Shown piece after piece: positions 1 through 62,742 of a stretch of 62,742 bases of DNA. How positions within the stretch are numbered: position 1 is the stretch's first letter; the number at the start of each line of letters is the position of its first letter. This DNA is from Melioribacteraceae bacterium (GTDB lineage Bacteria; Bacteroidota; Ignavibacteria; Ignavibacteriales; Melioribacteraceae): assembly GCA_021740785.1 (NCBI GenBank), contig JAIOZI010000024.1, positions 1 through 62,742 of the forward strand, read 5' to 3'. The translations under genes and the position numbers were made by a program. Below the pieces are notes generated by a model. It was not told where the DNA came from. It saw nothing but the letters and a program-made list of their open reading frames with translations, and did not search any database.

Positions 1-87
1 AAAAAGATAATTCCAACAATCGTCTTCGGTCTTGAATTGATGAAGAAACTCCTGAAAATCTTTTGGATATCTTTCTTGAGCAATCAT
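1..87 (-). mobile_element. IS1595-type transposase, N-terminal part, cut by window edge
   Basis: Reading leftwards from an ATG at 87-85, 29 codons stay open to the window edge and begin MIAQERYPKDFQEFLHQF, followed by KTEDDCWNYLF. This matches the start of the zinc-ribbon domain of IS1595-family transposases, where a YP..F.EF...F.TE..C..YLF pattern precedes the CxxC metal ligands and the DDE-type core. Those later parts lie outside the window, so activity cannot be judged. The segment just to its right (about 100-120) may contain the terminal inverted repeat, but I could not define it with one end only. The assignment is by motif memory and rests on few residues. Confidence 0.65.
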
Positions 88-155
88 ATACAAACATAAC
101 GAATATTAGCAACTTGGCCTAAGCAGACTAGCAGTTAAATTAATTTAGGCGTGAT

Positions 156-3100
156 ATGAAAAACAGCAAAGAACGTAGCGAGCAAAACAGCGGTTACTTT
201 ATGAATAGCATTATTGAGAGTTCTCCTATACCGATTATAGCCGTTGATACTAACGGTATAGTTTTATTATGGAACAAAGCCGCAGAAAAAACGTTCGGCT
301 GGAAACAATCCGAGATTATTGGTAAAACTAACCCGGTAATTCCCAAAGACCGTAATGATGAATTTGCACAGTTATTAACTAGATCGTTGAAAGGCGAAAA
401 CATTATTGATTTTCATACCGTAAGAAAATGCAAGAATGGAGATGATATACATGTAAGCATCTCGGTCAGCACTTGGAAGGATGAAGATGGAAATGTTATC
501 GGCGGCATTGCACAGATGATTGATATATCTAAAAAGATAAAAGCCGAAAATGAACTTATAGAAAGCCAAAAAGAATTGGAAACCTTTTTCAATTCATCCG
601 GTGATGCTCTCTTCATCCACGATCTGAATGGCAGAATGATAAAGGTTAACGATGAAGCTTGCAGAAGATTGGGTTATACTGCCGATGAGCTGTTAAGATT
701 AACACCTATGAATCTGGTTTCAGATAAATTTAAACCAAAAGTTAAACAAAGAATAAAAGAAATAACAAAGAATAAGTCAGTCACATTCGAAACAGAACAT
801 GTAACAAAAAATGGCAAAATAATTCCCACCGAAATTAAATCGACCTCGATTTCTCTTAACAATAAGGAAGCAATACTTTCTATTGCTAGAGATATAGCAA
901 GACGCAGATCAGCCGAAAACTTATTAAGGGTGAAGAAAGAAAATTATGAAAGCCTTTTCAATAGTATACGAGATGCCATTCTTGTGGCTGATACTGAACG
1001 TAACATTATAAATTGTAATCCTGCATTTATGGAAATTTTTGGTTATTCATCCGAAGAGATTATTGGCAAGAAAACTTTATCTGTCTATGAAAACGAAGAA
1101 CAATTTCTCGAATTAGGAAAAGCTTTAAAAGAACATTTTGGTGAAGATCCGTTTCTTTATACTGTTAATTATAAAAGGAAAGACGATTCTGTTTTCCCGG
1201 GCGAAACAGGTGTTTTTTATCTGAAAGATAATGAAAATAATGTAACAGGATTTATAGGATTAATCAGGGATATTACCGATAAGAAAAAAGCTGAAGAAGA
1301 TTTACGAAAAAGCGAAGAAAGGTTCCGGAATATATTTGAAGATAATATTGCGCCGATGTTTTTATTAGATCCTGACAATGGAAAAATTGTAGATGTCAAC
1401 CCGGCAGCGGTCAAATACTACGGCTGGAAACGAGATGAAATGCTGCACATGAACATAAACCAAATTAATACTCTATCTCCCGGTGAAATAAAAAAGGAAA
1501 TGGAAAATGCAAGAAACTTAAGCCGGGTTTATTTTGAGTTTCAGCATAAACGAGCAGACGGCTCAATAAGAGATGTAGAAGTTTTCGGAAGTAGTATAAA
1601 AATTAATGAGAAAAAATATCTACATTCAATAGTTCACGATATTACCGAACGTAAACTGGCTGAAGCACAGTTGAAAAAGTTTAATCTAAATTGGCAATTG
1701 CTTACCAAGGCTACACAACAAATAAATTCTGTTCTGGAACTTCCGATCGTAATGCGGCAGCTTGTGGCTTCGGCAAGAGAACTCACCGGCGCAAAAGATG
1801 GAACGGCGGGTTTATTAATTGACGGGAAAATGGTATTTAAAGAGTACGACCAACATGGCATTGTTTTTCCAATCGATTACAGTTTTGTTGAAAATTACGG
1901 TGTCCCTGGATGGGTGCTGACAACACGCAAGCCATATATTTCTAACGATACTGAAAATGACGAACACGTTATTCCCGAAATACAAAAAGCCTTGGGATTC
2001 TATAATCTTGCTGATGTCCCTATACTTAATAAGCGCGGTGAAATAATCGGCTGCTTCGAAATGCATAACAAACCCGGCAATTTTGATGAACATGATGTAA
2101 TTCTTCTGCAAAATTTAGCTGCCGGCGCTGCAATTGCAATTGAAAATTCTCAGATGATAGTTCAACGCAAACAGGCAGAAGAAGCATTACGTGAAAGTGA
2201 AGAAAAGTACCGCGAATTTTTTATGAAAGACCTTTCCGGCGTTTTTTTATCTTCTGTTGATGGAAAAATGATTGACTGTAATCCTGCCTTTCTAAAGATA
2301 ATGGGTTATGATTCGCTAAGTGAAATTAATCTGTTCTCCACATTTTCATTTTATAAAAATAAGGAAGATAGAGATAAGATTCTTAAACTGGTTCGGGAAA
2401 GTAAAGAAGTAAGCAATTATGAATCATTGCTGATTAAAAAAGATGGTTCGGAAATTTATGTTTTAGAAAATATTGTTGGTGTGTTTGACGACACGGGAAA
2501 TTTGACTCATCTAAGAGGATACATTTTTGACATAACTAGCAGGAAAGTTGCAGAAGAAAGATTCCAGCATGTTCATTCACTTTTATATGCTATTAGAAAT
2601 GTAAACCAGCTTATTGTTACCGAAAAAAATATTGATAAACTGATGCACCGGTCCTGCGAAATATTATTAGAAAGCCGCGGCTATTATGCAATGTGGATCG
2701 GTTTGACAAATGACTTAATTACTTACGACAAAATCTTTTCGTTCGGGATTGATAAAAATATCGATACATTTATTGATCAATTGAAAAACAGAAATTTACC
2801 ACCCTGCCTGAACGGTTTGTCATTGAATAAACCTATTATAAAGAGCGAATCGATTGAGGATTATTGCAAAGATTGCATAGCACGTCCGGCACGGGAAGAT
2901 AAGGGCGTAATTATTTCGCTTATCCAACATCTTGATAATGTGTATGGAGTGCTTTACATAATTTTAGAAAACATAAATCTTTTTACCGGGGAGGAAGGAT
3001 CCCTAATTGAAGAAGTATCCGGTGATTTGGGACTTGCAATTTATATTCAACAAGAGGAACAAAGAAGAAAAACGGCGGAATCAAGACTTCAAAATGCAAT

Positions 3101-5396
3101 CGATATTATTCCAGACATCTTTGCTGTTTACGATAATGAAGGAAGGTATATATTTGTAAATAAGGCGATTTCGAAATATGGTGATTTTAACCCGAGTGAA
3201 TTAATAGGTAAAAGTCCGGAAGAGGTTCTACCTAATGAGATTCAAAAAAAGTCCACTTCCCTGCTTCAAAAAGCTTTAGAAAATAAAAAGCCGCAGAGTA
3301 ATGAAATATCATTAAAAATTAATAGCCAGAATTATTGGTTTAATCCAAGGTATTATCCAATTCTTGATAAAAACAATAGTGTTAAAGAAGTACTAAGTAT
3401 TTCTACTGATATAACCGAGAGGAGAGCATACGAACAAAAGTTTATTCAACTAGCTGAAGGCGTTGCGTCTAAAGTTGGTGAAGAATTTTTTAATGTTTTA
3501 GTTGAGAACTTATCACAAACATTAAATGCTGATGTTGTACTTATCGGAAAAGTAAATGAAGATAATGCCAACAAAATAGATACCATTTCTGTTTTTCAAT
3601 TTGGGCAGCATGGTGAAAATTTTTCTTATGATCTTTCTGATACGCCTTGTAAGAATGTAGTTAACAAAAAATTATGCAGCTATGAAAAAGATGTAACTAA
3701 ATTATTTCCTTCGGATCAGATTTTAATTGATTTGGAGATTGAAGGATACTCAGGTACTCCATTATGGGATTCAAAGGGTAACGCAATCGGCATATTAGTT
3801 TGTCTCTTTAAATCGCCTATCGAAAATGTAAAAATCAAAGAATCTATTATTCACGTCTTCGGATTACGCGCTGCGGCTGAGATGGAAAGACTTGAACATT
3901 TAAGTGAGATTTTTAAACAAAGAGATGAACTCAAAGAAAGCGAAAATCGATTTCGTTCAATTACGCAAACGGCAAACGATGCAATTGTTACTTCTGACAG
4001 TGACGGTATAATTATAGGATGGAATCCGTCTGCTGAAAAAATATTCGGTTATTCTGCAGAAGAGGTGTTGAATAAATCATTAAGCTTAATTATACCACCC
4101 GTGTACCGCAAGCAGCATTTAAAAGGAATGCAGCGTCTAGCCGGAGGCGGCGAACACAGAGTGATCGGAAAGACAATCGAATTGGAAGGTTTGCATAAAA
4201 ACGGAAAAATCTTCCCAATTGAACTGTCTTTATCTGAGTGGGAATCTTCCGGCGAAAAATTTTATACCGGTATCATGCGCGATATTAGTGAGAGAAAACA
4301 TTCTGAAGAAGAAATAAAAAAACTTTCCAAAGGCGTTGAGCAAAGTTCCGCATCAATTATCATAACGGATGTTGAAGGCAGCATTGAATATGTGAATAAA
4401 AAATTTACTGAAATTACAGGTTATGAACAGGAAGAAGCTATTGGTAAAAATCCCCGAATTTTGAAATCAGGCAAAAATGAACCGAAAATTTATAAAGAAC
4501 TTTGGACAACTATAAAATCCGGGAAAGAATGGCGGGGTGAACTATGCAATCAAAAGAAATCGGGTGAGTTTTTTTGGGAAAGCGAGTCCATTTCACCAAT
4601 TGTAAATACTAACGGAGAGATCACACATTTTATTGCTGTGAAAGAAGATATTACAGAGCAGAAAAAGTTATTTGAAGAACTTACTGAAGCAAGAGAGAAA
4701 GCCGAAGCTGCCGACAAGATGAAATCGGAATTCCTTGCACAAATGAGCCATGAAATTAGGAGTCCGTTGAATGCAGTTCTAAACTTTACAGGTCTAATAA
4801 AAGAAGAAACGAGAGCTATTAATAGTGAGACTCTAGAATTAGCATTCCCTGCAATTGAGTCATCGAGCAAAAGAATAATTAGAACCGTTGATATGATTTT
4901 GAACATGTCGGATATTCAAACAGGGACCTATACAATTTCAAAAAGATCATTCAATCTAGTGGATTTATTAATAAATTTGGTCAAAGAATATGAAAGTACT
5001 GCTCAACAAAATAAACTACAGCTAAATTTTCAAAGTGAAATTGACAAGGCTGAAGTTGAAATGGATGATTATGCAGTCACCCAGATATTTGCAAATTTGT
5101 TAGATAACGCAATTAAATATACAAATAAAGGATTTATTGAAATTAGACTTAATAAGGGTAAAGGCAGTAACTTCATCGTTGAGATAGAAGATACAGGAAT
5201 CGGTATTTCGGAAGAATATTTGCCCGATTTATTTTCCCCTTTTTCGCAGGAAGAACAAGGTTACAGCAGAAAGTTTGACGGCACTGGTTTGGGTATGTCC
5301 TTAGTTAAAAAATATTGCGAGCTTATTAATGCTGATATAAGTGTAAAGAGTAAAAAGGATGTCGGTACAATTTTTACAGTTAAGATGAAAATCTAA
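156..5396 (+). CDS. Giant multi-PAS/GAF sensor histidine kinase
   Basis: A 1746-residue cytoplasmic sensor kinase. No membrane segment or signal peptide is visible. Domains in order, with rough residues: PAS 13-130, PAS 140-250, PAS 262-380, PAS 388-505, GAF 515-675, PAS 685-800, GAF 808-970, PAS 978-1095, GAF 1100-1250, PAS 1262-1380, PAS 1388-1505, HisKA about 1520-1590, HATPase about 1630-1746. The phospho-acceptor is His1532 in MSHEIRSPLN. The ATP-lid boxes DTGIGISEEY and GTGLGMSLVKK are intact. There is no receiver domain and no response regulator beside it, so its partner must lie elsewhere. The kinase core resembles that of the second kinase at 11030-12583, including the SxRxIRTVxM stretch after the HisKA box. 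Ligands are unknown; eight PAS and three GAF modules are compatible with several redox or small-molecule inputs. Confidence 0.93.
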   Translation: MKNSKERSEQNSGYFMNSIIESSPIPIIAVDTNGIVLLWNKAAEKTFGWKQSEIIGKTNPVIPKDRNDEFAQLLTRSLKGENIIDFHTVRKCKNGDDIHVSISVSTWKDEDGNVIGGIAQMIDISKKIKAENELIESQKELETFFNSSGDALFIHDLNGRMIKVNDEACRRLGYTADELLRLTPMNLVSDKFKPKVKQRIKEITKNKSVTFETEHVTKNGKIIPTEIKSTSISLNNKEAILSIARDIARRRSAENLLRVKKENYESLFNSIRDAILVADTERNIINCNPAFMEIFGYSSEEIIGKKTLSVYENEEQFLELGKALKEHFGEDPFLYTVNYKRKDDSVFPGETGVFYLKDNENNVTGFIGLIRDITDKKKAEEDLRKSEERFRNIFEDNIAPMFLLDPDNGKIVDVNPAAVKYYGWKRDEMLHMNINQINTLSPGEIKKEMENARNLSRVYFEFQHKRADGSIRDVEVFGSSIKINEKKYLHSIVHDITERKLAEAQLKKFNLNWQLLTKATQQINSVLELPIVMRQLVASARELTGAKDGTAGLLIDGKMVFKEYDQHGIVFPIDYSFVENYGVPGWVLTTRKPYISNDTENDEHVIPEIQKALGFYNLADVPILNKRGEIIGCFEMHNKPGNFDEHDVILLQNLAAGAAIAIENSQMIVQRKQAEEALRESEEKYREFFMKDLSGVFLSSVDGKMIDCNPAFLKIMGYDSLSEINLFSTFSFYKNKEDRDKILKLVRESKEVSNYESLLIKKDGSEIYVLENIVGVFDDTGNLTHLRGYIFDITSRKVAEERFQHVHSLLYAIRNVNQLIVTEKNIDKLMHRSCEILLESRGYYAMWIGLTNDLITYDKIFSFGIDKNIDTFIDQLKNRNLPPCLNGLSLNKPIIKSESIEDYCKDCIARPAREDKGVIISLIQHLDNVYGVLYIILENINLFTGEEGSLIEEVSGDLGLAIYIQQEEQRRKTAESRLQNAIDIIPDIFAVYDNEGRYIFVNKAISKYGDFNPSELIGKSPEEVLPNEIQKKSTSLLQKALENKKPQSNEISLKINSQNYWFNPRYYPILDKNNSVKEVLSISTDITERRAYEQKFIQLAEGVASKVGEEFFNVLVENLSQTLNADVVLIGKVNEDNANKIDTISVFQFGQHGENFSYDLSDTPCKNVVNKKLCSYEKDVTKLFPSDQILIDLEIEGYSGTPLWDSKGNAIGILVCLFKSPIENVKIKESIIHVFGLRAAAEMERLEHLSEIFKQRDELKESENRFRSITQTANDAIVTSDSDGIIIGWNPSAEKIFGYSAEEVLNKSLSLIIPPVYRKQHLKGMQRLAGGGEHRVIGKTIELEGLHKNGKIFPIELSLSEWESSGEKFYTGIMRDISERKHSEEEIKKLSKGVEQSSASIIITDVEGSIEYVNKKFTEITGYEQEEAIGKNPRILKSGKNEPKIYKELWTTIKSGKEWRGELCNQKKSGEFFWESESISPIVNTNGEITHFIAVKEDITEQKKLFEELTEAREKAEAADKMKSEFLAQMSHEIRSPLNAVLNFTGLIKEETRAINSETLELAFPAIESSSKRIIRTVDMILNMSDIQTGTYTISKRSFNLVDLLINLVKEYESTAQQNKLQLNFQSEIDKAEVEMDDYAVTQIFANLLDNAIKYTNKGFIEIRLNKGKGSNFIVEIEDTGIGISEEYLPDLFSPFSQEEQGYSRKFDGTGLGMSLVKKYCELINADISVKSKKDVGTIFTVKMKI

Positions 5397-5397
5397 A

Positions 5398-5511
5398 TCA
5401 AACAGCACAGCAGCTTAGTTTATTTACCTCTTTATCAAAACTTATCGCGTATTTATTCCAACAAGGTTAAATAGGGGCAAAACATTATTTACTGTTTCAA
5501 TAAATATGCTC
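5398..5511 (-). pseudogene. Relic of a second merA 3' end
   Basis: On the minus strand this intergenic stretch still translates to AISFDKEVNKLSCCAV and a stop. That is nearly the same as the C-terminus of the intact MerA at 6374 (SISFEKDVNKLSCCAV). Further upstream, after a frameshift at about 5451-5455, MFCPYLTLLE corresponds to MFHPYLTLSE of MerA. Beyond that the similarity fades around 5500-5520. Many synonymous changes and the frameshift show this is an old fragment and not a recent duplicate or assembly error. The Cys-Cys pair that hands Hg(II) to the MerA active site is recognisable. The fragment lies just after the giant kinase and before the MNT/HEPN pair. Confidence 0.8.
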
Positions 5512-5561
5512 TGCCATCTGGAATAATAATTTCATATATTTTGATCGAAAATAGATAATGT

Positions 5562-5915
5562 GTGAAATCAATGAAAACCCTTGATAAGATTAAATTGAGT
5601 CCGAATCAATATGATGCTGTAACGGAACTCAAGAGACGAGCAGCTGCAGCTTTTGACATAGTAGAAATTGTTATTTTTGGCTCAGTTGCCCGTGGGGAGG
5701 CTGACCATGAATCCGATCTTGATATACTTATTGTCACGAAACATCCTCTAAAGCGAACGGTGCGTCATCAAATTACCGATATAGTTTGTGAGATTAACCT
5801 TCATCACGATACCAATCTCAGCACACTTGTAGTTGATCAGAAAGCTTGGAAATCGGGATTATATTCTGTTCTCCCGATTCATCAAGAGATACTCACAGAA
5901 GGGGTGTCATTGTGA
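5562..5915 (+). CDS. MNT-type nucleotidyltransferase (antitoxin-like)
   Basis: A 117-residue minimal nucleotidyltransferase of the DNA polymerase beta superfamily. The signature GSVARGEADHESDLDILIV carries the GSxxRG loop and the two metal-binding aspartates of SDLD. A third acidic residue may be Asp in HHDTNLSTLVV. The start could be GTG at 5562 or ATG at 5571; neither has a strong ribosome-binding site. The gene overlaps the downstream HEPN gene by four bases. Such pairs are known as HEPN/MNT toxin-antitoxin modules, in which the MNT protein can neutralise the HEPN RNase by nucleotide transfer. That activity is inferred here. The pair sits between a merA relic and the intact merA, suggesting it arrived by insertion. 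Confidence 0.88.
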   Translation: MKSMKTLDKIKLSPNQYDAVTELKRRAAAAFDIVEIVIFGSVARGEADHESDLDILIVTKHPLKRTVRHQITDIVCEINLHHDTNLSTLVVDQKAWKSGLYSVLPIHQEILTEGVSL

Positions 5916-6325
5916 ATTCCTCGAAGAATCGTTCACAACTTGTGCAATATTGGTGGTCCAAGGCTCTAGATAGTCTTTCTTCAGCTAAGCGTGAACTTGA
6001 GGCTAATGAGTTCAGCTTTGCAATAAACCGGATTTACTATGCTGCCTTTTATGCTGTGAGTGCGGCGCTTCTCGAACGTGGTGCGAGTTTTAAAAAGCAT
6101 TCAGGTGTGCGAAGTGCATTCCACCGTGAATTTATTAAATCAGGTCTGCTTAAAGTAGAATGGGCTAAATTTTACGACAGACTTTTTGAAGATCGTCAGG
6201 AAGGTGATTATATTGCATTAACGACATTTGAGCATCCTTATGTTAAAAGTCAGTTGGATATGTGTGCGGAGTTTCATAAACAAATACGTGAGTTTATCCA
6301 ATCAATTTCAATTAAAGGAAGTTAG
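5912..6325 (+). CDS. HEPN domain protein (toxin-like, UPF0332/PF05168 type)
   Basis: A 137-residue helical HEPN protein. I chose GTG at 5912 because it overlaps the stop of the MNT gene in a GTGA arrangement and has an AAGGGG ribosome-binding site 6 bases upstream. An earlier ATG at 5846 would bury 66 bases in the MNT gene. The family hallmark NRIYYAAFYAVSAALLERG is at residues 39-57, followed by FKKH. An Rx6H arrangement (Arg56, His63) fits the RNase motif of HEPN toxins (Rx4-6H), though no activity is shown. The translational coupling with the MNT partner is typical of toxin-antitoxin modules. It could instead be a non-toxic partner of the nucleotidyltransferase. Confidence 0.85.
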   Translation: MNSSKNRSQLVQYWWSKALDSLSSAKRELEANEFSFAINRIYYAAFYAVSAALLERGASFKKHSGVRSAFHREFIKSGLLKVEWAKFYDRLFEDRQEGDYIALTTFEHPYVKSQLDMCAEFHKQIREFIQSISIKGS

Positions 6326-6373
6326 CGCTATATACTTATCGTTACCAAACTCTGAGAAGTTGGATATCAGCAG

Positions 6374-8023
6374 CTATACCGCGCAGCAGCTCAATTTATT
6401 CACATCCTTCTCAAAACTTATCGATGCAATTTTTATTCCCTCCGAAAGTGTAAGATACGGATGAAACATTTCCTTTATTTCTTTTACTGTAATTCCATAT
6501 TTAATAGCCAAGGAAATTTCCATTAAAAGTTCCGAACCTTCCGAAGCTAATATTCTTGCGCCGATTAGTTTGTCGTCTTCTTTGCTGCGGATAAGTTTTA
6601 TAAATCCTTTTGTGTTTCTTGCAGCAAGCGAACGGGGCACATCTTTTAACTGAACCGTAGATACTTCATATTCAATTTTATTTTCATCTATTCCAACGCC
6701 GGCTACTTGCGGATCTGTAAAAATTACCCACGGAAAAACGGAGTAATCTTTTGTAGTTTGCTTTTCACCGAACATATTCTGAACAGCGAGCGAAGCTTCG
6801 TAAGCTGCAGAATAAACAAATAAATATTCGCCGGTTACGTCCCCCGCCGCATAAATATTCGGAACGGAAGTTTGTAAATAATCATTTGTCTTTATGAAAT
6901 TGTTTTTATGAATTTCAATTCCCAATTCTTCTAATCCGAATCCTTTTGTGTTTCCTTTTCTTCCGGTTGCTACAAAAATGTGAGTTCCTTCAATTGATTC
7001 ATCTTCATCTTTAACGGAAGCATTAACAATAACTTTTCCATTTCTCTTTTCTACCGACTTTATTTTTACGCCGGTTTTAATTGTGATGCTTTCTTCTTCT
7101 AAAATTTCTTTCAGCGTTTCAGTAACATCCGGCATTTCAGCGGGGAGAATTCTATATGATCGTTGAAGAATAGTTACCTTTGAGCCAAGGCGTGCAAACA
7201 ATTGCGCATTTTCCAAAGCTATGTATCTTCCGCCAATTACTATCATATGTTCGGGAAGTTCTTCCAATTCGTATAATGTATCGTTAGTTAAATACCCGGT
7301 TTCATGCAGACCGGGAAGATCAGGCACAAACGTAGTTGAGCCGGTTGCAATCAAAATATTTTCTGCAGAATATTTTTTGCCGGCAGTCTCCCGGTTAGAA
7401 CTCTTGAGCACAACACTGTTTTTATCAGTAAATTTAGCAAATGCTTCTACAATGGTTACATTCGGATCATCCTTTAGAACATCTACATATTTATGTTCTC
7501 TTAAATCGTCTACCAATTCTGTTTTTTGTCGAATCACTTCCTTAAAGTTAATTTCGTTCTTGCCCGGTTTAATTCCGCTGAAATTTGGATGGTTTGCAAT
7601 ATGTAATTGCTCGGCTGTTCTTATCAAAGTTTTAGACGGCACACAACCAACGTTTACACATGTGCCTCCAATTGGCAGTCCGTCGTTTATCATTAATACT
7701 TTTTTCTCAAGTTCGCTGGCTTTAATTGCTGCGGCAAATGCTGCCGAGCCTCCGCCGATTATTATTAAATCATAATTATTTGTTTCGCTTTTATCCGTTT
7801 TTATTTCACCGGTTACTTTATAATAACCGGTTGAGTTTATTGAATCAATGATCTCTTTTGGCGAAGTTATATCAACATCAAATTGAAACTCGCCTTTCTT
7901 TTCAGGATAACTAACTGATTTCGATACCACTCCTTCTACACCCGAAACTTTTTTCTCAATAGTTTTTGCGCAATGATTACACGTCATTCCGCTGATTTCT
8001 AATTTTAATGTTTGTATAGCCAT
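6374..8023 (-). CDS. merA: Mercuric reductase with N-terminal HMA domain
   Basis: MerA reduces Hg(II) to volatile Hg(0) with NADPH and FAD in the cytoplasm. The 549 residues contain an HMA metal-binding domain (GMTCNHC, Cys15 and Cys18), an FAD-binding GGGSAA loop at 90-95, the redox-active pair in GGTCVNVGCVPSK (Cys122, Cys127), an NAD(P) domain and a dimerisation domain. The C-terminal LSCCAV holds the vicinal cysteines 546-547, which are specific to mercuric reductase and absent from other disulfide oxidoreductases. All catalytic cysteines are present, so it should be functional. It is the last gene of the minus-strand merR-merTP-merA group, 211 bp after merTP. A relic of another merA end lies 0.9 kb further on. 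Confidence 0.97.
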   Translation of the reverse strand: MAIQTLKLEISGMTCNHCAKTIEKKVSGVEGVVSKSVSYPEKKGEFQFDVDITSPKEIIDSINSTGYYKVTGEIKTDKSETNNYDLIIIGGGSAAFAAAIKASELEKKVLMINDGLPIGGTCVNVGCVPSKTLIRTAEQLHIANHPNFSGIKPGKNEINFKEVIRQKTELVDDLREHKYVDVLKDDPNVTIVEAFAKFTDKNSVVLKSSNRETAGKKYSAENILIATGSTTFVPDLPGLHETGYLTNDTLYELEELPEHMIVIGGRYIALENAQLFARLGSKVTILQRSYRILPAEMPDVTETLKEILEEESITIKTGVKIKSVEKRNGKVIVNASVKDEDESIEGTHIFVATGRKGNTKGFGLEELGIEIHKNNFIKTNDYLQTSVPNIYAAGDVTGEYLFVYSAAYEASLAVQNMFGEKQTTKDYSVFPWVIFTDPQVAGVGIDENKIEYEVSTVQLKDVPRSLAARNTKGFIKLIRSKEDDKLIGARILASEGSELLMEISLAIKYGITVKEIKEMFHPYLTLSEGIKIASISFEKDVNKLSCCAV

Positions 8024-8079
8024 GAATGTTCTCCAATTTATTGTAATTACAACCTTTTCAAAATTCCTTGTGCTCTCGA

Positions 8080-8180
8080 TACATCACGGCGTTGTTCTTA
8101 AAAATAGGATCAGCCGGGATTACTCGAGCACCGCGAGTCCTTCCGGTTCTCGAGCCTGCCTCGTCGGCAGACAGGTAGTT
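8080..8180. repeat. Cluster of GC-rich palindromes between merTP and merA
   Basis: The spacer contains several inverted repeats that differ from the surrounding AT-rich sequence. ACTCG and CGAGT bracket AGCACCG near 8121-8137. Two CTCGAG hexamers bracket a CCTTCCGG core. Next to them is CCTGCCTCGTCGGCAGACAGG, whose CTGCC/GGCAG arms resemble the palindromes inserted in merT (8619-8635) and in the T9SS gene (59590-59605). I see no gene or promoter here. It could be a compound of small mobile palindromes or an mRNA stabilising hairpin between merTP and merA. Confidence 0.55.
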
Positions 8181-8618
8181 CCGTGTTTTTTAAGGGACGT
8201 ATAGAGAGAACAGATAAATAAATTTAGCTCAAATTCATTCATAAATCTTTTTAATGCTCTCCACTTTATACCCAACTTTTTCTTCCACAGCTTTTTTTAA
8301 TTCTGCCGGTTTTACTTTTGTTTTATCGTATTCAACAAAAGCGATACCGGTTTGATAAGTTGATGTTGCGCTGATAACACCGTCTTGGGATATAAGAGCA
8401 CAATCAACAGATTGTTCGCAGCCGGTGCACGTCATTCCTTCAATTTCCATTTCCGCCTTTTGGATATTATTTGATTGAACAACAATATTATTTCCTGATT
8501 CAGTGAAAAAAGCTTTGGAGTAATACGGAAATGAAATTAAAACAATTGCAATTACTGCAACAATCCATAAGAATTCTTTTGTATTGATAAAGCTTTTCTT
8601 CGCAGGACTTTCTTCATC

Positions 8619-8635
8619 CCTGCCGGTCGGGCAGG
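8619..8635. repeat. 17-bp palindromic insert that breaks merTP
   Basis: The arms CCTGCC and GGCAGG flank GGTCG. The element is much richer in G+C than its surroundings. In the merTP reading direction it lies between a GAA codon (8638-8636) and a GAT codon (8618-8616). Its length is not a multiple of three, and its excision joins ECACE to DEESPAKK, which is what an intact MerTP looks like. The same core, TGCC/GGCA, recurs at 8150-8170 and 59590-59605. Confidence 0.75.
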
Positions 8636-8674
8636 TTCGCAAGCACATTCTATATCTTCCTGTTTCTTTGGCTT

Positions 8675-8692
8675 ACCCCGCAAGGCGGGATT
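8675..8692. repeat. In-frame palindromic insert in merT (encodes NPALRG)
   Basis: Eighteen bases with arms CCCGC and GCGGG around AAG (8677-8689) encode NPALRG in merT. MerT proteins usually pass directly from the third helix to a KPKK-type stretch and the cytoplasmic cysteines. Taking the six codons away leaves AFYNAYSKKPKKQEDIEC, which fits the family better. The insertion preserves the frame, unlike the one 40 bp downstream. It was recognised by comparison with remembered family sequences, not by an alignment. Confidence 0.55.
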
Positions 8693-8895
8693 CTTCGAAT
8701 ACGCATTATAAAATGCATAACCCAGGATAATAGCTGTAAATGCTATAAAATAAGGGCGTAAAGGATCAAGAAAAGAAAATGTTGATGCAATTCCGCTTAA
8801 ACCGGCGAGAACAGCAAGTACAGGTGTTATGCAGCATAGTGACGCCAATACCGCCGTAACAATTGCACTGTTTTGAAATAATTTATTTAATTTCA

Positions 8896-9318
8896 TTATT
8901 TGTCTCCATCGTTGACTTTATATTCAATTACTTCAAGGATAGGACATTCATCTGCGGAGACTTCTTCTTGAATACATTGATGGACAAGTTTTGTTAATAC
9001 CTTTTTCATGTTCATTAAATCTTTGATTCTATTTTCTATATCGGTCAGCTTGTGTTCGGCTAAATGTTTTACATCCCCGCAGGTCGCTGATGACTCAATT
9101 TTTAGATTCAGCAATTCTTTTATCTCTTTTAATGTAAAGCCTAGTTCTTTAGCCCGCACTATAAATTTTAGTCTTTTTAAATCAGTATCATCATAAACCC
9201 GGTAGCGGGATTCTTTTCTTTTCGGTTTAGGCATCAATTTAATTTTTTCATAATAGCGTAGTGTTTCTACATTTACACCGACTGATTTCGCTATTTCACC
9301 AACTTGATATTCTTTCAT
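8896..9318 (-). CDS. merR: MerR mercury-responsive transcription regulator
   Basis: A 140-residue MerR-family activator/repressor. The winged helix begins VGEIAKSVGVNVETLRYYEK, and a dimerisation helix follows. Cys80, Cys115 and Cys125 match the spacing of the three Hg(II)-binding cysteines of MerR (82, 117 and 126 in Tn501), so it senses mercury and not zinc, copper or redox stress. I chose ATG at 9318. A longer reading frame to 9378 would run through the operator and promoter. It is the first gene of the operon and its stop overlaps the merT start, so it is likely autoregulated with the structural genes from one promoter. Confidence 0.95.
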   Translation of the reverse strand: MKEYQVGEIAKSVGVNVETLRYYEKIKLMPKPKRKESRYRVYDDTDLKRLKFIVRAKELGFTLKEIKELLNLKIESSATCGDVKHLAEHKLTDIENRIKDLMNMKKVLTKLVHQCIQEEVSADECPILEVIEYKVNDGDK

Positions 9319-9346
9319 AGATAAAACCTTTTGAACAATTATTACA

Positions 9347-9378
9347 AATATAATACCCGTGGTATGGTACGGAGTCAA
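9347..9378 (-). promoter_or_regulatory. MerR-type promoter and operator of the mer operon
   Basis: On the minus strand TTGACT (9378-9373) is followed by an imperfect dyad CCGTACCATACCACGG and then TATTAT (9355-9350) or TATATT (9352-9347). With the second choice the -35/-10 spacing is 20 bp, the stretched spacing expected of MerR-controlled promoters; with the first it is 17. The TTGACTCCGTAC start is shared with the Tn501 mer promoter. It lies about 30 bp upstream of the merR start codon and would drive merR, merTP and merA. Confidence 0.7.
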
Positions 9379-9435
9379 GTGAATTTTAATTTAATCAAAA
9401 ATTGTTTTCTGACTAATACCCTTTTTGTCAAAATC

Positions 9436-9470
9436 TTGACACTCCCCTTTTCCAACTGCAGTTATCTTTG
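9436..9470 (+). promoter_or_regulatory. Possible Bacteroidota-type promoter for the YceI gene
   Basis: TATCTTTG at 9463-9470 fits the TAnnTTTG -7 element of Bacteroidota promoters, and TTGAC lies at 9436-9440. The spacing (24 bp) is longer than the usual 17-21, so this is a weak call. It lies about 65 bp upstream of the ATG at 9535. The gene has an AAGGTG ribosome-binding site. Confidence 0.3.
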
Positions 9471-9534
9471 ATTCAGAAATTCGAAATAGATTTATCAGTA
9501 ATTACATAACAATAACAAATTATAAGGTGTAACA

Positions 9535-10278
9535 ATGAAAACAATTTCAAAACTCACATTTTCTATTTTACTTTTAGTTGCTATTTCGCTATCAGCACAA
9601 ACATTTTTTGCGGATTCGAAAGACGGAAGAAACCAAGCTTCATTTACATCGGAAGCGCCTTTCGAAAAAATTATTGGACTTGCAAGCGGCATTGAAGCAA
9701 TACTAATAATCAACAAAAATGATGTTACTAATAAACCCAAAGGTTTGGTAAAAGTAGCTATTGATAAAATTAAAACGGGTATCGATCTTAGGGATGAACA
9801 TTTACGAGGCGAGGACTGGCTTAATGCTGCCAAATATCCATACGCTGAATTTAAGTTGAAAGAAATAAAGAATCCTTCATCAAAGGTACTAAAGGATGGT
9901 GAAAAGATTGAGGCAACTTTTGTAGGAGATTTCAGTGTTCACGGTGTAAATAGGAAAGTTGAAGTTCCTGGCACAGTAAAATACTTCAAGGAAAGTGAAC
10001 AAACCAAAGCTAAAATGCCAGGCAATTTACTTGTTGCAAATGCTACATTTACAATTAAACTTTCCGATTACGGTGTTAAAATTCCATCAATGGTAGTTGG
10101 TAAGGTAAGTGAAGATGTAGAAATTTCAGTTGATTTTGTTGCCGGCGATTTAAATTTGGGTGCAACCGCAGCCTGCAATCCTTGTGGAATAGAAACAGAC
10201 GTTAAATGTAATCCTTGTTCGATGAAGAAAAGCAATCCATGCAATCCATGTTCAATGAAAAAAGAAAGCAAATCATAG
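9535..10278 (+). CDS. YceI-family periplasmic protein with CNPC-repeat tail
   Basis: A secreted 247-residue protein. A signal peptide of about 21 residues ends at SLSAQ. Residues about 25-205 show the YceI lipocalin-like barrel pattern: FTSEAPFEKIIGLA near the start, and GDFSVHGVNRKVEVPG and KLSDYGVKIPSM further on. YceI proteins bind isoprenoids or similar amphipathic molecules. The tail carries three CNPC motifs (Cys214/217, 225/228, 236/239) separated by Lys/Ser-rich spacers. These cysteines are not part of a normal YceI domain and could bind metal or haem, or form disulfides. It is divergent from merR, 216 bp away, and precedes the RR-leader protein by 69 bp. Mercury-thiol chemistry is a tempting link but is inference only. 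Confidence 0.85.
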   Translation: MKTISKLTFSILLLVAISLSAQTFFADSKDGRNQASFTSEAPFEKIIGLASGIEAILIINKNDVTNKPKGLVKVAIDKIKTGIDLRDEHLRGEDWLNAAKYPYAEFKLKEIKNPSSKVLKDGEKIEATFVGDFSVHGVNRKVEVPGTVKYFKESEQTKAKMPGNLLVANATFTIKLSDYGVKIPSMVVGKVSEDVEISVDFVAGDLNLGATAACNPCGIETDVKCNPCSMKKSNPCNPCSMKKESKS

Positions 10279-10347
10279 GAAATTATATAAAGTTCTTAGC
10301 GGAAGAAATAATTCTTCCGCAAGTTTTATTAAAAACGGTTTGAGAAA

Positions 10348-11028
10348 ATGAAAAGAAGACAATTTGTTAAATCCGGTTTTATTTTAATTGCGGCTTTTGC
10401 GGCAGGTTCAAAATTAGCAATACTAAATGCTGCCGAACGAACCGCAGATTTAGCGCAGGATTATAAAACAAAAATTTTGGGAATCATAAAAAGCTTAAAA
10501 AAAGAAGGCTCTAGTCTCGTTGCTAAAGTAATGAACGGCAGGAAATATGAATTTGATCCCTACACCCATTATCCAAATGACGGCGGTATTAAAGATAAAA
10601 CAACAGGTTTTCAATTATTTTTTCACGCACACCGCGAGGATGAATATGGACATTTTCACACATTTGCAACAGATGAAAACAACGAGCTTATCCACCTAAT
10701 TTTAATTTCTATGAACGCACAAGGTGAACTTATTGGACTTGCAACCGTAAATCGCTGGGTTACGGGTGATAAATATGTGAAAGCCGATCGGCTTAAAGAG
10801 TTAATAAAATCTTTTCATATAAATCCGGACCTTTATAAAGATAAGCGTGTGATTGAGTTTGTTAATTATATCTTCAAAGCATATAAAACCGAAATAGAAA
10901 AATTATTCGATCAACGCGATGAATGGATTATGAAGTACGCTAAGACTTATTATAAGGAACCTTTCGAGGATAGAGATTATGAAATTCTTTCCAGTAAAAA
11001 AATATTTTTAAAAGCAGGAAAACTTTAA
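10348..11028 (+). CDS. RR-leader secreted protein of unknown function (DUF6969-like)
   Basis: A 226-residue protein with an N-terminal MKRRQFVKSGF followed by a hydrophobic stretch and AAGSK, a Tat-like leader. The core contains FQLFFHAHREDEYGHFHTFA, rich in histidines, then a helical C-terminal half with repeated Lys/Glu. This resembles my memory of the DUF6969 family (HAHRxxEHGHFHxF), of unknown function, but I cannot confirm it. The His/Glu cluster could bind a metal, and Tat export would fit a folded metalloprotein. It lies between the YceI gene and a histidine kinase that starts one base after its stop, so the three are probably one operon. Confidence 0.72.
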   Translation: MKRRQFVKSGFILIAAFAAGSKLAILNAAERTADLAQDYKTKILGIIKSLKKEGSSLVAKVMNGRKYEFDPYTHYPNDGGIKDKTTGFQLFFHAHREDEYGHFHTFATDENNELIHLILISMNAQGELIGLATVNRWVTGDKYVKADRLKELIKSFHINPDLYKDKRVIEFVNYIFKAYKTEIEKLFDQRDEWIMKYAKTYYKEPFEDRDYEILSSKKIFLKAGKL

Positions 11029-11029
11029 C

Positions 11030-12583
11030 ATGAAACTCTGGATAAAACTATCAATTTTATTTACGCTGATTATCAATTTGTTTGTGCTACTACTATTCAT
11101 TTATTTGAATCCAAATGTAGAAGATGTTGCAGTTGATTTAGTTGGCGAAAAATTAAAAAGTATTGCTGCGTCTATTGCCGCAAGTGTGGACGGCGAACAA
11201 TTTAATCATATTGATCTTTATGATTCAGCTTCGGTAAACACGCACTTTTATACCGATATTCAATACACAATTTCAAAGGCTAAAAATAATTTAGAATTAT
11301 CCGATGAAGATTATACAATCTCTTTGTTGGATAAAAACAGTCTTGCATTTGGTGTCGTTCTTAATCAAGATAAAAAAGGAAAAAATGTATTGCTTCCGCT
11401 CAGTAATGAAGCAAGAGAGACCGTTGAACGAGTTTATCAAAATAAACATTGCGAGTTTTCGATTATTTACGAACAGAAAAAGGGGAACGTACTTTCCGGG
11501 TTTGCACCGATTTACGACAGCCTAAAAAATGTTTCAGGTATTGTTCAAGTCGATCAAAATTTTGAAGATGTAAATACAAGAATCGATAATGTATTGAGTT
11601 CAGTTTTTATCGGCAGTCTTATATTTCTTCCGCTAACTATTGTATTTAGTTTTGTTACTTCTGCTATTTTTCTTTCCCCTATCGGGAAAATAAAAAATCA
11701 AATTATGAAAATTGCATCCGGGAATTACTCGGAGTCGCCTCGTATTAAATCCAGCGGAGAAGTTAAAGAACTTGTAAATGCCGCCGAAAATTTAAGAGCG
11801 ACAATTTTAGAACAACAAAAGAAAATATTTGAGAACATTCAAGAACTAAAATCAGCAAAAAATAAAGCCGAAGCATCCGATAGAATAAAAAGTGAATTTT
11901 TAGCAGTTATCTCACACGAAATTAGAACCCCATTGAATGTAATTCTTGGTAACATCGAAGTGTTAAAAATGGAGCTGAACGAAGAGGAGATAAATGAACT
12001 CGAAGAAATTCTGGGCCCAATAAAAATAGGAAGCCAAAGATTAATTAGAACCGTTGAGATGCTGGTTCTTTACAGCGACATTGTATCCGGCAGCTATAAC
12101 TTTAAAAAAGAATATACAAATGTAAACGACTTATTCTTTTCAATCAGCGAGAAGTATAAAAAAGAAGCCGAGCAGAAAGGCATACAGATTAAATACGACT
12201 GTGTGACCAATACCGGCATGATTCAAACAGACATAAATATATTAACGGAGACAATAACACAAATAGCCGATAATGCTGTGAAATTTAGTGAGTCCGGAAG
12301 CATCGTTTTTTGTATATTCGAAAAAGACGATGGTAAAATTGAATTAATAGTTCAAGACGAGGGAATCGGTATTTCAAAAGATTTTATGAAAAGCATATAC
12401 AAACCATTTACTCAAGAAGATATGAGCTATCAACGTCCATACGAAGGCAACGGTATTGGTTTGGCTGTCGCTAAAAAATGCAGTGATTTGTTGGGAATGG
12501 AGTTGAGAATTGAAAGCGAAAAAGGTAAAGGAACAACTGCAAAAATTATAATCCCCGTTCAAAATACTTTTAGTATTTCTTAA
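11030..12583 (+). CDS. Membrane sensor histidine kinase
   Basis: A 517-residue kinase with a first membrane helix at about 7-29, a periplasmic sensor of about 150 residues (Cache-like in length), a second helix at about 190-215, a HAMP linker to about 265, then HisKA with His296 in ISHEIRTPLN, and HATPase. The N box (IADNAVKF), G1 box (DEGIGISKDF) and G2 box (GNGIGLAVAKK) are intact. There is no receiver domain and no response regulator nearby. The catalytic half resembles the end of the giant kinase 6 kb to the left. It begins two bases after the preceding secreted-protein gene, so it may sense something related to that periplasmic protein. Confidence 0.93.
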   Translation: MKLWIKLSILFTLIINLFVLLLFIYLNPNVEDVAVDLVGEKLKSIAASIAASVDGEQFNHIDLYDSASVNTHFYTDIQYTISKAKNNLELSDEDYTISLLDKNSLAFGVVLNQDKKGKNVLLPLSNEARETVERVYQNKHCEFSIIYEQKKGNVLSGFAPIYDSLKNVSGIVQVDQNFEDVNTRIDNVLSSVFIGSLIFLPLTIVFSFVTSAIFLSPIGKIKNQIMKIASGNYSESPRIKSSGEVKELVNAAENLRATILEQQKKIFENIQELKSAKNKAEASDRIKSEFLAVISHEIRTPLNVILGNIEVLKMELNEEEINELEEILGPIKIGSQRLIRTVEMLVLYSDIVSGSYNFKKEYTNVNDLFFSISEKYKKEAEQKGIQIKYDCVTNTGMIQTDINILTETITQIADNAVKFSESGSIVFCIFEKDDGKIELIVQDEGIGISKDFMKSIYKPFTQEDMSYQRPYEGNGIGLAVAKKCSDLLGMELRIESEKGKGTTAKIIIPVQNTFSIS

Positions 12584-12606
12584 AAAATTTGCGATAAGGA
12601 GATAAA

Positions 12607-14232
12607 ATGACTAAAGCTGAGTCGAGGGTTAAAATTGCAACATTCAGCGAACTCGAAGACCGCAAACCAACTTACGCACTCGCCATTAATGTTGATCTTG
12701 TTGTGATTCGATATGATGAAGATGTTTCTGTTCTTTACGGAAGATGCCTTCACCGCGGTGCTCTTCTTTCCGATGGATTTGTTGAAGGTGATAATTTAAT
12801 CTGCGGTGTTCACTACTGGGACTACAGATATGATACCGGGATAAGTGAATACAACAACGAAGAACAGCTAAGAAAGTTTACCTCTTGGATTGACAAAGAA
12901 AACGATGCTGTTTACGTCGATGAAGATGAGCTGAAACAATGGGAAAGGGATAACCCGCAGCCGTATAACCGCGATTCGTATTTAGGCTTATATGCAGACA
13001 TTCACGGTGCAGAAGAAGAACCGAACAATAATTACATTCAGCAATTAGCAAAAAGCGGAATAAAAGCCGTTGGTAAACATGGCGTCAGTTCTGCAATGGG
13101 AGTACCGTACAACGAGCTTCCCAAATGGAATGATATTCAAATTATAACCGCGCAGTTATCAAAAAAACCTTTGCTTGATGAAATAGAAGTTTCTACTGAA
13201 TTAATAATAGGACCAAATGCAAAGAAACCGCTTAAGTTAGATATCCCAATTTTTGTCAGTGATATGAGTTTTGGCGCATTAAGCGAAGAAGCAAAAATTG
13301 CCCTTGCCAAAGGGGCTGAATTAGCCGGCACCGGCATTTGCTCCGGTGAAGGCGGAATGCTGCCGGAAGAACAACAGAATAATTCAAAATATTTTTATGA
13401 ATTTGCTTCTGCTAAATTCGGATGGAATATTGAAAATGTTAAGAACGTTCAAGCGTTTCATTTTAAGGGTGGGCAAGGTGCTAAAACAGGAACAGGCGGT
13501 CATCTTCCCGGTGATAAGGTTAAAGGTAAAATTGCAGAAGTACGCGGACTTGAAGAAGGCAAATCAGCAATTAGTCCTTCCACATTCCCGGACTTAACAA
13601 CACCCGCCGATTTCAAAATACTGGCGGATGAAGTAAGAGAAATTTCCGGCGGTATTCCTATCGGCTTTAAACTTTCTGCACAGCACATTGAAGCAGATAT
13701 TGATTTTGCTATAGAGGCAAGCGCCGATTATATTATTCTTGACGGCAGAGGCGGCGGAACCGGCTCGGCGCCAAATATTTTTAAGAATAATATTTCCGTT
13801 CCTTCAATCCCGGCATTAGCCCGCGCTAGAAAACATCTCGATAAAGTTGGCGCTAATGATGTAACGTTAATTGTTACCGGTGGTTTACGAACCGAATCCG
13901 ATTTTGTTAAAGCACTTGCTCTAGGTGCTGATGGAATAGCAATTGCAAATTCTGCTATTCAAGCAATCGGATGTTTGGGAATGCGGGCTTGCCACACTAA
14001 TAATTGTCCGGTTGGAATTGCAACTCAAAGAGAAGATTTGCGTTCAAGAATTATAATCGATCAATCGGCAAAGCAGCTTCAAAATTATTTTGAAGCAACA
14101 ACAGAATTGATGAAAGTACTGGCAAGAGCATGCGGGCATAATAGTTTAAGCAAATTTTCGATTAATGATTTAACAACATTTAAGAAAGATATGTCTGAAT
14201 TGAGCGGAATAAAGTTTGGAGGAGTAATTTAA
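12607..14232 (+). CDS. Rieske domain fused to FMN glutamate-synthase-like domain
   Basis: A 541-residue cytoplasmic oxidoreductase. Residues about 10-110 are a Rieske [2Fe-2S] domain with ligands in CLH (Cys47, His49) and CGVH (Cys66, His69). From about 150 on comes the FMN-binding synthase barrel of glutamate synthase: GGQGAKTGTGGHLPGDKV, a GGGTGSAP loop and DGIAIANSAIQ. CLGMRACHTNNC (Cys456, 462, 467) has the C-x5-C-x4-C spacing of the [3Fe-4S] cluster of GltB. There is no glutaminase domain and no GltD partner nearby, so it is probably not a normal GOGAT. The Rieske domain may replace the small subunit as electron donor. A GATAAGGAGATAAA ribosome-binding site precedes the ATG. Confidence 0.92.
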   Translation: MTKAESRVKIATFSELEDRKPTYALAINVDLVVIRYDEDVSVLYGRCLHRGALLSDGFVEGDNLICGVHYWDYRYDTGISEYNNEEQLRKFTSWIDKENDAVYVDEDELKQWERDNPQPYNRDSYLGLYADIHGAEEEPNNNYIQQLAKSGIKAVGKHGVSSAMGVPYNELPKWNDIQIITAQLSKKPLLDEIEVSTELIIGPNAKKPLKLDIPIFVSDMSFGALSEEAKIALAKGAELAGTGICSGEGGMLPEEQQNNSKYFYEFASAKFGWNIENVKNVQAFHFKGGQGAKTGTGGHLPGDKVKGKIAEVRGLEEGKSAISPSTFPDLTTPADFKILADEVREISGGIPIGFKLSAQHIEADIDFAIEASADYIILDGRGGGTGSAPNIFKNNISVPSIPALARARKHLDKVGANDVTLIVTGGLRTESDFVKALALGADGIAIANSAIQAIGCLGMRACHTNNCPVGIATQREDLRSRIIIDQSAKQLQNYFEATTELMKVLARACGHNSLSKFSINDLTTFKKDMSELSGIKFGGVI

Positions 14233-14256
14233 TAATAAAATACATGCAGAAATTTT

Positions 14257-14299
14257 AATCTGTTCAAATCAGTTTTTTCCGTGTCATCAGTGTTCTATT
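14257..14299. repeat. Short degenerate intergenic repeat remnant
   Basis: The gap before the DUF5996 gene holds a stretch with AATCTGTTCAAATC and CCGTGTCATCAGTGTTCTA. I recall similar ATCTGTG/ATCCGTG-type repeats between genes of many environmental bacteria. Only one copy is seen in this window, so it is a weak call. Confidence 0.3.
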
Positions 14300-14322
14300 A
14301 AAAAATCAAATATGGATTCATA

Positions 14323-15153
14323 ATGAAATTACAAACAATTGATTATAAAGAATTTTCTAAAACAAGAAACACAATTCAGCTCTATGCTCAACTGCTAAGC
14401 GCTGTTAAAGGCAAATACATTCCGCATCAAAAAAATTGGGAAGAGTTCAGCTTAAAAACTTATGCTAAAGGTTTCACAACCGGACCAATTCCGATTGAAT
14501 CAGATAACGGAATAGAAGCACTTGATCTGAACATAAATTTAATCGAACATAAATTGAAATTGTTTTTCGGCGATAAGAGAGATGAAATAGATTTACATCA
14601 AACAAACATAAAATCTTTTACAGAAAAAGTTCTCGAAAAAATTTCGAGCTATGGATTGGAAGATTTCGAACCGGGAGAAAAATTCTTTGCCGAAGATGAA
14701 CTAATCTATGATGAAGAGGAAGTAAATAAAATATGGAATACATTTCGTCAAATATATTTTCTTCTTTTTCAACTTCGAGGAAGCACTCTATTCGAGACAA
14801 GCAATATCAATTTTTGGGCACATCATTCCGATATGGCGCTTTTAATATTTTCGGGTAAAATTATCGAAGGGAAAGATCCGGAAGATTGGGATAACTCCCG
14901 CGAGCAAATGAACTTTGGGTTTTCATCCGGTGATGAAGGAGTTGGTCAACCCTATTTTTATATTACTGCTTATCCCTTTGACGAAAAGCTCTTTGAAATT
15001 GAACTGCCCGAATTTGCCCGCCGGCAGAAAGAGGGATGGAAAGGTGTAGTTGTTGAGTTTGATCAATTACATAAATATTCGGTTACGGAAAATGATTTAG
15101 TTTCTCTGATGAACAACTTACTTGAACAGAACTTTACAATAAATAAGGAATAG
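14323..15153 (+). CDS. DUF5996 family protein
   Basis: A 276-residue soluble protein. The N-terminal pattern (TIQLYAQLLSAVKGKYIP..NWEEFSLKTYAKGFTTGPIP) and the later NFWAHHSDMALLIFSG match the DUF5996 family, in which an LHLWTQ..GK start, a GLTT..IP motif and an FFWGSFDLA-like motif recur. No function is known for the family, and I see no signal peptide, membrane helix or cysteine cluster. It lies 90 bp after the Rieske-synthase gene and directly before the rhodanese gene (4 bp), which it may be translated with. Confidence 0.8.
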   Translation: MKLQTIDYKEFSKTRNTIQLYAQLLSAVKGKYIPHQKNWEEFSLKTYAKGFTTGPIPIESDNGIEALDLNINLIEHKLKLFFGDKRDEIDLHQTNIKSFTEKVLEKISSYGLEDFEPGEKFFAEDELIYDEEEVNKIWNTFRQIYFLLFQLRGSTLFETSNINFWAHHSDMALLIFSGKIIEGKDPEDWDNSREQMNFGFSSGDEGVGQPYFYITAYPFDEKLFEIELPEFARRQKEGWKGVVVEFDQLHKYSVTENDLVSLMNNLLEQNFTINKE

Positions 15154-15157
15154 AATA

Positions 15158-16486
15158 TTGACTTATCCTGAAATATCGACTAATAAACTGAAAGAACTTA
15201 TAAACCAGGATGCAATTAGAATTATCGACGCTCGACCAATTGACGCATACAATGGATGGAAATTGAAATGTGAATTAAGAGGCGGTCACATAACAAGTGC
15301 TAAAACTCTGCCTGCAAAGTGGACAAATTATATGGACTGGATAGAAATTGTTGATTCAAAAAATATATCCAGAAATGAGAAGATTATTATTTATGGTTAT
15401 GATGAGTTTGAGATTACATTAGTTGCCAAATCTTTTCAGCGGAATGATTTTAACAACATCTTCATATATCCTCATTTTCTTGATGAATGGGTAAATGAGG
15501 AAACGCTTCCGATGGAAAAACTTCCGCGTTATAAAAATTTAGTATACGCGGAATGGGTGAAAGATATAATTGATGGTGAACAGCCGCCTGAACACGATGG
15601 GAGTAAAACCGTTATATGTCACGCGCATTACAGAAACCGGGATGCATATTTAAGCGGTCATATTCCCGGCGCGATAGATATTGATACACTGGCATTGGAA
15701 TCACCGGAAACTTGGAACAGAAGAACACCAGAAGAAATAAAAAATGCGTTGGAAGAACACGGCATCACTTCTGATACCACAGTTATAATGTACGGTAAGT
15801 TTATGTATCCGGATAATGCAGATGAATTTCCCGGCAGCGCCGCCGGTGATATCGGGGCAATACGATGCGCAGCAATTATGATGTATGCCGGTGTAAAAGA
15901 TGTTAGAGTTTTGAACGGCGGTTTCCAATCTTGGGAAGATGCCGGTTATGAAGTTAGTTGTGAAGATGTACCTAAGAAACCTGTTGATGATTTTGGCGTC
16001 GCAATTCCTCAGCAGCCTGAGTTGTTTGTTGATACTCTCGAAGCAAAAGAAATACTTAATTCGAAAGATGCTGAGTTAGTATCTGTTAGAAGTTGGCCCG
16101 AGTTTATCGGTAAAGTGAGCGGTTATAATTATATCGAGAAAAAAGGACGAATACCCGGAGCAATTTTTGGTAACTGCGGTTCAGATGCTTATCACATGGA
16201 AAATTATAGAAATCTTGATCACACTACCCGTGAGTTCCACGAAATTGAAGATAACTGGAAAGAGTTCGGTATTACTCCGGACAAACGTCTTGCCTTTTAT
16301 TGTGGAACCGGCTGGCGTGGAAGCGAAGCATTTTTTAATGCATGGCTTATGGGTTATCCTAAAGTTTCCGTTTACGATGGCGGCTGGTTTGAATGGAGTA
16401 ATGATCCCACTAATCCTTATGAAACAGGCTTACCAATTGATTCAGCCAGATATAAAAAAGAAACAAATAACATCTATGCAAAGTAG
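15158..16486 (+). CDS. Triple-rhodanese sulfurtransferase
   Basis: A 442-residue protein with three rhodanese domains at about 1-115, 130-265 and 285-435. The third has the active-site loop LAFYCGTGWRGSEA with the persulfide-carrying cysteine. In the first two the loop reads IIYGYDEFE and VIMYGKFMYP, with no cysteine, so they are probably structural. Domain entries DARPIDAY and HIPGAIDID are typical CH2-type motifs. A transport or sulfur-transfer function in the cytoplasm is likely; there is no signal peptide. It starts with TTG four bases after the DUF5996 stop. It closes the row of plus-strand genes from 9535. Confidence 0.87.
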   Translation: MTYPEISTNKLKELINQDAIRIIDARPIDAYNGWKLKCELRGGHITSAKTLPAKWTNYMDWIEIVDSKNISRNEKIIIYGYDEFEITLVAKSFQRNDFNNIFIYPHFLDEWVNEETLPMEKLPRYKNLVYAEWVKDIIDGEQPPEHDGSKTVICHAHYRNRDAYLSGHIPGAIDIDTLALESPETWNRRTPEEIKNALEEHGITSDTTVIMYGKFMYPDNADEFPGSAAGDIGAIRCAAIMMYAGVKDVRVLNGGFQSWEDAGYEVSCEDVPKKPVDDFGVAIPQQPELFVDTLEAKEILNSKDAELVSVRSWPEFIGKVSGYNYIEKKGRIPGAIFGNCGSDAYHMENYRNLDHTTREFHEIEDNWKEFGITPDKRLAFYCGTGWRGSEAFFNAWLMGYPKVSVYDGGWFEWSNDPTNPYETGLPIDSARYKKETNNIYAK

Positions 16487-16661
16487 GGTTTAATATTTTT
16501 TTTTGGAAATAAAAGAAATTTGGAGCGAGAATAAATTGGCAGAAAGCAATGACATAATTATGATTGAATGACCCCACTAACCTCTTCTTGATTCGTGCAA
16601 TAAAATCTCATTCGTAAATCTGTAATGCATATTAAATGGTTTAATTATTAACGATAAATAT

Positions 16662-16720
16662 AAATTTGGCAACTTTACTTGCTATATTTATGAAAATTTG
16701 GCAACTTTAGTTGTCATATT
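16662..16720. promoter_or_regulatory. Twin 27-bp operator-like repeats before the DUF4143 ATPase
   Basis: Two copies of a 27-bp sequence begin AAATTTGGCAACTTTA at 16662 and 16694, with three mismatches between them. The distance from start to start is 32 bp, about three turns of DNA. Each also has a partial internal inverted repeat (GGCAACT/AGTTGTC in the second copy). The ATG follows 19 bp after the second copy. The layout suggests binding by a dimeric regulator or a self-regulating ATPase. No promoter was identified with confidence. Confidence 0.5.
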
Positions 16721-16738
16721 AATATAAAACTGAGAAAA

Positions 16739-17872
16739 ATGAGCGAGATTTGGTTTTCCCGTTATTATGAAAAAGAGAAGATATTCCGAAAAGGTAAAGT
16801 AACGATTTTAGAAGGACCCAGAAGAGTCGGAAAAACGGAATTAGTCAGAAAAATTCTGAGTGGAAGAAGTGAAAAAATTTTTACAGGCTCCGGGGATAAT
16901 TTTGAGTTACAAGAAATATTTTCACAAAAGAAACTGACCAAAATTCTTAATTATCTAGGTGGTTATGATATTGTTTTTATTGATGAGGCACAGAAAATTA
17001 CCGATGTCGGTGCAGGACTCAAACTCTTAGTTGATAATTCACCAGAAACAATAATTATCGCAACCGGTTCAGCTTCTTTTGATTTATCGAATAAAGTTGG
17101 AGAACCATTAACCGGTCGGCAAATTAAACGTATTTTATTTCCTGTATCTATTTTAGAATTAACCAGCCAGTTCGATAAATTTTCAGTAAAACAGCGTATT
17201 GATGAATTTCTAGTTTTTGGTAGTTATCCGGAGGTTTTAGGAGAATCAAATCGCAAAGATCAAATTGAATACTTGTTGACACTTCGTGATTCATATTTGC
17301 TGAAAGATATTCTTGAATTAGACAACGTTCGTTATGCAGAAAAACTTTTTCAATTGCTGAAGTTATTAGCTTTCCAAATTGGCAACGAAGTTTCACTGAA
17401 CGAGTTAAGTAACAGTCTTGGAATTTCAAAACAAAGTGTTGAAAGATATCTTTACCTTTTGGAGAAAGCTTTTATAATTAAAAAAGTAGGTGGATTTTCA
17501 CGAAATCTAAGAAAAGAGATTACAAAATCGAATAGGTATTACTTCTGGGATAACGGAATTAGAAATGCAGTTATAAACAATTTTAATGAGTTGGGTAGCC
17601 GGGATGATACAGGAATGCTGTGGGAAAATTTGATGTTTATCGAAAGATTAAAAACAAAGGAGTATAAAAGGATGTACAGAAACGATTACTTTTGGCGGAC
17701 TTATGATCAAAAGGAAATTGATTTAGTAGAGGAAGGGGATGGAAAACTTTTTGCATTTGAGTTTAAGTACAATAAAACTATCAATAATCCGCCAAAACTT
17801 TGGACTCAGACTTATGGTTCGACTTTCTTCGCTTGTGTATCGAAAGAGAATTTCTTTGAGTTCTTGTTATAA
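16739..17872 (+). CDS. AAA_14/DUF4143 ATPase
   Basis: A 377-residue protein with an N-terminal P-loop ATPase: Walker A GPRRVGKT at 26-33 and Walker B YDIVFIDEAQK at about 79-89. The C-terminal DUF4143 part contains a winged-helix-like stretch LNELSNSLGISKQSVERYL and ends with EIDLV...FAFEFKYN, resembling a degenerate PD-(D/E)XK nuclease fold. These proteins are common, often scattered and lineage-mobile; their role is not firmly established. It stands alone between the plus-strand cluster and a convergent peroxidase gene. The twin repeats upstream and the lone position suggest independent acquisition. Confidence 0.88.
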   Translation: MSEIWFSRYYEKEKIFRKGKVTILEGPRRVGKTELVRKILSGRSEKIFTGSGDNFELQEIFSQKKLTKILNYLGGYDIVFIDEAQKITDVGAGLKLLVDNSPETIIIATGSASFDLSNKVGEPLTGRQIKRILFPVSILELTSQFDKFSVKQRIDEFLVFGSYPEVLGESNRKDQIEYLLTLRDSYLLKDILELDNVRYAEKLFQLLKLLAFQIGNEVSLNELSNSLGISKQSVERYLYLLEKAFIIKKVGGFSRNLRKEITKSNRYYFWDNGIRNAVINNFNELGSRDDTGMLWENLMFIERLKTKEYKRMYRNDYFWRTYDQKEIDLVEEGDGKLFAFEFKYNKTINNPPKLWTQTYGSTFFACVSKENFFEFLL

Positions 17873-17927
17873 GCGGAAAATTTTTGTGATGAGTTGAAAT
17901 CGCCTGCGTTAAATCAATTTCAATAGG

Positions 17928-18485
17928 TTAATACTTATAGCCTTTCACTTCCTCTTCCGAAAACTCAACACCCAAACCGAGCGCAATTCTATTAACAAAA
18001 TTGAAGTAACTCACTATCATATTTGCCAGTAAAATATCTTCATCATTCCAGCCGTTGGATTTTAATACATCAACATCGGATTGCGTAATTTTATGTGCTT
18101 CAACCGTAAGCTTATGTGAATATTCAAGCAAGACGGAAATATTTTCTTCGGCATCTATACTTCTGAAATCATCAATAAATCTATTAAGCTTCTCTTCATC
18201 TTTCCAATAAAATTTAACAGCTTCCGCGTGATGATTAATGCAGTAATCACATTTATTTGCTTTCGAAACAACGACGGCAATCATCTCTTTTAACTCACGT
18301 GAGAGATTTGATTTCCCGAACATTAGAGATTTATATAAATCCATATGCTTAATCATCGAATCAGGATACAAGCTATGAATAGACATAATGTTCGATAATT
18401 TGCCCCGTGTAGAAATTATCTCATCATAAATTTCTTTTAATTCACCTTCGGCATTTTCTTGATCAATTACTTTTATGAACGCCAT
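17928..18485 (-). CDS. AhpD/CMD-like peroxidase-related enzyme
   Basis: A 185-residue alpha-helical protein of the carboxymuconolactone decarboxylase/AhpD superfamily. KCDYCINHHAEAV carries the CxxC-x3-H redox centre that reduces peroxides or disulfides in this family. It follows the thioredoxin-like gene by 7 bp, and the two together could form an electron relay. The Crp/Fnr regulator is the first gene of the group. The exact substrate is not evident; the closest named type is the uncharacterised peroxidase-related enzyme family. Confidence 0.88.
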   Translation of the reverse strand: MAFIKVIDQENAEGELKEIYDEIISTRGKLSNIMSIHSLYPDSMIKHMDLYKSLMFGKSNLSRELKEMIAVVVSKANKCDYCINHHAEAVKFYWKDEEKLNRFIDDFRSIDAEENISVLLEYSHKLTVEAHKITQSDVDVLKSNGWNDEDILLANMIVSYFNFVNRIALGLGVEFSEEEVKGYKY

Positions 18486-18492
18486 AAATTCC

Positions 18493-18717
18493 TCATCTCA
18501 ATTTTGCTAATAATTTTTCTTTATTTATATCTCCGTATGCAAATAGTTCCCCGTTAATAATCCATGCGGGGGTAATAAAGATTTTTTCATCTCTATATAA
18601 ATTGATATTAATAACCTCTGAGTTAATTTGTGGGTATTCTTCTTCTATTGTTTTTAATTGTGCTGTAGCTCTTATGCATGCATTACAATGACTGGCTATT
18701 AGTAGAGTGATATTCAT
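18493..18717 (-). CDS. Small thioredoxin/glutaredoxin-fold protein
   Basis: A 74-residue protein with a thioredoxin-like beta strand, a SHCNACIRATAQL active site (CxxC as CNAC) and a cis-Pro-type strand FITPAWIINGELFAYG. I chose ATG at 18717; an upstream TTG at 18732 would add only five residues. It is short for thioredoxin and resembles the small thiol-disulfide proteins used as redox carriers. It lies between the Crp/Fnr regulator and the AhpD-like gene, 7 bp from the latter, so it is the probable reductant of that enzyme. Confidence 0.82.
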   Translation of the reverse strand: MNITLLIASHCNACIRATAQLKTIEEEYPQINSEVININLYRDEKIFITPAWIINGELFAYGDINKEKLLAKLR

Positions 18718-18777
18718 TTTTTTTAGATGCAATATAAGAATGAAGGTTAGAATGTAGTGTCAATTTTCGGACATGAT

Positions 18778-19467
18778 TTACGAAATCATTTTTTTTAATT
18801 CTTCCATTTTATTAATTGTCAACTTACTCCTATCAAAATCAATTATTCCCTTGGTTCTTAAATCAGTCAGCAAATAATTAACTGTTTGCCGAGAGCAAGC
18901 AGTAAGCTGTCCAATATTCTGATGCTTCAAAAAGGGTTTAACAAAAATTTGATCACCTACTTTCTTTCCGTTTTTCTCTGCATAACGAATAATAAAAGAG
19001 ACTATTCTATGATCTGCATCCTTAAATATCAGATCTTCAACACGCTCGGAAAAGTTTTTAAGTTTAAGACCGAAGAGTTTAGTCAGTCGTAAATTTAAAG
19101 CAGGATTAGCTTCGACAAATTGTGAAAAATCATTTTTATTGATAGCACAAATTAGGGAAGGTTCCAAAGTAATAGCGTATTCGGTTCTCTCGTCTTCATC
19201 AAAAAAAGCCATCTCGCCAAATACTTCACCGGGATTAATAATTGCAATAATTTTCTCACTTCCATCGGAAAGATATTTGGAAATTTTTACTCTCCCTGTT
19301 TTCAAAAAATAAATAGTTTTTGATGGTTCGCTGGCAAAATAGATAGGAATGTTTTTCTCTGCCGTACTGTCTTTAACAAGCTTGTTCAACTCCATCATTT
19401 TATCTTTGTCTAAATTGCTGAAAAGATTGAAATTTTCTAAATACCAAAGCTTGGATTTTTCTGCCAC
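18778..19467 (-). CDS. Crp/Fnr family transcription regulator
   Basis: A 229-residue regulator with a cyclic-nucleotide-binding-type barrel at about 15-125 (INPGEVFGEMAFFDEDERT) and a C-terminal HTH (IGQLTACSRQTVNYLLTDL). It has no N-terminal cysteine cluster of Fnr type, so it is not an oxygen-sensing Fnr, and the effector is unknown. It is the first of three minus-strand genes, followed by the thioredoxin-like and AhpD-like genes, and is likely to control them in response to redox or nitrosative stress. That is inferred from position. Confidence 0.92.
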   Translation of the reverse strand: MAEKSKLWYLENFNLFSNLDKDKMMELNKLVKDSTAEKNIPIYFASEPSKTIYFLKTGRVKISKYLSDGSEKIIAIINPGEVFGEMAFFDEDERTEYAITLEPSLICAINKNDFSQFVEANPALNLRLTKLFGLKLKNFSERVEDLIFKDADHRIVSFIIRYAEKNGKKVGDQIFVKPFLKHQNIGQLTACSRQTVNYLLTDLRTKGIIDFDRSKLTINKMEELKKMIS

Positions 19468-19746
19468 GAATACCTCTTCATTTTTTATTAAATAGGAAAT
19501 TGCATCGTAAAATATTTTATAAGGTTAATTATAGTGATTTATTGACATAACCTGCAATGTCTTTCCCAGGCTAGTCTGTTTTTGGATAAGACATCATCAA
19601 CAATCTAACAGCAGCTAATAAATATTTTACATTTGGCTTTGATCTTCAGAGTTATGCTTTCCCTCTAAACCGGTTAATGAACTACGGTGACAAATCATTA
19701 ATTAAGTTGTAACAAACCGGCGCCGGTATTATTTTTATCTTAATAA

Positions 19747-20607
19747 TTGTTTGGCGCATTGAAAAAAATCGTAGGTCTAATTCGCTTAGTACGTTTTGAA
19801 CTTCCATTCTCAGCCGGTATTTGCGTTGTAATGGGTCAGGTTTTTGCTCTCAGTGAATTTGCTTCATTGATGATCACAATTTCCGGGTTTTTATCCGTAT
19901 TCTCAATTTCCGCATCAATATTGGTACTCAATGATTATTTTGATGTTGAAACTGATAGAATCAATTCACCAGTTCGTCCAATCCCTTCTAAAATTGTTTC
20001 ACATTTTGAGGCTTTATTTCTTTCTATGATTTTATTATTAATCGGATTATTTCTCAGCTATTTAATAAGTATAGCAGCACTATTAATTTCTATCGGTTTA
20101 GCAATAGTAGGCTTTTTATACAACCGATATTTTAAGAAGAGCGGGATTGCTGGTAATTTAATGGTAAGTTTTTCAGTCGGCATGACATTCATTTACGGTG
20201 GTGCATCAGTTGGTCAACCTTTTAATAAAGTGGTTTTATTTTTCGGAATAATTGCAGCATTAATTGATTTAGGTGAAGAAATTGCTGCCGATGCGATGGA
20301 TATGAAAGGCGATCTGCTTATTAATTCAAACTCATTAGCAATAAAATACGGCAAGAAAACAGCTCTAAATATTAGTGGATCCATTTTCTTCTTTGTTGTA
20401 CTGATAACATTCATTCCATTTATTATTAATTGGTTTTCGAGTATCTATCTAGTTCCAATACTATTGATGGACTTCTTTATAATTTATCCAACTTTTAGAT
20501 TATTAAAAGCACAACAGGAAGAAGGGCGCAAATATATTAGATGGATTTATTTAGGCGCTTCAGCCGGATTATTAATTTTTCTATTGATGAGGTTTTTCGA
20601 AATATAA
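19747..20607 (+). CDS. UbiA-type prenyltransferase (possibly archaeal-like lipid synthesis)
   Basis: A 286-residue membrane protein with eight or nine hydrophobic helices. The first Asp-rich motif is NDYFDVETDRINSPVRP and the second is EEIAADAMDMKGD, both binding Mg-pyrophosphate in UbiA enzymes. The gap before it (19468-19746) holds a perfect palindrome ACCGGCGCCGGT at 19716-19727. The start is TTG at 19747 or TTG at 19759; no ribosome-binding site stands out. The sequence resembles geranylgeranylglycerol-phosphate geranylgeranyltransferases more than menaquinone or haem enzymes, and some FCB-group bacteria are reported to have such ether-lipid genes. That assignment is from memory and uncertain. 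Confidence 0.85.
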   Translation: MFGALKKIVGLIRLVRFELPFSAGICVVMGQVFALSEFASLMITISGFLSVFSISASILVLNDYFDVETDRINSPVRPIPSKIVSHFEALFLSMILLLIGLFLSYLISIAALLISIGLAIVGFLYNRYFKKSGIAGNLMVSFSVGMTFIYGGASVGQPFNKVVLFFGIIAALIDLGEEIAADAMDMKGDLLINSNSLAIKYGKKTALNISGSIFFFVVLITFIPFIINWFSSIYLVPILLMDFFIIYPTFRLLKAQQEEGRKYIRWIYLGASAGLLIFLLMRFFEI

Positions 20608-20709
20608 AAATATTTTAGACTGCACTGAAATAAACAATCGAGATCAATTCCAACTGAATAAAGTCATTAAATTTTTGCTATAATTGTATTTCAAAATTGA
20701 GAGAATTTT

Positions 20710-21030
20710 ATGTCCTGGATTTGGATTTTAATTGCATCGGTTTTTGAAGTAAGCTGGGCAATCGGACTAAAATACAGCGATGGTTTTTCAAATATAAAAG
20801 CAAGCATCTTCACCGTAATTACGATGATCTTAAGTTATGTATTTCTTGCTCTTGGAGTTAAAGATTTACCAATCGGAACAGCTTATGCGGTTTGGACCGG
20901 GATCGGAGTTGTAGGTACAACTATCTACGGAATTTTATTTTTTGAAGAGCCAAAAGATTTTTTAAGAGTTTTATTCATTCTATTAATTGTGGCAGGAATT
21001 ATCGGATTAAGACTTACATCAAAAAATTAA
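20710..21030 (+). CDS. sugE: SugE/Gdx-type small multidrug resistance protein
   Basis: A 106-residue protein with four membrane helices, working as a dual-topology dimer. The first helix has the essential glutamate in IASVFEVSWAIGLKYS (Glu13), and WA-GLKYS is typical of the SugE/Gdx subgroup rather than EmrE. GTAYAVWTGIGVVG marks helix three. Gdx proteins export guanidinium in exchange for protons. I looked for a guanidine riboswitch in the 102 bp upstream and saw none. The TrmH gene starts one base after its stop. Confidence 0.92.
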   Translation: MSWIWILIASVFEVSWAIGLKYSDGFSNIKASIFTVITMILSYVFLALGVKDLPIGTAYAVWTGIGVVGTTIYGILFFEEPKDFLRVLFILLIVAGIIGLRLTSKN

Positions 21031-21031
21031 T

Positions 21032-21574
21032 ATGAAAAAATTATCTCATTCGGAAATATCGAAAAATAGAAGTACGCTGGAAACACTGCATCAAGTTGAC
21101 AAAATGCCTGTTTATGTTGTGCTGGACAATATTCGCAGCAGTTATAATGTTGGTTCGATTTTTAGATCCTCGGATGGCGCGATGATCAAGAAACTCTACC
21201 TCTGCGGTTACACACCGCATCCTCCGCAAAAGGAAATTCTGAAAACCGCTCTCGGATCAACAGGAAGTGTTGATTGGGAATATTTTAAAGATCCGGTTGA
21301 TGTAATTTTAGAATTGAAAAAAAATGGTGTAAAGATAATTGCGCTGGAGCAGACTAATAAAAGTATTCCCTACTATCAACTTACCAGTTCAATCATGCCC
21401 GTCTGCTTAGTAATCGGAAATGAGGTCACAGGTGTATCACACGAATTAATAGATTTATGTGATGAATCGATTGAAATTCCTCAGTATGGAATTAAGCAGT
21501 CATTAAATGTGGCAGTTGCTTACGGTATTTCAATATTTGAGCTGCGTAAAATTTACGATCACAGACCTGAATAA
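21032..21574 (+). CDS. TrmH/SpoU family RNA methyltransferase
   Basis: A 180-residue methyltransferase with the trefoil-knot fold of the SpoU family. Motif 1 is LDNIRSSYNVGSIFRSSD, motif 2 is VIGNEVTGVS and motif 3 is IKQSLNVAVAYGI. It transfers methyl from S-adenosylmethionine to a ribose 2'-OH in tRNA or rRNA. The protein lacks an extra N-terminal RNA-binding domain, so it is closest to the short TrmL/TrmH type; the target base cannot be read from sequence. It starts one base after sugE, and its 3' end overlaps the convergent AlbA_2 gene by 16 bp. Confidence 0.92.
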   Translation: MKKLSHSEISKNRSTLETLHQVDKMPVYVVLDNIRSSYNVGSIFRSSDGAMIKKLYLCGYTPHPPQKEILKTALGSTGSVDWEYFKDPVDVILELKKNGVKIIALEQTNKSIPYYQLTSSIMPVCLVIGNEVTGVSHELIDLCDESIEIPQYGIKQSLNVAVAYGISIFELRKIYDHRPE

Positions 21575-22218
21575 GTAAAGTATTCTTCACCGTTATCTTT
21601 CGTATGAATTACAAGCAAGTCGGTACGAACTAAATTTATCAAAGTCCGGGATGCTCTACGATATGAAATGTTCGCGATATCCGATAGTTGTTTTACATTA
21701 ATGGTTTCATTACTATCCAAAAATTCGAATACCTTCTTTTCATTTTTCCCGATTTTATAGTTCTTCAGTATCCGTTCCGATGATTGAACCTGCATAATTT
21801 TAATCATTTCTTTGCTGGCTAAAACAGATTTATCGTTTACACGGACGTAAACCTGTGCGGTATTCAAATCGAGATCCGGCTGGTAATCTTGAATTCTATG
21901 GGGTTTAAATTTTGACTCGGGAATTTCAACAGCAACAATTTCTTTGTCATCCAGTTCAAAGTAGGAAATCTTGTATTCGATTTTCGGTTCGCAAAATTCA
22001 TCAACAGTTTGTTTAATCAATTCGGCTTCACTTTTCTCACTCTGCAAACCGTAGATTGATTTGTCATCATCTATTCCGAATAGTATATGTCCGCCTCTTG
22101 TATTTGCAAACGCGATTATTTCCTTAGCAATTTTTTCGTGAGTCGAGAACCGCTGCTTAAATTCAACTTTTAATCCTTCACCTTCTGCGATTAGATTTAA
22201 GAGAATTCTGCGATTCAT
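21559..22218 (-). CDS. AlbA_2/Schlafen-type protein with C-terminal winged helix
   Basis: A 219-residue protein. The N-terminal half has the AlbA_2 (divergent AAA_4) pattern: EGLKVEFKQRF, EIIAFANTRGGHILFGIDD and VYVRVNDKSVLAS. The C-terminal part from about 160 is a winged helix (INVKQLSDIANISYRRASRTL). Such proteins are thought to bind nucleic acid and some regulate transcription; the function here is unknown. It is the last gene of the minus-strand run from secA, 12 bp after the TPR lipoprotein. Confidence 0.82.
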   Translation of the reverse strand: MNRRILLNLIAEGEGLKVEFKQRFSTHEKIAKEIIAFANTRGGHILFGIDDDKSIYGLQSEKSEAELIKQTVDEFCEPKIEYKISYFELDDKEIVAVEIPESKFKPHRIQDYQPDLDLNTAQVYVRVNDKSVLASKEMIKIMQVQSSERILKNYKIGKNEKKVFEFLDSNETINVKQLSDIANISYRRASRTLINLVRTDLLVIHTKDNGEEYFTYSGL

Positions 22219-22230
22219 ATTTTCACAATA

Positions 22231-24552
22231 CTATGAAGTAAGATTTTGTTTATTCTTCCCGGATGTAGTATCAGGTAAATCCGGCGGATTTTCAATGGGC
22301 TTCGTTAAACTATCGGGGATAGTCTTAGAGCTATCCTGATTTTTAATTAGAGTTGAATCCGGCAATTCGGCTTCACGTTGAAATTCCATTTGAGTTGAAT
22401 CAGCCGGTGATGCGGTTTCGTCTAGTAATTCTTCAGATTCAACCTGTTCTTCATCCAACTTGGGTTGGTTCGCCTGCTTGATCGAATCTTGAACTGCAGC
22501 CTGTCTTATAGAATCCTGCCTAAATGCCTGGGTAATGGAATCTTCGATAGCTTTTTGTCTTTCTAAAATTTTCTGCTGCTCTCTTTTAAATTCGGAGAGT
22601 TTCGGTGTAACCGCTTTAGCATAATCCGTAACTCTGTATTGCGTAGTTAAAATGTCATAAACAGAAGCAGCCGAGTCGTAATCCGCCAGATTATTTTCAA
22701 GTATCCATCCTATCGTGTAAAGCGCTTTCGGGGCATAAGGAGATTTCGGATGTTCCATGAAGATTGTATAAAGATCATCAATTGCAGAATCGTATTGTTC
22801 GCTGAGCATTTTATCTTCAGCTTCCACGTAGATCGGTTCCGCCGGATCTTTTGTACTCATTGATGTTATTAATCCCAATTTTCTGCCTGCATCTTCCGCC
22901 ACTTCCTCATTCGGATAATTATTATATACAATGAGATAAAGGCTATCAGCTTTTGATTTTTGGCTAATAGTTGAGTAATAAATTCCCAATGCATAATAAG
23001 TTTCGGGATCGTAATCGGTGGAATCGTAATCGTTAAGAACGCTGGAATAATAGTAGAATGCAGAATCGGGAACTTCTAATTCCGAGAAGAATAAGTTACC
23101 GAGTTCAAATTTATTTTTTGCAATTATGGAATTTAAGGAATCCAAAGTTAGAGTCGGACGCTTCGGCTGAGTTAATTGTTTGATGGCTTTTGTCCTGCCA
23201 TTCCCCGGTTGACCGCTGCCTTTATTTCCGCCTGTCGGGGTTCTTTTGTCCCTGTTGCCGAATGTATTTCTTCGATCTCCACCGGTGGTTAAATTACCCT
23301 CTTCATCCGTTGAATCCGATTTAGCTGCAAGTGTTGAATCAAATGATACAGCCGCTTCGTAATCGAGAGAATCGCGTATAAACTTTTCGGGATCGACAAG
23401 GTAGACGTATTGTTTAGCATTTGCCATATACTTCTCATTCAGAGTAAAGTAATCATTGATAACATTATTCTTTTCACGTGCCTCGTCTTTCACTTCTTTA
23501 GGCGCTTGTGATGCGGAGGTTCTGTCATAAAAATAAAAAGCGCTGTCATAATTTTTATAATGCTTCTCCCAAATCTCTCCCCGCATAAATGCAGCGATAC
23601 CGGAGCTTTCGGTTTTTGTATAAACAGTATCAACCAACCGGAATTTATCCAGTGCATCCTCAATTTTACCTTGCTCGTAATAAAGCAGACCAATTTCCAA
23701 TTCAATTTTATGGCGGAATTCATCAAACTTATTTTCATCCCGTAAATCATTCAACAAATCAAGACTGAGAGAATCTTTATTTAATTCTTTCTGTAATTTG
23801 GCATACTCGAATTGACTGCTAAATTCCACATCGAAGGTGGGTGAATAATCCATAACCGATTGGAATGCAGCCGCGGCGTTTTCTTGTTCATTCAATACTA
23901 AATAAATTTTCCCCTGTTGAAATGCGGTTTCAGCACGCAGTTCATCGGATTCGGATACTTCCATTAAGTTATTTAAATAATTAATAGCGGTAAGATAATT
24001 TTCCCTATAGATTAAATATCCTATCTGTGTTATCAGCGCCTTTTCAACAATTTCTTTCTCTTCAGCTTCCAATGCTTCGGTTTTCAAATCTTCAAGCCGG
24101 TTAAATCCCTGGTCAAAATTACGAAGTTGAAGCTCACATTTTGCAATCCACAATTTATTTTCCAGTTGTAAATCAGAATCTTCAACAGACGCAAGCTCGT
24201 GAAACTTTCTTAATCCTTTTGAATAATCGCCTTGATAATAAAAAGCAATCCCGATCATATATAGTGCATCATCAAAGTATGATGATTCCTGGTGGAACTG
24301 TAAAATTTTTGAACATTTCTCAATTACAAGTTCAAGATTCTGTTTGAGGTTTCCGCCTAACGGCTTCTGCTTAAATTCGAACTTGTCTGCTTCCAATTTT
24401 TCAATCTCTTCCATAGCCAGATCGAATGTTTTGCCTGCATTATAATATGTATTGAAAAATGTAGTAAAGTCTTCCCAAACACCGCACCCGTTTAATAAAA
24501 AGGTCAATAAAATAATGGGAATAAGAAAAGTATTTTGAAGTTTATTAGTCAT
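22231..24552 (-). CDS. TPR-repeat outer lipoprotein (SprE/PorW-like)
   Basis: A 773-residue lipoprotein with lipobox LLNGC (lipidated Cys23). The N-terminal FFNTYYNAGKTFDLAMEEI is followed by many tetratricopeptide helix pairs (ALYMIGIAFYYQGDYSKGL, ALYTIGWILENNLADYDSA). The middle has a Gly/Arg/Pro-rich low-complexity linker at about 420-455. The C-terminal 100 residues are Gln/Asp/Ser-rich. The NTYYNA start is reminiscent of SprE/PorW, a T9SS accessory lipoprotein of Bacteroidota, and the window has T9SS cargo genes, but this is an inference. It follows glnB by 6 bp in the secA run. Confidence 0.82.
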   Translation of the reverse strand: MTNKLQNTFLIPIILLTFLLNGCGVWEDFTTFFNTYYNAGKTFDLAMEEIEKLEADKFEFKQKPLGGNLKQNLELVIEKCSKILQFHQESSYFDDALYMIGIAFYYQGDYSKGLRKFHELASVEDSDLQLENKLWIAKCELQLRNFDQGFNRLEDLKTEALEAEEKEIVEKALITQIGYLIYRENYLTAINYLNNLMEVSESDELRAETAFQQGKIYLVLNEQENAAAAFQSVMDYSPTFDVEFSSQFEYAKLQKELNKDSLSLDLLNDLRDENKFDEFRHKIELEIGLLYYEQGKIEDALDKFRLVDTVYTKTESSGIAAFMRGEIWEKHYKNYDSAFYFYDRTSASQAPKEVKDEAREKNNVINDYFTLNEKYMANAKQYVYLVDPEKFIRDSLDYEAAVSFDSTLAAKSDSTDEEGNLTTGGDRRNTFGNRDKRTPTGGNKGSGQPGNGRTKAIKQLTQPKRPTLTLDSLNSIIAKNKFELGNLFFSELEVPDSAFYYYSSVLNDYDSTDYDPETYYALGIYYSTISQKSKADSLYLIVYNNYPNEEVAEDAGRKLGLITSMSTKDPAEPIYVEAEDKMLSEQYDSAIDDLYTIFMEHPKSPYAPKALYTIGWILENNLADYDSAASVYDILTTQYRVTDYAKAVTPKLSEFKREQQKILERQKAIEDSITQAFRQDSIRQAAVQDSIKQANQPKLDEEQVESEELLDETASPADSTQMEFQREAELPDSTLIKNQDSSKTIPDSLTKPIENPPDLPDTTSGKNKQNLTS

Positions 24553-24558
24553 TTATTT

Positions 24559-24900
<342 letters not shown>

Positions 24901-24909
24901 TCACCTCAA

Positions 24910-27900
24910 TTATACTTTACTTCCGTGACAGTGTTTATATTTTTTACCGCTTCCGCACGGGCATGGATCATTTCTGCCGACTTTTTCTTCAACTCTAACA
25001 ACCGGCTTCTGCTTTCCTCTTCTTGCGCCTTCATCCTGTCCTTGTGCCGACAATCCCATATTTGTAACACTCTCTTTAATAGTCGAAATGTTCTGGGACG
25101 GACGCTGTCTCTGCCTCTGAATTTCTTCAGGCTCCTGCGGGAAAAATTTAAAACAGAATGTAATTACTTCATCTCTTATACTTTTAAGAAGCTGCAGAAA
25201 TAATTGAAATGATTCACCTTTATACTCAAGAAGCGGATCTTTTTGACCGTAAGCTCTGAGACCGATACCTTCTTTAAGATCATCCATTTCCCGGAGATGT
25301 TCTTTCCACTTTTCATCAATTACACTTAATACCGCATATCTCTCCAAACGTGCCATCAATTCAGAACCGAGCATTTCTTCTTTTCTTTTATAGAACTCGC
25401 CGGCGCCTTTTAGAATATGATCTTTCAAACCTTCCCTGCCGATCTTCTCAAATTCTTCCGGTTTAACTTTGAAATCAACAAGCAGGTGCTTCAGAATATC
25501 TTCATGAAGTCCTTCCACATCAATATTATCGTAATATTTATCAATCAGATCATCTGCAAATTCATCAAGATATTCAAACACTTCGCCCTTAAGTCTTTCA
25601 CCTTCCAATGCCTGACGGCGTTTTGCATAAATAACTTCTCTCTGTTGATTCATCACATTATCGTATTCGAGAAGTCTTTTTCGAATGGCAAAATTATTTT
25701 CCTCAACTTTTTTCTGCGCTCGTTCAACAGATCTTGTAATCAGAGGATGCTGAATTGCTTCGCCGTCTTCCATCCCAATTCTGCCCATCACATTTGTTAC
25801 TTTATCTCCCCCGAATAATCTCATTAAGTCATCTTCAAGAGAAATGAAGAACTTTGTTGTACCCGGATCACCTTGTCGTCCGGCACGACCTCTAAGCTGC
25901 CTGTCTATTCGTCTCGATTCATGCCGCTCGGTACCTAAAATAAACAAACCGCCTTTACCAACTACACCGGCTCCAAGTTTTATATCGGTACCTCGACCAG
26001 CCATGTTTGTTGCAATCGTCACTGCTCCGGGCTGACCTGCATGACCAACAATCTCAGCTTCCCTTTGATGCTGTTTTGCATTAAGAACATTATGCGGTAA
26101 GCCCTGCCGTTTCAGCATCCTGCTCAATGTCTCCGAAACTTCCACACTAGTAGTACCAACAAGAACCGGTCGTTTTTCCTTCTGCAGATCTTTAATCTGT
26201 TCAATTACCGCATTATATTTTTCACGTTTGGTGCGGTAAATTGCATCATCCTGGTCATCTCGTGCAATCGGTTTATTGGTAGGAATTACAATAACTTCCA
26301 GTTTATAAATTTCAAAAAACTCGCCTTCTTCGGTCTCAGCCGTTCCGGTCATACCGGCTAATTTATTATATAATCGGAAATAATTTTGAAGTGTGATGGT
26401 TGCCAAAGTTTGTGTATCACGTTCAACTTTAACGTTTTCTTTAGCTTCGATTGCTTGATGCAGCCCATCGGAGTAACGGCGACCCGGTAGAACTCGTCCG
26501 GTGAATTCATCTACAATTGCAATCTTACCATCTTCTGTAATTACGTATTCATCATCAATTTCAAAAAGACTATAAGCTTTAAGTAGTTGATTGATTGTGT
26601 GAATTCTATCACTTCTCTCAGCATAAATTGCATAAAGTTCATCCTTCTTCCGGATTTTTTCTTCGTCACTGATTGCGGGATCATTCTCAAACTTACTTAC
26701 CTCATAACCGAGGTCCGGCAAGACAAAAAATTCTTTACCTTCCGAAGATCCGGCGGCGAGTTCTTCTCTTCCCTTTTCAGTTAAATCAATTGAATGATTT
26801 CTTTCCTCGATTGCAAAATATAATTCCTCATCAATCTCGGGCATACGTTTTCCCTTCTCACGCAGAAATTCCAGTTCAGTAGTTTCCAAAAGTTTTTTGT
26901 ATTCCGGCTCCCCGAGAAGTTTAATCAATTTTTTGTTTTTAGGAAATCCTCGATGAGAACGGAGCAGATTAATACCCGCTTTAGCAACTGAATCTTTGTC
27001 CCCTTCGTTCAGTAGTTTTTCGGCTTCGTTTACAATACTTGCAACTAACCCGGATTGCTTTCTAAAGAGTCTTTCGACTTTCGGTTTCATCTCATAAAAT
27101 TTATGTTCGGTACTGCCGACAGGACCCGAAATAATCAATGGGGTTCTGGCTTCGTCAATTAAAACAGAATCAACCTCATCAACAATTGCATAATTATGTC
27201 CGCGCTGAACACAATTCTCTTTTGAGATTGCCATATTATCACGGAGATAATCAAATCCGAACTCGTTATTTGTACCGTAAGTAATATCCTGTTTGTAAAT
27301 ATTTTTTCTCTCTTCCGGAGTCATTGTATTAATAATACACCCGACAGAGAGACCATGAAACTTAAATATCTCGCCCATCCATTCACTATCCCGTTTTGCC
27401 AGGTAATCATTAACCGTTACGATGTGAACTCCTCTGCCGGTTAGGGCATTTAAGTAAATCGGCATAGTCGCAACAAGAGTTTTACCTTCACCCGTAGCCA
27501 TCTCCGCAATTCTGCCTTGATGCAGAACAATACCGCCGATCAACTGAACATCGTAGGGAATCATGTCCCATTCAATTTTATTACCTGCTGCATCCCAGGT
27601 TTTACCAACCAATCTTCGGCATGTATCTTTTACAACTGCAAATGTTTCCGGGATAAGTTCATCAAGAACATTTTCGTATTCATCTGTTAACTGATCTTCT
27701 AGTTTTTCGAGCTCATCATATATTAAATGCTTATCACCTTCAAAGTCATCATCTTGAAGATTATTTTTAATCTCTTCTAATCTTTCTCTTGTTTGTTTTG
27801 TACTCTCCAAAATTCTAGATTTAAACTCATCCGTTTTCGCTCTTAATTCATCATCCGATAACGATTGCAGTTTTTCATATTCGGCATTTATTTCATCAAC

Positions 27901-27975
27901 TATCGGCCACAGTTCTTTCATAGCTTTAGTATTTTTATCGCCGAATAGTTTTTTCATCCATTCATTAATAATCAT
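24910..27975 (-). CDS. secA: Preprotein translocase ATPase SecA
   Basis: A 1021-residue motor ATPase that pushes unfolded proteins through SecYEG. Walker A is MATGEGKT. Motif [14 protein letters not shown] and the later [14 protein letters not shown] are typical. The C-terminal metal site is [19 protein letters not shown], binding Zn and SecB. It is longer than the E. coli protein (901) because of internal insertions, as in Bacteroidota. It heads the run secA-glnB-TPR-AlbA_2. secG lies at 51.9 kb. Confidence 0.98.
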
Positions 27976-28346
27976 TTATGCATTTCCCGCTATTTTTCAG
28001 AAAAATAAAGTTAACCAAAGGGCTTCTGAAAAGCAATTTACAAGCTTTTCGCCTTATTTCAACAATCTCAATTGAGTTCGGTTTCATCTTTATTTTTATT
28101 TTTAAATTAATAATCTACACGCGCAAGAATCTAATATTTTCTTGTAATCTCATCCAGAAGCATTGTCATTTTTTATTTCCTCATAATCGATTGAATTACT
28201 ATTGCGATTGAGATAGATTTTTATTCCATTTTACGAATCGAGACGGAGCATGGATAACGAATTTAATATTTGTAATGAGATTTATTAATGCAAATCGATT
28301 TGCACTATAGTTAGATTTTAGAAATTATTTATCATATTTTCGTTAA
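27976..28346. promoter_or_regulatory. Divergent secA-glnE intergenic region with 16-bp palindrome
   Basis: This 371-bp spacer has no convincing gene. TGCAAATCGATTTGCA at 28289-28304 is a perfect 16-bp palindrome, 58 bp before the glnE start, and is the only strong symmetrical site. It looks like an operator for a dimeric regulator. A weaker palindrome CTCAATTGAG lies near 28068-28077. No clear -7 element was found. Confidence 0.4.
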
Positions 28347-31175
28347 TTGTTTCAATTAACTTTCGATCGTGTGAAAACTTTAACTGATAAAAATATTCTT
28401 TCTCAAAAATTCATTGATTATCTAACCGGCACAACCGATGGATTTTTATCAGCAAACGAAATTGCCGCATTGATTGATTTATTCGAAAAAGAGGCGGCTA
28501 AACATTACTTTACTGAGAGTTCGGAGAATAATTTAATCCGTATTATCGCTGCTTCTTACGACCGTCCTTCCTTTCTATCCGAATGCATTGATTTCCCGCA
28601 TCATGCAGAAATCATTATTTCCGTTGCCGTGAATAGTAATTACCTCACTGATATTATTGTTCGAAACCCGGAATACTTGTATCAAATGTTTAATCAAGAA
28701 TACTTGTCCGAAGAAATTTCAATTGATTCCGTTCAAAGCGCCCTGCATGAAGGCATAATGAAATACAAATCCTTCGATGCACGGATAAATTACGTAAGAA
28801 TGTACAAAAGAAGACAGCTTCTGAAAATCGGTTTGAATGATATTTTAAATAAGTCGGATTTAATAAGAACTACCATTGAACTATCATACCTGGCTAAAGG
28901 AATTTGCAAAATTGTTTTTGAATTATGCGGTGATGTGATAGCAAATAAGTATAATGTAAAATTAAGCAATGAAAGATATTCTCTATGCGCTCTCGGCAAA
29001 CTTGGAGGTGATGAGTTAAATTATTCGTCGGATATTGATTTAATTATTTTCTACGACCGTAATTCCAATGTCGAGAATACTAATAAAGAATATTTCGAAC
29101 TTCTCACCGAAACAGTGCAATTATTTATTTCGGTACTCACCGAGGTTTCTGACCGGGGTTTTTTGTACAGGGCGGATTTTCGTCTACGTCCCGATGGACA
29201 GTACTCCCCGCTGTGCCGCACTCTTTCCGATTATTTAAAATATTATGAAACGCGCGGTGAAGATTGGGAACGCCAAATGCTGATAAAGCTAAGTTTCATA
29301 AGCGGCAGTAATGAACTCTACCGGAAATTCAGAAGTTTAATTCTGCCTTTTGTATATCCTTCGGCTTTTTCAAAGTCTCCTCTTCAGCAGATAAAAAAAA
29401 TGAAAAGTAATATTGAAGCAAGAATTAAAGATGAGGAAAACATAAAACTCTTTGCCGGTGGTATTCGCGATATAGAGTTTTCCGTACAGGCTTTGCAATT
29501 ACTGGATGGTGCGGCAATTAAAGAATTACAGACAGGAAATACACTGCAGGCTATTGAACTTTTAAGAGCGAATAAACTGCTTAATCAAAATGAATATGAG
29601 ATTTATAAAAGCGCATATATTTTTTACAGGAAAACCGAACATTATTTACAATTGATGAATGATACTCAAACTCATGTGATTCCAATCGAAGGTGAGTTGA
29701 CGGGAAAAATCTCATCCTACATGGGATTTAATGATCAAGATGAATTTTCAATGAAAATAAAAGAATACAGATTAAGTGTGAAATCAATTTTTAATGATAT
29801 ATTAAGTATTGAAGATGACGGCTCCGCCAGCATTAGTGGTTTCGAATCTATTGAATTCAGAGATAGAAATAAGGGAAAGAAGAACCTCGAATATCTAAAA
29901 AGCGGGAAAGGTTTATTTGATGTAAAAGAGTTTGATTCACGTACAATCGATTTATTTCAAAAGATAGAGCGAAGTATTACGAATTATTTACTATCCGCCG
30001 ATGATCCTGATTTGATTTTAGAAAACTTCTGCAAAGTAATAAGAAGCGTATCGTTTCCATCAATTTGGTACAGGGAATTTCAGAATCGAAAATTACTTGA
30101 AGATTTTTTATTTCTCTGCGAGTATTCACAAAAAACAATTAACCTAATTTGCCTGAGTAAAATTCAAACCGAGCTGTTTATAAGCGGAAAGGTTTTCGTT
30201 AAAAACATCGATGCGCTCTATGATAATATTTCAATCGATTCTTTACTTTTGATTTTATCGGTTCAATATTATCTAAAGTTGATAAGCGCCGATAAATTGT
30301 CACATCATCTTTCCAATTACATCAATAATATTTTAACTGCGGAAGCCGAGAAAATTCACACGCCTTGCAAGTTTTTCATCGCCGGGATGGGCAGCTTCGG
30401 CACGAAAGAAATGGGCTTTGCCTCCGACGTAGATTTAGTTGTGGTAGCTGAAAATATAATGAGTGATCCCGGTATACAAAACAAGTTCCAGAAATATCTA
30501 AGTGAACTAAAAAAAATGCTCAAGCATTTTGATGTCGATTTCCGTTTACGCCCGGAAGGTAAAAGTTCACCGTTAGTTTGGGACATCTCCTCTTATAAAA
30601 ATTATTTGGTGAAACGCGCTCAGGTGTGGGAGTTTCAGTCACTGCTGAAATTGAATTTTGTTTATGGTGATACCAATTTGTTTGAACAATTCCGTAAAGA
30701 TATACTTGAAGGGGTATCTAAATTCAAAAGAGAGAATATAATTTCACAAATTCAGGATATGAATCGGAAACTTTCGTCTTCGGATACTTCGGCGCTAACG
30801 CAGGTTATAAATCTCAAAAGAGGATTCGGGACAATAACTACAATTGAGTTTATTCTTGAATTATTAATATTACCGGATCGTATTTTATACGAAAAATGTA
30901 TTAGCAAAAATATTTCTCAGAAGATCGAAATTTTAATGAACCTCAAACCCTTCCCGGAAATCGAACAACTAAACAATACATATAACTTTTATAAAAATCT
31001 TGAATTAGTAATTCAAATAACATTCGATGCAAATAATTATAAAGTACCGAATGATTCTTACAAAAAAATGAAAATCGTAAAGCAGCTTGGTCTTGCAGAT
31101 TCTAACCAATTAAATGAATTAATTAACAGCCATATTAAATTAACTTCCAGTTTATATAGAAAATTTATCGGGTAA
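28347..31175 (+). CDS. glnE: Glutamine synthetase adenylyltransferase/deadenylase
   Basis: A 942-residue bifunctional enzyme that adds or removes AMP on glutamine synthetase. Two nucleotidyltransferase domains are visible: GKLGGDELNYSSDIDLIIFY at about residue 217 and GMGSFGTKEMGFASDVDLVV at about 685, each followed by an FRLRPxGxxSP motif. This two-domain architecture is that of GlnE. The start is TTG at 28347 or GTG at 28371; both lack a good ribosome-binding site. PII (glnB) in the divergent operon would stimulate its adenylyl transfer. The DUF2723 gene follows 2 bp after the stop. Confidence 0.95.
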   Translation: MFQLTFDRVKTLTDKNILSQKFIDYLTGTTDGFLSANEIAALIDLFEKEAAKHYFTESSENNLIRIIAASYDRPSFLSECIDFPHHAEIIISVAVNSNYLTDIIVRNPEYLYQMFNQEYLSEEISIDSVQSALHEGIMKYKSFDARINYVRMYKRRQLLKIGLNDILNKSDLIRTTIELSYLAKGICKIVFELCGDVIANKYNVKLSNERYSLCALGKLGGDELNYSSDIDLIIFYDRNSNVENTNKEYFELLTETVQLFISVLTEVSDRGFLYRADFRLRPDGQYSPLCRTLSDYLKYYETRGEDWERQMLIKLSFISGSNELYRKFRSLILPFVYPSAFSKSPLQQIKKMKSNIEARIKDEENIKLFAGGIRDIEFSVQALQLLDGAAIKELQTGNTLQAIELLRANKLLNQNEYEIYKSAYIFYRKTEHYLQLMNDTQTHVIPIEGELTGKISSYMGFNDQDEFSMKIKEYRLSVKSIFNDILSIEDDGSASISGFESIEFRDRNKGKKNLEYLKSGKGLFDVKEFDSRTIDLFQKIERSITNYLLSADDPDLILENFCKVIRSVSFPSIWYREFQNRKLLEDFLFLCEYSQKTINLICLSKIQTELFISGKVFVKNIDALYDNISIDSLLLILSVQYYLKLISADKLSHHLSNYINNILTAEAEKIHTPCKFFIAGMGSFGTKEMGFASDVDLVVVAENIMSDPGIQNKFQKYLSELKKMLKHFDVDFRLRPEGKSSPLVWDISSYKNYLVKRAQVWEFQSLLKLNFVYGDTNLFEQFRKDILEGVSKFKRENIISQIQDMNRKLSSSDTSALTQVINLKRGFGTITTIEFILELLILPDRILYEKCISKNISQKIEILMNLKPFPEIEQLNNTYNFYKNLELVIQITFDANNYKVPNDSYKKMKIVKQLGLADSNQLNELINSHIKLTSSLYRKFIG

Positions 31176-31177
31176 AA

Positions 31178-33103
31178 ATGAGAGACATATTCAATAAATA
31201 TTATGCTGAAATAACAGGGTTGATTGTTTTCATTGTGTATATTTTTACACTTGCGCCTTCGGTCATTCAAATTGATTCGGGAGAACTAGCTGCAGTTCAA
31301 GCTACTTTAGGAATTGCTCATCCTACAGGATATCCTTTATTTACATTACTTGGATATTTCTTTTTACAGCTTCCACTGCCGTTTACTGACATTTACCAGG
31401 TAAATTTGCTCTCGGCGATTTTCACCGCAGCCTCGGTTACAATATATATTAAAACTGCTTATTTACTTCTGCAAAATTTTAAACCCGGAATCAAACAAGT
31501 CCCAAAGAAAAACATAAAAAAACAAAAGGGAGAAAATTCAAAAAGCTCTTCATTGGATGATTCAGTATTAATTTTCTTTGCAGTGCTATCGGGATTAACT
31601 CTTGCATTCAGTAAAACATTTTGGTTTCAGAGTACATCCGTTGAAGTTTATTCGCTTCATCTTCTGCTAATAACCATTTCTCTTTATTTACTTTTGAATG
31701 CATACTTTCACGGTTCAACACAGGACGATCTAAAAGGATGGATTTATTTTTCTATTGCGTTGGCTTTTAGTTTCTCAAATCATCTTACTACCATTTTAAT
31801 TCTACCGTTAACCGCATATTTGTTTTTTGATAAGAATCGATTTAGGATTGCATCCTTTAAAAAGATTGGGATTATGCTGCTGATTTTCTTCCCGGTATTA
31901 ATTTTGAATTATATCTATCTGCCGGTTCGTGCTTCTTTTAATCCGCTTCTGAATTGGGGAAATCCAGATAACTGGGAAAGATTTATGCGTCATTTCAGCG
32001 GCGCTCAATACCAGGTTTGGTTATTCTCATCATTCGATTCCGCGAAAAAACAATTGACCTATTTTTTAACTAATCTTCCTTCTGAATTTGCATACATAGG
32101 ATTGATATTCGGACTGGCTGGAATAGGATTTTTAATCACGAAATCGAAAAAGATTTTGTTGATTATCGGCATTCTGTTTTTATCGGTAGTATTTTATTCA
32201 ATCAATTATGATATTGTTGATATTGACGCATATTTTCTGCTTGCATATATATCTCTCTCACTTTTTATAACTTTTGGATTTTATGCAGTTTATAAATTTC
32301 TCAGTGAGCGAAATATTCGATCCAACTATATTTTACCAATATTTTTTACATTAGCATTTATACAGCTTGTTGTAAATTATTCTAAAGTAGATCAATCGGG
32401 AATTTATACTTATGAAGATTATACTAAATCCTTATTAAACAGCACCGAACCAAATTCTATTGTTTTTTCTTACCAATGGGATTATTTCATTTCCGCAGCT
32501 TATTATTTTCAGTATGCCGAAGAATTTAGGAATGATGTGGTAATCATAGACAAAGAGTTGCTTAGGAGATCATGGTATTATAATCAGCTTGATAATAATT
32601 ATCCCGAACTGTTTTACGGAGTAGAAAATGAGATAAATTCATTTCTTGAAGCTCTAGCTCATTTCGAACGCTCGGAAAATTTTGACGCAAATAGATTGGA
32701 AACTCTCTACAGGGAAATTATGAAAAAATTGATTTCTGAAAATATTGATGAACATGATTATTACATCGGTCCCGAATTAGTTGCAAATGAATTAAGAAAC
32801 GGAGAGTTTATTCTGCCCGAAGGTAAAAGAATTGTGCCTCATTTATTCCTTTATAAAGTTGTTTTTACGGATGATTACGTTGATGCGCCGCTTCCGACTT
32901 TTAAAATCCGCTTTCCTAAGAGGGGGAATAAGTATACTGATTTTATTGCTGATCTTGTTGTTGGTATGTTATCAAACAGAGCCGCATACGAAATGCAGTT
33001 TGACAAAAAGGAACGGGCAAAGTTATATGTGAACAAAATAAAAGAGGACTTCCCGCAAATTACATTAAGTCCCCAGCTTCAAAAAATATTAGAAAATGAT
33101 TAA
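31178..33103 (+). CDS. DUF2723 family membrane glycosyltransferase-like protein
   Basis: A 641-residue polytopic membrane protein. The entry APSVIQIDSGELAAVQATLG with HPTGYP after it is the DUF2723 hallmark; the Asp-Ser-Gly-Glu cluster resembles the catalytic acidic residues of GT-C glycosyltransferases. About ten membrane segments fill the first 400 residues, and the last 240 are soluble. In Bacteroidota these proteins are linked to protein glycosylation and outer-membrane modification, which is inferred here. It starts 2 bp after glnE and overlaps the convergent DUF4837 gene by 4 bp. Confidence 0.88.
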   Translation: MRDIFNKYYAEITGLIVFIVYIFTLAPSVIQIDSGELAAVQATLGIAHPTGYPLFTLLGYFFLQLPLPFTDIYQVNLLSAIFTAASVTIYIKTAYLLLQNFKPGIKQVPKKNIKKQKGENSKSSSLDDSVLIFFAVLSGLTLAFSKTFWFQSTSVEVYSLHLLLITISLYLLLNAYFHGSTQDDLKGWIYFSIALAFSFSNHLTTILILPLTAYLFFDKNRFRIASFKKIGIMLLIFFPVLILNYIYLPVRASFNPLLNWGNPDNWERFMRHFSGAQYQVWLFSSFDSAKKQLTYFLTNLPSEFAYIGLIFGLAGIGFLITKSKKILLIIGILFLSVVFYSINYDIVDIDAYFLLAYISLSLFITFGFYAVYKFLSERNIRSNYILPIFFTLAFIQLVVNYSKVDQSGIYTYEDYTKSLLNSTEPNSIVFSYQWDYFISAAYYFQYAEEFRNDVVIIDKELLRRSWYYNQLDNNYPELFYGVENEINSFLEALAHFERSENFDANRLETLYREIMKKLISENIDEHDYYIGPELVANELRNGEFILPEGKRIVPHLFLYKVVFTDDYVDAPLPTFKIRFPKRGNKYTDFIADLVVGMLSNRAAYEMQFDKKERAKLYVNKIKEDFPQITLSPQLQKILEND

Positions 33104-34203
33104 TCTAATTCGTCAAGAAGATCTTCAATTTTATCGGCTGTTAATTCATCTTCGGTCATGAAAGAACGAAGAATCACATTAACCTGCTGAATGATTTTTT
33201 TCTTGTAGTATTTGGGAGCATAAACCGAACCATCTATCATATAAATTCTTTTAGTTTTCTCATCGAAGAAAGTATAATTTATAAAGGGACCGCCCATAGT
33301 TTCATCTTCCATCTTCCAAAGACCTTGGGTCATTAGCGCATAACGATCATTGAAATTAACTTCGTGCGTTGTCATATAATAATCGGAAATCATTACGTAG
33401 CTCGATTCATCAGCAGTACGAAGATATTTTTTAGTTATCCTGTTTCGCTCTTTATAAATTGAATCAGGTTCTAAAAATTCGGGAGATGCATTATCAATCC
33501 AATGTACGAAGATCCATCTTTCTATATCGGAGTTTGGTGCGCGGCGCAGCCACACAAAATTATCATCCGGGTCATTCAATGCTAGTTGAAAATCTGCTTG
33601 GACGTAAATTATCCAGCCATGGTCTCTTAGTAATTCAGCTTCAATTTCTTTCTTTTCATATTTTGCGTTATAAACACTTTTAAAAAGACGCTTATTGGAA
33701 ATATTTTGGAAGTAATAAAGTAAATCCTCATGCCCTTCCAAAATGTTCCGGTTTAATTGCTCCAGTGAAGGTGATGTTAGAAACATGACGAGTTGATCGG
33801 CTGCCCAAAGTCCATATTTATTGAATACATATTCGCTGTCGTTTTCAACCAGTTCAACTACGTTTGTGTCGAGGTACTTACTTATAAATTTGGAGGTTTG
33901 CGATCCCGAATTTAGCGGGGCAACAAAAATAATGTTCTTTTTATTTTTATATTTTTGCAGTTTCTCTAAATTCTGCCGGTTAAGACTAAACAACTTTTCA
34001 GGCTGGGGTGTATAAATTATCTTTCCAAAAACCTGCAACAGTGAACCTTCAACGGCTTCGAATTCGGTTGAATCGGCAAACACATAAATTTCATCCTCGT
34101 TTCCGACGGCAGGTTTTAATTTACTGTCGCAAGAAGTAAAGGAAAATATTGAGATTGAAATTAATGTTAGGGAAATCAGTAGATTTTTAAGATTCATAGG
34201 CAC
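33100..34203 (-). CDS. DUF4837 family lipoprotein
   Basis: A 367-residue predicted lipoprotein with lipobox FTSC (Cys25, or Cys23 from an internal ATG at 34197). The mature part shows the DUF4837 pattern: DEIYVFADSTEFEAVEGSLL, QPEKLFSL and KNIIFVAPL near the N-terminus. The family is found mostly in Bacteroidota and has no known function. It is the last gene of the long minus-strand run from 43.3 kb and is separated from the SEC59-type gene by 66 bp. Confidence 0.85.
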   Translation of the reverse strand: MPMNLKNLLISLTLISISIFSFTSCDSKLKPAVGNEDEIYVFADSTEFEAVEGSLLQVFGKIIYTPQPEKLFSLNRQNLEKLQKYKNKKNIIFVAPLNSGSQTSKFISKYLDTNVVELVENDSEYVFNKYGLWAADQLVMFLTSPSLEQLNRNILEGHEDLLYYFQNISNKRLFKSVYNAKYEKKEIEAELLRDHGWIIYVQADFQLALNDPDDNFVWLRRAPNSDIERWIFVHWIDNASPEFLEPDSIYKERNRITKKYLRTADESSYVMISDYYMTTHEVNFNDRYALMTQGLWKMEDETMGGPFINYTFFDEKTKRIYMIDGSVYAPKYYKKKIIQQVNVILRSFMTEDELTADKIEDLLDELD

Positions 34204-34269
34204 TTTGCTTTATTATTTGAATAGGTCGAAATTTATACAGTTATAAATTTTCAAATGTTTCAAATAAAA

Positions 34270-34938
34270 TTACATAGGGACATTTTCCAGTATAATGGGA
34301 ATATTCGGCATCATAACTGTGTATAAAACCCACATTGTAACTCCAATTGAAATGGGGATTGTGAGATTATCATCCGCCCAGCCGTAAGAAACGTTTTCAG
34401 CGATAGCGCCGACGGCTACAGCAATTATTCCTATCAGATACTCGGTGATATTACCTTCAATTTTAGGTGCAATAAACACCACAACACATGCTGAGACAAA
34501 AAAAGATAAAGTTCCTTCAAGACTTTTAAATAGAAATTTATGTTTCCCGAATTTCCGTCCGATAAGCGCTGCGGCAATATCTCCAACAATCAAGGTTGCA
34601 AAAGCGGTAATAAAAATAACTTTCGGGAAAAAATAAACTCCAAGCGCTGCAGAGATTAAAACATAAGTTGCACCGTTAAGAGTTTTCTTCTTATCGTTTT
34701 TTTCATGATCACGGAGCATAAATCCGAAAAACATATAGAAAAATTTGCTGAAAGGCGGGAAAAAATATCTTGATAAATCCAACACCAAGGATAAAACAGC
34801 CAAGGGAATCAGCACTGTTAACGCCAATTCCCTTGTTAAAAAGTAGTAAATAACCGGAATGGAAAGAGAACACAAATGAATCGCTTTTCTTAATAATTCA
34901 TTTTTATAATCAATGGAACCATTATCAGTCGGCGTCAT
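34270..34938 (-). CDS. SEC59/DGK1/VTE5-type membrane lipid kinase
   Basis: A 222-residue protein with about six membrane helices. [11 protein letters not shown] at the N-terminus, [19 protein letters not shown] and [19 protein letters not shown] are shared with the CTP-dependent dolichol/phytol/diacylglycerol kinase family (SEC59/DGK1/VTE5). The substrate is uncertain: a polyprenol or phytol-like alcohol is a reasonable guess. Its start overlaps the 3' end of ftsH by 14 bp, so it is translated with it. Confidence 0.85.
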
Positions 34939-37036
34939 TGTCCTCTTTTGAATCTTTATTTTCGTTCATCTTTTGTTTTTCTTCCATTAATTTTTTCACA
35001 TGCTCGGGAATTTCTTCCTTCCCGGAGTCTGTGTTTTCATCATTTCTTTTTACCGGCGGTAGTTCTACGCCGCTTATAATTTTTTCAATTTCATCAGCGT
35101 CAAGAATTTCTCTTTCAAGCAATTCTTGAGATAATTTATGCAGAAGATCAATATTCTCATTCAAAATTGTTTCTGCCCGCTTCATACACCCGGTTACAAT
35201 ACCTTTTACTTCTTCGTCGATTATTCTAGATGTATCTTCGCTGAAGTCTTTATGTTTCGTAATTTCACGACCGAGGAATATCTCTTCTTCATTCTTACCG
35301 TAAGCAAGAGGTCCTAACTTATCACTCATCCCCCATTCACACACCATTTTGTGCGCAAGATTCGTGGCTTTTTCGATATCGTTGCCGGCACCGGTTGTGA
35401 GACGGTTAAATATCAGCATTTCAGCAGCTCGCCCGCCGAGAGCATAAGTAATTGTCGCTTCCAAATATTCACGTGAATATGTATGCTTTTCATCAACGGG
35501 AAGATAGGTTGTAACACCCAATGCTCTTCCCCTAGGAATAATTGTTACTTTATGAACCGGGTCGGATTCGGGTATTTTCAATGCAACTAAAACATGTCCA
35601 ATTTCGTGATACGCGGTAAGTTTCTTTTCTTCCTCGGAAATTATCATACTTTTCCGTTCCATACCCATCATCACTTTATCTTTTGCTTCTTCAAAATCAA
35701 CCATATCAACATTTTTTTTATCTTTTCTTGCAGCGAGTAATGCCGCTTCATTAACCATATTCGCAAGCTCTGCGCCTGCAAGTCCGGGCGTACCTTTTGC
35801 AAGAGTTTTCAAGTTCACATTTTCAGCAAGAGGAATGTTTCGTGTATGAACTTTTAATATTCCTTCACGACCTTTAACATCGGGACGATCAACAACAACC
35901 TGCCTGTCGAATCTACCGGGACGCAGCAATGCAGGGTCGAGTACATCAGGTCTGTTTGTTGCAGCGATAATTATCACACCGCTGTTCTGTTCAAATCCGT
36001 CCATTTCAACAAGAAGCTGATTAAGTGTCTGCTCACGTTCGTCATGCCCGCCGCCTAAACCTGCACCGCGATGCCTGCCGACCGCATCTATTTCATCAAT
36101 AAAAATTATACACGGAGCGCTTTTCTTTCCCTGCTCGAATAGGTCTCTAACACGACTAGCGCCAACTCCGACAAACATTTCCACGAAATCCGCACCGCTT
36201 ATTGAAAAGAAAGGAACTCCGGCTTCACCGGCAACTGCACGAGCTAACAGAGTTTTTCCGGTTCCGGGAGGTCCAAGCAATAAAACACCGCGGGGAATTT
36301 TTCCGCCAAGCTTTTGAAATTTCGTAGGTTCTTTAAGGAATTCAATAATTTCTTCCAATTCCTGTTTTGCTTCATCAGCTCCGGCTACATCTTTGAAAGT
36401 AACTTTAATTGAGGATTCGGAAATTAATTTGGCTTTACTCTTTCCAAAATTGAAAATTCCTCTTGTACCGCCTCCACCGCCGCCCTGCATTCTCTTAAGA
36501 AAAAATATCCAAACAGCGGCAATAAGAATCCAAGGTAAAAATCCAAGTAGCACAGTCAGCCATTCATTGGAATCCTTAACAAAAGTATACTTGATTCCTT
36601 TCTCTCTCCAGATTTTTTCCTGATCTTGAATAATCGGTTCAATAATGTTTACTGCAAATTTGTTTACCTTTATATAATTATCATTGATCAGTATGCGTTC
36701 TTCCTGGATTAACGTTCCTTCAAATACATAATCATTTATATCGGTTTTAACAATCTTTGCTTCTGCAATTTTATCATTGTATAAAAAGTTTTCATAAACA
36801 TCGTAAGATACTTCAATTGCATTCGTAGTATCTGCCTGCCAAAACTGCATTACAACAACTGCAGCAATTATCACTGCACCCCAGCTAAAAACAGTTCGTA
36901 TTACTTTCGACCAATCGAAATCACCGTCTGGTTTTTTACCTCCGCCTTTAAAACCTCGACCTGGTTTTGGAGGTGTTTTCTTTCCATCAGAATTGTTGTC
37001 CGACATTTTCCAACTTATATTTAGTTCTTCTTTCAT
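34925..37036 (-). CDS. ftsH: ATP-dependent zinc metalloprotease FtsH
   Basis: A 703-residue membrane-anchored AAA+ protease. Two N-terminal membrane segments (about 48-66 and 160-180) bracket a periplasmic domain. Walker A is GPPGTGKT, the SRH is at [18 protein letters not shown], and the zinc site is HEIGH. It degrades misfolded membrane proteins and regulatory targets. The start could be ATG at 37036 or ATG at 37006; the first has GGAG about 13 bases upstream. Hpt precedes it by 17 bp and the lipid kinase gene overlaps its end. Confidence 0.97.
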
Positions 37037-37053
37037 CTGAAATATCTACTCCA

Positions 37054-37617
37054 TTATTCGCTTAAGACGTAAATCGATCTCAAATTCCTGTACTTTTGAG
37101 CATAATCCAACCCATACCCAATAACAAACTTGTCGGGAATTTCGAAACCAATATAGTCAATTTTAACATTATATTTTAAACTCTCAGGTTTTACCAGCAA
37201 GGATACAACCTTCATACTTGCAGGCTTAAGTTCGTTTATTAATCTTTCTATATAATTGATGGACAGACCGCTGTCAACTATATCCTCAACTATTACAACG
37301 TGTCTATCATTAACATCTGCGTTTAATTCTTTTAGAAGTTTTACATTCCCGGAGGAAATTTTAGCATCGCCGTAACTCGATAGTTTAAAAAAATCAATTT
37401 CACAACTAACATCAACATGTTTAATCAGATCAGACATAAACATAAAAGATCCATTTAAAATTCCAATGAAGATCGGGAATTTGCCGTGGTAATCTTTGGT
37501 TAATTTTTCACCGAGCTCTTTTATCCGGCTCTGAATTTTTTCTTCCGTAAGCATCGGGATGAACTTTTCATTTCCGACTAAAATCTCATCCGCTTTTACT
37601 TCTTTGTTTTCATCCAT
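37054..37617 (-). CDS. hpt: Hypoxanthine phosphoribosyltransferase
   Basis: A 187-residue purine salvage enzyme that makes IMP or GMP from the base and PRPP. The PRPP loop is VVIVEDIVDSGLSI, with adjacent acidic residues. It overlaps the end of tilS by 22 bp and lies just before ftsH, the tilS-hpt-ftsH order found in many bacteria. Confidence 0.95.
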   Translation of the reverse strand: MDENKEVKADEILVGNEKFIPMLTEEKIQSRIKELGEKLTKDYHGKFPIFIGILNGSFMFMSDLIKHVDVSCEIDFFKLSSYGDAKISSGNVKLLKELNADVNDRHVVIVEDIVDSGLSINYIERLINELKPASMKVVSLLVKPESLKYNVKIDYIGFEIPDKFVIGYGLDYAQKYRNLRSIYVLSE

Positions 37618-38972
37618 AAATCGTAATAACTCTTAGTTTGTGATGTAATTTTGTACCTGTCATCTATTCTTAAACCAATAATCCATACAATATTGTTCCT
37701 ATTCTCCAAAATTAGTTGATCTTTTTTTTTATGAGCCGGAATTTTTTGCTCATTTAAAAAATCAGAAACCTTTTTAAAATTTTTCATTCCAAGAGGCTTA
37801 AACCTGTCTCCCCTTCTCCACTTTCTTAACGTGAATTCTTCATCTGTATTTTCAGCGGAAATAATTTCATGAAATCGATTTGATTTATAATTCTTAATAC
37901 CGCTCACTTTCTTCACTTGTAATTTGAACCATCCGCCGTCGAATTCTTTGCCGGGATAAATTTTAACCGGGTCAAATTTGTTATCACTGTTTTTTAGAAT
38001 AAGAATCCCGTCGTTCTCACGGAAAATTTTTAATTCGGAATTTAATTCAGACATTTTCCCTTTCTGATTGAGGAACAAATCGCGAATTTTTTGATAATCA
38101 GTATAAATGAAAGCAATTCCGAATTTCTGTTCAATAATGCGTTTTACAATTTCACTTACCGCATCAATACCGTAATTATTAAATAAATCGTCTTTTAAAA
38201 GTAGACTGTCGTTTGATTCGATAACAAAATCATTTTTGATTTTATTAAAAACCGATTCGATGAATCTTCCCGCGCTTCTGATATTATTAGATGTTCGAAA
38301 AACCGCATCATCTAATTTAATATTGAACCGGGATTTTATCACCGGAATAATTTCATTCCGAAGAAAATTGCGCTCAAACTCACTCTCAAAATTGGTGCTG
38401 TCTTCACGATATTCTACATTTATTTTTCCCAGATAATCCAGAATCTCTTCTTTCGTTACATCGAGTAACGGTCGAATAATATTTTCTCGCTGAACCGGAA
38501 TTCCCGACAAACCGGTTATGCCGGATCCTTTTATTAGGTTCAATAAAACAGTCTCAGTGTTATCATTTTTTGTGTGCGCTGTGGCAATCTTATTAATTTT
38601 ATTCTCTTTGCAAATTTTCTTCAGCGCATCATATCTTAAAATTCTTGCCGCTTCCTCAACACCGATATTATTCTTTTTAGAGTATCCGTCAACATCAACA
38701 TCATCAGTAAAAATTTTTACGCTTAGTTTTTTGCAAAGCTCTATACAAAAAGTTTCATCTTCATAGGATTCATTACCTCTGAGATGATGATTAACATGTG
38801 CCGCACAGATATCTATTCCGAATCTTTTTTTGAATTTCTCAAAGAACAATAGCAGAAGAACCGAATCCGGACCGCCGCTTAAAGCAATCAAAACGGAATC
38901 ATCTGGGGAAACCAGGTTATTCCGGTCGATAAATTTAATTGCTTTTTGTTCCAGCGATTTGAACGATTTCAT
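37596..38972 (-). CDS. tilS: tRNA(Ile)-lysidine synthase
   Basis: A 458-residue enzyme that turns the wobble C of tRNA-Ile(CAT) into lysidine so that it reads AUA. The PP-loop LIALSGGPDSVLLLLFF (residues 26-42) binds ATP, and the HVNHHLRGNESYEDE segment follows. The C-terminal half has the TilS substrate-binding region (RKWRRGDRFKPLGMKNF). A CAT-anticodon tRNA is also present in this window at 52295-52371, though that one is probably the methionine tRNA. Confidence 0.95.
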   Translation of the reverse strand: MKSFKSLEQKAIKFIDRNNLVSPDDSVLIALSGGPDSVLLLLFFEKFKKRFGIDICAAHVNHHLRGNESYEDETFCIELCKKLSVKIFTDDVDVDGYSKKNNIGVEEAARILRYDALKKICKENKINKIATAHTKNDNTETVLLNLIKGSGITGLSGIPVQRENIIRPLLDVTKEEILDYLGKINVEYREDSTNFESEFERNFLRNEIIPVIKSRFNIKLDDAVFRTSNNIRSAGRFIESVFNKIKNDFVIESNDSLLLKDDLFNNYGIDAVSEIVKRIIEQKFGIAFIYTDYQKIRDLFLNQKGKMSELNSELKIFRENDGILILKNSDNKFDPVKIYPGKEFDGGWFKLQVKKVSGIKNYKSNRFHEIISAENTDEEFTLRKWRRGDRFKPLGMKNFKKVSDFLNEQKIPAHKKKDQLILENRNNIVWIIGLRIDDRYKITSQTKSYYDLWMKTKK

Positions 38973-38981
38973 GACTCTTCC

Positions 38982-39010
38982 TAAAAAGAATCCGCCTGTT
39001 TAGGCGGAAT
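38982..39010 (-). terminator. Intrinsic terminator after greA
   Basis: On the minus strand, a hairpin with arms TCCGCCT and AGGCGGA (38991-38997, 39002-39008) is followed by CTTTTT (38988-38983). It sits between greA (stop 39039) and the tilS start. Confidence 0.75.
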
Positions 39011-39038
39011 TCTGACTTCATAATTGTATTTAAAACTT

Positions 39039-39509
39039 TTATTCCAAATTCAAAATCTCAAATTTGATTACACCTGCCGGTACCTTAGCATTGGCAATTT
39101 CACCAACTTTTCTTCCCATTAATGCAGCGCCGACCGGCGAAGTTGTAGAAATTTTTCCTTTCTGAAGATCAGCTTCTTCCGGTGATACAATTTTATATGT
39201 ATATGTTTTCGAATTATTCATGTTTTTCACTTTAACAGTGGAAAGAATATGTACTTCATCCTGCGGATAAATTGATGTATCAATAGTCTGCGAACGTGAA
39301 AGAAGATCTTCCAATTTACTGATCTTTAATTCCAAAAGCCCCTGTTCTTCTTTTGCAGCATCATATTCTGCATTTTCGGATAAATCACCATGCGACCTGG
39401 CTTCAGCAATTCTTTCAGCCATTTGCTTTCGACCGTTTGTCTTCAGTTCCCTTAATTCACTTTCCAATTCTCTAAATTTATCTTTACTGAGATAAACAAA
39501 GTTCGACAC
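39039..39509 (-). CDS. greA: Transcription elongation factor GreA
   Basis: A 156-residue factor that rescues backtracked RNA polymerase. Its N-terminal coiled coil has RSHGDLSENAEYDAAKEEQ with the acidic tip, and the C-terminal domain has PVGAALMGRKVGE. I chose GTG at 39509: it has GAGGGG six bases upstream, gives the usual family length, and avoids reading through the terminator hairpin at 39533-39563, which the upstream ATG at 39569 would include. A terminator separates greA from tilS. Confidence 0.96.
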   Translation of the reverse strand: MSNFVYLSKDKFRELESELRELKTNGRKQMAERIAEARSHGDLSENAEYDAAKEEQGLLELKISKLEDLLSRSQTIDTSIYPQDEVHILSTVKVKNMNNSKTYTYKIVSPEEADLQKGKISTTSPVGAALMGRKVGEIANAKVPAGVIKFEILNLE

Positions 39510-39532
39510 TTTGAACCCCTCATTTAATTGTT

Positions 39533-39563
39533 TAAAAAAAATTACCACTGCTCCGGCAGTGGT
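39533..39563 (-). terminator. Intrinsic terminator after the AddB-like gene
   Basis: On the minus strand ACCACTGC (39563-39556) pairs with GCAGTGGT (39551-39544) across a 4-base loop, followed by a T tract (AATTTTTTT, 39543-39534). It ends the CYTH-addB transcript and lies just before the greA start. Confidence 0.75.
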
Positions 39564-39623
39564 ATGCACAAAACTAAATAATTTTATTTATGTTATCAAG
39601 AATATTAGGATGTTTATTTAATT

Positions 39624-42600
39624 TTAAATTGATTTCTCCGCAATCCGGCATATACCGCTGAATTCACAGAACCGGCATATTTTATTCTCAGCATCTGCAA
39701 GTGAGGTTAAAGGAAATATCCCTTTTGAAATACTATCAACGCAGGTTATCACTTTTTCCGAAGCACTTTCAATAATTTCTTTATTCTTAATAATTTTATC
39801 ATCGGATTTTTTTGCGATGCTTACTTCATTTTTACCGAATCCATTTTTGCTGAATTTTAATGAATAGATATACATCCCTTCGGGTTTGTATTCCGAATCG
39901 AAATATTTGTTCAATAAATCCTTCCCGGCTTTCATATAAATAGGAAGCTGCAATGCAATGCCGTCATAAAGATCATTCTTACTCGGTTTGTTTCCACTTA
40001 GTTTATAATCAACAACTTCGAATGTTTTGTAAGTTTCATTGATATCGATTCGATCGATTTTACCTCTTATCTCAACCTCGCCGATTTTAACCGGTTCAGC
40101 TGTACTTAATAATTTATCTTTATCGTTAAGATTTATTCCGCCGAAAGCTACCTCAAAAAATTGCGGTCTGAATCCAGATGTATCCGAAACCGCTTCTTGA
40201 ATGAATTGATATAGTATAGAATTTTCCCTATTACCTTCGATGCCTAAAATTTTTTCTCTTTCGTAAAATGCCGCCGGTGAATTCATTGAAGCATTTTCAA
40301 TTTCCTCTTCACCTATTTGAAAAAGTTTCCTTTCTATTTTTTTATATTGTTCATCATTCAATGATGTTAAATCAATATCATTTTCCTGCACGAATGTATA
40401 GAATCTGAATAATATTCTGTGAAGCACACTTCCGAGTTCAATTGCTTTTACTTCCTCCGTCGGTTCTTCTATTTCGGATAAATTAAGTAATCGTTCAGCA
40501 AAATATTTGAACGGGCATTTCGTATATGTTTCCAATTGAGAAATCGAATACTGCTTTTCTTTGAAACCCTGTAATCTGAGAATCAACTCTGAATTTAATT
40601 CAGCCATCGAATCAATCAATGGATTTTCACCAAGCAGGTATCCGTTAAAAATTGTCTGTCGGTCATTCTGTTCAGATCTGATTTCATCAATAATAATTGC
40701 ATCGTTTAACTCTTTTATACTGAGATCAATTTTCCCGGTTTCGCTGATCAAATGCTCAATTGAATCCGGATCAATATTCGGACTTTGCTGCAGCACTTCG
40801 TCAATTGAAAATAAAGTTGACTTATAATCATTCTCAGTAATAAAAGTAAATTCAAATAAATTAGATAGGTCTTTGATGAAATTCGATTGAACCAATTCTT
40901 TTTTTGATTCACTCATCGGGGTTGATAAATACAGCCTCTTCTTCCAACTGCATAATGACTGATACAAATGATACCTTTCCTCGGTTTGATGAATCATTTC
41001 ATGTTTTGCAAAAGAACCGGAGAAGAAAATTTCCGGGTTGTAATGAGTCGGGAAATCACCGTCCACCAATCCACAGATAAAAAGATAATCGAAACTCAGC
41101 CCGCGGATCTCATTAACTTTTGTTACCAAAACACCTAAATCCGATCTTTCCTTGATATTAAAACGGGCACGCGTCGAAGCCGATTTAATAAAATCGAACA
41201 GCATGTGGAAATCGAACTCTTCATCCGGGGAATGATCGATCGAAAATATCCGGAAGACTTCATCAACAGTTTCCAGGAAGGTTGACACTGCTTTAATATT
41301 TTCTTCCGCGCGCAAATCATTTTTATTCAGCAAATTACCGGGAATATCTAATTTTGATATCAGCAGCTCAAGCTCATTTCGGAATTCCTCTGCATTAAGT
41401 TTTTTATCGAACGGACTTATCAGTTTGTAAATCTCATTAATATCCGATGCAGCTTTTTTATACGCTTTCGTTTTTTCATCAATAGTCCGCTCAAATTCAT
41501 CCGAATATTTTAGTCGTTTTATTGCATCATCAATCGAGTTAATCCAATTATTCTTACCGATTACAATCTTAAGTTCCGAAGCTGTCTTAATTAAATTCTG
41601 CAGGTCAATGTTTTTCAAACTTATAAATCCGCTTGAAAGCCCCCGGAAAATACTTTTGTAATAGAAATCGCTCTCTAATATTTCCAGGAAATTAATAATT
41701 GCAGAAACCGGGGGCGATTGATCGAGCGATAATCTATCTGTTAAATTGACGGGTATGCCGTTAACATTAAACTGGTCGCGAACTTTGGAGGAGTAACCGG
41801 AAATTAAATTAAACGCCACGCAAATTTTGTGCGGCAGAACATTCTGCTCTGTAATCAATTTCTTTATTTCTTTTGATACAAGTTCGATTTCTTGATTTCT
41901 ATCAGCCGCAGAAATTAAAAATAGTTCTTTTTGAAATTTTTGCGTTGGTTTATCAAACTTATTTAGGAACAGATTTTCTCTAATTAAATTACGAAATTCA
42001 TCCGCACCTGCTGGGGATAAATCTTGAATTAACCTGAATCCCCTTTTGCTGAGTTTCTCGTAACATCTATCAAGATGTGAAAATATCCAAGGATTGTACG
42101 AGTAGTAATCGAAATCGATGAAAGTCTTGATGTTACTCAGTTCGGCGGTATTATTCACCAATTCTAATTCGAGGTTAGAAAATTCATCGAAACCGTTTAT
42201 TATAATTGTCTCAAGCTCAGGAAACAACTTGCGAAAAAGAATCTCAAATTTTTGCTTTCCAATTTTCAGCAGTTCGCTGTAAATATCTCCTACTTCATAA
42301 AGCCCGACTGAAAAACACTTTTCCCGGTAAGCATCATAAATATCTGCAATATCAAGCGCTTTCAATTTCTCAGACTTATCTAATTCCTTGGCTTCCTTTC
42401 TTAATAAGTCCGGCGAGATACCCTGTTTCTTATATTCCGAAATTACATTTTTAATCCGGTCAAGCGTACCTGAGGGAATACCATCACGGTAAGCATTGAA
42501 ATATCTGAACTCGAGAAAATCGGTTACCTGTTTAAGCAAAACAATAAATGCCGAATCGGTTAACTCGCCGAAATTAACTTCACTTTTCAACAGTTTGGTT

Positions 42601-42800
42601 GTTAATGTGGTAAGCGTTTCAATGTTGATTTCGGAAACCGACATATTAGGCGAGAGTGAAATTATTTCTTTCTTTAAGTTTCTGAGTTTTCGGTTTGTCG
42701 GAACAATTATCAAAACTTTATCAACAATATTTTCTTTAATATGAAGATTGATCAAATGATCCAAATCAATCGATTTAATATTTTCCTTTGTAAGTATCAT
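39624..42800 (-). CDS. AddB-like Fe-S exonuclease
   Basis: A 1058-residue protein with AddB-like organisation. The N-terminus (VLIIVPTNRKLRNLKKEI) corresponds to the helicase-like part, but no Walker A motif remains. The C-terminal nuclease holds SQLETYTKCPFKYFAERLL at about residue 765 and a late cluster CRFCEFSGIC (Cys1042, 1045, 1051), together the four-cysteine Fe-S signature of AddB nucleases. EIRGKIDRIDI and FEVVDYK supply PD-(D/E)XK residues. It probably works in double-strand break repair. No addA partner is visible nearby. Its start overlaps the end of the CYTH gene by 4 bp. Confidence 0.85.
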   Translation of the reverse strand: MILTKENIKSIDLDHLINLHIKENIVDKVLIIVPTNRKLRNLKKEIISLSPNMSVSEINIETLTTLTTKLLKSEVNFGELTDSAFIVLLKQVTDFLEFRYFNAYRDGIPSGTLDRIKNVISEYKKQGISPDLLRKEAKELDKSEKLKALDIADIYDAYREKCFSVGLYEVGDIYSELLKIGKQKFEILFRKLFPELETIIINGFDEFSNLELELVNNTAELSNIKTFIDFDYYSYNPWIFSHLDRCYEKLSKRGFRLIQDLSPAGADEFRNLIRENLFLNKFDKPTQKFQKELFLISAADRNQEIELVSKEIKKLITEQNVLPHKICVAFNLISGYSSKVRDQFNVNGIPVNLTDRLSLDQSPPVSAIINFLEILESDFYYKSIFRGLSSGFISLKNIDLQNLIKTASELKIVIGKNNWINSIDDAIKRLKYSDEFERTIDEKTKAYKKAASDINEIYKLISPFDKKLNAEEFRNELELLISKLDIPGNLLNKNDLRAEENIKAVSTFLETVDEVFRIFSIDHSPDEEFDFHMLFDFIKSASTRARFNIKERSDLGVLVTKVNEIRGLSFDYLFICGLVDGDFPTHYNPEIFFSGSFAKHEMIHQTEERYHLYQSLCSWKKRLYLSTPMSESKKELVQSNFIKDLSNLFEFTFITENDYKSTLFSIDEVLQQSPNIDPDSIEHLISETGKIDLSIKELNDAIIIDEIRSEQNDRQTIFNGYLLGENPLIDSMAELNSELILRLQGFKEKQYSISQLETYTKCPFKYFAERLLNLSEIEEPTEEVKAIELGSVLHRILFRFYTFVQENDIDLTSLNDEQYKKIERKLFQIGEEEIENASMNSPAAFYEREKILGIEGNRENSILYQFIQEAVSDTSGFRPQFFEVAFGGINLNDKDKLLSTAEPVKIGEVEIRGKIDRIDINETYKTFEVVDYKLSGNKPSKNDLYDGIALQLPIYMKAGKDLLNKYFDSEYKPEGMYIYSLKFSKNGFGKNEVSIAKKSDDKIIKNKEIIESASEKVITCVDSISKGIFPLTSLADAENKICRFCEFSGICRIAEKSI

Positions 42801-43294
42801 TTTTGCGTTAATAAGTTTCTGTACGACGACCTGATTTGATTGTTTAGATCAACATTCAATAATTTCACAAGCTCATTAAATTCTGCTTCCGCTTCTTCTT
42901 TCGAAGTTAGAACGAGTGTTTCAAATTCCATAAATAAACCCAAGTTTTTAACTTCGTCGATGTGAATTCTAGTATTTTTATACATATAAAGTTTCCTGAG
43001 CTTCTCAACAATTATCTCAACAGTTAAAATGTTTGATAAAAATTCCTCACCGTTTTTCTTGTCAACTAATAAAATACTATAATTGCTGAAACGGTCGCCA
43101 GTCTCGTTCCTGTCATAATAAATTAATTCGGCATTTTCATCTTGTACTCGAAGTTTAAGCAATCCGCAATCATGTTTAAAGTAAATATCTCTTTGATGAA
43201 TACTTTTAACAAAAGCGGCATCAATTTTTTCTATCTGTTTATAAAGATTTTCTTGATTATCTATCTTTATTTTTAGTTCAAGGTTAGTAGGCAT
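42797..43294 (-). CDS. CYTH domain protein (class IV adenylate cyclase/triphosphatase-like)
   Basis: A 165-residue CYTH-fold protein. The N-terminal LELKIKI (ExExK-like) and the later RDIYFKH, LLKLRVQ, LIYYDR and IHIDEVKNLGLFMEFE strands give the family pattern of alternating charged residues lining the tunnel. It may be an inorganic triphosphatase, a thiamine triphosphatase-like enzyme or a class IV adenylate cyclase; I cannot separate these. I chose ATG at 43294, since the 13 extra codons of a start at 43333 are AT-rich and do not look coding. It precedes the AddB-like gene and overlaps it by 4 bp. Confidence 0.83.
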   Translation of the reverse strand: MPTNLELKIKIDNQENLYKQIEKIDAAFVKSIHQRDIYFKHDCGLLKLRVQDENAELIYYDRNETGDRFSNYSILLVDKKNGEEFLSNILTVEIIVEKLRKLYMYKNTRIHIDEVKNLGLFMEFETLVLTSKEEAEAEFNELVKLLNVDLNNQIRSSYRNLLTQK

Positions 43295-43444
43295 TGTATA
43301 TATGATTTTTTTATTTAATATATTAACAAACATAAAAAATTGATTTGGTTATACAAGAAAATTTGTGCGATAGCTGCAATTTTCAATAATATAGATTGTC
43401 TTAAAACTAGAATATAAATCATATTTATTAATCATGAGGCAAAA

Positions 43445-45334
43445 ATGAAATCAAATCGATTGTTGTTAGTAATTGCAATACTTATCTCTTTCGGAATTTT
43501 ATTCATTGGATGCGATTCTGCCGAACCCGATGATGAAGAACCATCATACGATCCGGAAGCCTCCAAAGTAAAATCCGACGAAGCTTATGACCTGATGGAG
43601 GGTCAATTTTCTTTTTGGGTAAACGGCTCATTTGAAACTGCAAGTGACTTCGATGCACTTCAATTTATTCCCGCAAATAATTTGTATAAAGATGCTTTGG
43701 AATTAGACCCGGAAAATCTTGATGCAAATCTTGGTGCAGCAATTACAGAAATACTAATTGCTTATGCCGATCCAGAAATGAATCAAATGATAAAGGATAT
43801 GGAAGCATCGTTTAATGACAGAAGCTTTTCCAAAATTCTTAACCGTCCGGTAATTCCAACAACCGCAAGCGCTTTGGAAGTACCGGTTGCTCAAGTTGCG
43901 CAAAGTCTTCTTACAATTCAAAAAGCCGCCCTAGTTGATCCCCCTTTGATAAGCGAGGTTCAGAGAATTTTAAGAGACAACTTTGTTCCGAAAATTAATT
44001 ATTCGATTGAAAGATTGGCGGTTTGCGAAACCAACCCCGAATTTCGTTTCGAAATAAGCGGAAACATGCAGGGTGATTCGGATCTGGATCCCGTTGCAAT
44101 TTATAGAACTGAGTTGTATCTGACTGATGCAGTATTACATGCAGTAAAATTTGCAATGGAAGTTTTCCTGATGTATAATTTCACATTACCAGATTATGAA
44201 CAAACCACAATTTTAAATGCCATCAGGCAGGATAATACTACCTTCTTCGTTTTAGCATCGGACGGAGCCGCAAGAGCAGCTAATGCAAAAAATGAACTGA
44301 ATACATGCTTAAGTAAAATTACGGACGGCATAAACAGTCTTGAAAGTTATTCCGGTGGCTTAAGTGATGCGATTTTAAGAATCGGGGAAGATGGTATTTA
44401 CCAAAATGATCTCGATTCAGTAAAAAAATATTTGGATTACGCACGGGATGCAATAAACAATAATGTGACAGTCCATATTCCTAATGCCGACTCACACGAT
44501 AACTCCTACGATGTAACTTTCAATATCGGCAACTTTTTTAATTCGCCGGCAGCCAATCCTAAAGCAGCTTATCTCCCCTCTTACTCGGTATCTGCAGTGG
44601 GTACGGATAAATGGGATATTGATATAAAATTCGATGCGGAAACCTATGATGATTTCGTTTTCCCCGATCCTACATTTGGAGGTTTTTTACCCGGCATGGA
44701 TAATGAAACACTGAAGCGTCTTCTTTGGATTGATGACGAATACGGATATACTATACATGGATGGGTAAGTTTTGACCATTCTTATTATGGTGATGTGGCA
44801 AATGCAACTGTTACAATAACTCATCTCGGAAATTCATACTCCGATGTGACTGATGAATGGGGGGATTTCGAAATAATTATTACCGATGTTACTACTTCCC
44901 CTATATTAATCAACGGCGCACAGATAGATTACGGCGAGGGAACTAAAACATTATATTTTGATACAACTTCGGATATCTTTCATGCACAAGCAAAGAAATC
45001 CGTTTGGGTGCAGGTGAATATTCCCGATAACCAACCGAGCGGACTTTATGCGGAAACATCGCCATCTGAATACGTTTTACTTAGATGGTCATCCAGTTAC
45101 AGCGGGTATTTTGTGATTGAACGAGATAATGGCACCGGGACATTCACCGATAGAATTTATAAGGACTATTTTTCAAGTTCGGCTTCTTTCTATGATTACG
45201 ATGTTACACCCGGCACTACTTATTATTACAGAGTTCGAACCAGTTGGTGGGGAGAATTTTCCGATGATTATTATGCCGATAATTATATGAGAACCGAAGA
45301 ATTATATTCAAACACAATTTCAGTTACTCCTTGA
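43445..45334 (+). CDS. Large lipoprotein with Fn3-like C-terminus
   Basis: A 629-residue lipoprotein: MKSNRLLLVIAILISFGILF then IGC (Cys23). An acidic linker DSAEPDDEEP follows. Residues about 35-430 are a helical region starting with a TPR-like segment; about 435-520 resemble a carboxypeptidase-regulatory-like beta domain (HGWVSF...ATVTITHLG); about 525-629 a fibronectin type III-like domain (YYYRVRTSWWGE). I do not recognise the family. The downstream gene starts in a TTGA overlap with its stop, so the two proteins are probably made together and may form an envelope pair. Confidence 0.85.
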   Translation: MKSNRLLLVIAILISFGILFIGCDSAEPDDEEPSYDPEASKVKSDEAYDLMEGQFSFWVNGSFETASDFDALQFIPANNLYKDALELDPENLDANLGAAITEILIAYADPEMNQMIKDMEASFNDRSFSKILNRPVIPTTASALEVPVAQVAQSLLTIQKAALVDPPLISEVQRILRDNFVPKINYSIERLAVCETNPEFRFEISGNMQGDSDLDPVAIYRTELYLTDAVLHAVKFAMEVFLMYNFTLPDYEQTTILNAIRQDNTTFFVLASDGAARAANAKNELNTCLSKITDGINSLESYSGGLSDAILRIGEDGIYQNDLDSVKKYLDYARDAINNNVTVHIPNADSHDNSYDVTFNIGNFFNSPAANPKAAYLPSYSVSAVGTDKWDIDIKFDAETYDDFVFPDPTFGGFLPGMDNETLKRLLWIDDEYGYTIHGWVSFDHSYYGDVANATVTITHLGNSYSDVTDEWGDFEIIITDVTTSPILINGAQIDYGEGTKTLYFDTTSDIFHAQAKKSVWVQVNIPDNQPSGLYAETSPSEYVLLRWSSSYSGYFVIERDNGTGTFTDRIYKDYFSSSASFYDYDVTPGTTYYYRVRTSWWGEFSDDYYADNYMRTEELYSNTISVTP

Positions 45335-46701
45335 GATATCCATTAATACTTTTTTTTCAGATTCTGATTTTATGGGCTGCGTGTAAAATAAACGCGCAGC
45401 CTTTCTCTTTTATAGATAAAGAAACCGGTCAGCATAACCTCAAATTAGGTTATGATTATAAAGATATTTTACGTGACGAAAACTATCCGATTTCATCAGA
45501 TGTTTACTCCGGTACTGCATTCCTTAATGCGGATTACCAAACCGGATCAGGTTTGATTTCCTTTAACTACCGGCGGTCTGAGAATTTTATAAGAACTACT
45601 AATTTTAAATCCGATTTTGATTTTTTCTTGGGAAGTAACAGTAATACAATTAATCTATCCTACACAAAGAACTTCGGTTTCGCGGCAGCAGAATTCAAAG
45701 CAGGTGCACTTGAAGCCTATGATAATTGGGGAGTGGAGTATCAACTAAAGACACAGTTTTATCTAAATCTCAAATTACTGCATTCTATTTCATTCAGTTT
45801 TTTTAACAGGATATACCCTTTTCAAATTGAAACACGTTACAATACTGATTTTCTTTCCGCTGCGCACTTTTTAAAATTCAGAGGAGTTGCTACCGGACTG
45901 AATTTTATTCCCGCACATAATTCCAACTTAAAAGTTGAGTATTCTTTTTCGCTGCCGGGTGAATCAAATCTTCCGGGTAAATTTTCCGCACATGATAATA
46001 CGACAATTAATTTGTGGTATATCAATTATCAACATTTATTTCATGATTTTATTTTTTCTGCAGAATATTACAATTTATCAGGAACGAGTGAAATCACCCT
46101 GCTTTCAAACAACGCTAGTTTTTCGGTCACAAAACTTCCCGATATTTACCTAAACTTTGCATCAACCAATTTCACATATAGGTGGCGGAAAAATTCAACA
46201 TCAAACATTTCGCTTGATTATTTTTATTTAAGAAGTAAGATAATCGGCAGCCTCCAATCATTTCCTTTCACTTCGGTGCTGCAGTCATTTATTCTAAACA
46301 GAATTTATTACCGGGTATTCGCTAATCTCAGTATATTTAATATTACCGCCTCGAATGAATGGAAGTTTGACTGGCTGATCATTGAGCCGGAACTGTCTTT
46401 TATGGATATTTCCCCCGACTTAATAATTGAATCATGGCAGCCTGCGTATTTGGTTTTCGGTGTGAGTGATTTTTATTCAAACCGGCTAAAGATAAAACGG
46501 ATCGGGATTGGTAAACTTGGACTTGATTTAACCTTTCCCGTTTCAGACAATAAAATTGAAATCAGTTTAAATCAATACTTCCCGGTTTACGTTTCATATC
46601 ACCCGAAAGAACAAATTCCGCCCACCACACCCGATGTACAGGTTGAACCTAAAACAAGAGGTGGTTTTTTTATGAATTGTACTCTATTTATTGTTTTATG
46701 A
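45331..46701 (+). CDS. Predicted outer-membrane barrel protein, partner of the lipoprotein
   Basis: A 456-residue secreted protein. TTG at 45331 overlaps the stop of the lipoprotein gene (TTGA). The N-terminal ILFFQILILWAACKINAQ is a signal peptide. The mature chain alternates hydrophobic and polar residues rich in Tyr, Phe, Asn and Ser, as in beta barrels (LNLKLLHSISFSFFNRIYPF, NRIYYRVFANLSIFNITA). No family is recognised. Tight coupling to the upstream lipoprotein suggests a two-protein outer-membrane assembly. Confidence 0.75.
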   Translation: MRYPLILFFQILILWAACKINAQPFSFIDKETGQHNLKLGYDYKDILRDENYPISSDVYSGTAFLNADYQTGSGLISFNYRRSENFIRTTNFKSDFDFFLGSNSNTINLSYTKNFGFAAAEFKAGALEAYDNWGVEYQLKTQFYLNLKLLHSISFSFFNRIYPFQIETRYNTDFLSAAHFLKFRGVATGLNFIPAHNSNLKVEYSFSLPGESNLPGKFSAHDNTTINLWYINYQHLFHDFIFSAEYYNLSGTSEITLLSNNASFSVTKLPDIYLNFASTNFTYRWRKNSTSNISLDYFYLRSKIIGSLQSFPFTSVLQSFILNRIYYRVFANLSIFNITASNEWKFDWLIIEPELSFMDISPDLIIESWQPAYLVFGVSDFYSNRLKIKRIGIGKLGLDLTFPVSDNKIEISLNQYFPVYVSYHPKEQIPPTTPDVQVEPKTRGGFFMNCTLFIVL

Positions 46702-46853
46702 TTTGAGAATTTTCAAAAAAAACGGAACTTTTGGAGGACAATAGTAATTTAAATAATATGACTAAATTCAATAACCAACTAAATGTATTGCAATATTGAA
46801 TTAATTTTTTAATTTTCTTTAGCAATAATGTAAAAATGTAACCGGATGAAAAT

Positions 46854-47495
46854 ATGAAAAAGTTTATTTTATTTATGATGATAATTCCTATCTCCTTTAT
46901 AAATGCACAGAAAATTGGTGAACTAGCTCCTGAAAAACCACCTGAAGAGTTTCCCGGTAATTCATGGGGCGTTGATATTATGTTTCATGAAAGCGGTTTC
47001 GGACTTGGAACATTTTATAGATTCGCACTCACTGAAGACCTAAGAGGCTTTATCGATTTTTCAATTTCCGAATCTAAGGATGATCAAGAAGTAGAATATA
47101 TTGATTATTGGGGAAGAACTTATACCGCAGGCAAACTTAACCGTGTGTTTTTCCTTCCTTTATTCACCGGTGTGCAGTACAGAATATTTGAAAATGTAAT
47201 AACCGATAATCTTAGACCGTACATAAACATTGCAGCAGGACCGACTATGGTGGTTACAACTCCATATGAACTGGAGTTTTTTAATTCATTCGGGAAAGCG
47301 CGAGCTAAATTTGCAGTAGGCGGTTATTTCGGATTTGGTGCAAATTTTGGATTGAGCAAAACAAATTTAGTTGGCGTTAATTTGAGATACTATTTTGTTC
47401 ACATGTTCGATGAAGGCGTTGAAAACCTTAGGAATAAATTCCGAAATGATATCGGCAGTTTTTATCTAACAATTAATCTCGGGATAATGTATTGA
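46854..47495 (+). CDS. Outer-membrane beta-barrel protein
   Basis: A 213-residue secreted protein with signal peptide MKKFILFMMIIPISFINAQ. The mature part has a small barrel pattern: GTFYRFALTEDLRGFIDFSIS, LPLFTGVQYRIFE, LRPYINIAAGPTMV, FGFGANFGLS, and a C-terminal strand ending in aromatic MY. It resembles the OmpA-like or OmpW-like barrels without the peptidoglycan-binding domain. It is 152 bp after the previous gene, and a 213-bp spacer that I cannot annotate follows. Confidence 0.78.
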   Translation: MKKFILFMMIIPISFINAQKIGELAPEKPPEEFPGNSWGVDIMFHESGFGLGTFYRFALTEDLRGFIDFSISESKDDQEVEYIDYWGRTYTAGKLNRVFFLPLFTGVQYRIFENVITDNLRPYINIAAGPTMVVTTPYELEFFNSFGKARAKFAVGGYFGFGANFGLSKTNLVGVNLRYYFVHMFDEGVENLRNKFRNDIGSFYLTINLGIMY

Positions 47496-47708
47496 GTTTA
47501 ATTTTTTCCAGGCAATATCTAATTGTAGTTTAACTCTGCTCAATTCTATAAATGGATTGATTTTAGTTAGATCATGTCACCTTTGAAAAATCTCCCTACA
47601 AGCGGCAGTTAAAATTTATTGTGAAGTATGTATTGATATGATTCCAATTCATCATAATTTATTTTTATTTGTATATTCGCATAACTTATCACAAATTAAG
47701 AACACAAA

Positions 47709-49181
47709 ATGATTAGAGAATTAACACTAATTTTTATTTTTCTATTTGCATTCAACTTTATGAGTCCAATAAAATCACAACATATTATTTCGAAATCCTT
47801 TTACGATACTTATGATCGATATAAAGAATCTTCTTTAAACGACCGCCGATTTAAACATTCTGATATTCTACCGATAATTGAAAAAATGAAAAGCAAAAAG
47901 ATTTTTGAAATTGTGAAGATCGGTGAATCACTTGAAGAAAGGGAAATCAATTTAATTAAAATCGGCAATGGATCAATAACCGTTTTAGCATGGTCGCAAA
48001 TGCACGGTGATGAATCGACAGCAACTGGTGCACTTTTTGACCTACTCAATTTTTTCTCATCAGATGATGAATTCAATGATTTCAGAAAAGACCTGCTAAA
48101 TAAAGTTACGCTCTATTTTATCCCCATGCTTAATCCCGATGGCGCCGAGCGATTTACGAGAAGAAATGCGCTGCAGATTGATCTCAATAGAGATGCCCTG
48201 AGATTAGAATTCCCTGAATCAAAAGCGCTGAAAAATGCACATGAAATGATTAAGCCGGTATTCGGATTTAACCTGCACGATCAAAGTACACGCTATTCAG
48301 CCGGTATCAGTTTTAAAACAGCAACAATATCTTTTCTAACACCGCCGTTTAATTATGAAAAGGAAATAAATGATGTACGAACAAAAACCATGCAGGTAAT
48401 TGTTGATATTTATAATGAATTAAATCAATATATTCCGGGTCACATGGCAAAATACAGCGATGATTTTGAACCGCGTGCATTCGGTGATAATTTTATTAAA
48501 TGGGGTACAAGTTCAGTGTTGATTGAATCCGGCGGATGGAAAAATGATGAAGAAAAACAATTTATCCGGAAGATAAATTTCATCGCGCTTCTTACCGGTT
48601 TTCAGACAATCGCTAACGGTTATTATGAAAGTGAAGATATCCAAGATTACTATAATATTCCCGATAATGACAAACTTATTTTCGACTTGCTGTTAAGGAA
48701 TCTAAAAATAAAATTCGATAATAAATTTTACACAATCGATATAGGCGTAAACCTCGATGAGTTTAATACCGCCGATAAAGAGGACGGATATTTCAAGGGT
48801 TTTATCGAAGATATTGGTGACCTTTCAATTTATCACGGGTACAAAGATATTGATTGTGAAGGAATGGAAGTTATTCCCGGAAATACGGCTCCGGCGATTT
48901 TGGAATCAGAAAATGATTTGACTCCAGTGCAGGCAGTCGAATTATTAAAACAGGGTCACACTTTTGTTAGAGTAAAAAACCTGTCAAAGGATGCCAGTCA
49001 CACTACCCTTCCAATTAATCTAATTTCGGATGATGAAATGTCCGGGGATATTGAAGTAGAAAACGACGCAAATTTTATAATCAAGCAGAACGGTCAAATA
49101 AAATATGTGATATTGAACGGATTTCTATTCAATCCGAGAATAAATGGTTATTCGATCAAAAACGGATTGATATTCAGATAA
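47709..49181 (+). CDS. M14 family zinc carboxypeptidase
   Basis: A 490-residue secreted peptidase with signal peptide ending near PIKSQ. The zinc ligands are in QMHGDEST (His99, Glu102, the HxxE motif) and FGFNLHD (the third His). MLNPDGAERFTRRNALQIDLNRDA provides the substrate arginine/asparagine region, and VLIESGG the catalytic glutamate. It should cleave C-terminal residues or peptidoglycan cross-bridges outside the cytoplasm. The C-terminal 200 residues form an extra domain without a recognised family. It precedes rpsU by 82 bp. Confidence 0.9.
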   Translation: MIRELTLIFIFLFAFNFMSPIKSQHIISKSFYDTYDRYKESSLNDRRFKHSDILPIIEKMKSKKIFEIVKIGESLEEREINLIKIGNGSITVLAWSQMHGDESTATGALFDLLNFFSSDDEFNDFRKDLLNKVTLYFIPMLNPDGAERFTRRNALQIDLNRDALRLEFPESKALKNAHEMIKPVFGFNLHDQSTRYSAGISFKTATISFLTPPFNYEKEINDVRTKTMQVIVDIYNELNQYIPGHMAKYSDDFEPRAFGDNFIKWGTSSVLIESGGWKNDEEKQFIRKINFIALLTGFQTIANGYYESEDIQDYYNIPDNDKLIFDLLLRNLKIKFDNKFYTIDIGVNLDEFNTADKEDGYFKGFIEDIGDLSIYHGYKDIDCEGMEVIPGNTAPAILESENDLTPVQAVELLKQGHTFVRVKNLSKDASHTTLPINLISDDEMSGDIEVENDANFIIKQNGQIKYVILNGFLFNPRINGYSIKNGLIFR

Positions 49182-49263
49182 TATTTATTTGCAATAAGCT
49201 TAAATTTTATTTAACATTATGGACGTAAAATTTTATAATAATTAGAAAGTAGGTGAATTAACT

Positions 49264-49458
49264 TTGGTTGGTATTCAAGTTCAAGACAACGAAAATATTG
49301 ATAAAGCTCTAAAACGTTTCAAAAAGAAATACGAACGTTCCGGTGTTTTGAAGGAATTTAAGAAAAGAACCTTTTTCATTAAACCTTCGATCGAAAAGAG
49401 AATGAGTCGGTTAAAAGCTAAGAGACGTGCAGCCAAAGAAAGTCGTTATTCTCAATAA
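49264..49458 (+). CDS. rpsU: 30S ribosomal protein S21
   Basis: A 64-residue basic protein with the S21 pattern: [26 protein letters not shown] and a Lys/Arg-rich tail. The start is TTG at 49264 with AGGTG about 11 bases upstream. A bidirectional terminator follows, separating it from the convergent LOG gene. Confidence 0.97.
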
Positions 49459-49489
49459 AAAAGAGCCCTTCATTTGAAGGGCTTTTTTT
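49457..49489. terminator. Bidirectional terminator between rpsU and LOG gene
   Basis: AGCCCTTC and GAAGGGCT pair across ATTT (49464-49483). An A tract lies before and a T tract after, so it can stop transcription from both convergent genes. Confidence 0.85.
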
Positions 49490-50321
49490 ATTTCCTATCG
49501 TTTCCGTTAGCATAAAATTTAGAGAAATGATTTGTAATCTTTTCGAATGCATCATCAACTGTATCGCAAAATTCCATTAGTTTCAAATCATCCAAACTGA
49601 TCGTCTGGTATTCAACAAGCGCACCGAAGTTAATAATGCTGGTCCAGTATTCCGTATCATAAACGAATATTTTCATTTCCTTTTTTATTTTGCCGGTCTG
49701 AGAAAGAGTAAGAACCTCCATCAATTCATCCAAAGTACCGAAACCGCCCGGGAAAACTATTAACGCTTTTGCTAAGTAAATAAACCAAAATTTTCTCATG
49801 AAGAAATAATGAAACTCAAATGCCAATTCAGGCGGCACGTATTTATTAACGAACTGCTCAAAAGGTATGCTGATATTCAAACCGATTGAAACACCACCGG
49901 CATCATAAGCTCCTTTGTTAGCGGCTTCCATAATACCGGGTCCGCCGCCGCTGCAAATAATAAATCTCCTCTGCTCGGTTGAAAGCTTCATTGACCATTC
50001 AGTCAATCTTCTTGAAAGCTCAACCGTATCTTCATAATACTTTGATAAGAGTAATTTTCTTTCCGCTCGTTTTAATTTCTCTTTATAGACAGTAGTGTTT
50101 TTGTTTTTAATAGCCTTTACTTTTCTCAATTCTTTTTTTGCTTCTTTCTCGGAACTAATTCTTGCAGAACCGAAGAAAACTATAGTATCAACAATATCTA
50201 ATTTTTTAAAGCGGGATAACGGTTCATAAAACTCTGCTAACATTCTCACAGTTCTCGCATCGGATGAACTCAAAAAGTCTAAATTTTTGTAAGCCTTTAC
50301 AGGTTTTTGTTTCTTTGCCAT
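49488..50321 (-). CDS. LOG family Rossmann-fold protein
   Basis: A 277-residue protein of the LOG (lysine decarboxylase-like) family. GGGPGIMEAANKGAYDAGG and PGGFGTLDELMEVLTL are the nucleotide-binding and catalytic motifs. Plant and some bacterial members cleave cytokinin riboside 5'-monophosphates; others hydrolyse purine nucleotides. The longer Lys-rich N-terminus (about 80 residues) is unusual for the short LOGs and resembles the TIGR00730-type group with an extra helical part. The substrate is unknown. Confidence 0.9.
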   Translation of the reverse strand: MAKKQKPVKAYKNLDFLSSSDARTVRMLAEFYEPLSRFKKLDIVDTIVFFGSARISSEKEAKKELRKVKAIKNKNTTVYKEKLKRAERKLLLSKYYEDTVELSRRLTEWSMKLSTEQRRFIICSGGGPGIMEAANKGAYDAGGVSIGLNISIPFEQFVNKYVPPELAFEFHYFFMRKFWFIYLAKALIVFPGGFGTLDELMEVLTLSQTGKIKKEMKIFVYDTEYWTSIINFGALVEYQTISLDDLKLMEFCDTVDDAFEKITNHFSKFYANGNDRK

Positions 50322-50422
50322 AGAATACCACCAATTATTTCAATATTTTCAAAAAAGGAGTTATAAAATACTTTAATTTATGAAAGATGCAATTTATTTT
50401 TGGATTCACTTAATTTCGGATA

Positions 50423-51841
50423 ATGGTAATCATGAATATATATAAACTTTTTTTTGCTGCTTTTCTTATAATTTCCGGTTATTCCTCAAGTCAGACAATC
50501 GTAAACCAAATAGAAAATGTATTGGAAAAACTTCCCGGTTCAACCACAACATCAATATTAATATATAATCCCAACACAAAGGAAACTATTTACGGCAGGA
50601 ATGAATTACGCCCGATGATACCCGCATCGAATACGAAGCTATTTACAACAGCCGCAGCATTTTACTACTTCGGTACTAAGGCTGAATTCACAACAAAATT
50701 TTTTACTGATGATTTAGATATATCAGACAGCACTATTGACGGAAACATCTATGTGAAAGGTTTCGGCAATTCAAAATTTACAACTGAGCAGATTGATTCT
50801 TTCGCGATAAAAATGAAAAAATTCGGGATTAAAAAAATTACCGGCAAAATTATCGGTGACGATTCATTTTTCGACAGTATCTACAGCCGTGATGATTGGA
50901 TTACCGAGGAACGAGCCAATGTATCGATACCGCCGGTTTCTGCAATTGTACTCGACCGCAATGTGATTGATCTGAGAATGTCAACACAGAGCGGCGAAGG
51001 AAAACCAGTTGCGTGTGAAATAATTCCGGACACAAAGTTTTTCAAATTAAAAAACAGCGCACGTGTAACAAAGTTTAGATCTACTCCCAGGATAGTCTCA
51101 AACTTTTATGATGACCGGATCGAAATAATTGTGAGCGGCGGTTTGAAAATTAGAAGATATCCGAGAAGTTACGGGATTTATGTTCAAAATCCACCGCTTT
51201 ATGCTGCTTTTGTTATTCATGACAGGTTAGAAAAAGTAGGAATCGAAATTGGTTCACTTCCGGAAAAAAATTTTACTCCGTCAAGTGTGCTGGAGCTGGA
51301 CAGCTACGGAATTAAAATTTCGGAGCTGATCTCAGAAATTAATAAGAAAAGTGAAAATTTTTTGGCTGAATGTTTGTTTAAATCACTCGGTGCATTTTAC
51401 GGCGACTCACAAGGCAATTCCTTTTATGCAACTCAAGCAGTATTAAGTATGATTGATGAGTTGAACATTTTTGAGGAGGGAACTGCTGTGGTCGATGGTT
51501 CCGGGATTTCACGCTTTAATGAAATAACCGTTACTGCAATAACACAGTTACTGGAATATTTATATTTTGATGACGAAATCTTTGAACCGTTTTATAACTC
51601 ACTATCAATAACAGGGCGGGACGGAACCTTGGAGGATAGATTACGCCGCACAATTGTTCAAGATAACTTTCATGGAAAGACCGGAACCTTACGCGGAGTC
51701 TCGGCGCTTTCCGGTTATTTAACTACTAAAAGCGGTGAAGAATTGATTGTAAGTATGATTAGTGAGTTTAAAGAGAAGGGCGGACACTATCACAAAAACA
51801 TTGAAGACGAAATACTATTAATTCTAGCCGAAGGATATTAA
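50423..51841 (+). CDS. dacB: D-Ala-D-Ala carboxypeptidase/endopeptidase (PBP4, S13)
   Basis: A 472-residue periplasmic peptidoglycan hydrolase. A signal peptide precedes the mature chain. Catalytic motifs: SxxK as SNTK (Ser69, Lys72), SxN as SENFL, and KTG as GKTGTL. The order and an inserted domain between the first two motifs are those of S13 enzymes. It trims pentapeptides or cuts cross-links in peptidoglycan. It ends just before a bidirectional terminator. Confidence 0.94.
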   Translation: MVIMNIYKLFFAAFLIISGYSSSQTIVNQIENVLEKLPGSTTTSILIYNPNTKETIYGRNELRPMIPASNTKLFTTAAAFYYFGTKAEFTTKFFTDDLDISDSTIDGNIYVKGFGNSKFTTEQIDSFAIKMKKFGIKKITGKIIGDDSFFDSIYSRDDWITEERANVSIPPVSAIVLDRNVIDLRMSTQSGEGKPVACEIIPDTKFFKLKNSARVTKFRSTPRIVSNFYDDRIEIIVSGGLKIRRYPRSYGIYVQNPPLYAAFVIHDRLEKVGIEIGSLPEKNFTPSSVLELDSYGIKISELISEINKKSENFLAECLFKSLGAFYGDSQGNSFYATQAVLSMIDELNIFEEGTAVVDGSGISRFNEITVTAITQLLEYLYFDDEIFEPFYNSLSITGRDGTLEDRLRRTIVQDNFHGKTGTLRGVSALSGYLTTKSGEELIVSMISEFKEKGGHYHKNIEDEILLILAEGY

Positions 51842-51843
51842 AA

Positions 51844-51869
51844 AAAACTCTGCATGTAAGCAGAGTTTT
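51844..51869. terminator. Bidirectional terminator between dacB and secG
   Basis: AAAACTCTGC and GCAGAGTTTT pair across a 6-base loop. An A tract lies before and a T tract is included in the right arm. Both convergent genes end within 60 bp. Confidence 0.8.
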
Positions 51870-51899
51870 AACTTCCAATTTCACAAAAATCCAATTGTA

Positions 51900-52277
51900 C
51901 TAATCTAAGTTAGGGGGTTCCTGCTGATTTTCACCTTCCGTAGCCGGCTGTTCTGTTGAAGCAGGCGGTAATGAAGGTGTAGTAGGAATTGCCTGCTGCT
52001 GCGAACTTTGTATAACGCTTTCTCTTTGTTCGGAGGTAGATTGACCCGGTAGGAAAAACATATTAATTACTAATGCCAGGAAGAGTAAAACTCCGCCAAG
52101 CCACCATGTGATTCTACTTAAGAAATCTGCCGTTCTTCTTGTTCCGAATACGGAACCTAAATTCTGACCGCCGCCGAATGTTCCGGCTAATCCGCTTCCT
52201 TTACTTGATTGCAATAGCACAACTATGATCAGTACTACTGAAATTACTATTGATATTGCCATTAATAATGTATACAT
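51900..52277 (-). CDS. secG: Preprotein translocase subunit SecG
   Basis: A 125-residue small membrane protein of the SecYEG channel. Two helices are visible: the N-terminal LLMAISIVISVVLIIVVLLQ and a second at about 55-75 (WWLGGVLLFLALVINMFF), with the conserved GLAGTFGGGQNLGSVFGTR between them. A Gln/Pro/Glu-rich tail of about 45 residues follows the membrane part. The tRNA-Met lies 18 bp upstream in the same direction and may share its transcript. Confidence 0.94.
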   Translation of the reverse strand: MYTLLMAISIVISVVLIIVVLLQSSKGSGLAGTFGGGQNLGSVFGTRRTADFLSRITWWLGGVLLFLALVINMFFLPGQSTSEQRESVIQSSQQQAIPTTPSLPPASTEQPATEGENQQEPPNLD

Positions 52278-52294
52278 AATATTACCTCTTTACT

Positions 52295-52371
52295 TGGTAG
52301 CGGGGGAGGGATTCGAACCCCCGACACGTGGATTATGATTCCACTGCTCTAACCAACTGAGCTACCCCGCC
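52295..52371 (-). tRNA. tRNA-Met (CAT)
   Basis: A 77-base tRNA with encoded CCA. The acceptor stem is GGCGGGG paired with CCCCGCT, leaving a G-U end pair. The D-arm GCTCAGTTGGTTAGAGC, anticodon stem GTGGA/TCCAC with loop ATCATAA (anticodon CAT) and T-arm GGGGGTTCGAATCCCTC are all sound. It lacks initiator features (no unpaired position 1-72), so it is an elongator methionine tRNA or, less likely, tRNA-Ile(CAT) that needs lysidine from TilS. Confidence 0.93.
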
Positions 52372-52438
52372 GTTTCAAATACAGAATTCAAATATATGAA
52401 GTATAGAATCATTCTTCAAGAAATAATTTTCTTTAAAT

Positions 52439-52842
52439 TCATAATTTTTCTGAAATATTCCTCATGTATTCCTCCCGGAAAATATTTTTACCATCATTTT
52501 TATAGGAATAAATTGGGATTCCTCTTTCGGTAAGACGGTTATTAGTTTCATTAATTCTTTCTACCGGGTCCGGATGAGTAGAAAGAAAAGCTGCAATTCC
52601 CGCTCCCCCGGCACTTATTTTTCCGTCTTCTCTTAATTTTTCAAAAAAGAATTTTACACTACCGGGATAATATCTTGTATCATCCAGGTAATCAACAGCA
52701 AATAAATCCGATTCATCTTCAGCTGACCGGCTGTTAGCGAGCAGAGTTAATCCTGAAAATAAATTTGCAGCCATTTCTGATATTTGCGAAGGATTACTTC
52801 CTAAAATAACACTCGCCGATAATTACTTTTATTTTTTTTCAT
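52439..52842 (-). pseudogene. M48 peptidase remnant with internal deletion
   Basis: The last 111 residues (ATG at 52774) look like the C-terminal part of a Bacteroidota-type M48 zinc metalloprotease: LLANSRSAEDESDLFAVDYL includes the third zinc ligand (ExxSD), then RYYPGSVKFFFEKL and STHPDPVERINETN. In frame the match goes further back to VILGSNPSQIS (about 52812). The HExxH zinc site is missing. Just upstream is an ATG at 52842 with GAGGG ribosome-binding site and a short frame (14 codons to a stop), so a gene start and an M48 end have been joined out of frame by a deletion. The start may belong to M48 or to another lost gene. Confidence 0.75.
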
Positions 52843-52857
52843 TTATTCCCTCACAAA

Positions 52858-53865
52858 TTAATTCATAACCTGAAATCTTTTCCTGAGTAAATATATGAAT
52901 ATCGGGGCTCCGATAATTGCAGTAACAGCTCCTACAGGAATCTCAGCAGGAGCAATTACAGTCCGCGCAGCAGTATCAGCAAATGTTAAATATGCGGCTC
53001 CGATAAAAAATGATGCCGGAACAACAATACGGTTATCAACACCGAAAATTAGTCGCGTTGCATGCGGAACGAGTAATCCTACAAATCCAACAATCCCGCT
53101 AACCGAAACAACCGCGCCGATTAATAAGCTGGATAAAATATAAACCACATTCTTAAACCGGTTTACATTTATTCCCAAATGTTTAGCCGTTTCACTTCCC
53201 ATTGAAAGAACGTTGTATTTATACCCGTTCGCCGATAGAAAAATAGAAATTATTACGGAAACCGGTAGAATATAGTAGACGGAATTACGGTCGGCTAAAG
53301 ACAAATTACCAACAAGCCAGAAAATTGCAGTCCGCAGCGATTCGTTAAGCATTGTAATCATTAATAAAATTGCGGCGGAAAAAAATGCGCCGATCATAAC
53401 ACCGGTTAACAACAATACATTCGGATCGAGTTCACCGAATCTTCTGCCCAAAATAAAAACAAGAGCCACAACTAAAAGCGCCCCGGCAAACGCAAAAATC
53501 TGTGTGCTGAAAAATGAGAGTCCGATTAAAAATGAAAGGATAGCCCCGAAAGTTCCGCCGCTTGAAATTCCCAAAATATAAGGTTCCGCCAAAGGATTTA
53601 ATAGAATCGCTTGAAATACAGCACCGGTTACCGACAATCCACCGCCGACCGCAATTGCCAGCAGGATTCTAGGTAATCGAATATCCCAGATAATTTGGGA
53701 GACGACTGAATCGGAAGGGTGAAACAACCCCGTGAATATTTGCTGAAATGATATATCAACCGAGCCGATGAAAATACTAATCAGCACTGATAAAATCATT
53801 ATGATGAATAAAATCGAAAGGTACAGGAAATATTTAACTTTGCTTAATCGTTCAGCATTTTCCAT
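52858..53865 (-). CDS. FecCD-type ABC transporter permease
   Basis: A 335-residue permease for siderophores, haem or cobalamin, with about ten membrane helices. The family signature GGGLSVTGAVFQAILLNPLAEPYILGISSG in pieces (LLNPLAEPYILGISSG) and GIVGFVGLLVPHATRL are clear. Such genes usually sit with an ATPase and a binding protein. Here the next gene is the deleted M48 remnant, so the ATPase partner is either elsewhere or lost with that deletion. It overlaps the obgE end by 22 bp. Confidence 0.9.
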   Translation of the reverse strand: MENAERLSKVKYFLYLSILFIIMILSVLISIFIGSVDISFQQIFTGLFHPSDSVVSQIIWDIRLPRILLAIAVGGGLSVTGAVFQAILLNPLAEPYILGISSGGTFGAILSFLIGLSFFSTQIFAFAGALLVVALVFILGRRFGELDPNVLLLTGVMIGAFFSAAILLMITMLNESLRTAIFWLVGNLSLADRNSVYYILPVSVIISIFLSANGYKYNVLSMGSETAKHLGINVNRFKNVVYILSSLLIGAVVSVSGIVGFVGLLVPHATRLIFGVDNRIVVPASFFIGAAYLTFADTAARTVIAPAEIPVGAVTAIIGAPIFIYLLRKRFQVMN

Positions 53866-54830
53866 AATTGATCCAGCAAATCGTTAAGACCTATTTTTGA
53901 TGCCGATGAAAAAATAATTGGTTTACCGTCATAACCCCGGATTTTCTTTTTAGCAATTTTTTTTAATTCATCTTCGGGTAATAAATCGGCTTTGGAGAAT
54001 GCCAGCAGTTTCTTTTTATTCGCAAGGTCGGGACTGTAATTTGCAAGTTCCGAGACCAATGCTTCATAAGTTTTCTGATGATCCTCTTCAGTGATATCAA
54101 TCAATAGAAGTAAAATTTTGGTACGTTCAATGTGACGTAAAAACCGCAGACCCAATCCTTTGCCTTCGTGTGCTCCTTCAATTATTCCCGGAATATCAGC
54201 CACAACAAAACTTTGGTAGTCCCTGTAATTTACGATTCCTAAGTTCGGTTGAAGTGTAGTAAACGGATAGTCGGCAATTTTAGGTCGTGCTGCCGACACA
54301 ACTGAAATAAAGGTAGATTTACCGGCATTCGGCAAACCGACTAATCCAATATCCGCAATTAATTTTAATTCAAGAATAACCTGTCTTTCCTCTCCCGGTT
54401 TTCCATCTTCGGCATACCTTGGAGTTTGATTAGTGGATGTTGCAAAATTGGAATTCCCTTTGCCTCCCCTTCCTCCTTTAGCAGCAATAAATTCTATTCC
54501 GCTTTCATTCAAATCAAAAATTACATTTCCGGATTCGGCATCTTTAATTAAAGTGCCCACGGGAACTTTAATAATAATATCCTCACCGGTTTTTCCGTCT
54601 TTTAATGCTCCCATTCCCGGTTGACCGTTTTTGGCATTATATTTTTTTTTGTAATTAAAATCCAAAAGTGTATGCATATTATTATCAGCTCGGAAAATTA
54701 TGTTCCCGCCGTTGCCGCCATTACCTCCGGCAGGTCCGCCTTTAGGTACGAACTTTTCTCTTCTGAACGATACGGCGCCGTCCCCGCCGTCTCCGGCTTT
54801 AACAAAAATTTTTGCGTAATCAATAAACAT
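53844..54830 (-). CDS. obgE: GTPase ObgE/CgtA
   Basis: A 328-residue ribosome-associated GTPase. The glycine-rich Obg domain at the N-terminus (KAGDGGDGAVSFRREKF, GGNGGNGGN) is followed by the GTPase domain with GLPNAGKSTF (G1), a DIPG G3 motif, and SKAD (G4). There is no C-terminal OCT domain, as in many Bacteroidota-related forms. It acts in large-subunit maturation. It follows the acidic protein by 2 bp and overlaps the FecCD gene. Confidence 0.96.
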   Translation of the reverse strand: MFIDYAKIFVKAGDGGDGAVSFRREKFVPKGGPAGGNGGNGGNIIFRADNNMHTLLDFNYKKKYNAKNGQPGMGALKDGKTGEDIIIKVPVGTLIKDAESGNVIFDLNESGIEFIAAKGGRGGKGNSNFATSTNQTPRYAEDGKPGEERQVILELKLIADIGLVGLPNAGKSTFISVVSAARPKIADYPFTTLQPNLGIVNYRDYQSFVVADIPGIIEGAHEGKGLGLRFLRHIERTKILLLLIDITEEDHQKTYEALVSELANYSPDLANKKKLLAFSKADLLPEDELKKIAKKKIRGYDGKPIIFSSASKIGLNDLLDQLWKMLND

Positions 54831-54832
54831 GG

Positions 54833-56956
54833 TTAGGTATTTCCAAAATATTCGGAAATTATTTCTTTAAGGTGTTCTGCTTCTTTTGATGAAGGATTAA
54901 TTTCATAGCTTTCAAAAACAGTATTGATTATTTCGAATGCCTCATCCTTTGATTCTGCTTCGGAAATTTTTTCGATCACGTTGGCAAACTCTTCCATGTC
55001 GTGATCAAAAACAACTTCTACGATTCTATCTACATGTTTATTCTCTAAAAGTTCCCCTATATCAATTGTGGGCTTCTGATTATCACTGAAAGATTCATTT
55101 TTATCTCCGTCTTCTTTGTACCCCGCAACTTCTTCATCGATTTCATCTTCGTGCATATCAATTTCCGGTTCATCGATAAATTCGGATTCCGGATCAACTG
55201 TTTCTTCATGTTCCTCAAATTTTAATTCAAGTTCTGATTCATCTTCCTCGTGGAACTCATCTTCATTCGATTCTTCCGTTTCATCTTCAATTTGATCTTC
55301 TTCAGTAACATCACTAATGGATTCTGTTTCTAAATCTTCTTTTACTAATTCTTCTTGTATTGATTTTTCTTTTCCTGTTAATTCTTCTTCAGTTGATTCT
55401 GCTTCCGTCATTCGATCTTTATAATTCTCAGTTTCATCGTCATTAAATTTTTCTTCGGGCTCAACTTCATCATCTTCTTCATCATTAATAAATTCAACCG
55501 GGTGATCTAATTCACCGCTCATCAAATCAACTTCGATGAAATCAACAATATCCTCTTCCGGTTCTTCATCCGGTCCCGGATCTTCATCCTTTTTAATTTC
55601 CGGTTCAGCTTCAACATTAGAGTTATCTACCGATTCAGTTTTAGTTAAATCATCCGAAATTTCTTCAGCTTCATCTTCATCTTCTTCAAACTCTTCGAAA
55701 TTCATATCGTGAAGTTCTTCAATTGTATCTACCGATAATGTTGAGCTATGTTCAGCAAATTCGATATCACTTTCACCGGTTTTAGCCGTTTCCTCAACGG
55801 CATCGTTTGAATCCTCAAAAATAACTTCGTCATCTACAATCTTAATTGCATCTTCACGTGCTCTAAAACTTTCCTCGGGTTGCTCTTCCTCCGATTCCTC
55901 TAATATTTTTTCGCTCTCCGTCTCCTCTTCATTCACTTCTTCAGTTTCCATAATTTCACTTTCATCTTGAGCAGATTGATCAAGATCTTCATTTTCTTTT
56001 ATTTCATCCTTCTTCTCATCACCGGCTGAAATCTCCGGTTCTTCATTTTTAATTTGTTCTATCTCTTCATTTAAATAATCTTCTGACTCGGATTCATCAT
56101 CCGGGACTTCAAATTCCAACTGCTCACCGAACAGGTCGGCTTCAATTTCTTCAACTGTCTTCTCGCTTTTATGATCATCTGATTTGGGCTTTTCCTGAAA
56201 ATGGAATGCGTCGCGGATCAGCTTATTTAAATCCTTCAACAAGAAATATGATTTACCTTCGTCATGGTTGGAATTTATAATTCGCTCAAGTTGTGTGTCG
56301 AGATTTTTCTCCTGCATAAAAAGGGTGAAAGCATTAACCGGCACGCGGTCTGCATTCAAAGATCCGATATTAAAAAATTCCGATATAGAATTAGCGCCGT
56401 TCTGAACTGTAGAAAGCTGAAATTCATCGTCGCCTAAACTATCTACCTTTTTCAAAAGTATATCAAATTCTTCATAACTGATTGAAATTACTTTCTTTTT
56501 GTTGAGATAAGAGAGAATGATCTTCTGGAGGTAATCAAAAAAGTAAATGTAGCGTAAAATCTGTCTTATCTCAGATGCGGATTTTTGTCCTTCATCCTCA
56601 AACACGAATTTCAACAGCGCCCATTTTGGTCTGGCAAGATAATTACAATTAAACGAGATCGCATGGAGCATTAGTTTGGCAACGTATTCAAGATTCAGTT
56701 TTTTGGTTCTTTTAACCTCATCCCCGATCTTGTGGAAATACTCTGTAATCTTAACGCTGCTGTAATCAAAAACCGATTCTTTCAATAATTTCTGACGGTC
56801 TTCGTATATTAAAAAATCTAGTTCACCCGAGATATAGCGCAGAATTGCTGGATGAACGCCTGTTTGTTCAAGCTGTGCAAATGTAAAGTAATTTCCCAGC
56901 TTGCCTGCTTTATTAAGACTGAAATCGTAAATAAATTTGATCTCGCGTTCAAACAT
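54833..56956 (-). CDS. Large acidic protein of unknown function
   Basis: A 707-residue protein I do not recognise. The first 260 residues are helical and normal in composition. Residues about 265-620 are a long acidic low-complexity stretch rich in Glu and Asp with little hydrophobic content, likely disordered. The last 90 residues are helical again (IDIGELLENKHVDRIVEVVF, DEAFEIINTVFE). No signal or membrane segment is visible. The two folded ends could bind partners while the acidic middle acts as a spacer or mimic. It is the first gene of the run to obgE and FecCD, which suggests expression with ribosome assembly. Confidence 0.85.
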   Translation of the reverse strand: MFEREIKFIYDFSLNKAGKLGNYFTFAQLEQTGVHPAILRYISGELDFLIYEDRQKLLKESVFDYSSVKITEYFHKIGDEVKRTKKLNLEYVAKLMLHAISFNCNYLARPKWALLKFVFEDEGQKSASEIRQILRYIYFFDYLQKIILSYLNKKKVISISYEEFDILLKKVDSLGDDEFQLSTVQNGANSISEFFNIGSLNADRVPVNAFTLFMQEKNLDTQLERIINSNHDEGKSYFLLKDLNKLIRDAFHFQEKPKSDDHKSEKTVEEIEADLFGEQLEFEVPDDESESEDYLNEEIEQIKNEEPEISAGDEKKDEIKENEDLDQSAQDESEIMETEEVNEEETESEKILEESEEEQPEESFRAREDAIKIVDDEVIFEDSNDAVEETAKTGESDIEFAEHSSTLSVDTIEELHDMNFEEFEEDEDEAEEISDDLTKTESVDNSNVEAEPEIKKDEDPGPDEEPEEDIVDFIEVDLMSGELDHPVEFINDEEDDEVEPEEKFNDDETENYKDRMTEAESTEEELTGKEKSIQEELVKEDLETESISDVTEEDQIEDETEESNEDEFHEEDESELELKFEEHEETVDPESEFIDEPEIDMHEDEIDEEVAGYKEDGDKNESFSDNQKPTIDIGELLENKHVDRIVEVVFDHDMEEFANVIEKISEAESKDEAFEIINTVFESYEINPSSKEAEHLKEIISEYFGNT

Positions 56957-57077
56957 TTTGTTGACCCAATTGTGCTAAAACAATAATAGCAAAATGATTG
57001 AAAAAAATCTTCTCAATAGTTTACCAAATCAAAAACAATTTTCTAAATGACCTCATGCAGAAAGAAAATCATTCAAG

Positions 57078-57285
57078 CAAATAGCTCCGTCATTTATGAC
57101 GGAGATAGTTAAAAACAAAAAGCTGCCGGGCTTTAGCCCAATTAAATAATCATCAATATTTCGTTTTTCAATTGGGATCATGGATGTCGGGAACCTTTAT
57201 CCGCCGTAACTGCAAAGTGTAGGCGGGGCTTCCCGGCAGAAACTCAAAGTCTTAGTGTCAAGGTGTGGACCTTGACACCCGAGTA
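57078..57285. repeat. 208-bp hairpin-rich repeat, copy 1
   Basis: Same length as copy 2 at 62305-62512, with about eight differences and no gaps. It contains: CTCCGTCA/TGACGGAG with a TTTA loop (57085-57104), GGGCT/AGCCC (57128-57139), CCCAATT/AATTGGG (57137-57143, 57170-57176), TGTCGGGAA/TTCCCGGCA (57185-57193, 57230-57238) enclosing CCGCC/GGCGG, and a perfect 10-bp stem GTGTCAAGGT/ACCTTGACAC (57255-57278). Weak similarity continues about 25 bp to the left. There is no open frame that looks coding. The many stems suggest REP-like elements placed next to one another. Confidence 0.85.
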
Positions 57286-57316
57286 AATTTGATCCGGCAG
57301 TGGATTTATTTGTCTG

Positions 57317-57349
57317 TTGAGTCACACAAAAGTATTTGTTATATTTTTG
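57317..57349 (+). promoter_or_regulatory. Possible Bacteroidota-type promoter before the first T9SS gene
   Basis: TATTTTTG at 57342-57349 fits the TAnnTTTG -7 element, and TTG lies at 57317-57319 with 22 bp between. It lies just after the 208-bp repeat and about 185 bp before the GTG start. Weak evidence only. Confidence 0.3.
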
Positions 57350-57533
57350 CCGGTTCAAACTTTTGCAATTTATCGATCACGAAAAAGTTTTATAAGATAA
57401 ATTAGCCGGTTCAAAAAAGTATATTCTAAAAAATGCTGTCCGGTTTTGATTTGAAATCAATAGAACATTCCTGGAACTTATCTTTTTAGATCCGGCTCAT
57501 AAATATTTGAAACAAAAAGAGGGTGGAGGTAAA

Positions 57534-59807
57534 GTGAAATTTTTAACTTTCCTTTTCGTGATCCTAACATACCTTTGCACAACCATTACTGCACAGCAAA
57601 GAGCAATCATCAATCGTTACGGCGACATTAAATTGGTCGACGGCACTGTTGAAGAAATCAAACAAATGATCAAAACCGACCCGGAGATTCAAAAACATAT
57701 CAATCCTACAGTTTCATTTTCTGATGAACTTGAAGATACAATCGACTTCAATAATGAATTCAGCGTTCTGGAATATCCAGTATATATTAAACCATTGGAG
57801 CATATATATCAATTCTACAAAGCGCCGGTTGATGTACGCTTGGTTTCTGTTGGGTTTTTAACAATTCATAATCAATCTACTTTTAGCGGATCTACTGCGG
57901 GTGAAATAAAACTTGTTAAGCCCAATTGGAATTTAGATCAATTTCTATCTTTTGAAAGATCTACAAGATTCGGTTATTACCCTGTTGATGGAGTTGAGTT
58001 GTTTTATACAACAGCATTTCAAGAGGATCCATTAACCACCGGCGATTGGGTTAGCGTTAATACTGAGTTTCCCGACCCGCCTTTCGGGGAAGATGTCTGG
58101 GCATTAGACGGTTACGGAGCAACAGTACCTGTTGTAGAGGATGAATTGACGTGGGTAGATTTTCATTGGTTGTTCGAGCCGGAGTTTGATAAAAATGAAT
58201 GCTTCGGAGTATCTGTGAAGAATGTTTCAGGTTATGATCCTGAAGCGTATCCCTCAATGTTTTTCGGTTTACGTGCTTACCCTGATTATTCCTCGGCAGC
58301 TATGAAATTTTACTGTTTCGGGAGAGTCGATGCAATTGATCCGGGCTGGTGGATTCAGCCCGGTTATGTTTGGGATTTTGTTTTTATAGTGAATATACTT
58401 GGAAACATACCGCCTAAAATTGAAAACGTAACTCAACTAGAAACCACTCTTTCTGCCGATGCACAGCAGGTTCATACAACTGTTACCGATCCGGATGACG
58501 GAAATGCGACCGGTATTCAATCAGTTCAACTTTTTTACAGCACAAATGATGAAGATTATATTCCAATCACAATGATTTCTTCCGGGGATGAATATACTGC
58601 ATCAATTCCCTACCAGTCTAAAGGAACCAATGTAAGCTACTTTATTAAAGCAATCGATGTTGATGCAAATGAAACAATTTCCAAAACTTATCATTTTTCA
58701 TTTTTTCAACCGACATGTGAAAACATGCTTGTTTTCAATGGCTACAGAAAGCCCAACGGTTATCCTCAAGATTATTATTTCGGTCATGATGATTTAGAAA
58801 ACGAAACTCCCATTCAGTGGGAACATGATATTTTGTACAATGCGCCACTAACCGATTCGCTGCTGAGCAGCTACAAAAATGTTATCGAAATAACAACACG
58901 CGGACCCATTTTCGATAATCGTGAAGTGATACGAAATTGGCTGGAAGATTCACCCGATCATAATTATATGCGGGCGGGTGATGAATGGTCGGATTATGGT
59001 TGGCATCTCTCAGGGTCTTTTTTTGAAGAAGGTTCTTTCGAATATGATGTGCTTGGAATAAGCAGGTTTAAAGACAGCCGTATAGATCCCGGGATCGATA
59101 CGACTCCAATGATACTAAATGAAGATTCAATGCTGGGAGCTGCTTTATTGGAGAAGATGCAATCATTAGTAGATGCAGGCTATAATATTGAAGAATTTAT
59201 TTATCATCCGTCATTCACAGTAAATTATCTCAATAGTATTGACATTGTATTGTTCAATACGGAGGTTGATACAATTTTCCGAATAAATTATAACGGGATT
59301 TTGTCCGTGGCCTATTCTCGCGTTTTACCTACTGGAAACAAAATTGTTTATTTTACTTTTGATCCTCTTTCACTGCGCTCTAAACCTGATAGCTACTGGT
59401 TCGGATTCAGCGAATCAGCCCCGCATGTAGAAGCATTAAAATGGTTCGGAATTGATGTAGTAACAACAACGAAAAGTGAAGATGATAAAATTGCTGCGGA
59501 ATATAAACTATACCAAAACTATCCCAATCCTTTTAACCCGACAACCACAATTAAATATTCAATTCCTAACACTGTAGGGGACGAAAACCTGCCTGCCGGC
59601 AGGCAAGGTGTTCGTCCCCTACTAACAATTACGATGAAAATCTACGACATCCTAGGACGCGAAGTAAGAGCCCTGGTAAACGAAAAACAAAAACCAGGAA
59701 ACTACGAAATCGAATTCGATGGATCCGAATTTGCTTCCGGTGTTTACTTCTACCAATTACGGAGCGGTGAGTTTATTGATACGAAGAAATTTGTTTTGTT
59801 GAAGTGA
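57534..59807 (+). CDS. T9SS cargo protein A (secreted, type A sorting domain)
   Basis: A 757-residue secreted protein. I chose GTG at 57534 because GGAGG lies six bases upstream and the signal peptide (FLTFLFVILTYLCTTITAQ) then starts properly; a TTG at 57507 is less likely. An N-terminal domain unique to this pair is followed by an Ig/Fn3-like domain (IENVTQLETTLSADAQQVHT), a domain beginning CENMLVFNGYRKPNGYPQD with an alpha/beta, flavodoxin-like look, and the sorting domain from NYPNPFNPTTTIKYSIP to the end (GVYFYQLRSG). The sorting linker has a nested palindromic insert (LPAGRQGV). The function of the N-terminal and middle parts is unknown. It should pass through Sec and T9SS and be exposed on the surface. 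Confidence 0.9.
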   Translation: MKFLTFLFVILTYLCTTITAQQRAIINRYGDIKLVDGTVEEIKQMIKTDPEIQKHINPTVSFSDELEDTIDFNNEFSVLEYPVYIKPLEHIYQFYKAPVDVRLVSVGFLTIHNQSTFSGSTAGEIKLVKPNWNLDQFLSFERSTRFGYYPVDGVELFYTTAFQEDPLTTGDWVSVNTEFPDPPFGEDVWALDGYGATVPVVEDELTWVDFHWLFEPEFDKNECFGVSVKNVSGYDPEAYPSMFFGLRAYPDYSSAAMKFYCFGRVDAIDPGWWIQPGYVWDFVFIVNILGNIPPKIENVTQLETTLSADAQQVHTTVTDPDDGNATGIQSVQLFYSTNDEDYIPITMISSGDEYTASIPYQSKGTNVSYFIKAIDVDANETISKTYHFSFFQPTCENMLVFNGYRKPNGYPQDYYFGHDDLENETPIQWEHDILYNAPLTDSLLSSYKNVIEITTRGPIFDNREVIRNWLEDSPDHNYMRAGDEWSDYGWHLSGSFFEEGSFEYDVLGISRFKDSRIDPGIDTTPMILNEDSMLGAALLEKMQSLVDAGYNIEEFIYHPSFTVNYLNSIDIVLFNTEVDTIFRINYNGILSVAYSRVLPTGNKIVYFTFDPLSLRSKPDSYWFGFSESAPHVEALKWFGIDVVTTTKSEDDKIAAEYKLYQNYPNPFNPTTTIKYSIPNTVGDENLPAGRQGVRPLLTITMKIYDILGREVRALVNEKQKPGNYEIEFDGSEFASGVYFYQLRSGEFIDTKKFVLLK
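59574..59622. repeat. Nested palindromes in the sorting-domain linker of cargo A
   Basis: The outer arms GTAGGGGACGAA (59574-59585) and TTCGTCCCCTAC (59611-59622) are inverted repeats. Between them lies TGCCTGCC/GGCAGGCA, a perfect 16-bp palindrome (59590-59605). Paralog B keeps the outer palindrome but not the inner one, so A has 21 extra bases, adding seven residues and keeping the frame (LPAGRQGV replaces F). Confidence 0.85.
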
Positions 59808-59847
59808 GGGTAATATCATCTTTAAAATTCATGAGGGTAAAGAAATT

Positions 59848-62103
59848 ATGAAAAGAATATTATTTTTTATTTATTTAGTTCTACTTGCAGCTACAATTAC
59901 TGCGCAGCAAAGAGCAATCATCAATCGTTACGGCGATATTAAATTGGTCAACGGCACAGTTGAAGAAATCAAACAAATGATCAAAACCGACCCGGAGATT
60001 CAAAAACATATTAATCCGCCGGTTATGTTTAGAAATGAATTTGAAGATACTCTTGGATTCGACAATCAATTTCAAATCCCTCCATTTCCGGTTTTCATAA
60101 AGCCATTAGATTATATTTATCAATATTTCCATGCGCCGGCAAATATAAAGCTGGTTTCGGTTGGATTTTATACAATTGATGATCCTCCCGGTTTTAGCAA
60201 TTGTGATGTTTCAGTAGGAGAACTAAAAATTGTAAATACTAACTGGAATGATGAACAGTTCCTTTCTTTTGAGAGATCAACCAGGTTCGGTTACTATCCG
60301 GTTTATAATGTCGAGTACTTTGACTTAACTGCTTTTCAGGATGATCCGTTAGCTATGGGCGATTGGATAAGCGTTAACGATGAATTCACCGATCCGCCGT
60401 TCGGTGAAGATATTTGGGCAATTGATGGATATGGGGCAGCATTTCCCGTTGAAGATGATGTTTGGAACTGGTTGGATTTCGAAAATTTATTTGAACCGGA
60501 ATTCAATAAAGAAGAATGTTTCGGGATTTCAGTTAAAAACGTATCCGGTTATAATCCTGAAACATACTGTACTGAGTATTTCGGTATAATGGCTTACCCG
60601 GATAATAGAAACGCGGGAATGAAATTCTACACTTTTGGAAGAATTAATAATGAAGATGCAGGTTGGTGGATTCAGCCGGATTATGTTTGGGATTTTATTC
60701 TAATAGTAGATATTCTTGGAAACATCCCGCCAAATATTGAAAATGTAACTCGATTACAAACAACAATTTCTACTGAGGAACAACAGGTACACGCAATTGT
60801 AACAGATCCCGATATCGGTGGCGCTGCAGGTATTCAGTCCGTTCAACTTTTCTACAGCATTAATGATGAAGAATATATTCCAATCACAATGATTTCTTCC
60901 GGGGATGAATATACTGCATCAATTCCCTACCAGTCTAAAGGAACCAATGTAAGCTACTTTATTAAAGCAATCGATGTTGATGCTAATGAAACAATTTCCA
61001 AAACCTATCATTTTTCATTTTTTCAGCCGACATGTGATAATCTGCTTATTTTCAACGGTTATCTAAAACCAAACGGTTATCCGCAAGATTTTTATTTCGG
61101 TCATGATGATTTTGAAAACGAAACTCCCCTTCAGTGGGAACATGATATTTGGTACAATGCGCCACTAACCGATTCGCTACTGAGCAGCTACAAAAATGTT
61201 ATCGAAATAACAACACGCGGACCCATTTTCGATAACCGTGAAGTGATTAGAAATTGGCTGGAAGATTCACCCGATCATAATTATATGCGGGCGGGTGATG
61301 AATGGTCGGAATACGATTACCCCATTTTCAGCCAGGAAATAGATCCCGGAACATTTGAATATGACATTTTAGGAATAAGAGAAAGAACCGATTGCAGGTT
61401 AAAATTATCCTATGATACAAATCCTTTAACAATTAAAAGATACTCGCTTCTTGGCGCCGCACTTTATGAAAAAAAATTAGAATTGATATCTCAAGGTTAT
61501 GATGTAAGTCAATTCATTTATCATCCTTCGGGTCTGGTAAATTATCTTAACAGCATTGACGGTGTTTCATTTTATGACAGTGCAGATGTTTTTGTTCAAA
61601 ATAATGATGAAGGTTCTTATGATTTTGGAGGATCTCACGTATTGCCCACGGGTAACAAAATCGTGTATATCACTTTTGATCCCTTATCAATTCAATCAGA
61701 ACCATTTAATTACTGGTTCGGATTCAGCGAATCAGCCCCGCATGTAGAAGCATTAAAATGGTTCGGGATTGATGTAGTAACAAAAACGAAAAGTGAAGAT
61801 GATAAAATTGCTGCGGAATATAAACTATACCAAAACTATCCCAATCCTTTTAACCCGACAACCACAATTAAATATTCAATTCCTAACACTGTAGGGGACG
61901 AAAATTTTCGTCCCCTACTAACAATTACGATGAAAATCTACGACATCCTAGGACGCGAAGTAAGAACCCTGGTAAACGAAAAACAAAAACCAGGAAACTA
62001 CGAAATCGAATTCGATGGATCTGATTTTGCTTCGGGTGTTTACTTCTACCAATTACGATGCGGTGAGTTTATTGATACGAAAAAATTAGTTCTTTTGAAA
62101 TAG
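59848..62103 (+). CDS. T9SS cargo protein B (paralog of A)
   Basis: A 751-residue secreted protein with signal peptide MKRILFFIYLVLLAATITAQ and the same domain order as cargo A. The start ATG has GAGGG 12 bases upstream. It lies 40 bp after A. N-terminal 35 residues, the Ig/Fn3-like end and the next domain, and the C-terminal sorting domain are almost identical to A, while other parts are much less alike. The sorting linker has the 28-bp palindrome (61891-61918) without the inner insert. It is presumably exported by T9SS like A. The pair may have different targets, given the diverged regions. Confidence 0.9.
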   Translation: MKRILFFIYLVLLAATITAQQRAIINRYGDIKLVNGTVEEIKQMIKTDPEIQKHINPPVMFRNEFEDTLGFDNQFQIPPFPVFIKPLDYIYQYFHAPANIKLVSVGFYTIDDPPGFSNCDVSVGELKIVNTNWNDEQFLSFERSTRFGYYPVYNVEYFDLTAFQDDPLAMGDWISVNDEFTDPPFGEDIWAIDGYGAAFPVEDDVWNWLDFENLFEPEFNKEECFGISVKNVSGYNPETYCTEYFGIMAYPDNRNAGMKFYTFGRINNEDAGWWIQPDYVWDFILIVDILGNIPPNIENVTRLQTTISTEEQQVHAIVTDPDIGGAAGIQSVQLFYSINDEEYIPITMISSGDEYTASIPYQSKGTNVSYFIKAIDVDANETISKTYHFSFFQPTCDNLLIFNGYLKPNGYPQDFYFGHDDFENETPLQWEHDIWYNAPLTDSLLSSYKNVIEITTRGPIFDNREVIRNWLEDSPDHNYMRAGDEWSEYDYPIFSQEIDPGTFEYDILGIRERTDCRLKLSYDTNPLTIKRYSLLGAALYEKKLELISQGYDVSQFIYHPSGLVNYLNSIDGVSFYDSADVFVQNNDEGSYDFGGSHVLPTGNKIVYITFDPLSIQSEPFNYWFGFSESAPHVEALKWFGIDVVTKTKSEDDKIAAEYKLYQNYPNPFNPTTTIKYSIPNTVGDENFRPLLTITMKIYDILGREVRTLVNEKQKPGNYEIEFDGSDFASGVYFYQLRCGEFIDTKKLVLLK
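61891..61918. repeat. Perfect 28-bp palindrome in the sorting linker of cargo B
   Basis: GTAGGGGACGAAAA is followed at once by its exact reverse complement. It encodes the GDENFRPLL stretch between IKYSIP and KIYDILGREV, where most sorting domains have a short linker. It may be a mobile palindrome tolerated in this linker. Confidence 0.8.
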
Positions 62104-62243
62104 TATGCAGAAGATTATCGTGGATAAATGCGGTGTAATAAAGGCAGTTCTTTTAGCTGCGAATTCACGAACGTAGGTTAGTAAATACTTTCATTCTGAT
62201 TTTATTAACAATAATTGGATTATGGCATTAATAAAAGTGAACT

Positions 62244-62258
62244 AATCCCGAAGGGATT
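62244..62258. repeat. Small hairpin AATCCC/GGGATT
   Basis: AATCCC and GGGATT pair across GAA, in the spacer after cargo B and just before the second 208-bp repeat. It resembles REP-like intergenic hairpins. In this 201-bp stretch I see nothing else. Confidence 0.4.
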
Positions 62259-62304
62259 GAATTGTTTCTCTCAATGAATTCATGCCGAGAGAAATTCAAT
62301 CGAT

Positions 62305-62512
62305 CAAATAGCTCCGTCATTTATGACGGAGATAATTGAAAACAAAAAGCTGCCGGGCTTTAGCCCAATTAAATAATCATCAATATTTCATTTTTCAATT
62401 GGGATCATGGATGTCGGGAACCTTTATCCGCCGTAACTGCTAAGTGTAGGCGGCGCTTCCTGTCAGAAACTCAAAGTCTTAGTGTCAAAGTGTGGACCTT
62501 GACACCCGAGTA
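62305..62512. repeat. 208-bp hairpin-rich repeat, copy 2
   Basis: A direct copy of 57078-57285 in the same orientation. Differences: two changes near 62334-62338, and one each in the loop regions, with three in the TTCCTGTCA arm that weaken the stem there. The 10-bp stem has one mismatch (GTGTCAAAGT). The two copies bracket both cargo genes. Confidence 0.85.
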
Positions 62513-62683
62513 TGGTGATGAAGTAACCGTGTGGGAGACTGTTTCTGTTGAAAAAGAGAAAGATTAAGATTAGGATTAAGAGTAAGAAAAACAAGAAGAA
62601 TGATTTCTTAATCTTAAACTGGCAGAGCCAGAACCAAAAAGAAATAATCACTAAATTGTGGCAAACAAAAGGAAGATACAGAA
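62513..62683. other. Noncoding stretch before the last gene
   Basis: It contains a purine-rich tract with repeats of GATTAAG-type units (62559-62585) and a matching inverted piece CTTAATCTTA (62606-62615). I see no gene, terminator or tRNA. Confidence 0.5.
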
Positions 62684-62742
62684 ATGGGAAACAAATTTAT
62701 AGAAAAATACAGTTCCGCAATACAAGGAATAATAAGCTGCTA
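62684..62742 (+). CDS. Start of an unidentified gene, cut by window edge
   Basis: ATG at 62684 is preceded by GGAAG at 62671-62675. The 19 codons MGNKFIEKYSSAIQGIISC stay open to the edge. They resemble the start of a conserved hypothetical protein I recall in several genomes (FI..Y...I.G..S.FDR..F.GTL), of unknown function. It is too short for certainty. Confidence 0.45.
   Translation, partial: MGNKFIEKYSSAIQGIISC

Follow-up and report, generated by a model that had tools for sequence, protein, structure and literature searches.

Recurrent, phase-locked GTAG...CTAC palindromes in loops of T9SS sorting domains

The closest described systems are (i) the GTAG-tagged REPs, which, as described by Di Nocera et al. 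2013 (PMC3733652), carry an unpaired GTAG tag at one end, fall into families of stems and are linked to RAYT, (ii) the Rickettsial palindromic elements (RPEs), i.e., palindromic repeats residing in frame inside protein genes (as described in PMC3733652), and (iii) the REPtron or RAYT (TnpA-REP) systems, where GTAG hairpins are tied to HUH tyrosine transposases and REPs flank the transposase gene (PMC8266576 and PMC2817692). For GTAG REPs, PMC3733652 describes identical stems with short or with long, partly self-complementary loops as well as some intragenic copies in a variety of unrelated proteins, and proposes that an insertion into a flexible linker or loop may be neutral. The open literature searched yielded no report of REP-like elements in T9SS sorting domains.

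The window, i.e., the whole stretch of 62,742 nucleotides from a Melioribacteraceae bacterium (own genome, G000), ends with two tandem genes, A and B, whose products both exceed the cut-offs of PF18962 and TIGR04183 for T9SS type A sorting domains in a profile search. In both, the first loop of this domain is lengthened by palindromic DNA. The relevant features are as follows.

57507..59807, + strand: cargo A, 766-aa protein with T9SS type A sorting domain (TIGR04183 E=4.7e-9; PF18962 E=3.7e-9)
59395..59758, + strand: tract of A near-identical to B outside the element (ends approximate, from alignment)
59520..59795, + strand: sorting domain of A, 276 nt
59574..59622, no strand: long 49-bp GTAG...CTAC palindrome GTAGGGGACGAAAACCTGCCTGCCGGCAGGCAAGGTGTTCGTCCCCTAC in the linker of A, encoding VGDENLPAGRQGVRPL (inverted repeats, folding)
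59590..59605, no strand: inner perfect 16-bp palindrome TGCCTGCCGGCAGGCA in A
59848..62103, + strand: cargo B, 751-aa tandem paralog of A (TIGR04183 E=8.6e-10; PF18962 E=2.1e-9)
61837..62091, + strand: sorting domain of B, 255 nt
61891..61918, no strand: short 28-bp perfect GTAG...CTAC palindrome GTAGGGGACGAAAATTTTCGTCCCCTAC in the linker of B, encoding VGDENFRPL (inverted repeats, folding)

The perfect 28-bp palindrome that an earlier note on this DNA had placed in the sorting linker of B is present at 61891-61918; it heads the inverted-repeat list of the window and lies between 'TTIKYSIP' and 'MKIYDILG'. The elements of A and B start at the same codon, and that of A is longer by 21 bases (7 codons), such that both reading frames remain open. 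The sorting domain of A (276 nt) exceeds the common 225-228 nt because of the palindromic element within it. The further description of A as B's palindrome interrupted by a 16-bp palindrome stands with respect to the 21 extra bases, the kept frame and the inner palindrome at 59590-59605, but not with respect to identical outer arms, since one substitution (TGTT in A, TTTT in B) lies inside the element besides the 21 bases. As to the kinship of the inserted peptide with an insert in merTP, a palindrome of similar type (AACCTGCCCGACCGGCAGG) is present at position 8619, located in two overlapping ORFs (mer identity judged by eye) and lacking the GTAG arms. None of 200 shuffles folded as well as the elements of A and B (z -8.10 and -6.68), and the chance expectation for a perfect 28-mer palindrome in 62.7 kb is ~0.0002 (arithmetic, 4^-14 per position). 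Chance or an assembly artefact is rejected, given that the window has two copies, that identical short copies exist elsewhere and that the same loop is occupied in other genera.

Directly upstream of the tract at 59395-59758, alignment segments of A and B are 44-62 % identical; within the tract, a handful of substitutions occur and the element is the main difference, probably because this stretch was converted or copied recently. With its exact sequence, the arm family of A and B (GTAGGGGACGAA...TTCGTCCCCTAC) was found in only 4 of 391 genomes of the class, all from one family. Named contigs with the same element belong to Ignavibacteria (including Ignavibacteriales and Melioribacteraceae); Gordonia sp. 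ABSL1-1 also matches it (26-bp matches and one longer).

The own genome (4.85 Mb, 115 contigs) harbours at least 150 listed PF18962 domains (150 of 221 candidates scored), all of which were fetched. The linker comprises 10 residues in 119 of the 149 measurable domains and at least 15 residues in 22. An insert starting with GTAG is present in 12 of these 22 long linkers, with the following differing arms.

GTAGGGGACGAAAA: C2, C4, C58, C68 (twice) and C99
GTAGGGACAAGTC: C2 (short form) and C58 (long form)
GTAGAGACGACTC: C79
GTAGAGCGAGAT: C58
GTAGAGCGAAAC: C79 (twice, both without the CTAC end)

An inverted repeat with p<0.01 against letter shuffles was found in 12 of the 22 long linkers, 11 of which are GTAG inserts. 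Four others contain different, partly palindromic sequences, i.e., CCCTCACCC... (C17, twice) and TGTCATTTCGA... (C21, C84); in one member of each pair the inverted repeat alone is non-significant (0.11 and 0.07). A search of 273 kb of own sequence found no further copy of either, so that both are candidate mobile sequences at most. The other six display no clear inverted repeat (shuffle fraction >0.2 for five, 0.03 for one). Three further carriers exist beyond the 150 domains, one on C55 and one each at a contig edge of C91 and C94. Four neighbouring genes on C58 (open frames of 973-1040 codons) each have a linker insert of their own, which is a GTAG palindrome in three of them. The residual linker without the element measures about 29, 26, 23 or 19 nt (manual count). 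Linker palindromes are therefore not restricted to A and B, nor is their core absent elsewhere: more carriers occur in the own genome and its relatives, and palindromes in the same linker recur in T9SS proteins of two other genera.

These genera are represented by G106 (a single contig from another genus of the family, with 127 domain matches, one of which is a repeat of the contig end) and G019 (third genus). All three genomes were searched for the pattern GTAGRG...CYCTAC with both ends required, thus missing one-ended copies, and with the reversed pattern as control. G000 contains 28 pattern places (control 8), 25 of which remained after removal of three non-palindromic ones (two fetched, with 6-7 of 12 outer pairs; the third judged by eye): 10 in sorting-domain linkers, one (C106:27818) in a RAYT-like ORF and 14 outside any open frame >150 codons. 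In case of G106, 33 places (control 12) were reduced to 30 (two dropped by eye, one duplicate of a locus at both contig ends removed), of which 13 are in linkers and 17 outside. G019 yielded 35 places (control 11), and 33 were kept (one dropped by eye, one with 8 of 12 pairs), comprising 10 in the first loop of the domain, three in its second loop, two in RAYT-like ORFs (one by eye) and 18 outside; in three of the latter, the element is touched by an open frame of 167-489 codons but lies at its edge or before its first Met. Altogether, 88 GTAG...CTAC palindromes from three genera are distributed over the first loop (33), the second loop (3), RAYT-like genes (3) and DNA outside clear genes (49). 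Their length is 28 bp in 57 of 88, while 22 forms have 40 bp or more, some being 46-52 bp long; copy numbers are low compared to classic REPs.

In all 39 coding copies (36 in sorting domains, 3 RAYT-like), GTA is read as a codon, resulting in peptides such as VGDENFRPL, VETGYIPSL, VGTSRDLSL and VGANRRFAL. One of the three phases is shut by the TAG within the tag. In G106, none of the 10 copies whose arms have a TGA in the GTA phase is located in a linker, vs 13 of 20 for the rest (Fisher 0.001; one family with non-independent copies), which is no more than suggestive. A pyrimidine adjoins GTAG on 82 of 102 sides among the 51 copies outside linkers, a mild sign of site preference. Compared to intergenic DNA, linkers are enriched in G000 (10/25, P 3e-12; distinct arms, grouped by eye, 5/13, P 1e-6), G106 (13/30, P 7e-17; distinct arms 4/12, P 2e-5) and G019 (10/30, P 7e-11; distinct arms 2/18, P 0.04, weak), assuming 8.5 % intergenic DNA (from this window alone) and 221 or 149 domains (candidate counts; 200 assumed for G019). 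These P values describe an excess irrespective of its cause, and longer survival under coding constraint, rather than more arrivals, may be its source.

The elements share with GTAG REPs, as described in PMC3733652, the GTAG end, the hairpin, families of stems, loop-length variants, intragenic copies and a possible link to RAYT. They differ from that description in that GTAG pairs with a terminal CTAC to form a full palindrome (both ends having been demanded by the search), and in that 36 of the 39 coding copies from three genomes reside in two loops of one domain type. Due to the paired tag, they are REP-like and fall outside the GTAG REP definition as given there. In-frame insertion into protein genes, here 36 sorting-domain and 3 RAYT-like copies, is common to RPEs in the same account, in contrast to the repeated reuse of a single loop in a secretion tag. 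The known aspect is the presence of GTAG REP-like elements inside genes; the new one is the recurrent, phase-locked use of sorting-domain loops. RPEs occur in many unrelated proteins, and some are longer than the elements described here.

An AlphaFold model of B's domain (4 sequences, mean pLDDT 71.5) places the insert (residues 46-54) between strands 35-42 and 55-63, with the second loop being flanked by strands 80-87 and 94-102. Both element-bearing loops would accordingly fit permissive turns in the model; a search of solved structures returned one chance match only (E=0.43). Copies in the second loop are present in three genes of G019, reading VTFD-VGANRRFALP-SGIYFY and similar, and their arms pair only with a one-base offset. 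They differ from the first-loop arms; two of the three genes also possess a first-loop copy, one of these altered. The proposal that the sorting linker is a safe target for palindromic elements is well supported by its recurrent occupation in G000 and two other genera, with 33 exact copies in one codon phase; the elements may be neutral for secretion.

In several arm families and four genera, the short form (~28 bp) has a long counterpart whose identical arms are separated at the centre. For comparison, 12 hand-picked long forms (10 of the 22 forms of at least 40 bp in the three genomes plus two of G073) were aligned with chosen short forms of the same genomes. Seven of them equal the short form except for 18-21 extra bases at its centre (after base 14 or 15 of 28) and 0-1 other mismatch; their arms are GTAGGGGACGAAAA and GTAGGGACAAGTC (G000), GTAGAGACTTGAT and GTAGAGATTTGAT (G106), GTAGAGACGTTGCAT (G019) and GTAGAGGCGYACCAT (G073). 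Of the remaining long forms, one has two mismatches and four lack a good short match (3-8). Several of the added modules are alike across arms and genera (CTTGYCCGCC...GGCG and TTTACCCG...CGGG, by eye). The exact inner core CCTGCCGGCAGG occurs at four places in G000, always within GTAG arms and at three of the four between genes. Looser inner-type palindromes without GTAG arms were found on C59 (CTTGCCTGCCGGTAGGCAAG), C35 and C37 as well as at window position 8619 (own sequence fetched), so that an inner core found exclusively inside GTAG arms is ruled out except for the exact CCTGCCGGCAGG. The nested forms would arise by entry of an independent palindrome into hairpin centres or by tip loss from a composite element, and nesting at some earlier time is conceivable since inner-type palindromes do occur alone.

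RAYT-like ORFs are present in these genomes, as in REPtron systems. The own one on C106 (NF047646 E=2.7e-10, 40 bits, cut-off 80) holds GTAGGGGACGAAAATTTTCGTCCCCTAC, as do linkers, and GTAGGGACAAGTCGCGACTTGTCCCTAC is shared by a RAYT-like ORF and a linker of G407 (L343 and L337). The own matches to RAYT are weak, none of five reaching the curated NF047646 cut-off. Among nine RAYT-like ORFs with a PNHxH[GA]I-type motif, the loop following the motif contains an exact GTAG palindrome in four (L038, L043, L256, L343), while peptides resembling palindrome remains were recognized by eye in four (L305, L336, L341, L342) and none in one (L331); L263 has an exact copy in its RAYT-like C-terminal part (judged by eye). 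This sample is biased, as L038, L043, L256 and L263 were found via the element itself. No exact copy was detected in the ORFs read that have other PNxxH motifs, and 12 of 30 HMM-found loci (L303-L332) were left out, as a motif of this kind was absent from their long frames or matched by chance alone. In the RAYT-like ORF cases read, the palindrome is thus inside the gene; palindromes or apparent remains within some of these ORFs, in the loop after the HxH motif, contrast with the flanking REPs described for REPtrons. Over 57 genomes, GTAG and RAYT counts correlate with rho 0.55 (control 0.32; difference 0.28, uncorrected for kinship), yet G029 has 16 GTAG places (control 8) and no RAYT match. 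A role of RAYT as mover of the GTAG...CTAC elements is plausible from these sequence data.

Elements of defined length forms recur at the same positions and in the same codon phase in three genera. This is probably best explained by REP-like elements having repeatedly reached the loops of the sorting domain, being tolerated there in the GTA phase, multiplying with domain copying and being moved by a transposase of the RAYT type. The palindromes would represent REP-like miniature elements with complementary end tags (GTAG and CTAC) and many arm sequences, formed either short (~28 bp) or long (40-52 bp, typically 46-49) with a second hairpin at the centre. Different arm families would have reached the loop that joins the first two main beta strands of the domain several times, and in one relative (G019) also the second loop. 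The GTA codon phase would keep the frame, and a peptide of 9 (or 16) residues may be tolerated because only a turn is lengthened. After arrival, copies may have multiplied as the sorting domain spread among secreted proteins, the original movement probably involving a HUH transposase of RAYT/TnpA-REP type acting on a single-stranded hairpin. A and B would then share one element at one ancestral position, long in A and short in B; their 21-bp difference may most simply stem from the central hairpin having been gained or lost within the linker, or from conversion by another copy.

Repeated arrival, rather than one arrival followed by drift, is inferred from the different arms in the C58 neighbours, the same arms between genes, the second-loop arms and the unequal residual linkers. 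A single ancient GTAG palindrome, copied with its domain to many proteins while the arms drifted and hairpin-templated repair kept them complementary, is an unlikely alternative, in favour of which the left junction hardly varies (GTAG preceded by IPN or IPxx), the right flank QTKLIVYD is common to many linkers in G029, G106 and G407, the L283 linker departs from the common arms in both arms alike (GTAGTGG...CCACTAC), and one core dominates the first loop of G019 and is seen there only. Against it speak arm families shared with intergenic DNA (own GTAGGGGACGAAAA; GTAGGGACAAGTCG and GTAGGGACAACTCA in G106), the separate arms of the three second-loop genes in G019, the other-ended sequences CCCTCACCC and TGTCATTTCGA in the first loop (their repeat being non-significant in one of each pair), and residual linkers varying between about 29 and 19 nt. 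Domain copying probably adds much of the copy number. In the first loop of G019 it accounts for most copies, since seven of 10 have an identical core, which among the kept places is confined to linkers, and an eighth differs from this core by one base; in genus g4, flanks and altered copies are common to many linkers. A tree of sorting domains (153 rows, 72 of 96 columns; 145 of the 150 own domains parsed plus eight further carriers, with the C91 edge and SpSt-1166 left out) leaves 88 of 150 inner branches open and hence cannot support a count of arrivals. No clean pair of a filled and an orthologous empty site was found, including in the genus of G106, where G106 and G407 are 98-99.9 % alike at the compared loci and G029 is distant. 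Retention of the hairpins for an mRNA or DNA function in genes of secreted proteins, e.g., as pause or as recombination handle for sorting-domain swaps, would agree with their similar place near the 3' end of many genes, their strong folding and the near-identical A/B tract around the linker, but is highly improbable given the plain 10-residue linker in 119 of 149 own domains, the widely variable sequences and sizes of the elements, and the altered arms in several genus g4 copies. One may also speculate, with considerable doubt, that the loops are true landing sites, where GTAG...CTAC elements enter or replace each other at a fixed nucleotide position and only those open in the GTA phase persist, the loop of their own RAYT-like transposase being another such site.

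With respect to A and B, the earlier note had viewed the pair as before and after states of one insertion. Recurrent nested long and short forms agree with this view in general, and literal entry of a 16-bp TGCC-GGCA element into A's 28-bp palindrome after the A/B duplication, leaving B untouched, could draw on the inner-type palindromes lacking GTAG arms, on the central position of the extra module in several arm families and on REP sequences being known targets of insertion sequences (PMC1525189). It is nevertheless very unlikely, because the sorting domain on C55, in a different gene, carries the long form of A including its odd base (CAAGGTGTTCG), which is absent from the other long copies read; moreover, other long copies lie between genes (C7, C38, C54, C106), and A and B also differ by the substitution within the element, beyond the 21 bases. 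The long form is hence probably older than the near-identical A/B tract, and A probably does not represent a fresh insertion into B's state. The domain at the C91 edge has the short form, as in B. Loss in B may be a little simpler than gain in A, but conversion from other copies could give the same picture.

Returning to repeated arrival of tolerated REP-like elements, the sorting domain would offer very small mobile palindromes a way to inhabit protein genes in numbers, i.e., a repeated exposed loop of a domain present at 100 or more copies per genome. One domain dominates here, vs the unrelated proteins reported for published intragenic REPs in PMC3733652. The inserts provide a set of natural peptide insertions at a single structural position, which may inform on the tolerance of the T9SS sorting signal, and the many phase-locked copies could serve for studying site choice of REP-like elements as well as gain and loss of the central hairpin. 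Should the loops be true landing sites, the hundred or more sorting domains per genome would constitute an archive of past palindromes.

Besides the GTAG...CTAC palindromes, the first-loop linker of the sorting domain holds in-frame inserts of other types, i.e., CCCTCACCC...GGGTGAGGG in L092/L093 (contig C17) and TGTCATTTCGA...TCGAAATGACA in L099 (C21) and L153 (C84) of the same genome as the window. In G106, from another genus of the family, and its close relative G407, the linker of L272 and L273 contains GACGTGAAACGTGAGACGTC, possibly another repeat kind occupying the same loop. Since the first and last about 11 kb of G106 contig C1 are copies of each other (9906 corresponding to 3741322 and 6419 to 3737835), one G106 locus may be tallied twice.

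The second sorting-domain loop, between the FD and SGIYFY strands, harbours GTAGGG...CCCTAC palindromes in three loci of G019, a genome of a further genus (L220, L254 and L258). Their arms differ from those of the first loop, and they are read in GTA phase as elsewhere; L220 and L258 additionally carry a first-loop copy or an altered form of one. In-frame GTAG palindromes were likewise found downstream of the HxH motif in five RAYT-like transposase ORFs (L038, L043, L256, L263 and L343), some being identical in sequence to sorting-linker copies.

At L040 (minus strand, near 1585), two tandem TTTACC..CCGTGG modules lie within one GTAG element, which is a doubly nested form. A palindrome resembling the inner type, AACCTGCCCGACCGGCAGG, is present without GTAG arms (window 8619) in the overlap of two ORFs judged mer-like by eye:

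8552-8896, minus strand, mer-like ORF, membrane protein
8235-8648, minus strand, mer-like ORF with a CxxC metal-binding motif

Repeats of 26 bp matching GTAGGGGACGAA-NN-TTCGTCCCCTAC, some of them close together, occur in the unrelated actinobacterium Gordonia sp. ABSL1-1 (L055, L059, L060 and L061).

The tandem paralogous cargo genes A and B share further tracts of 86-98 % identity at window positions 57606-57706 and about 58593-58993, lying among far less similar parts. This patchwork suggests repeated gene conversion.
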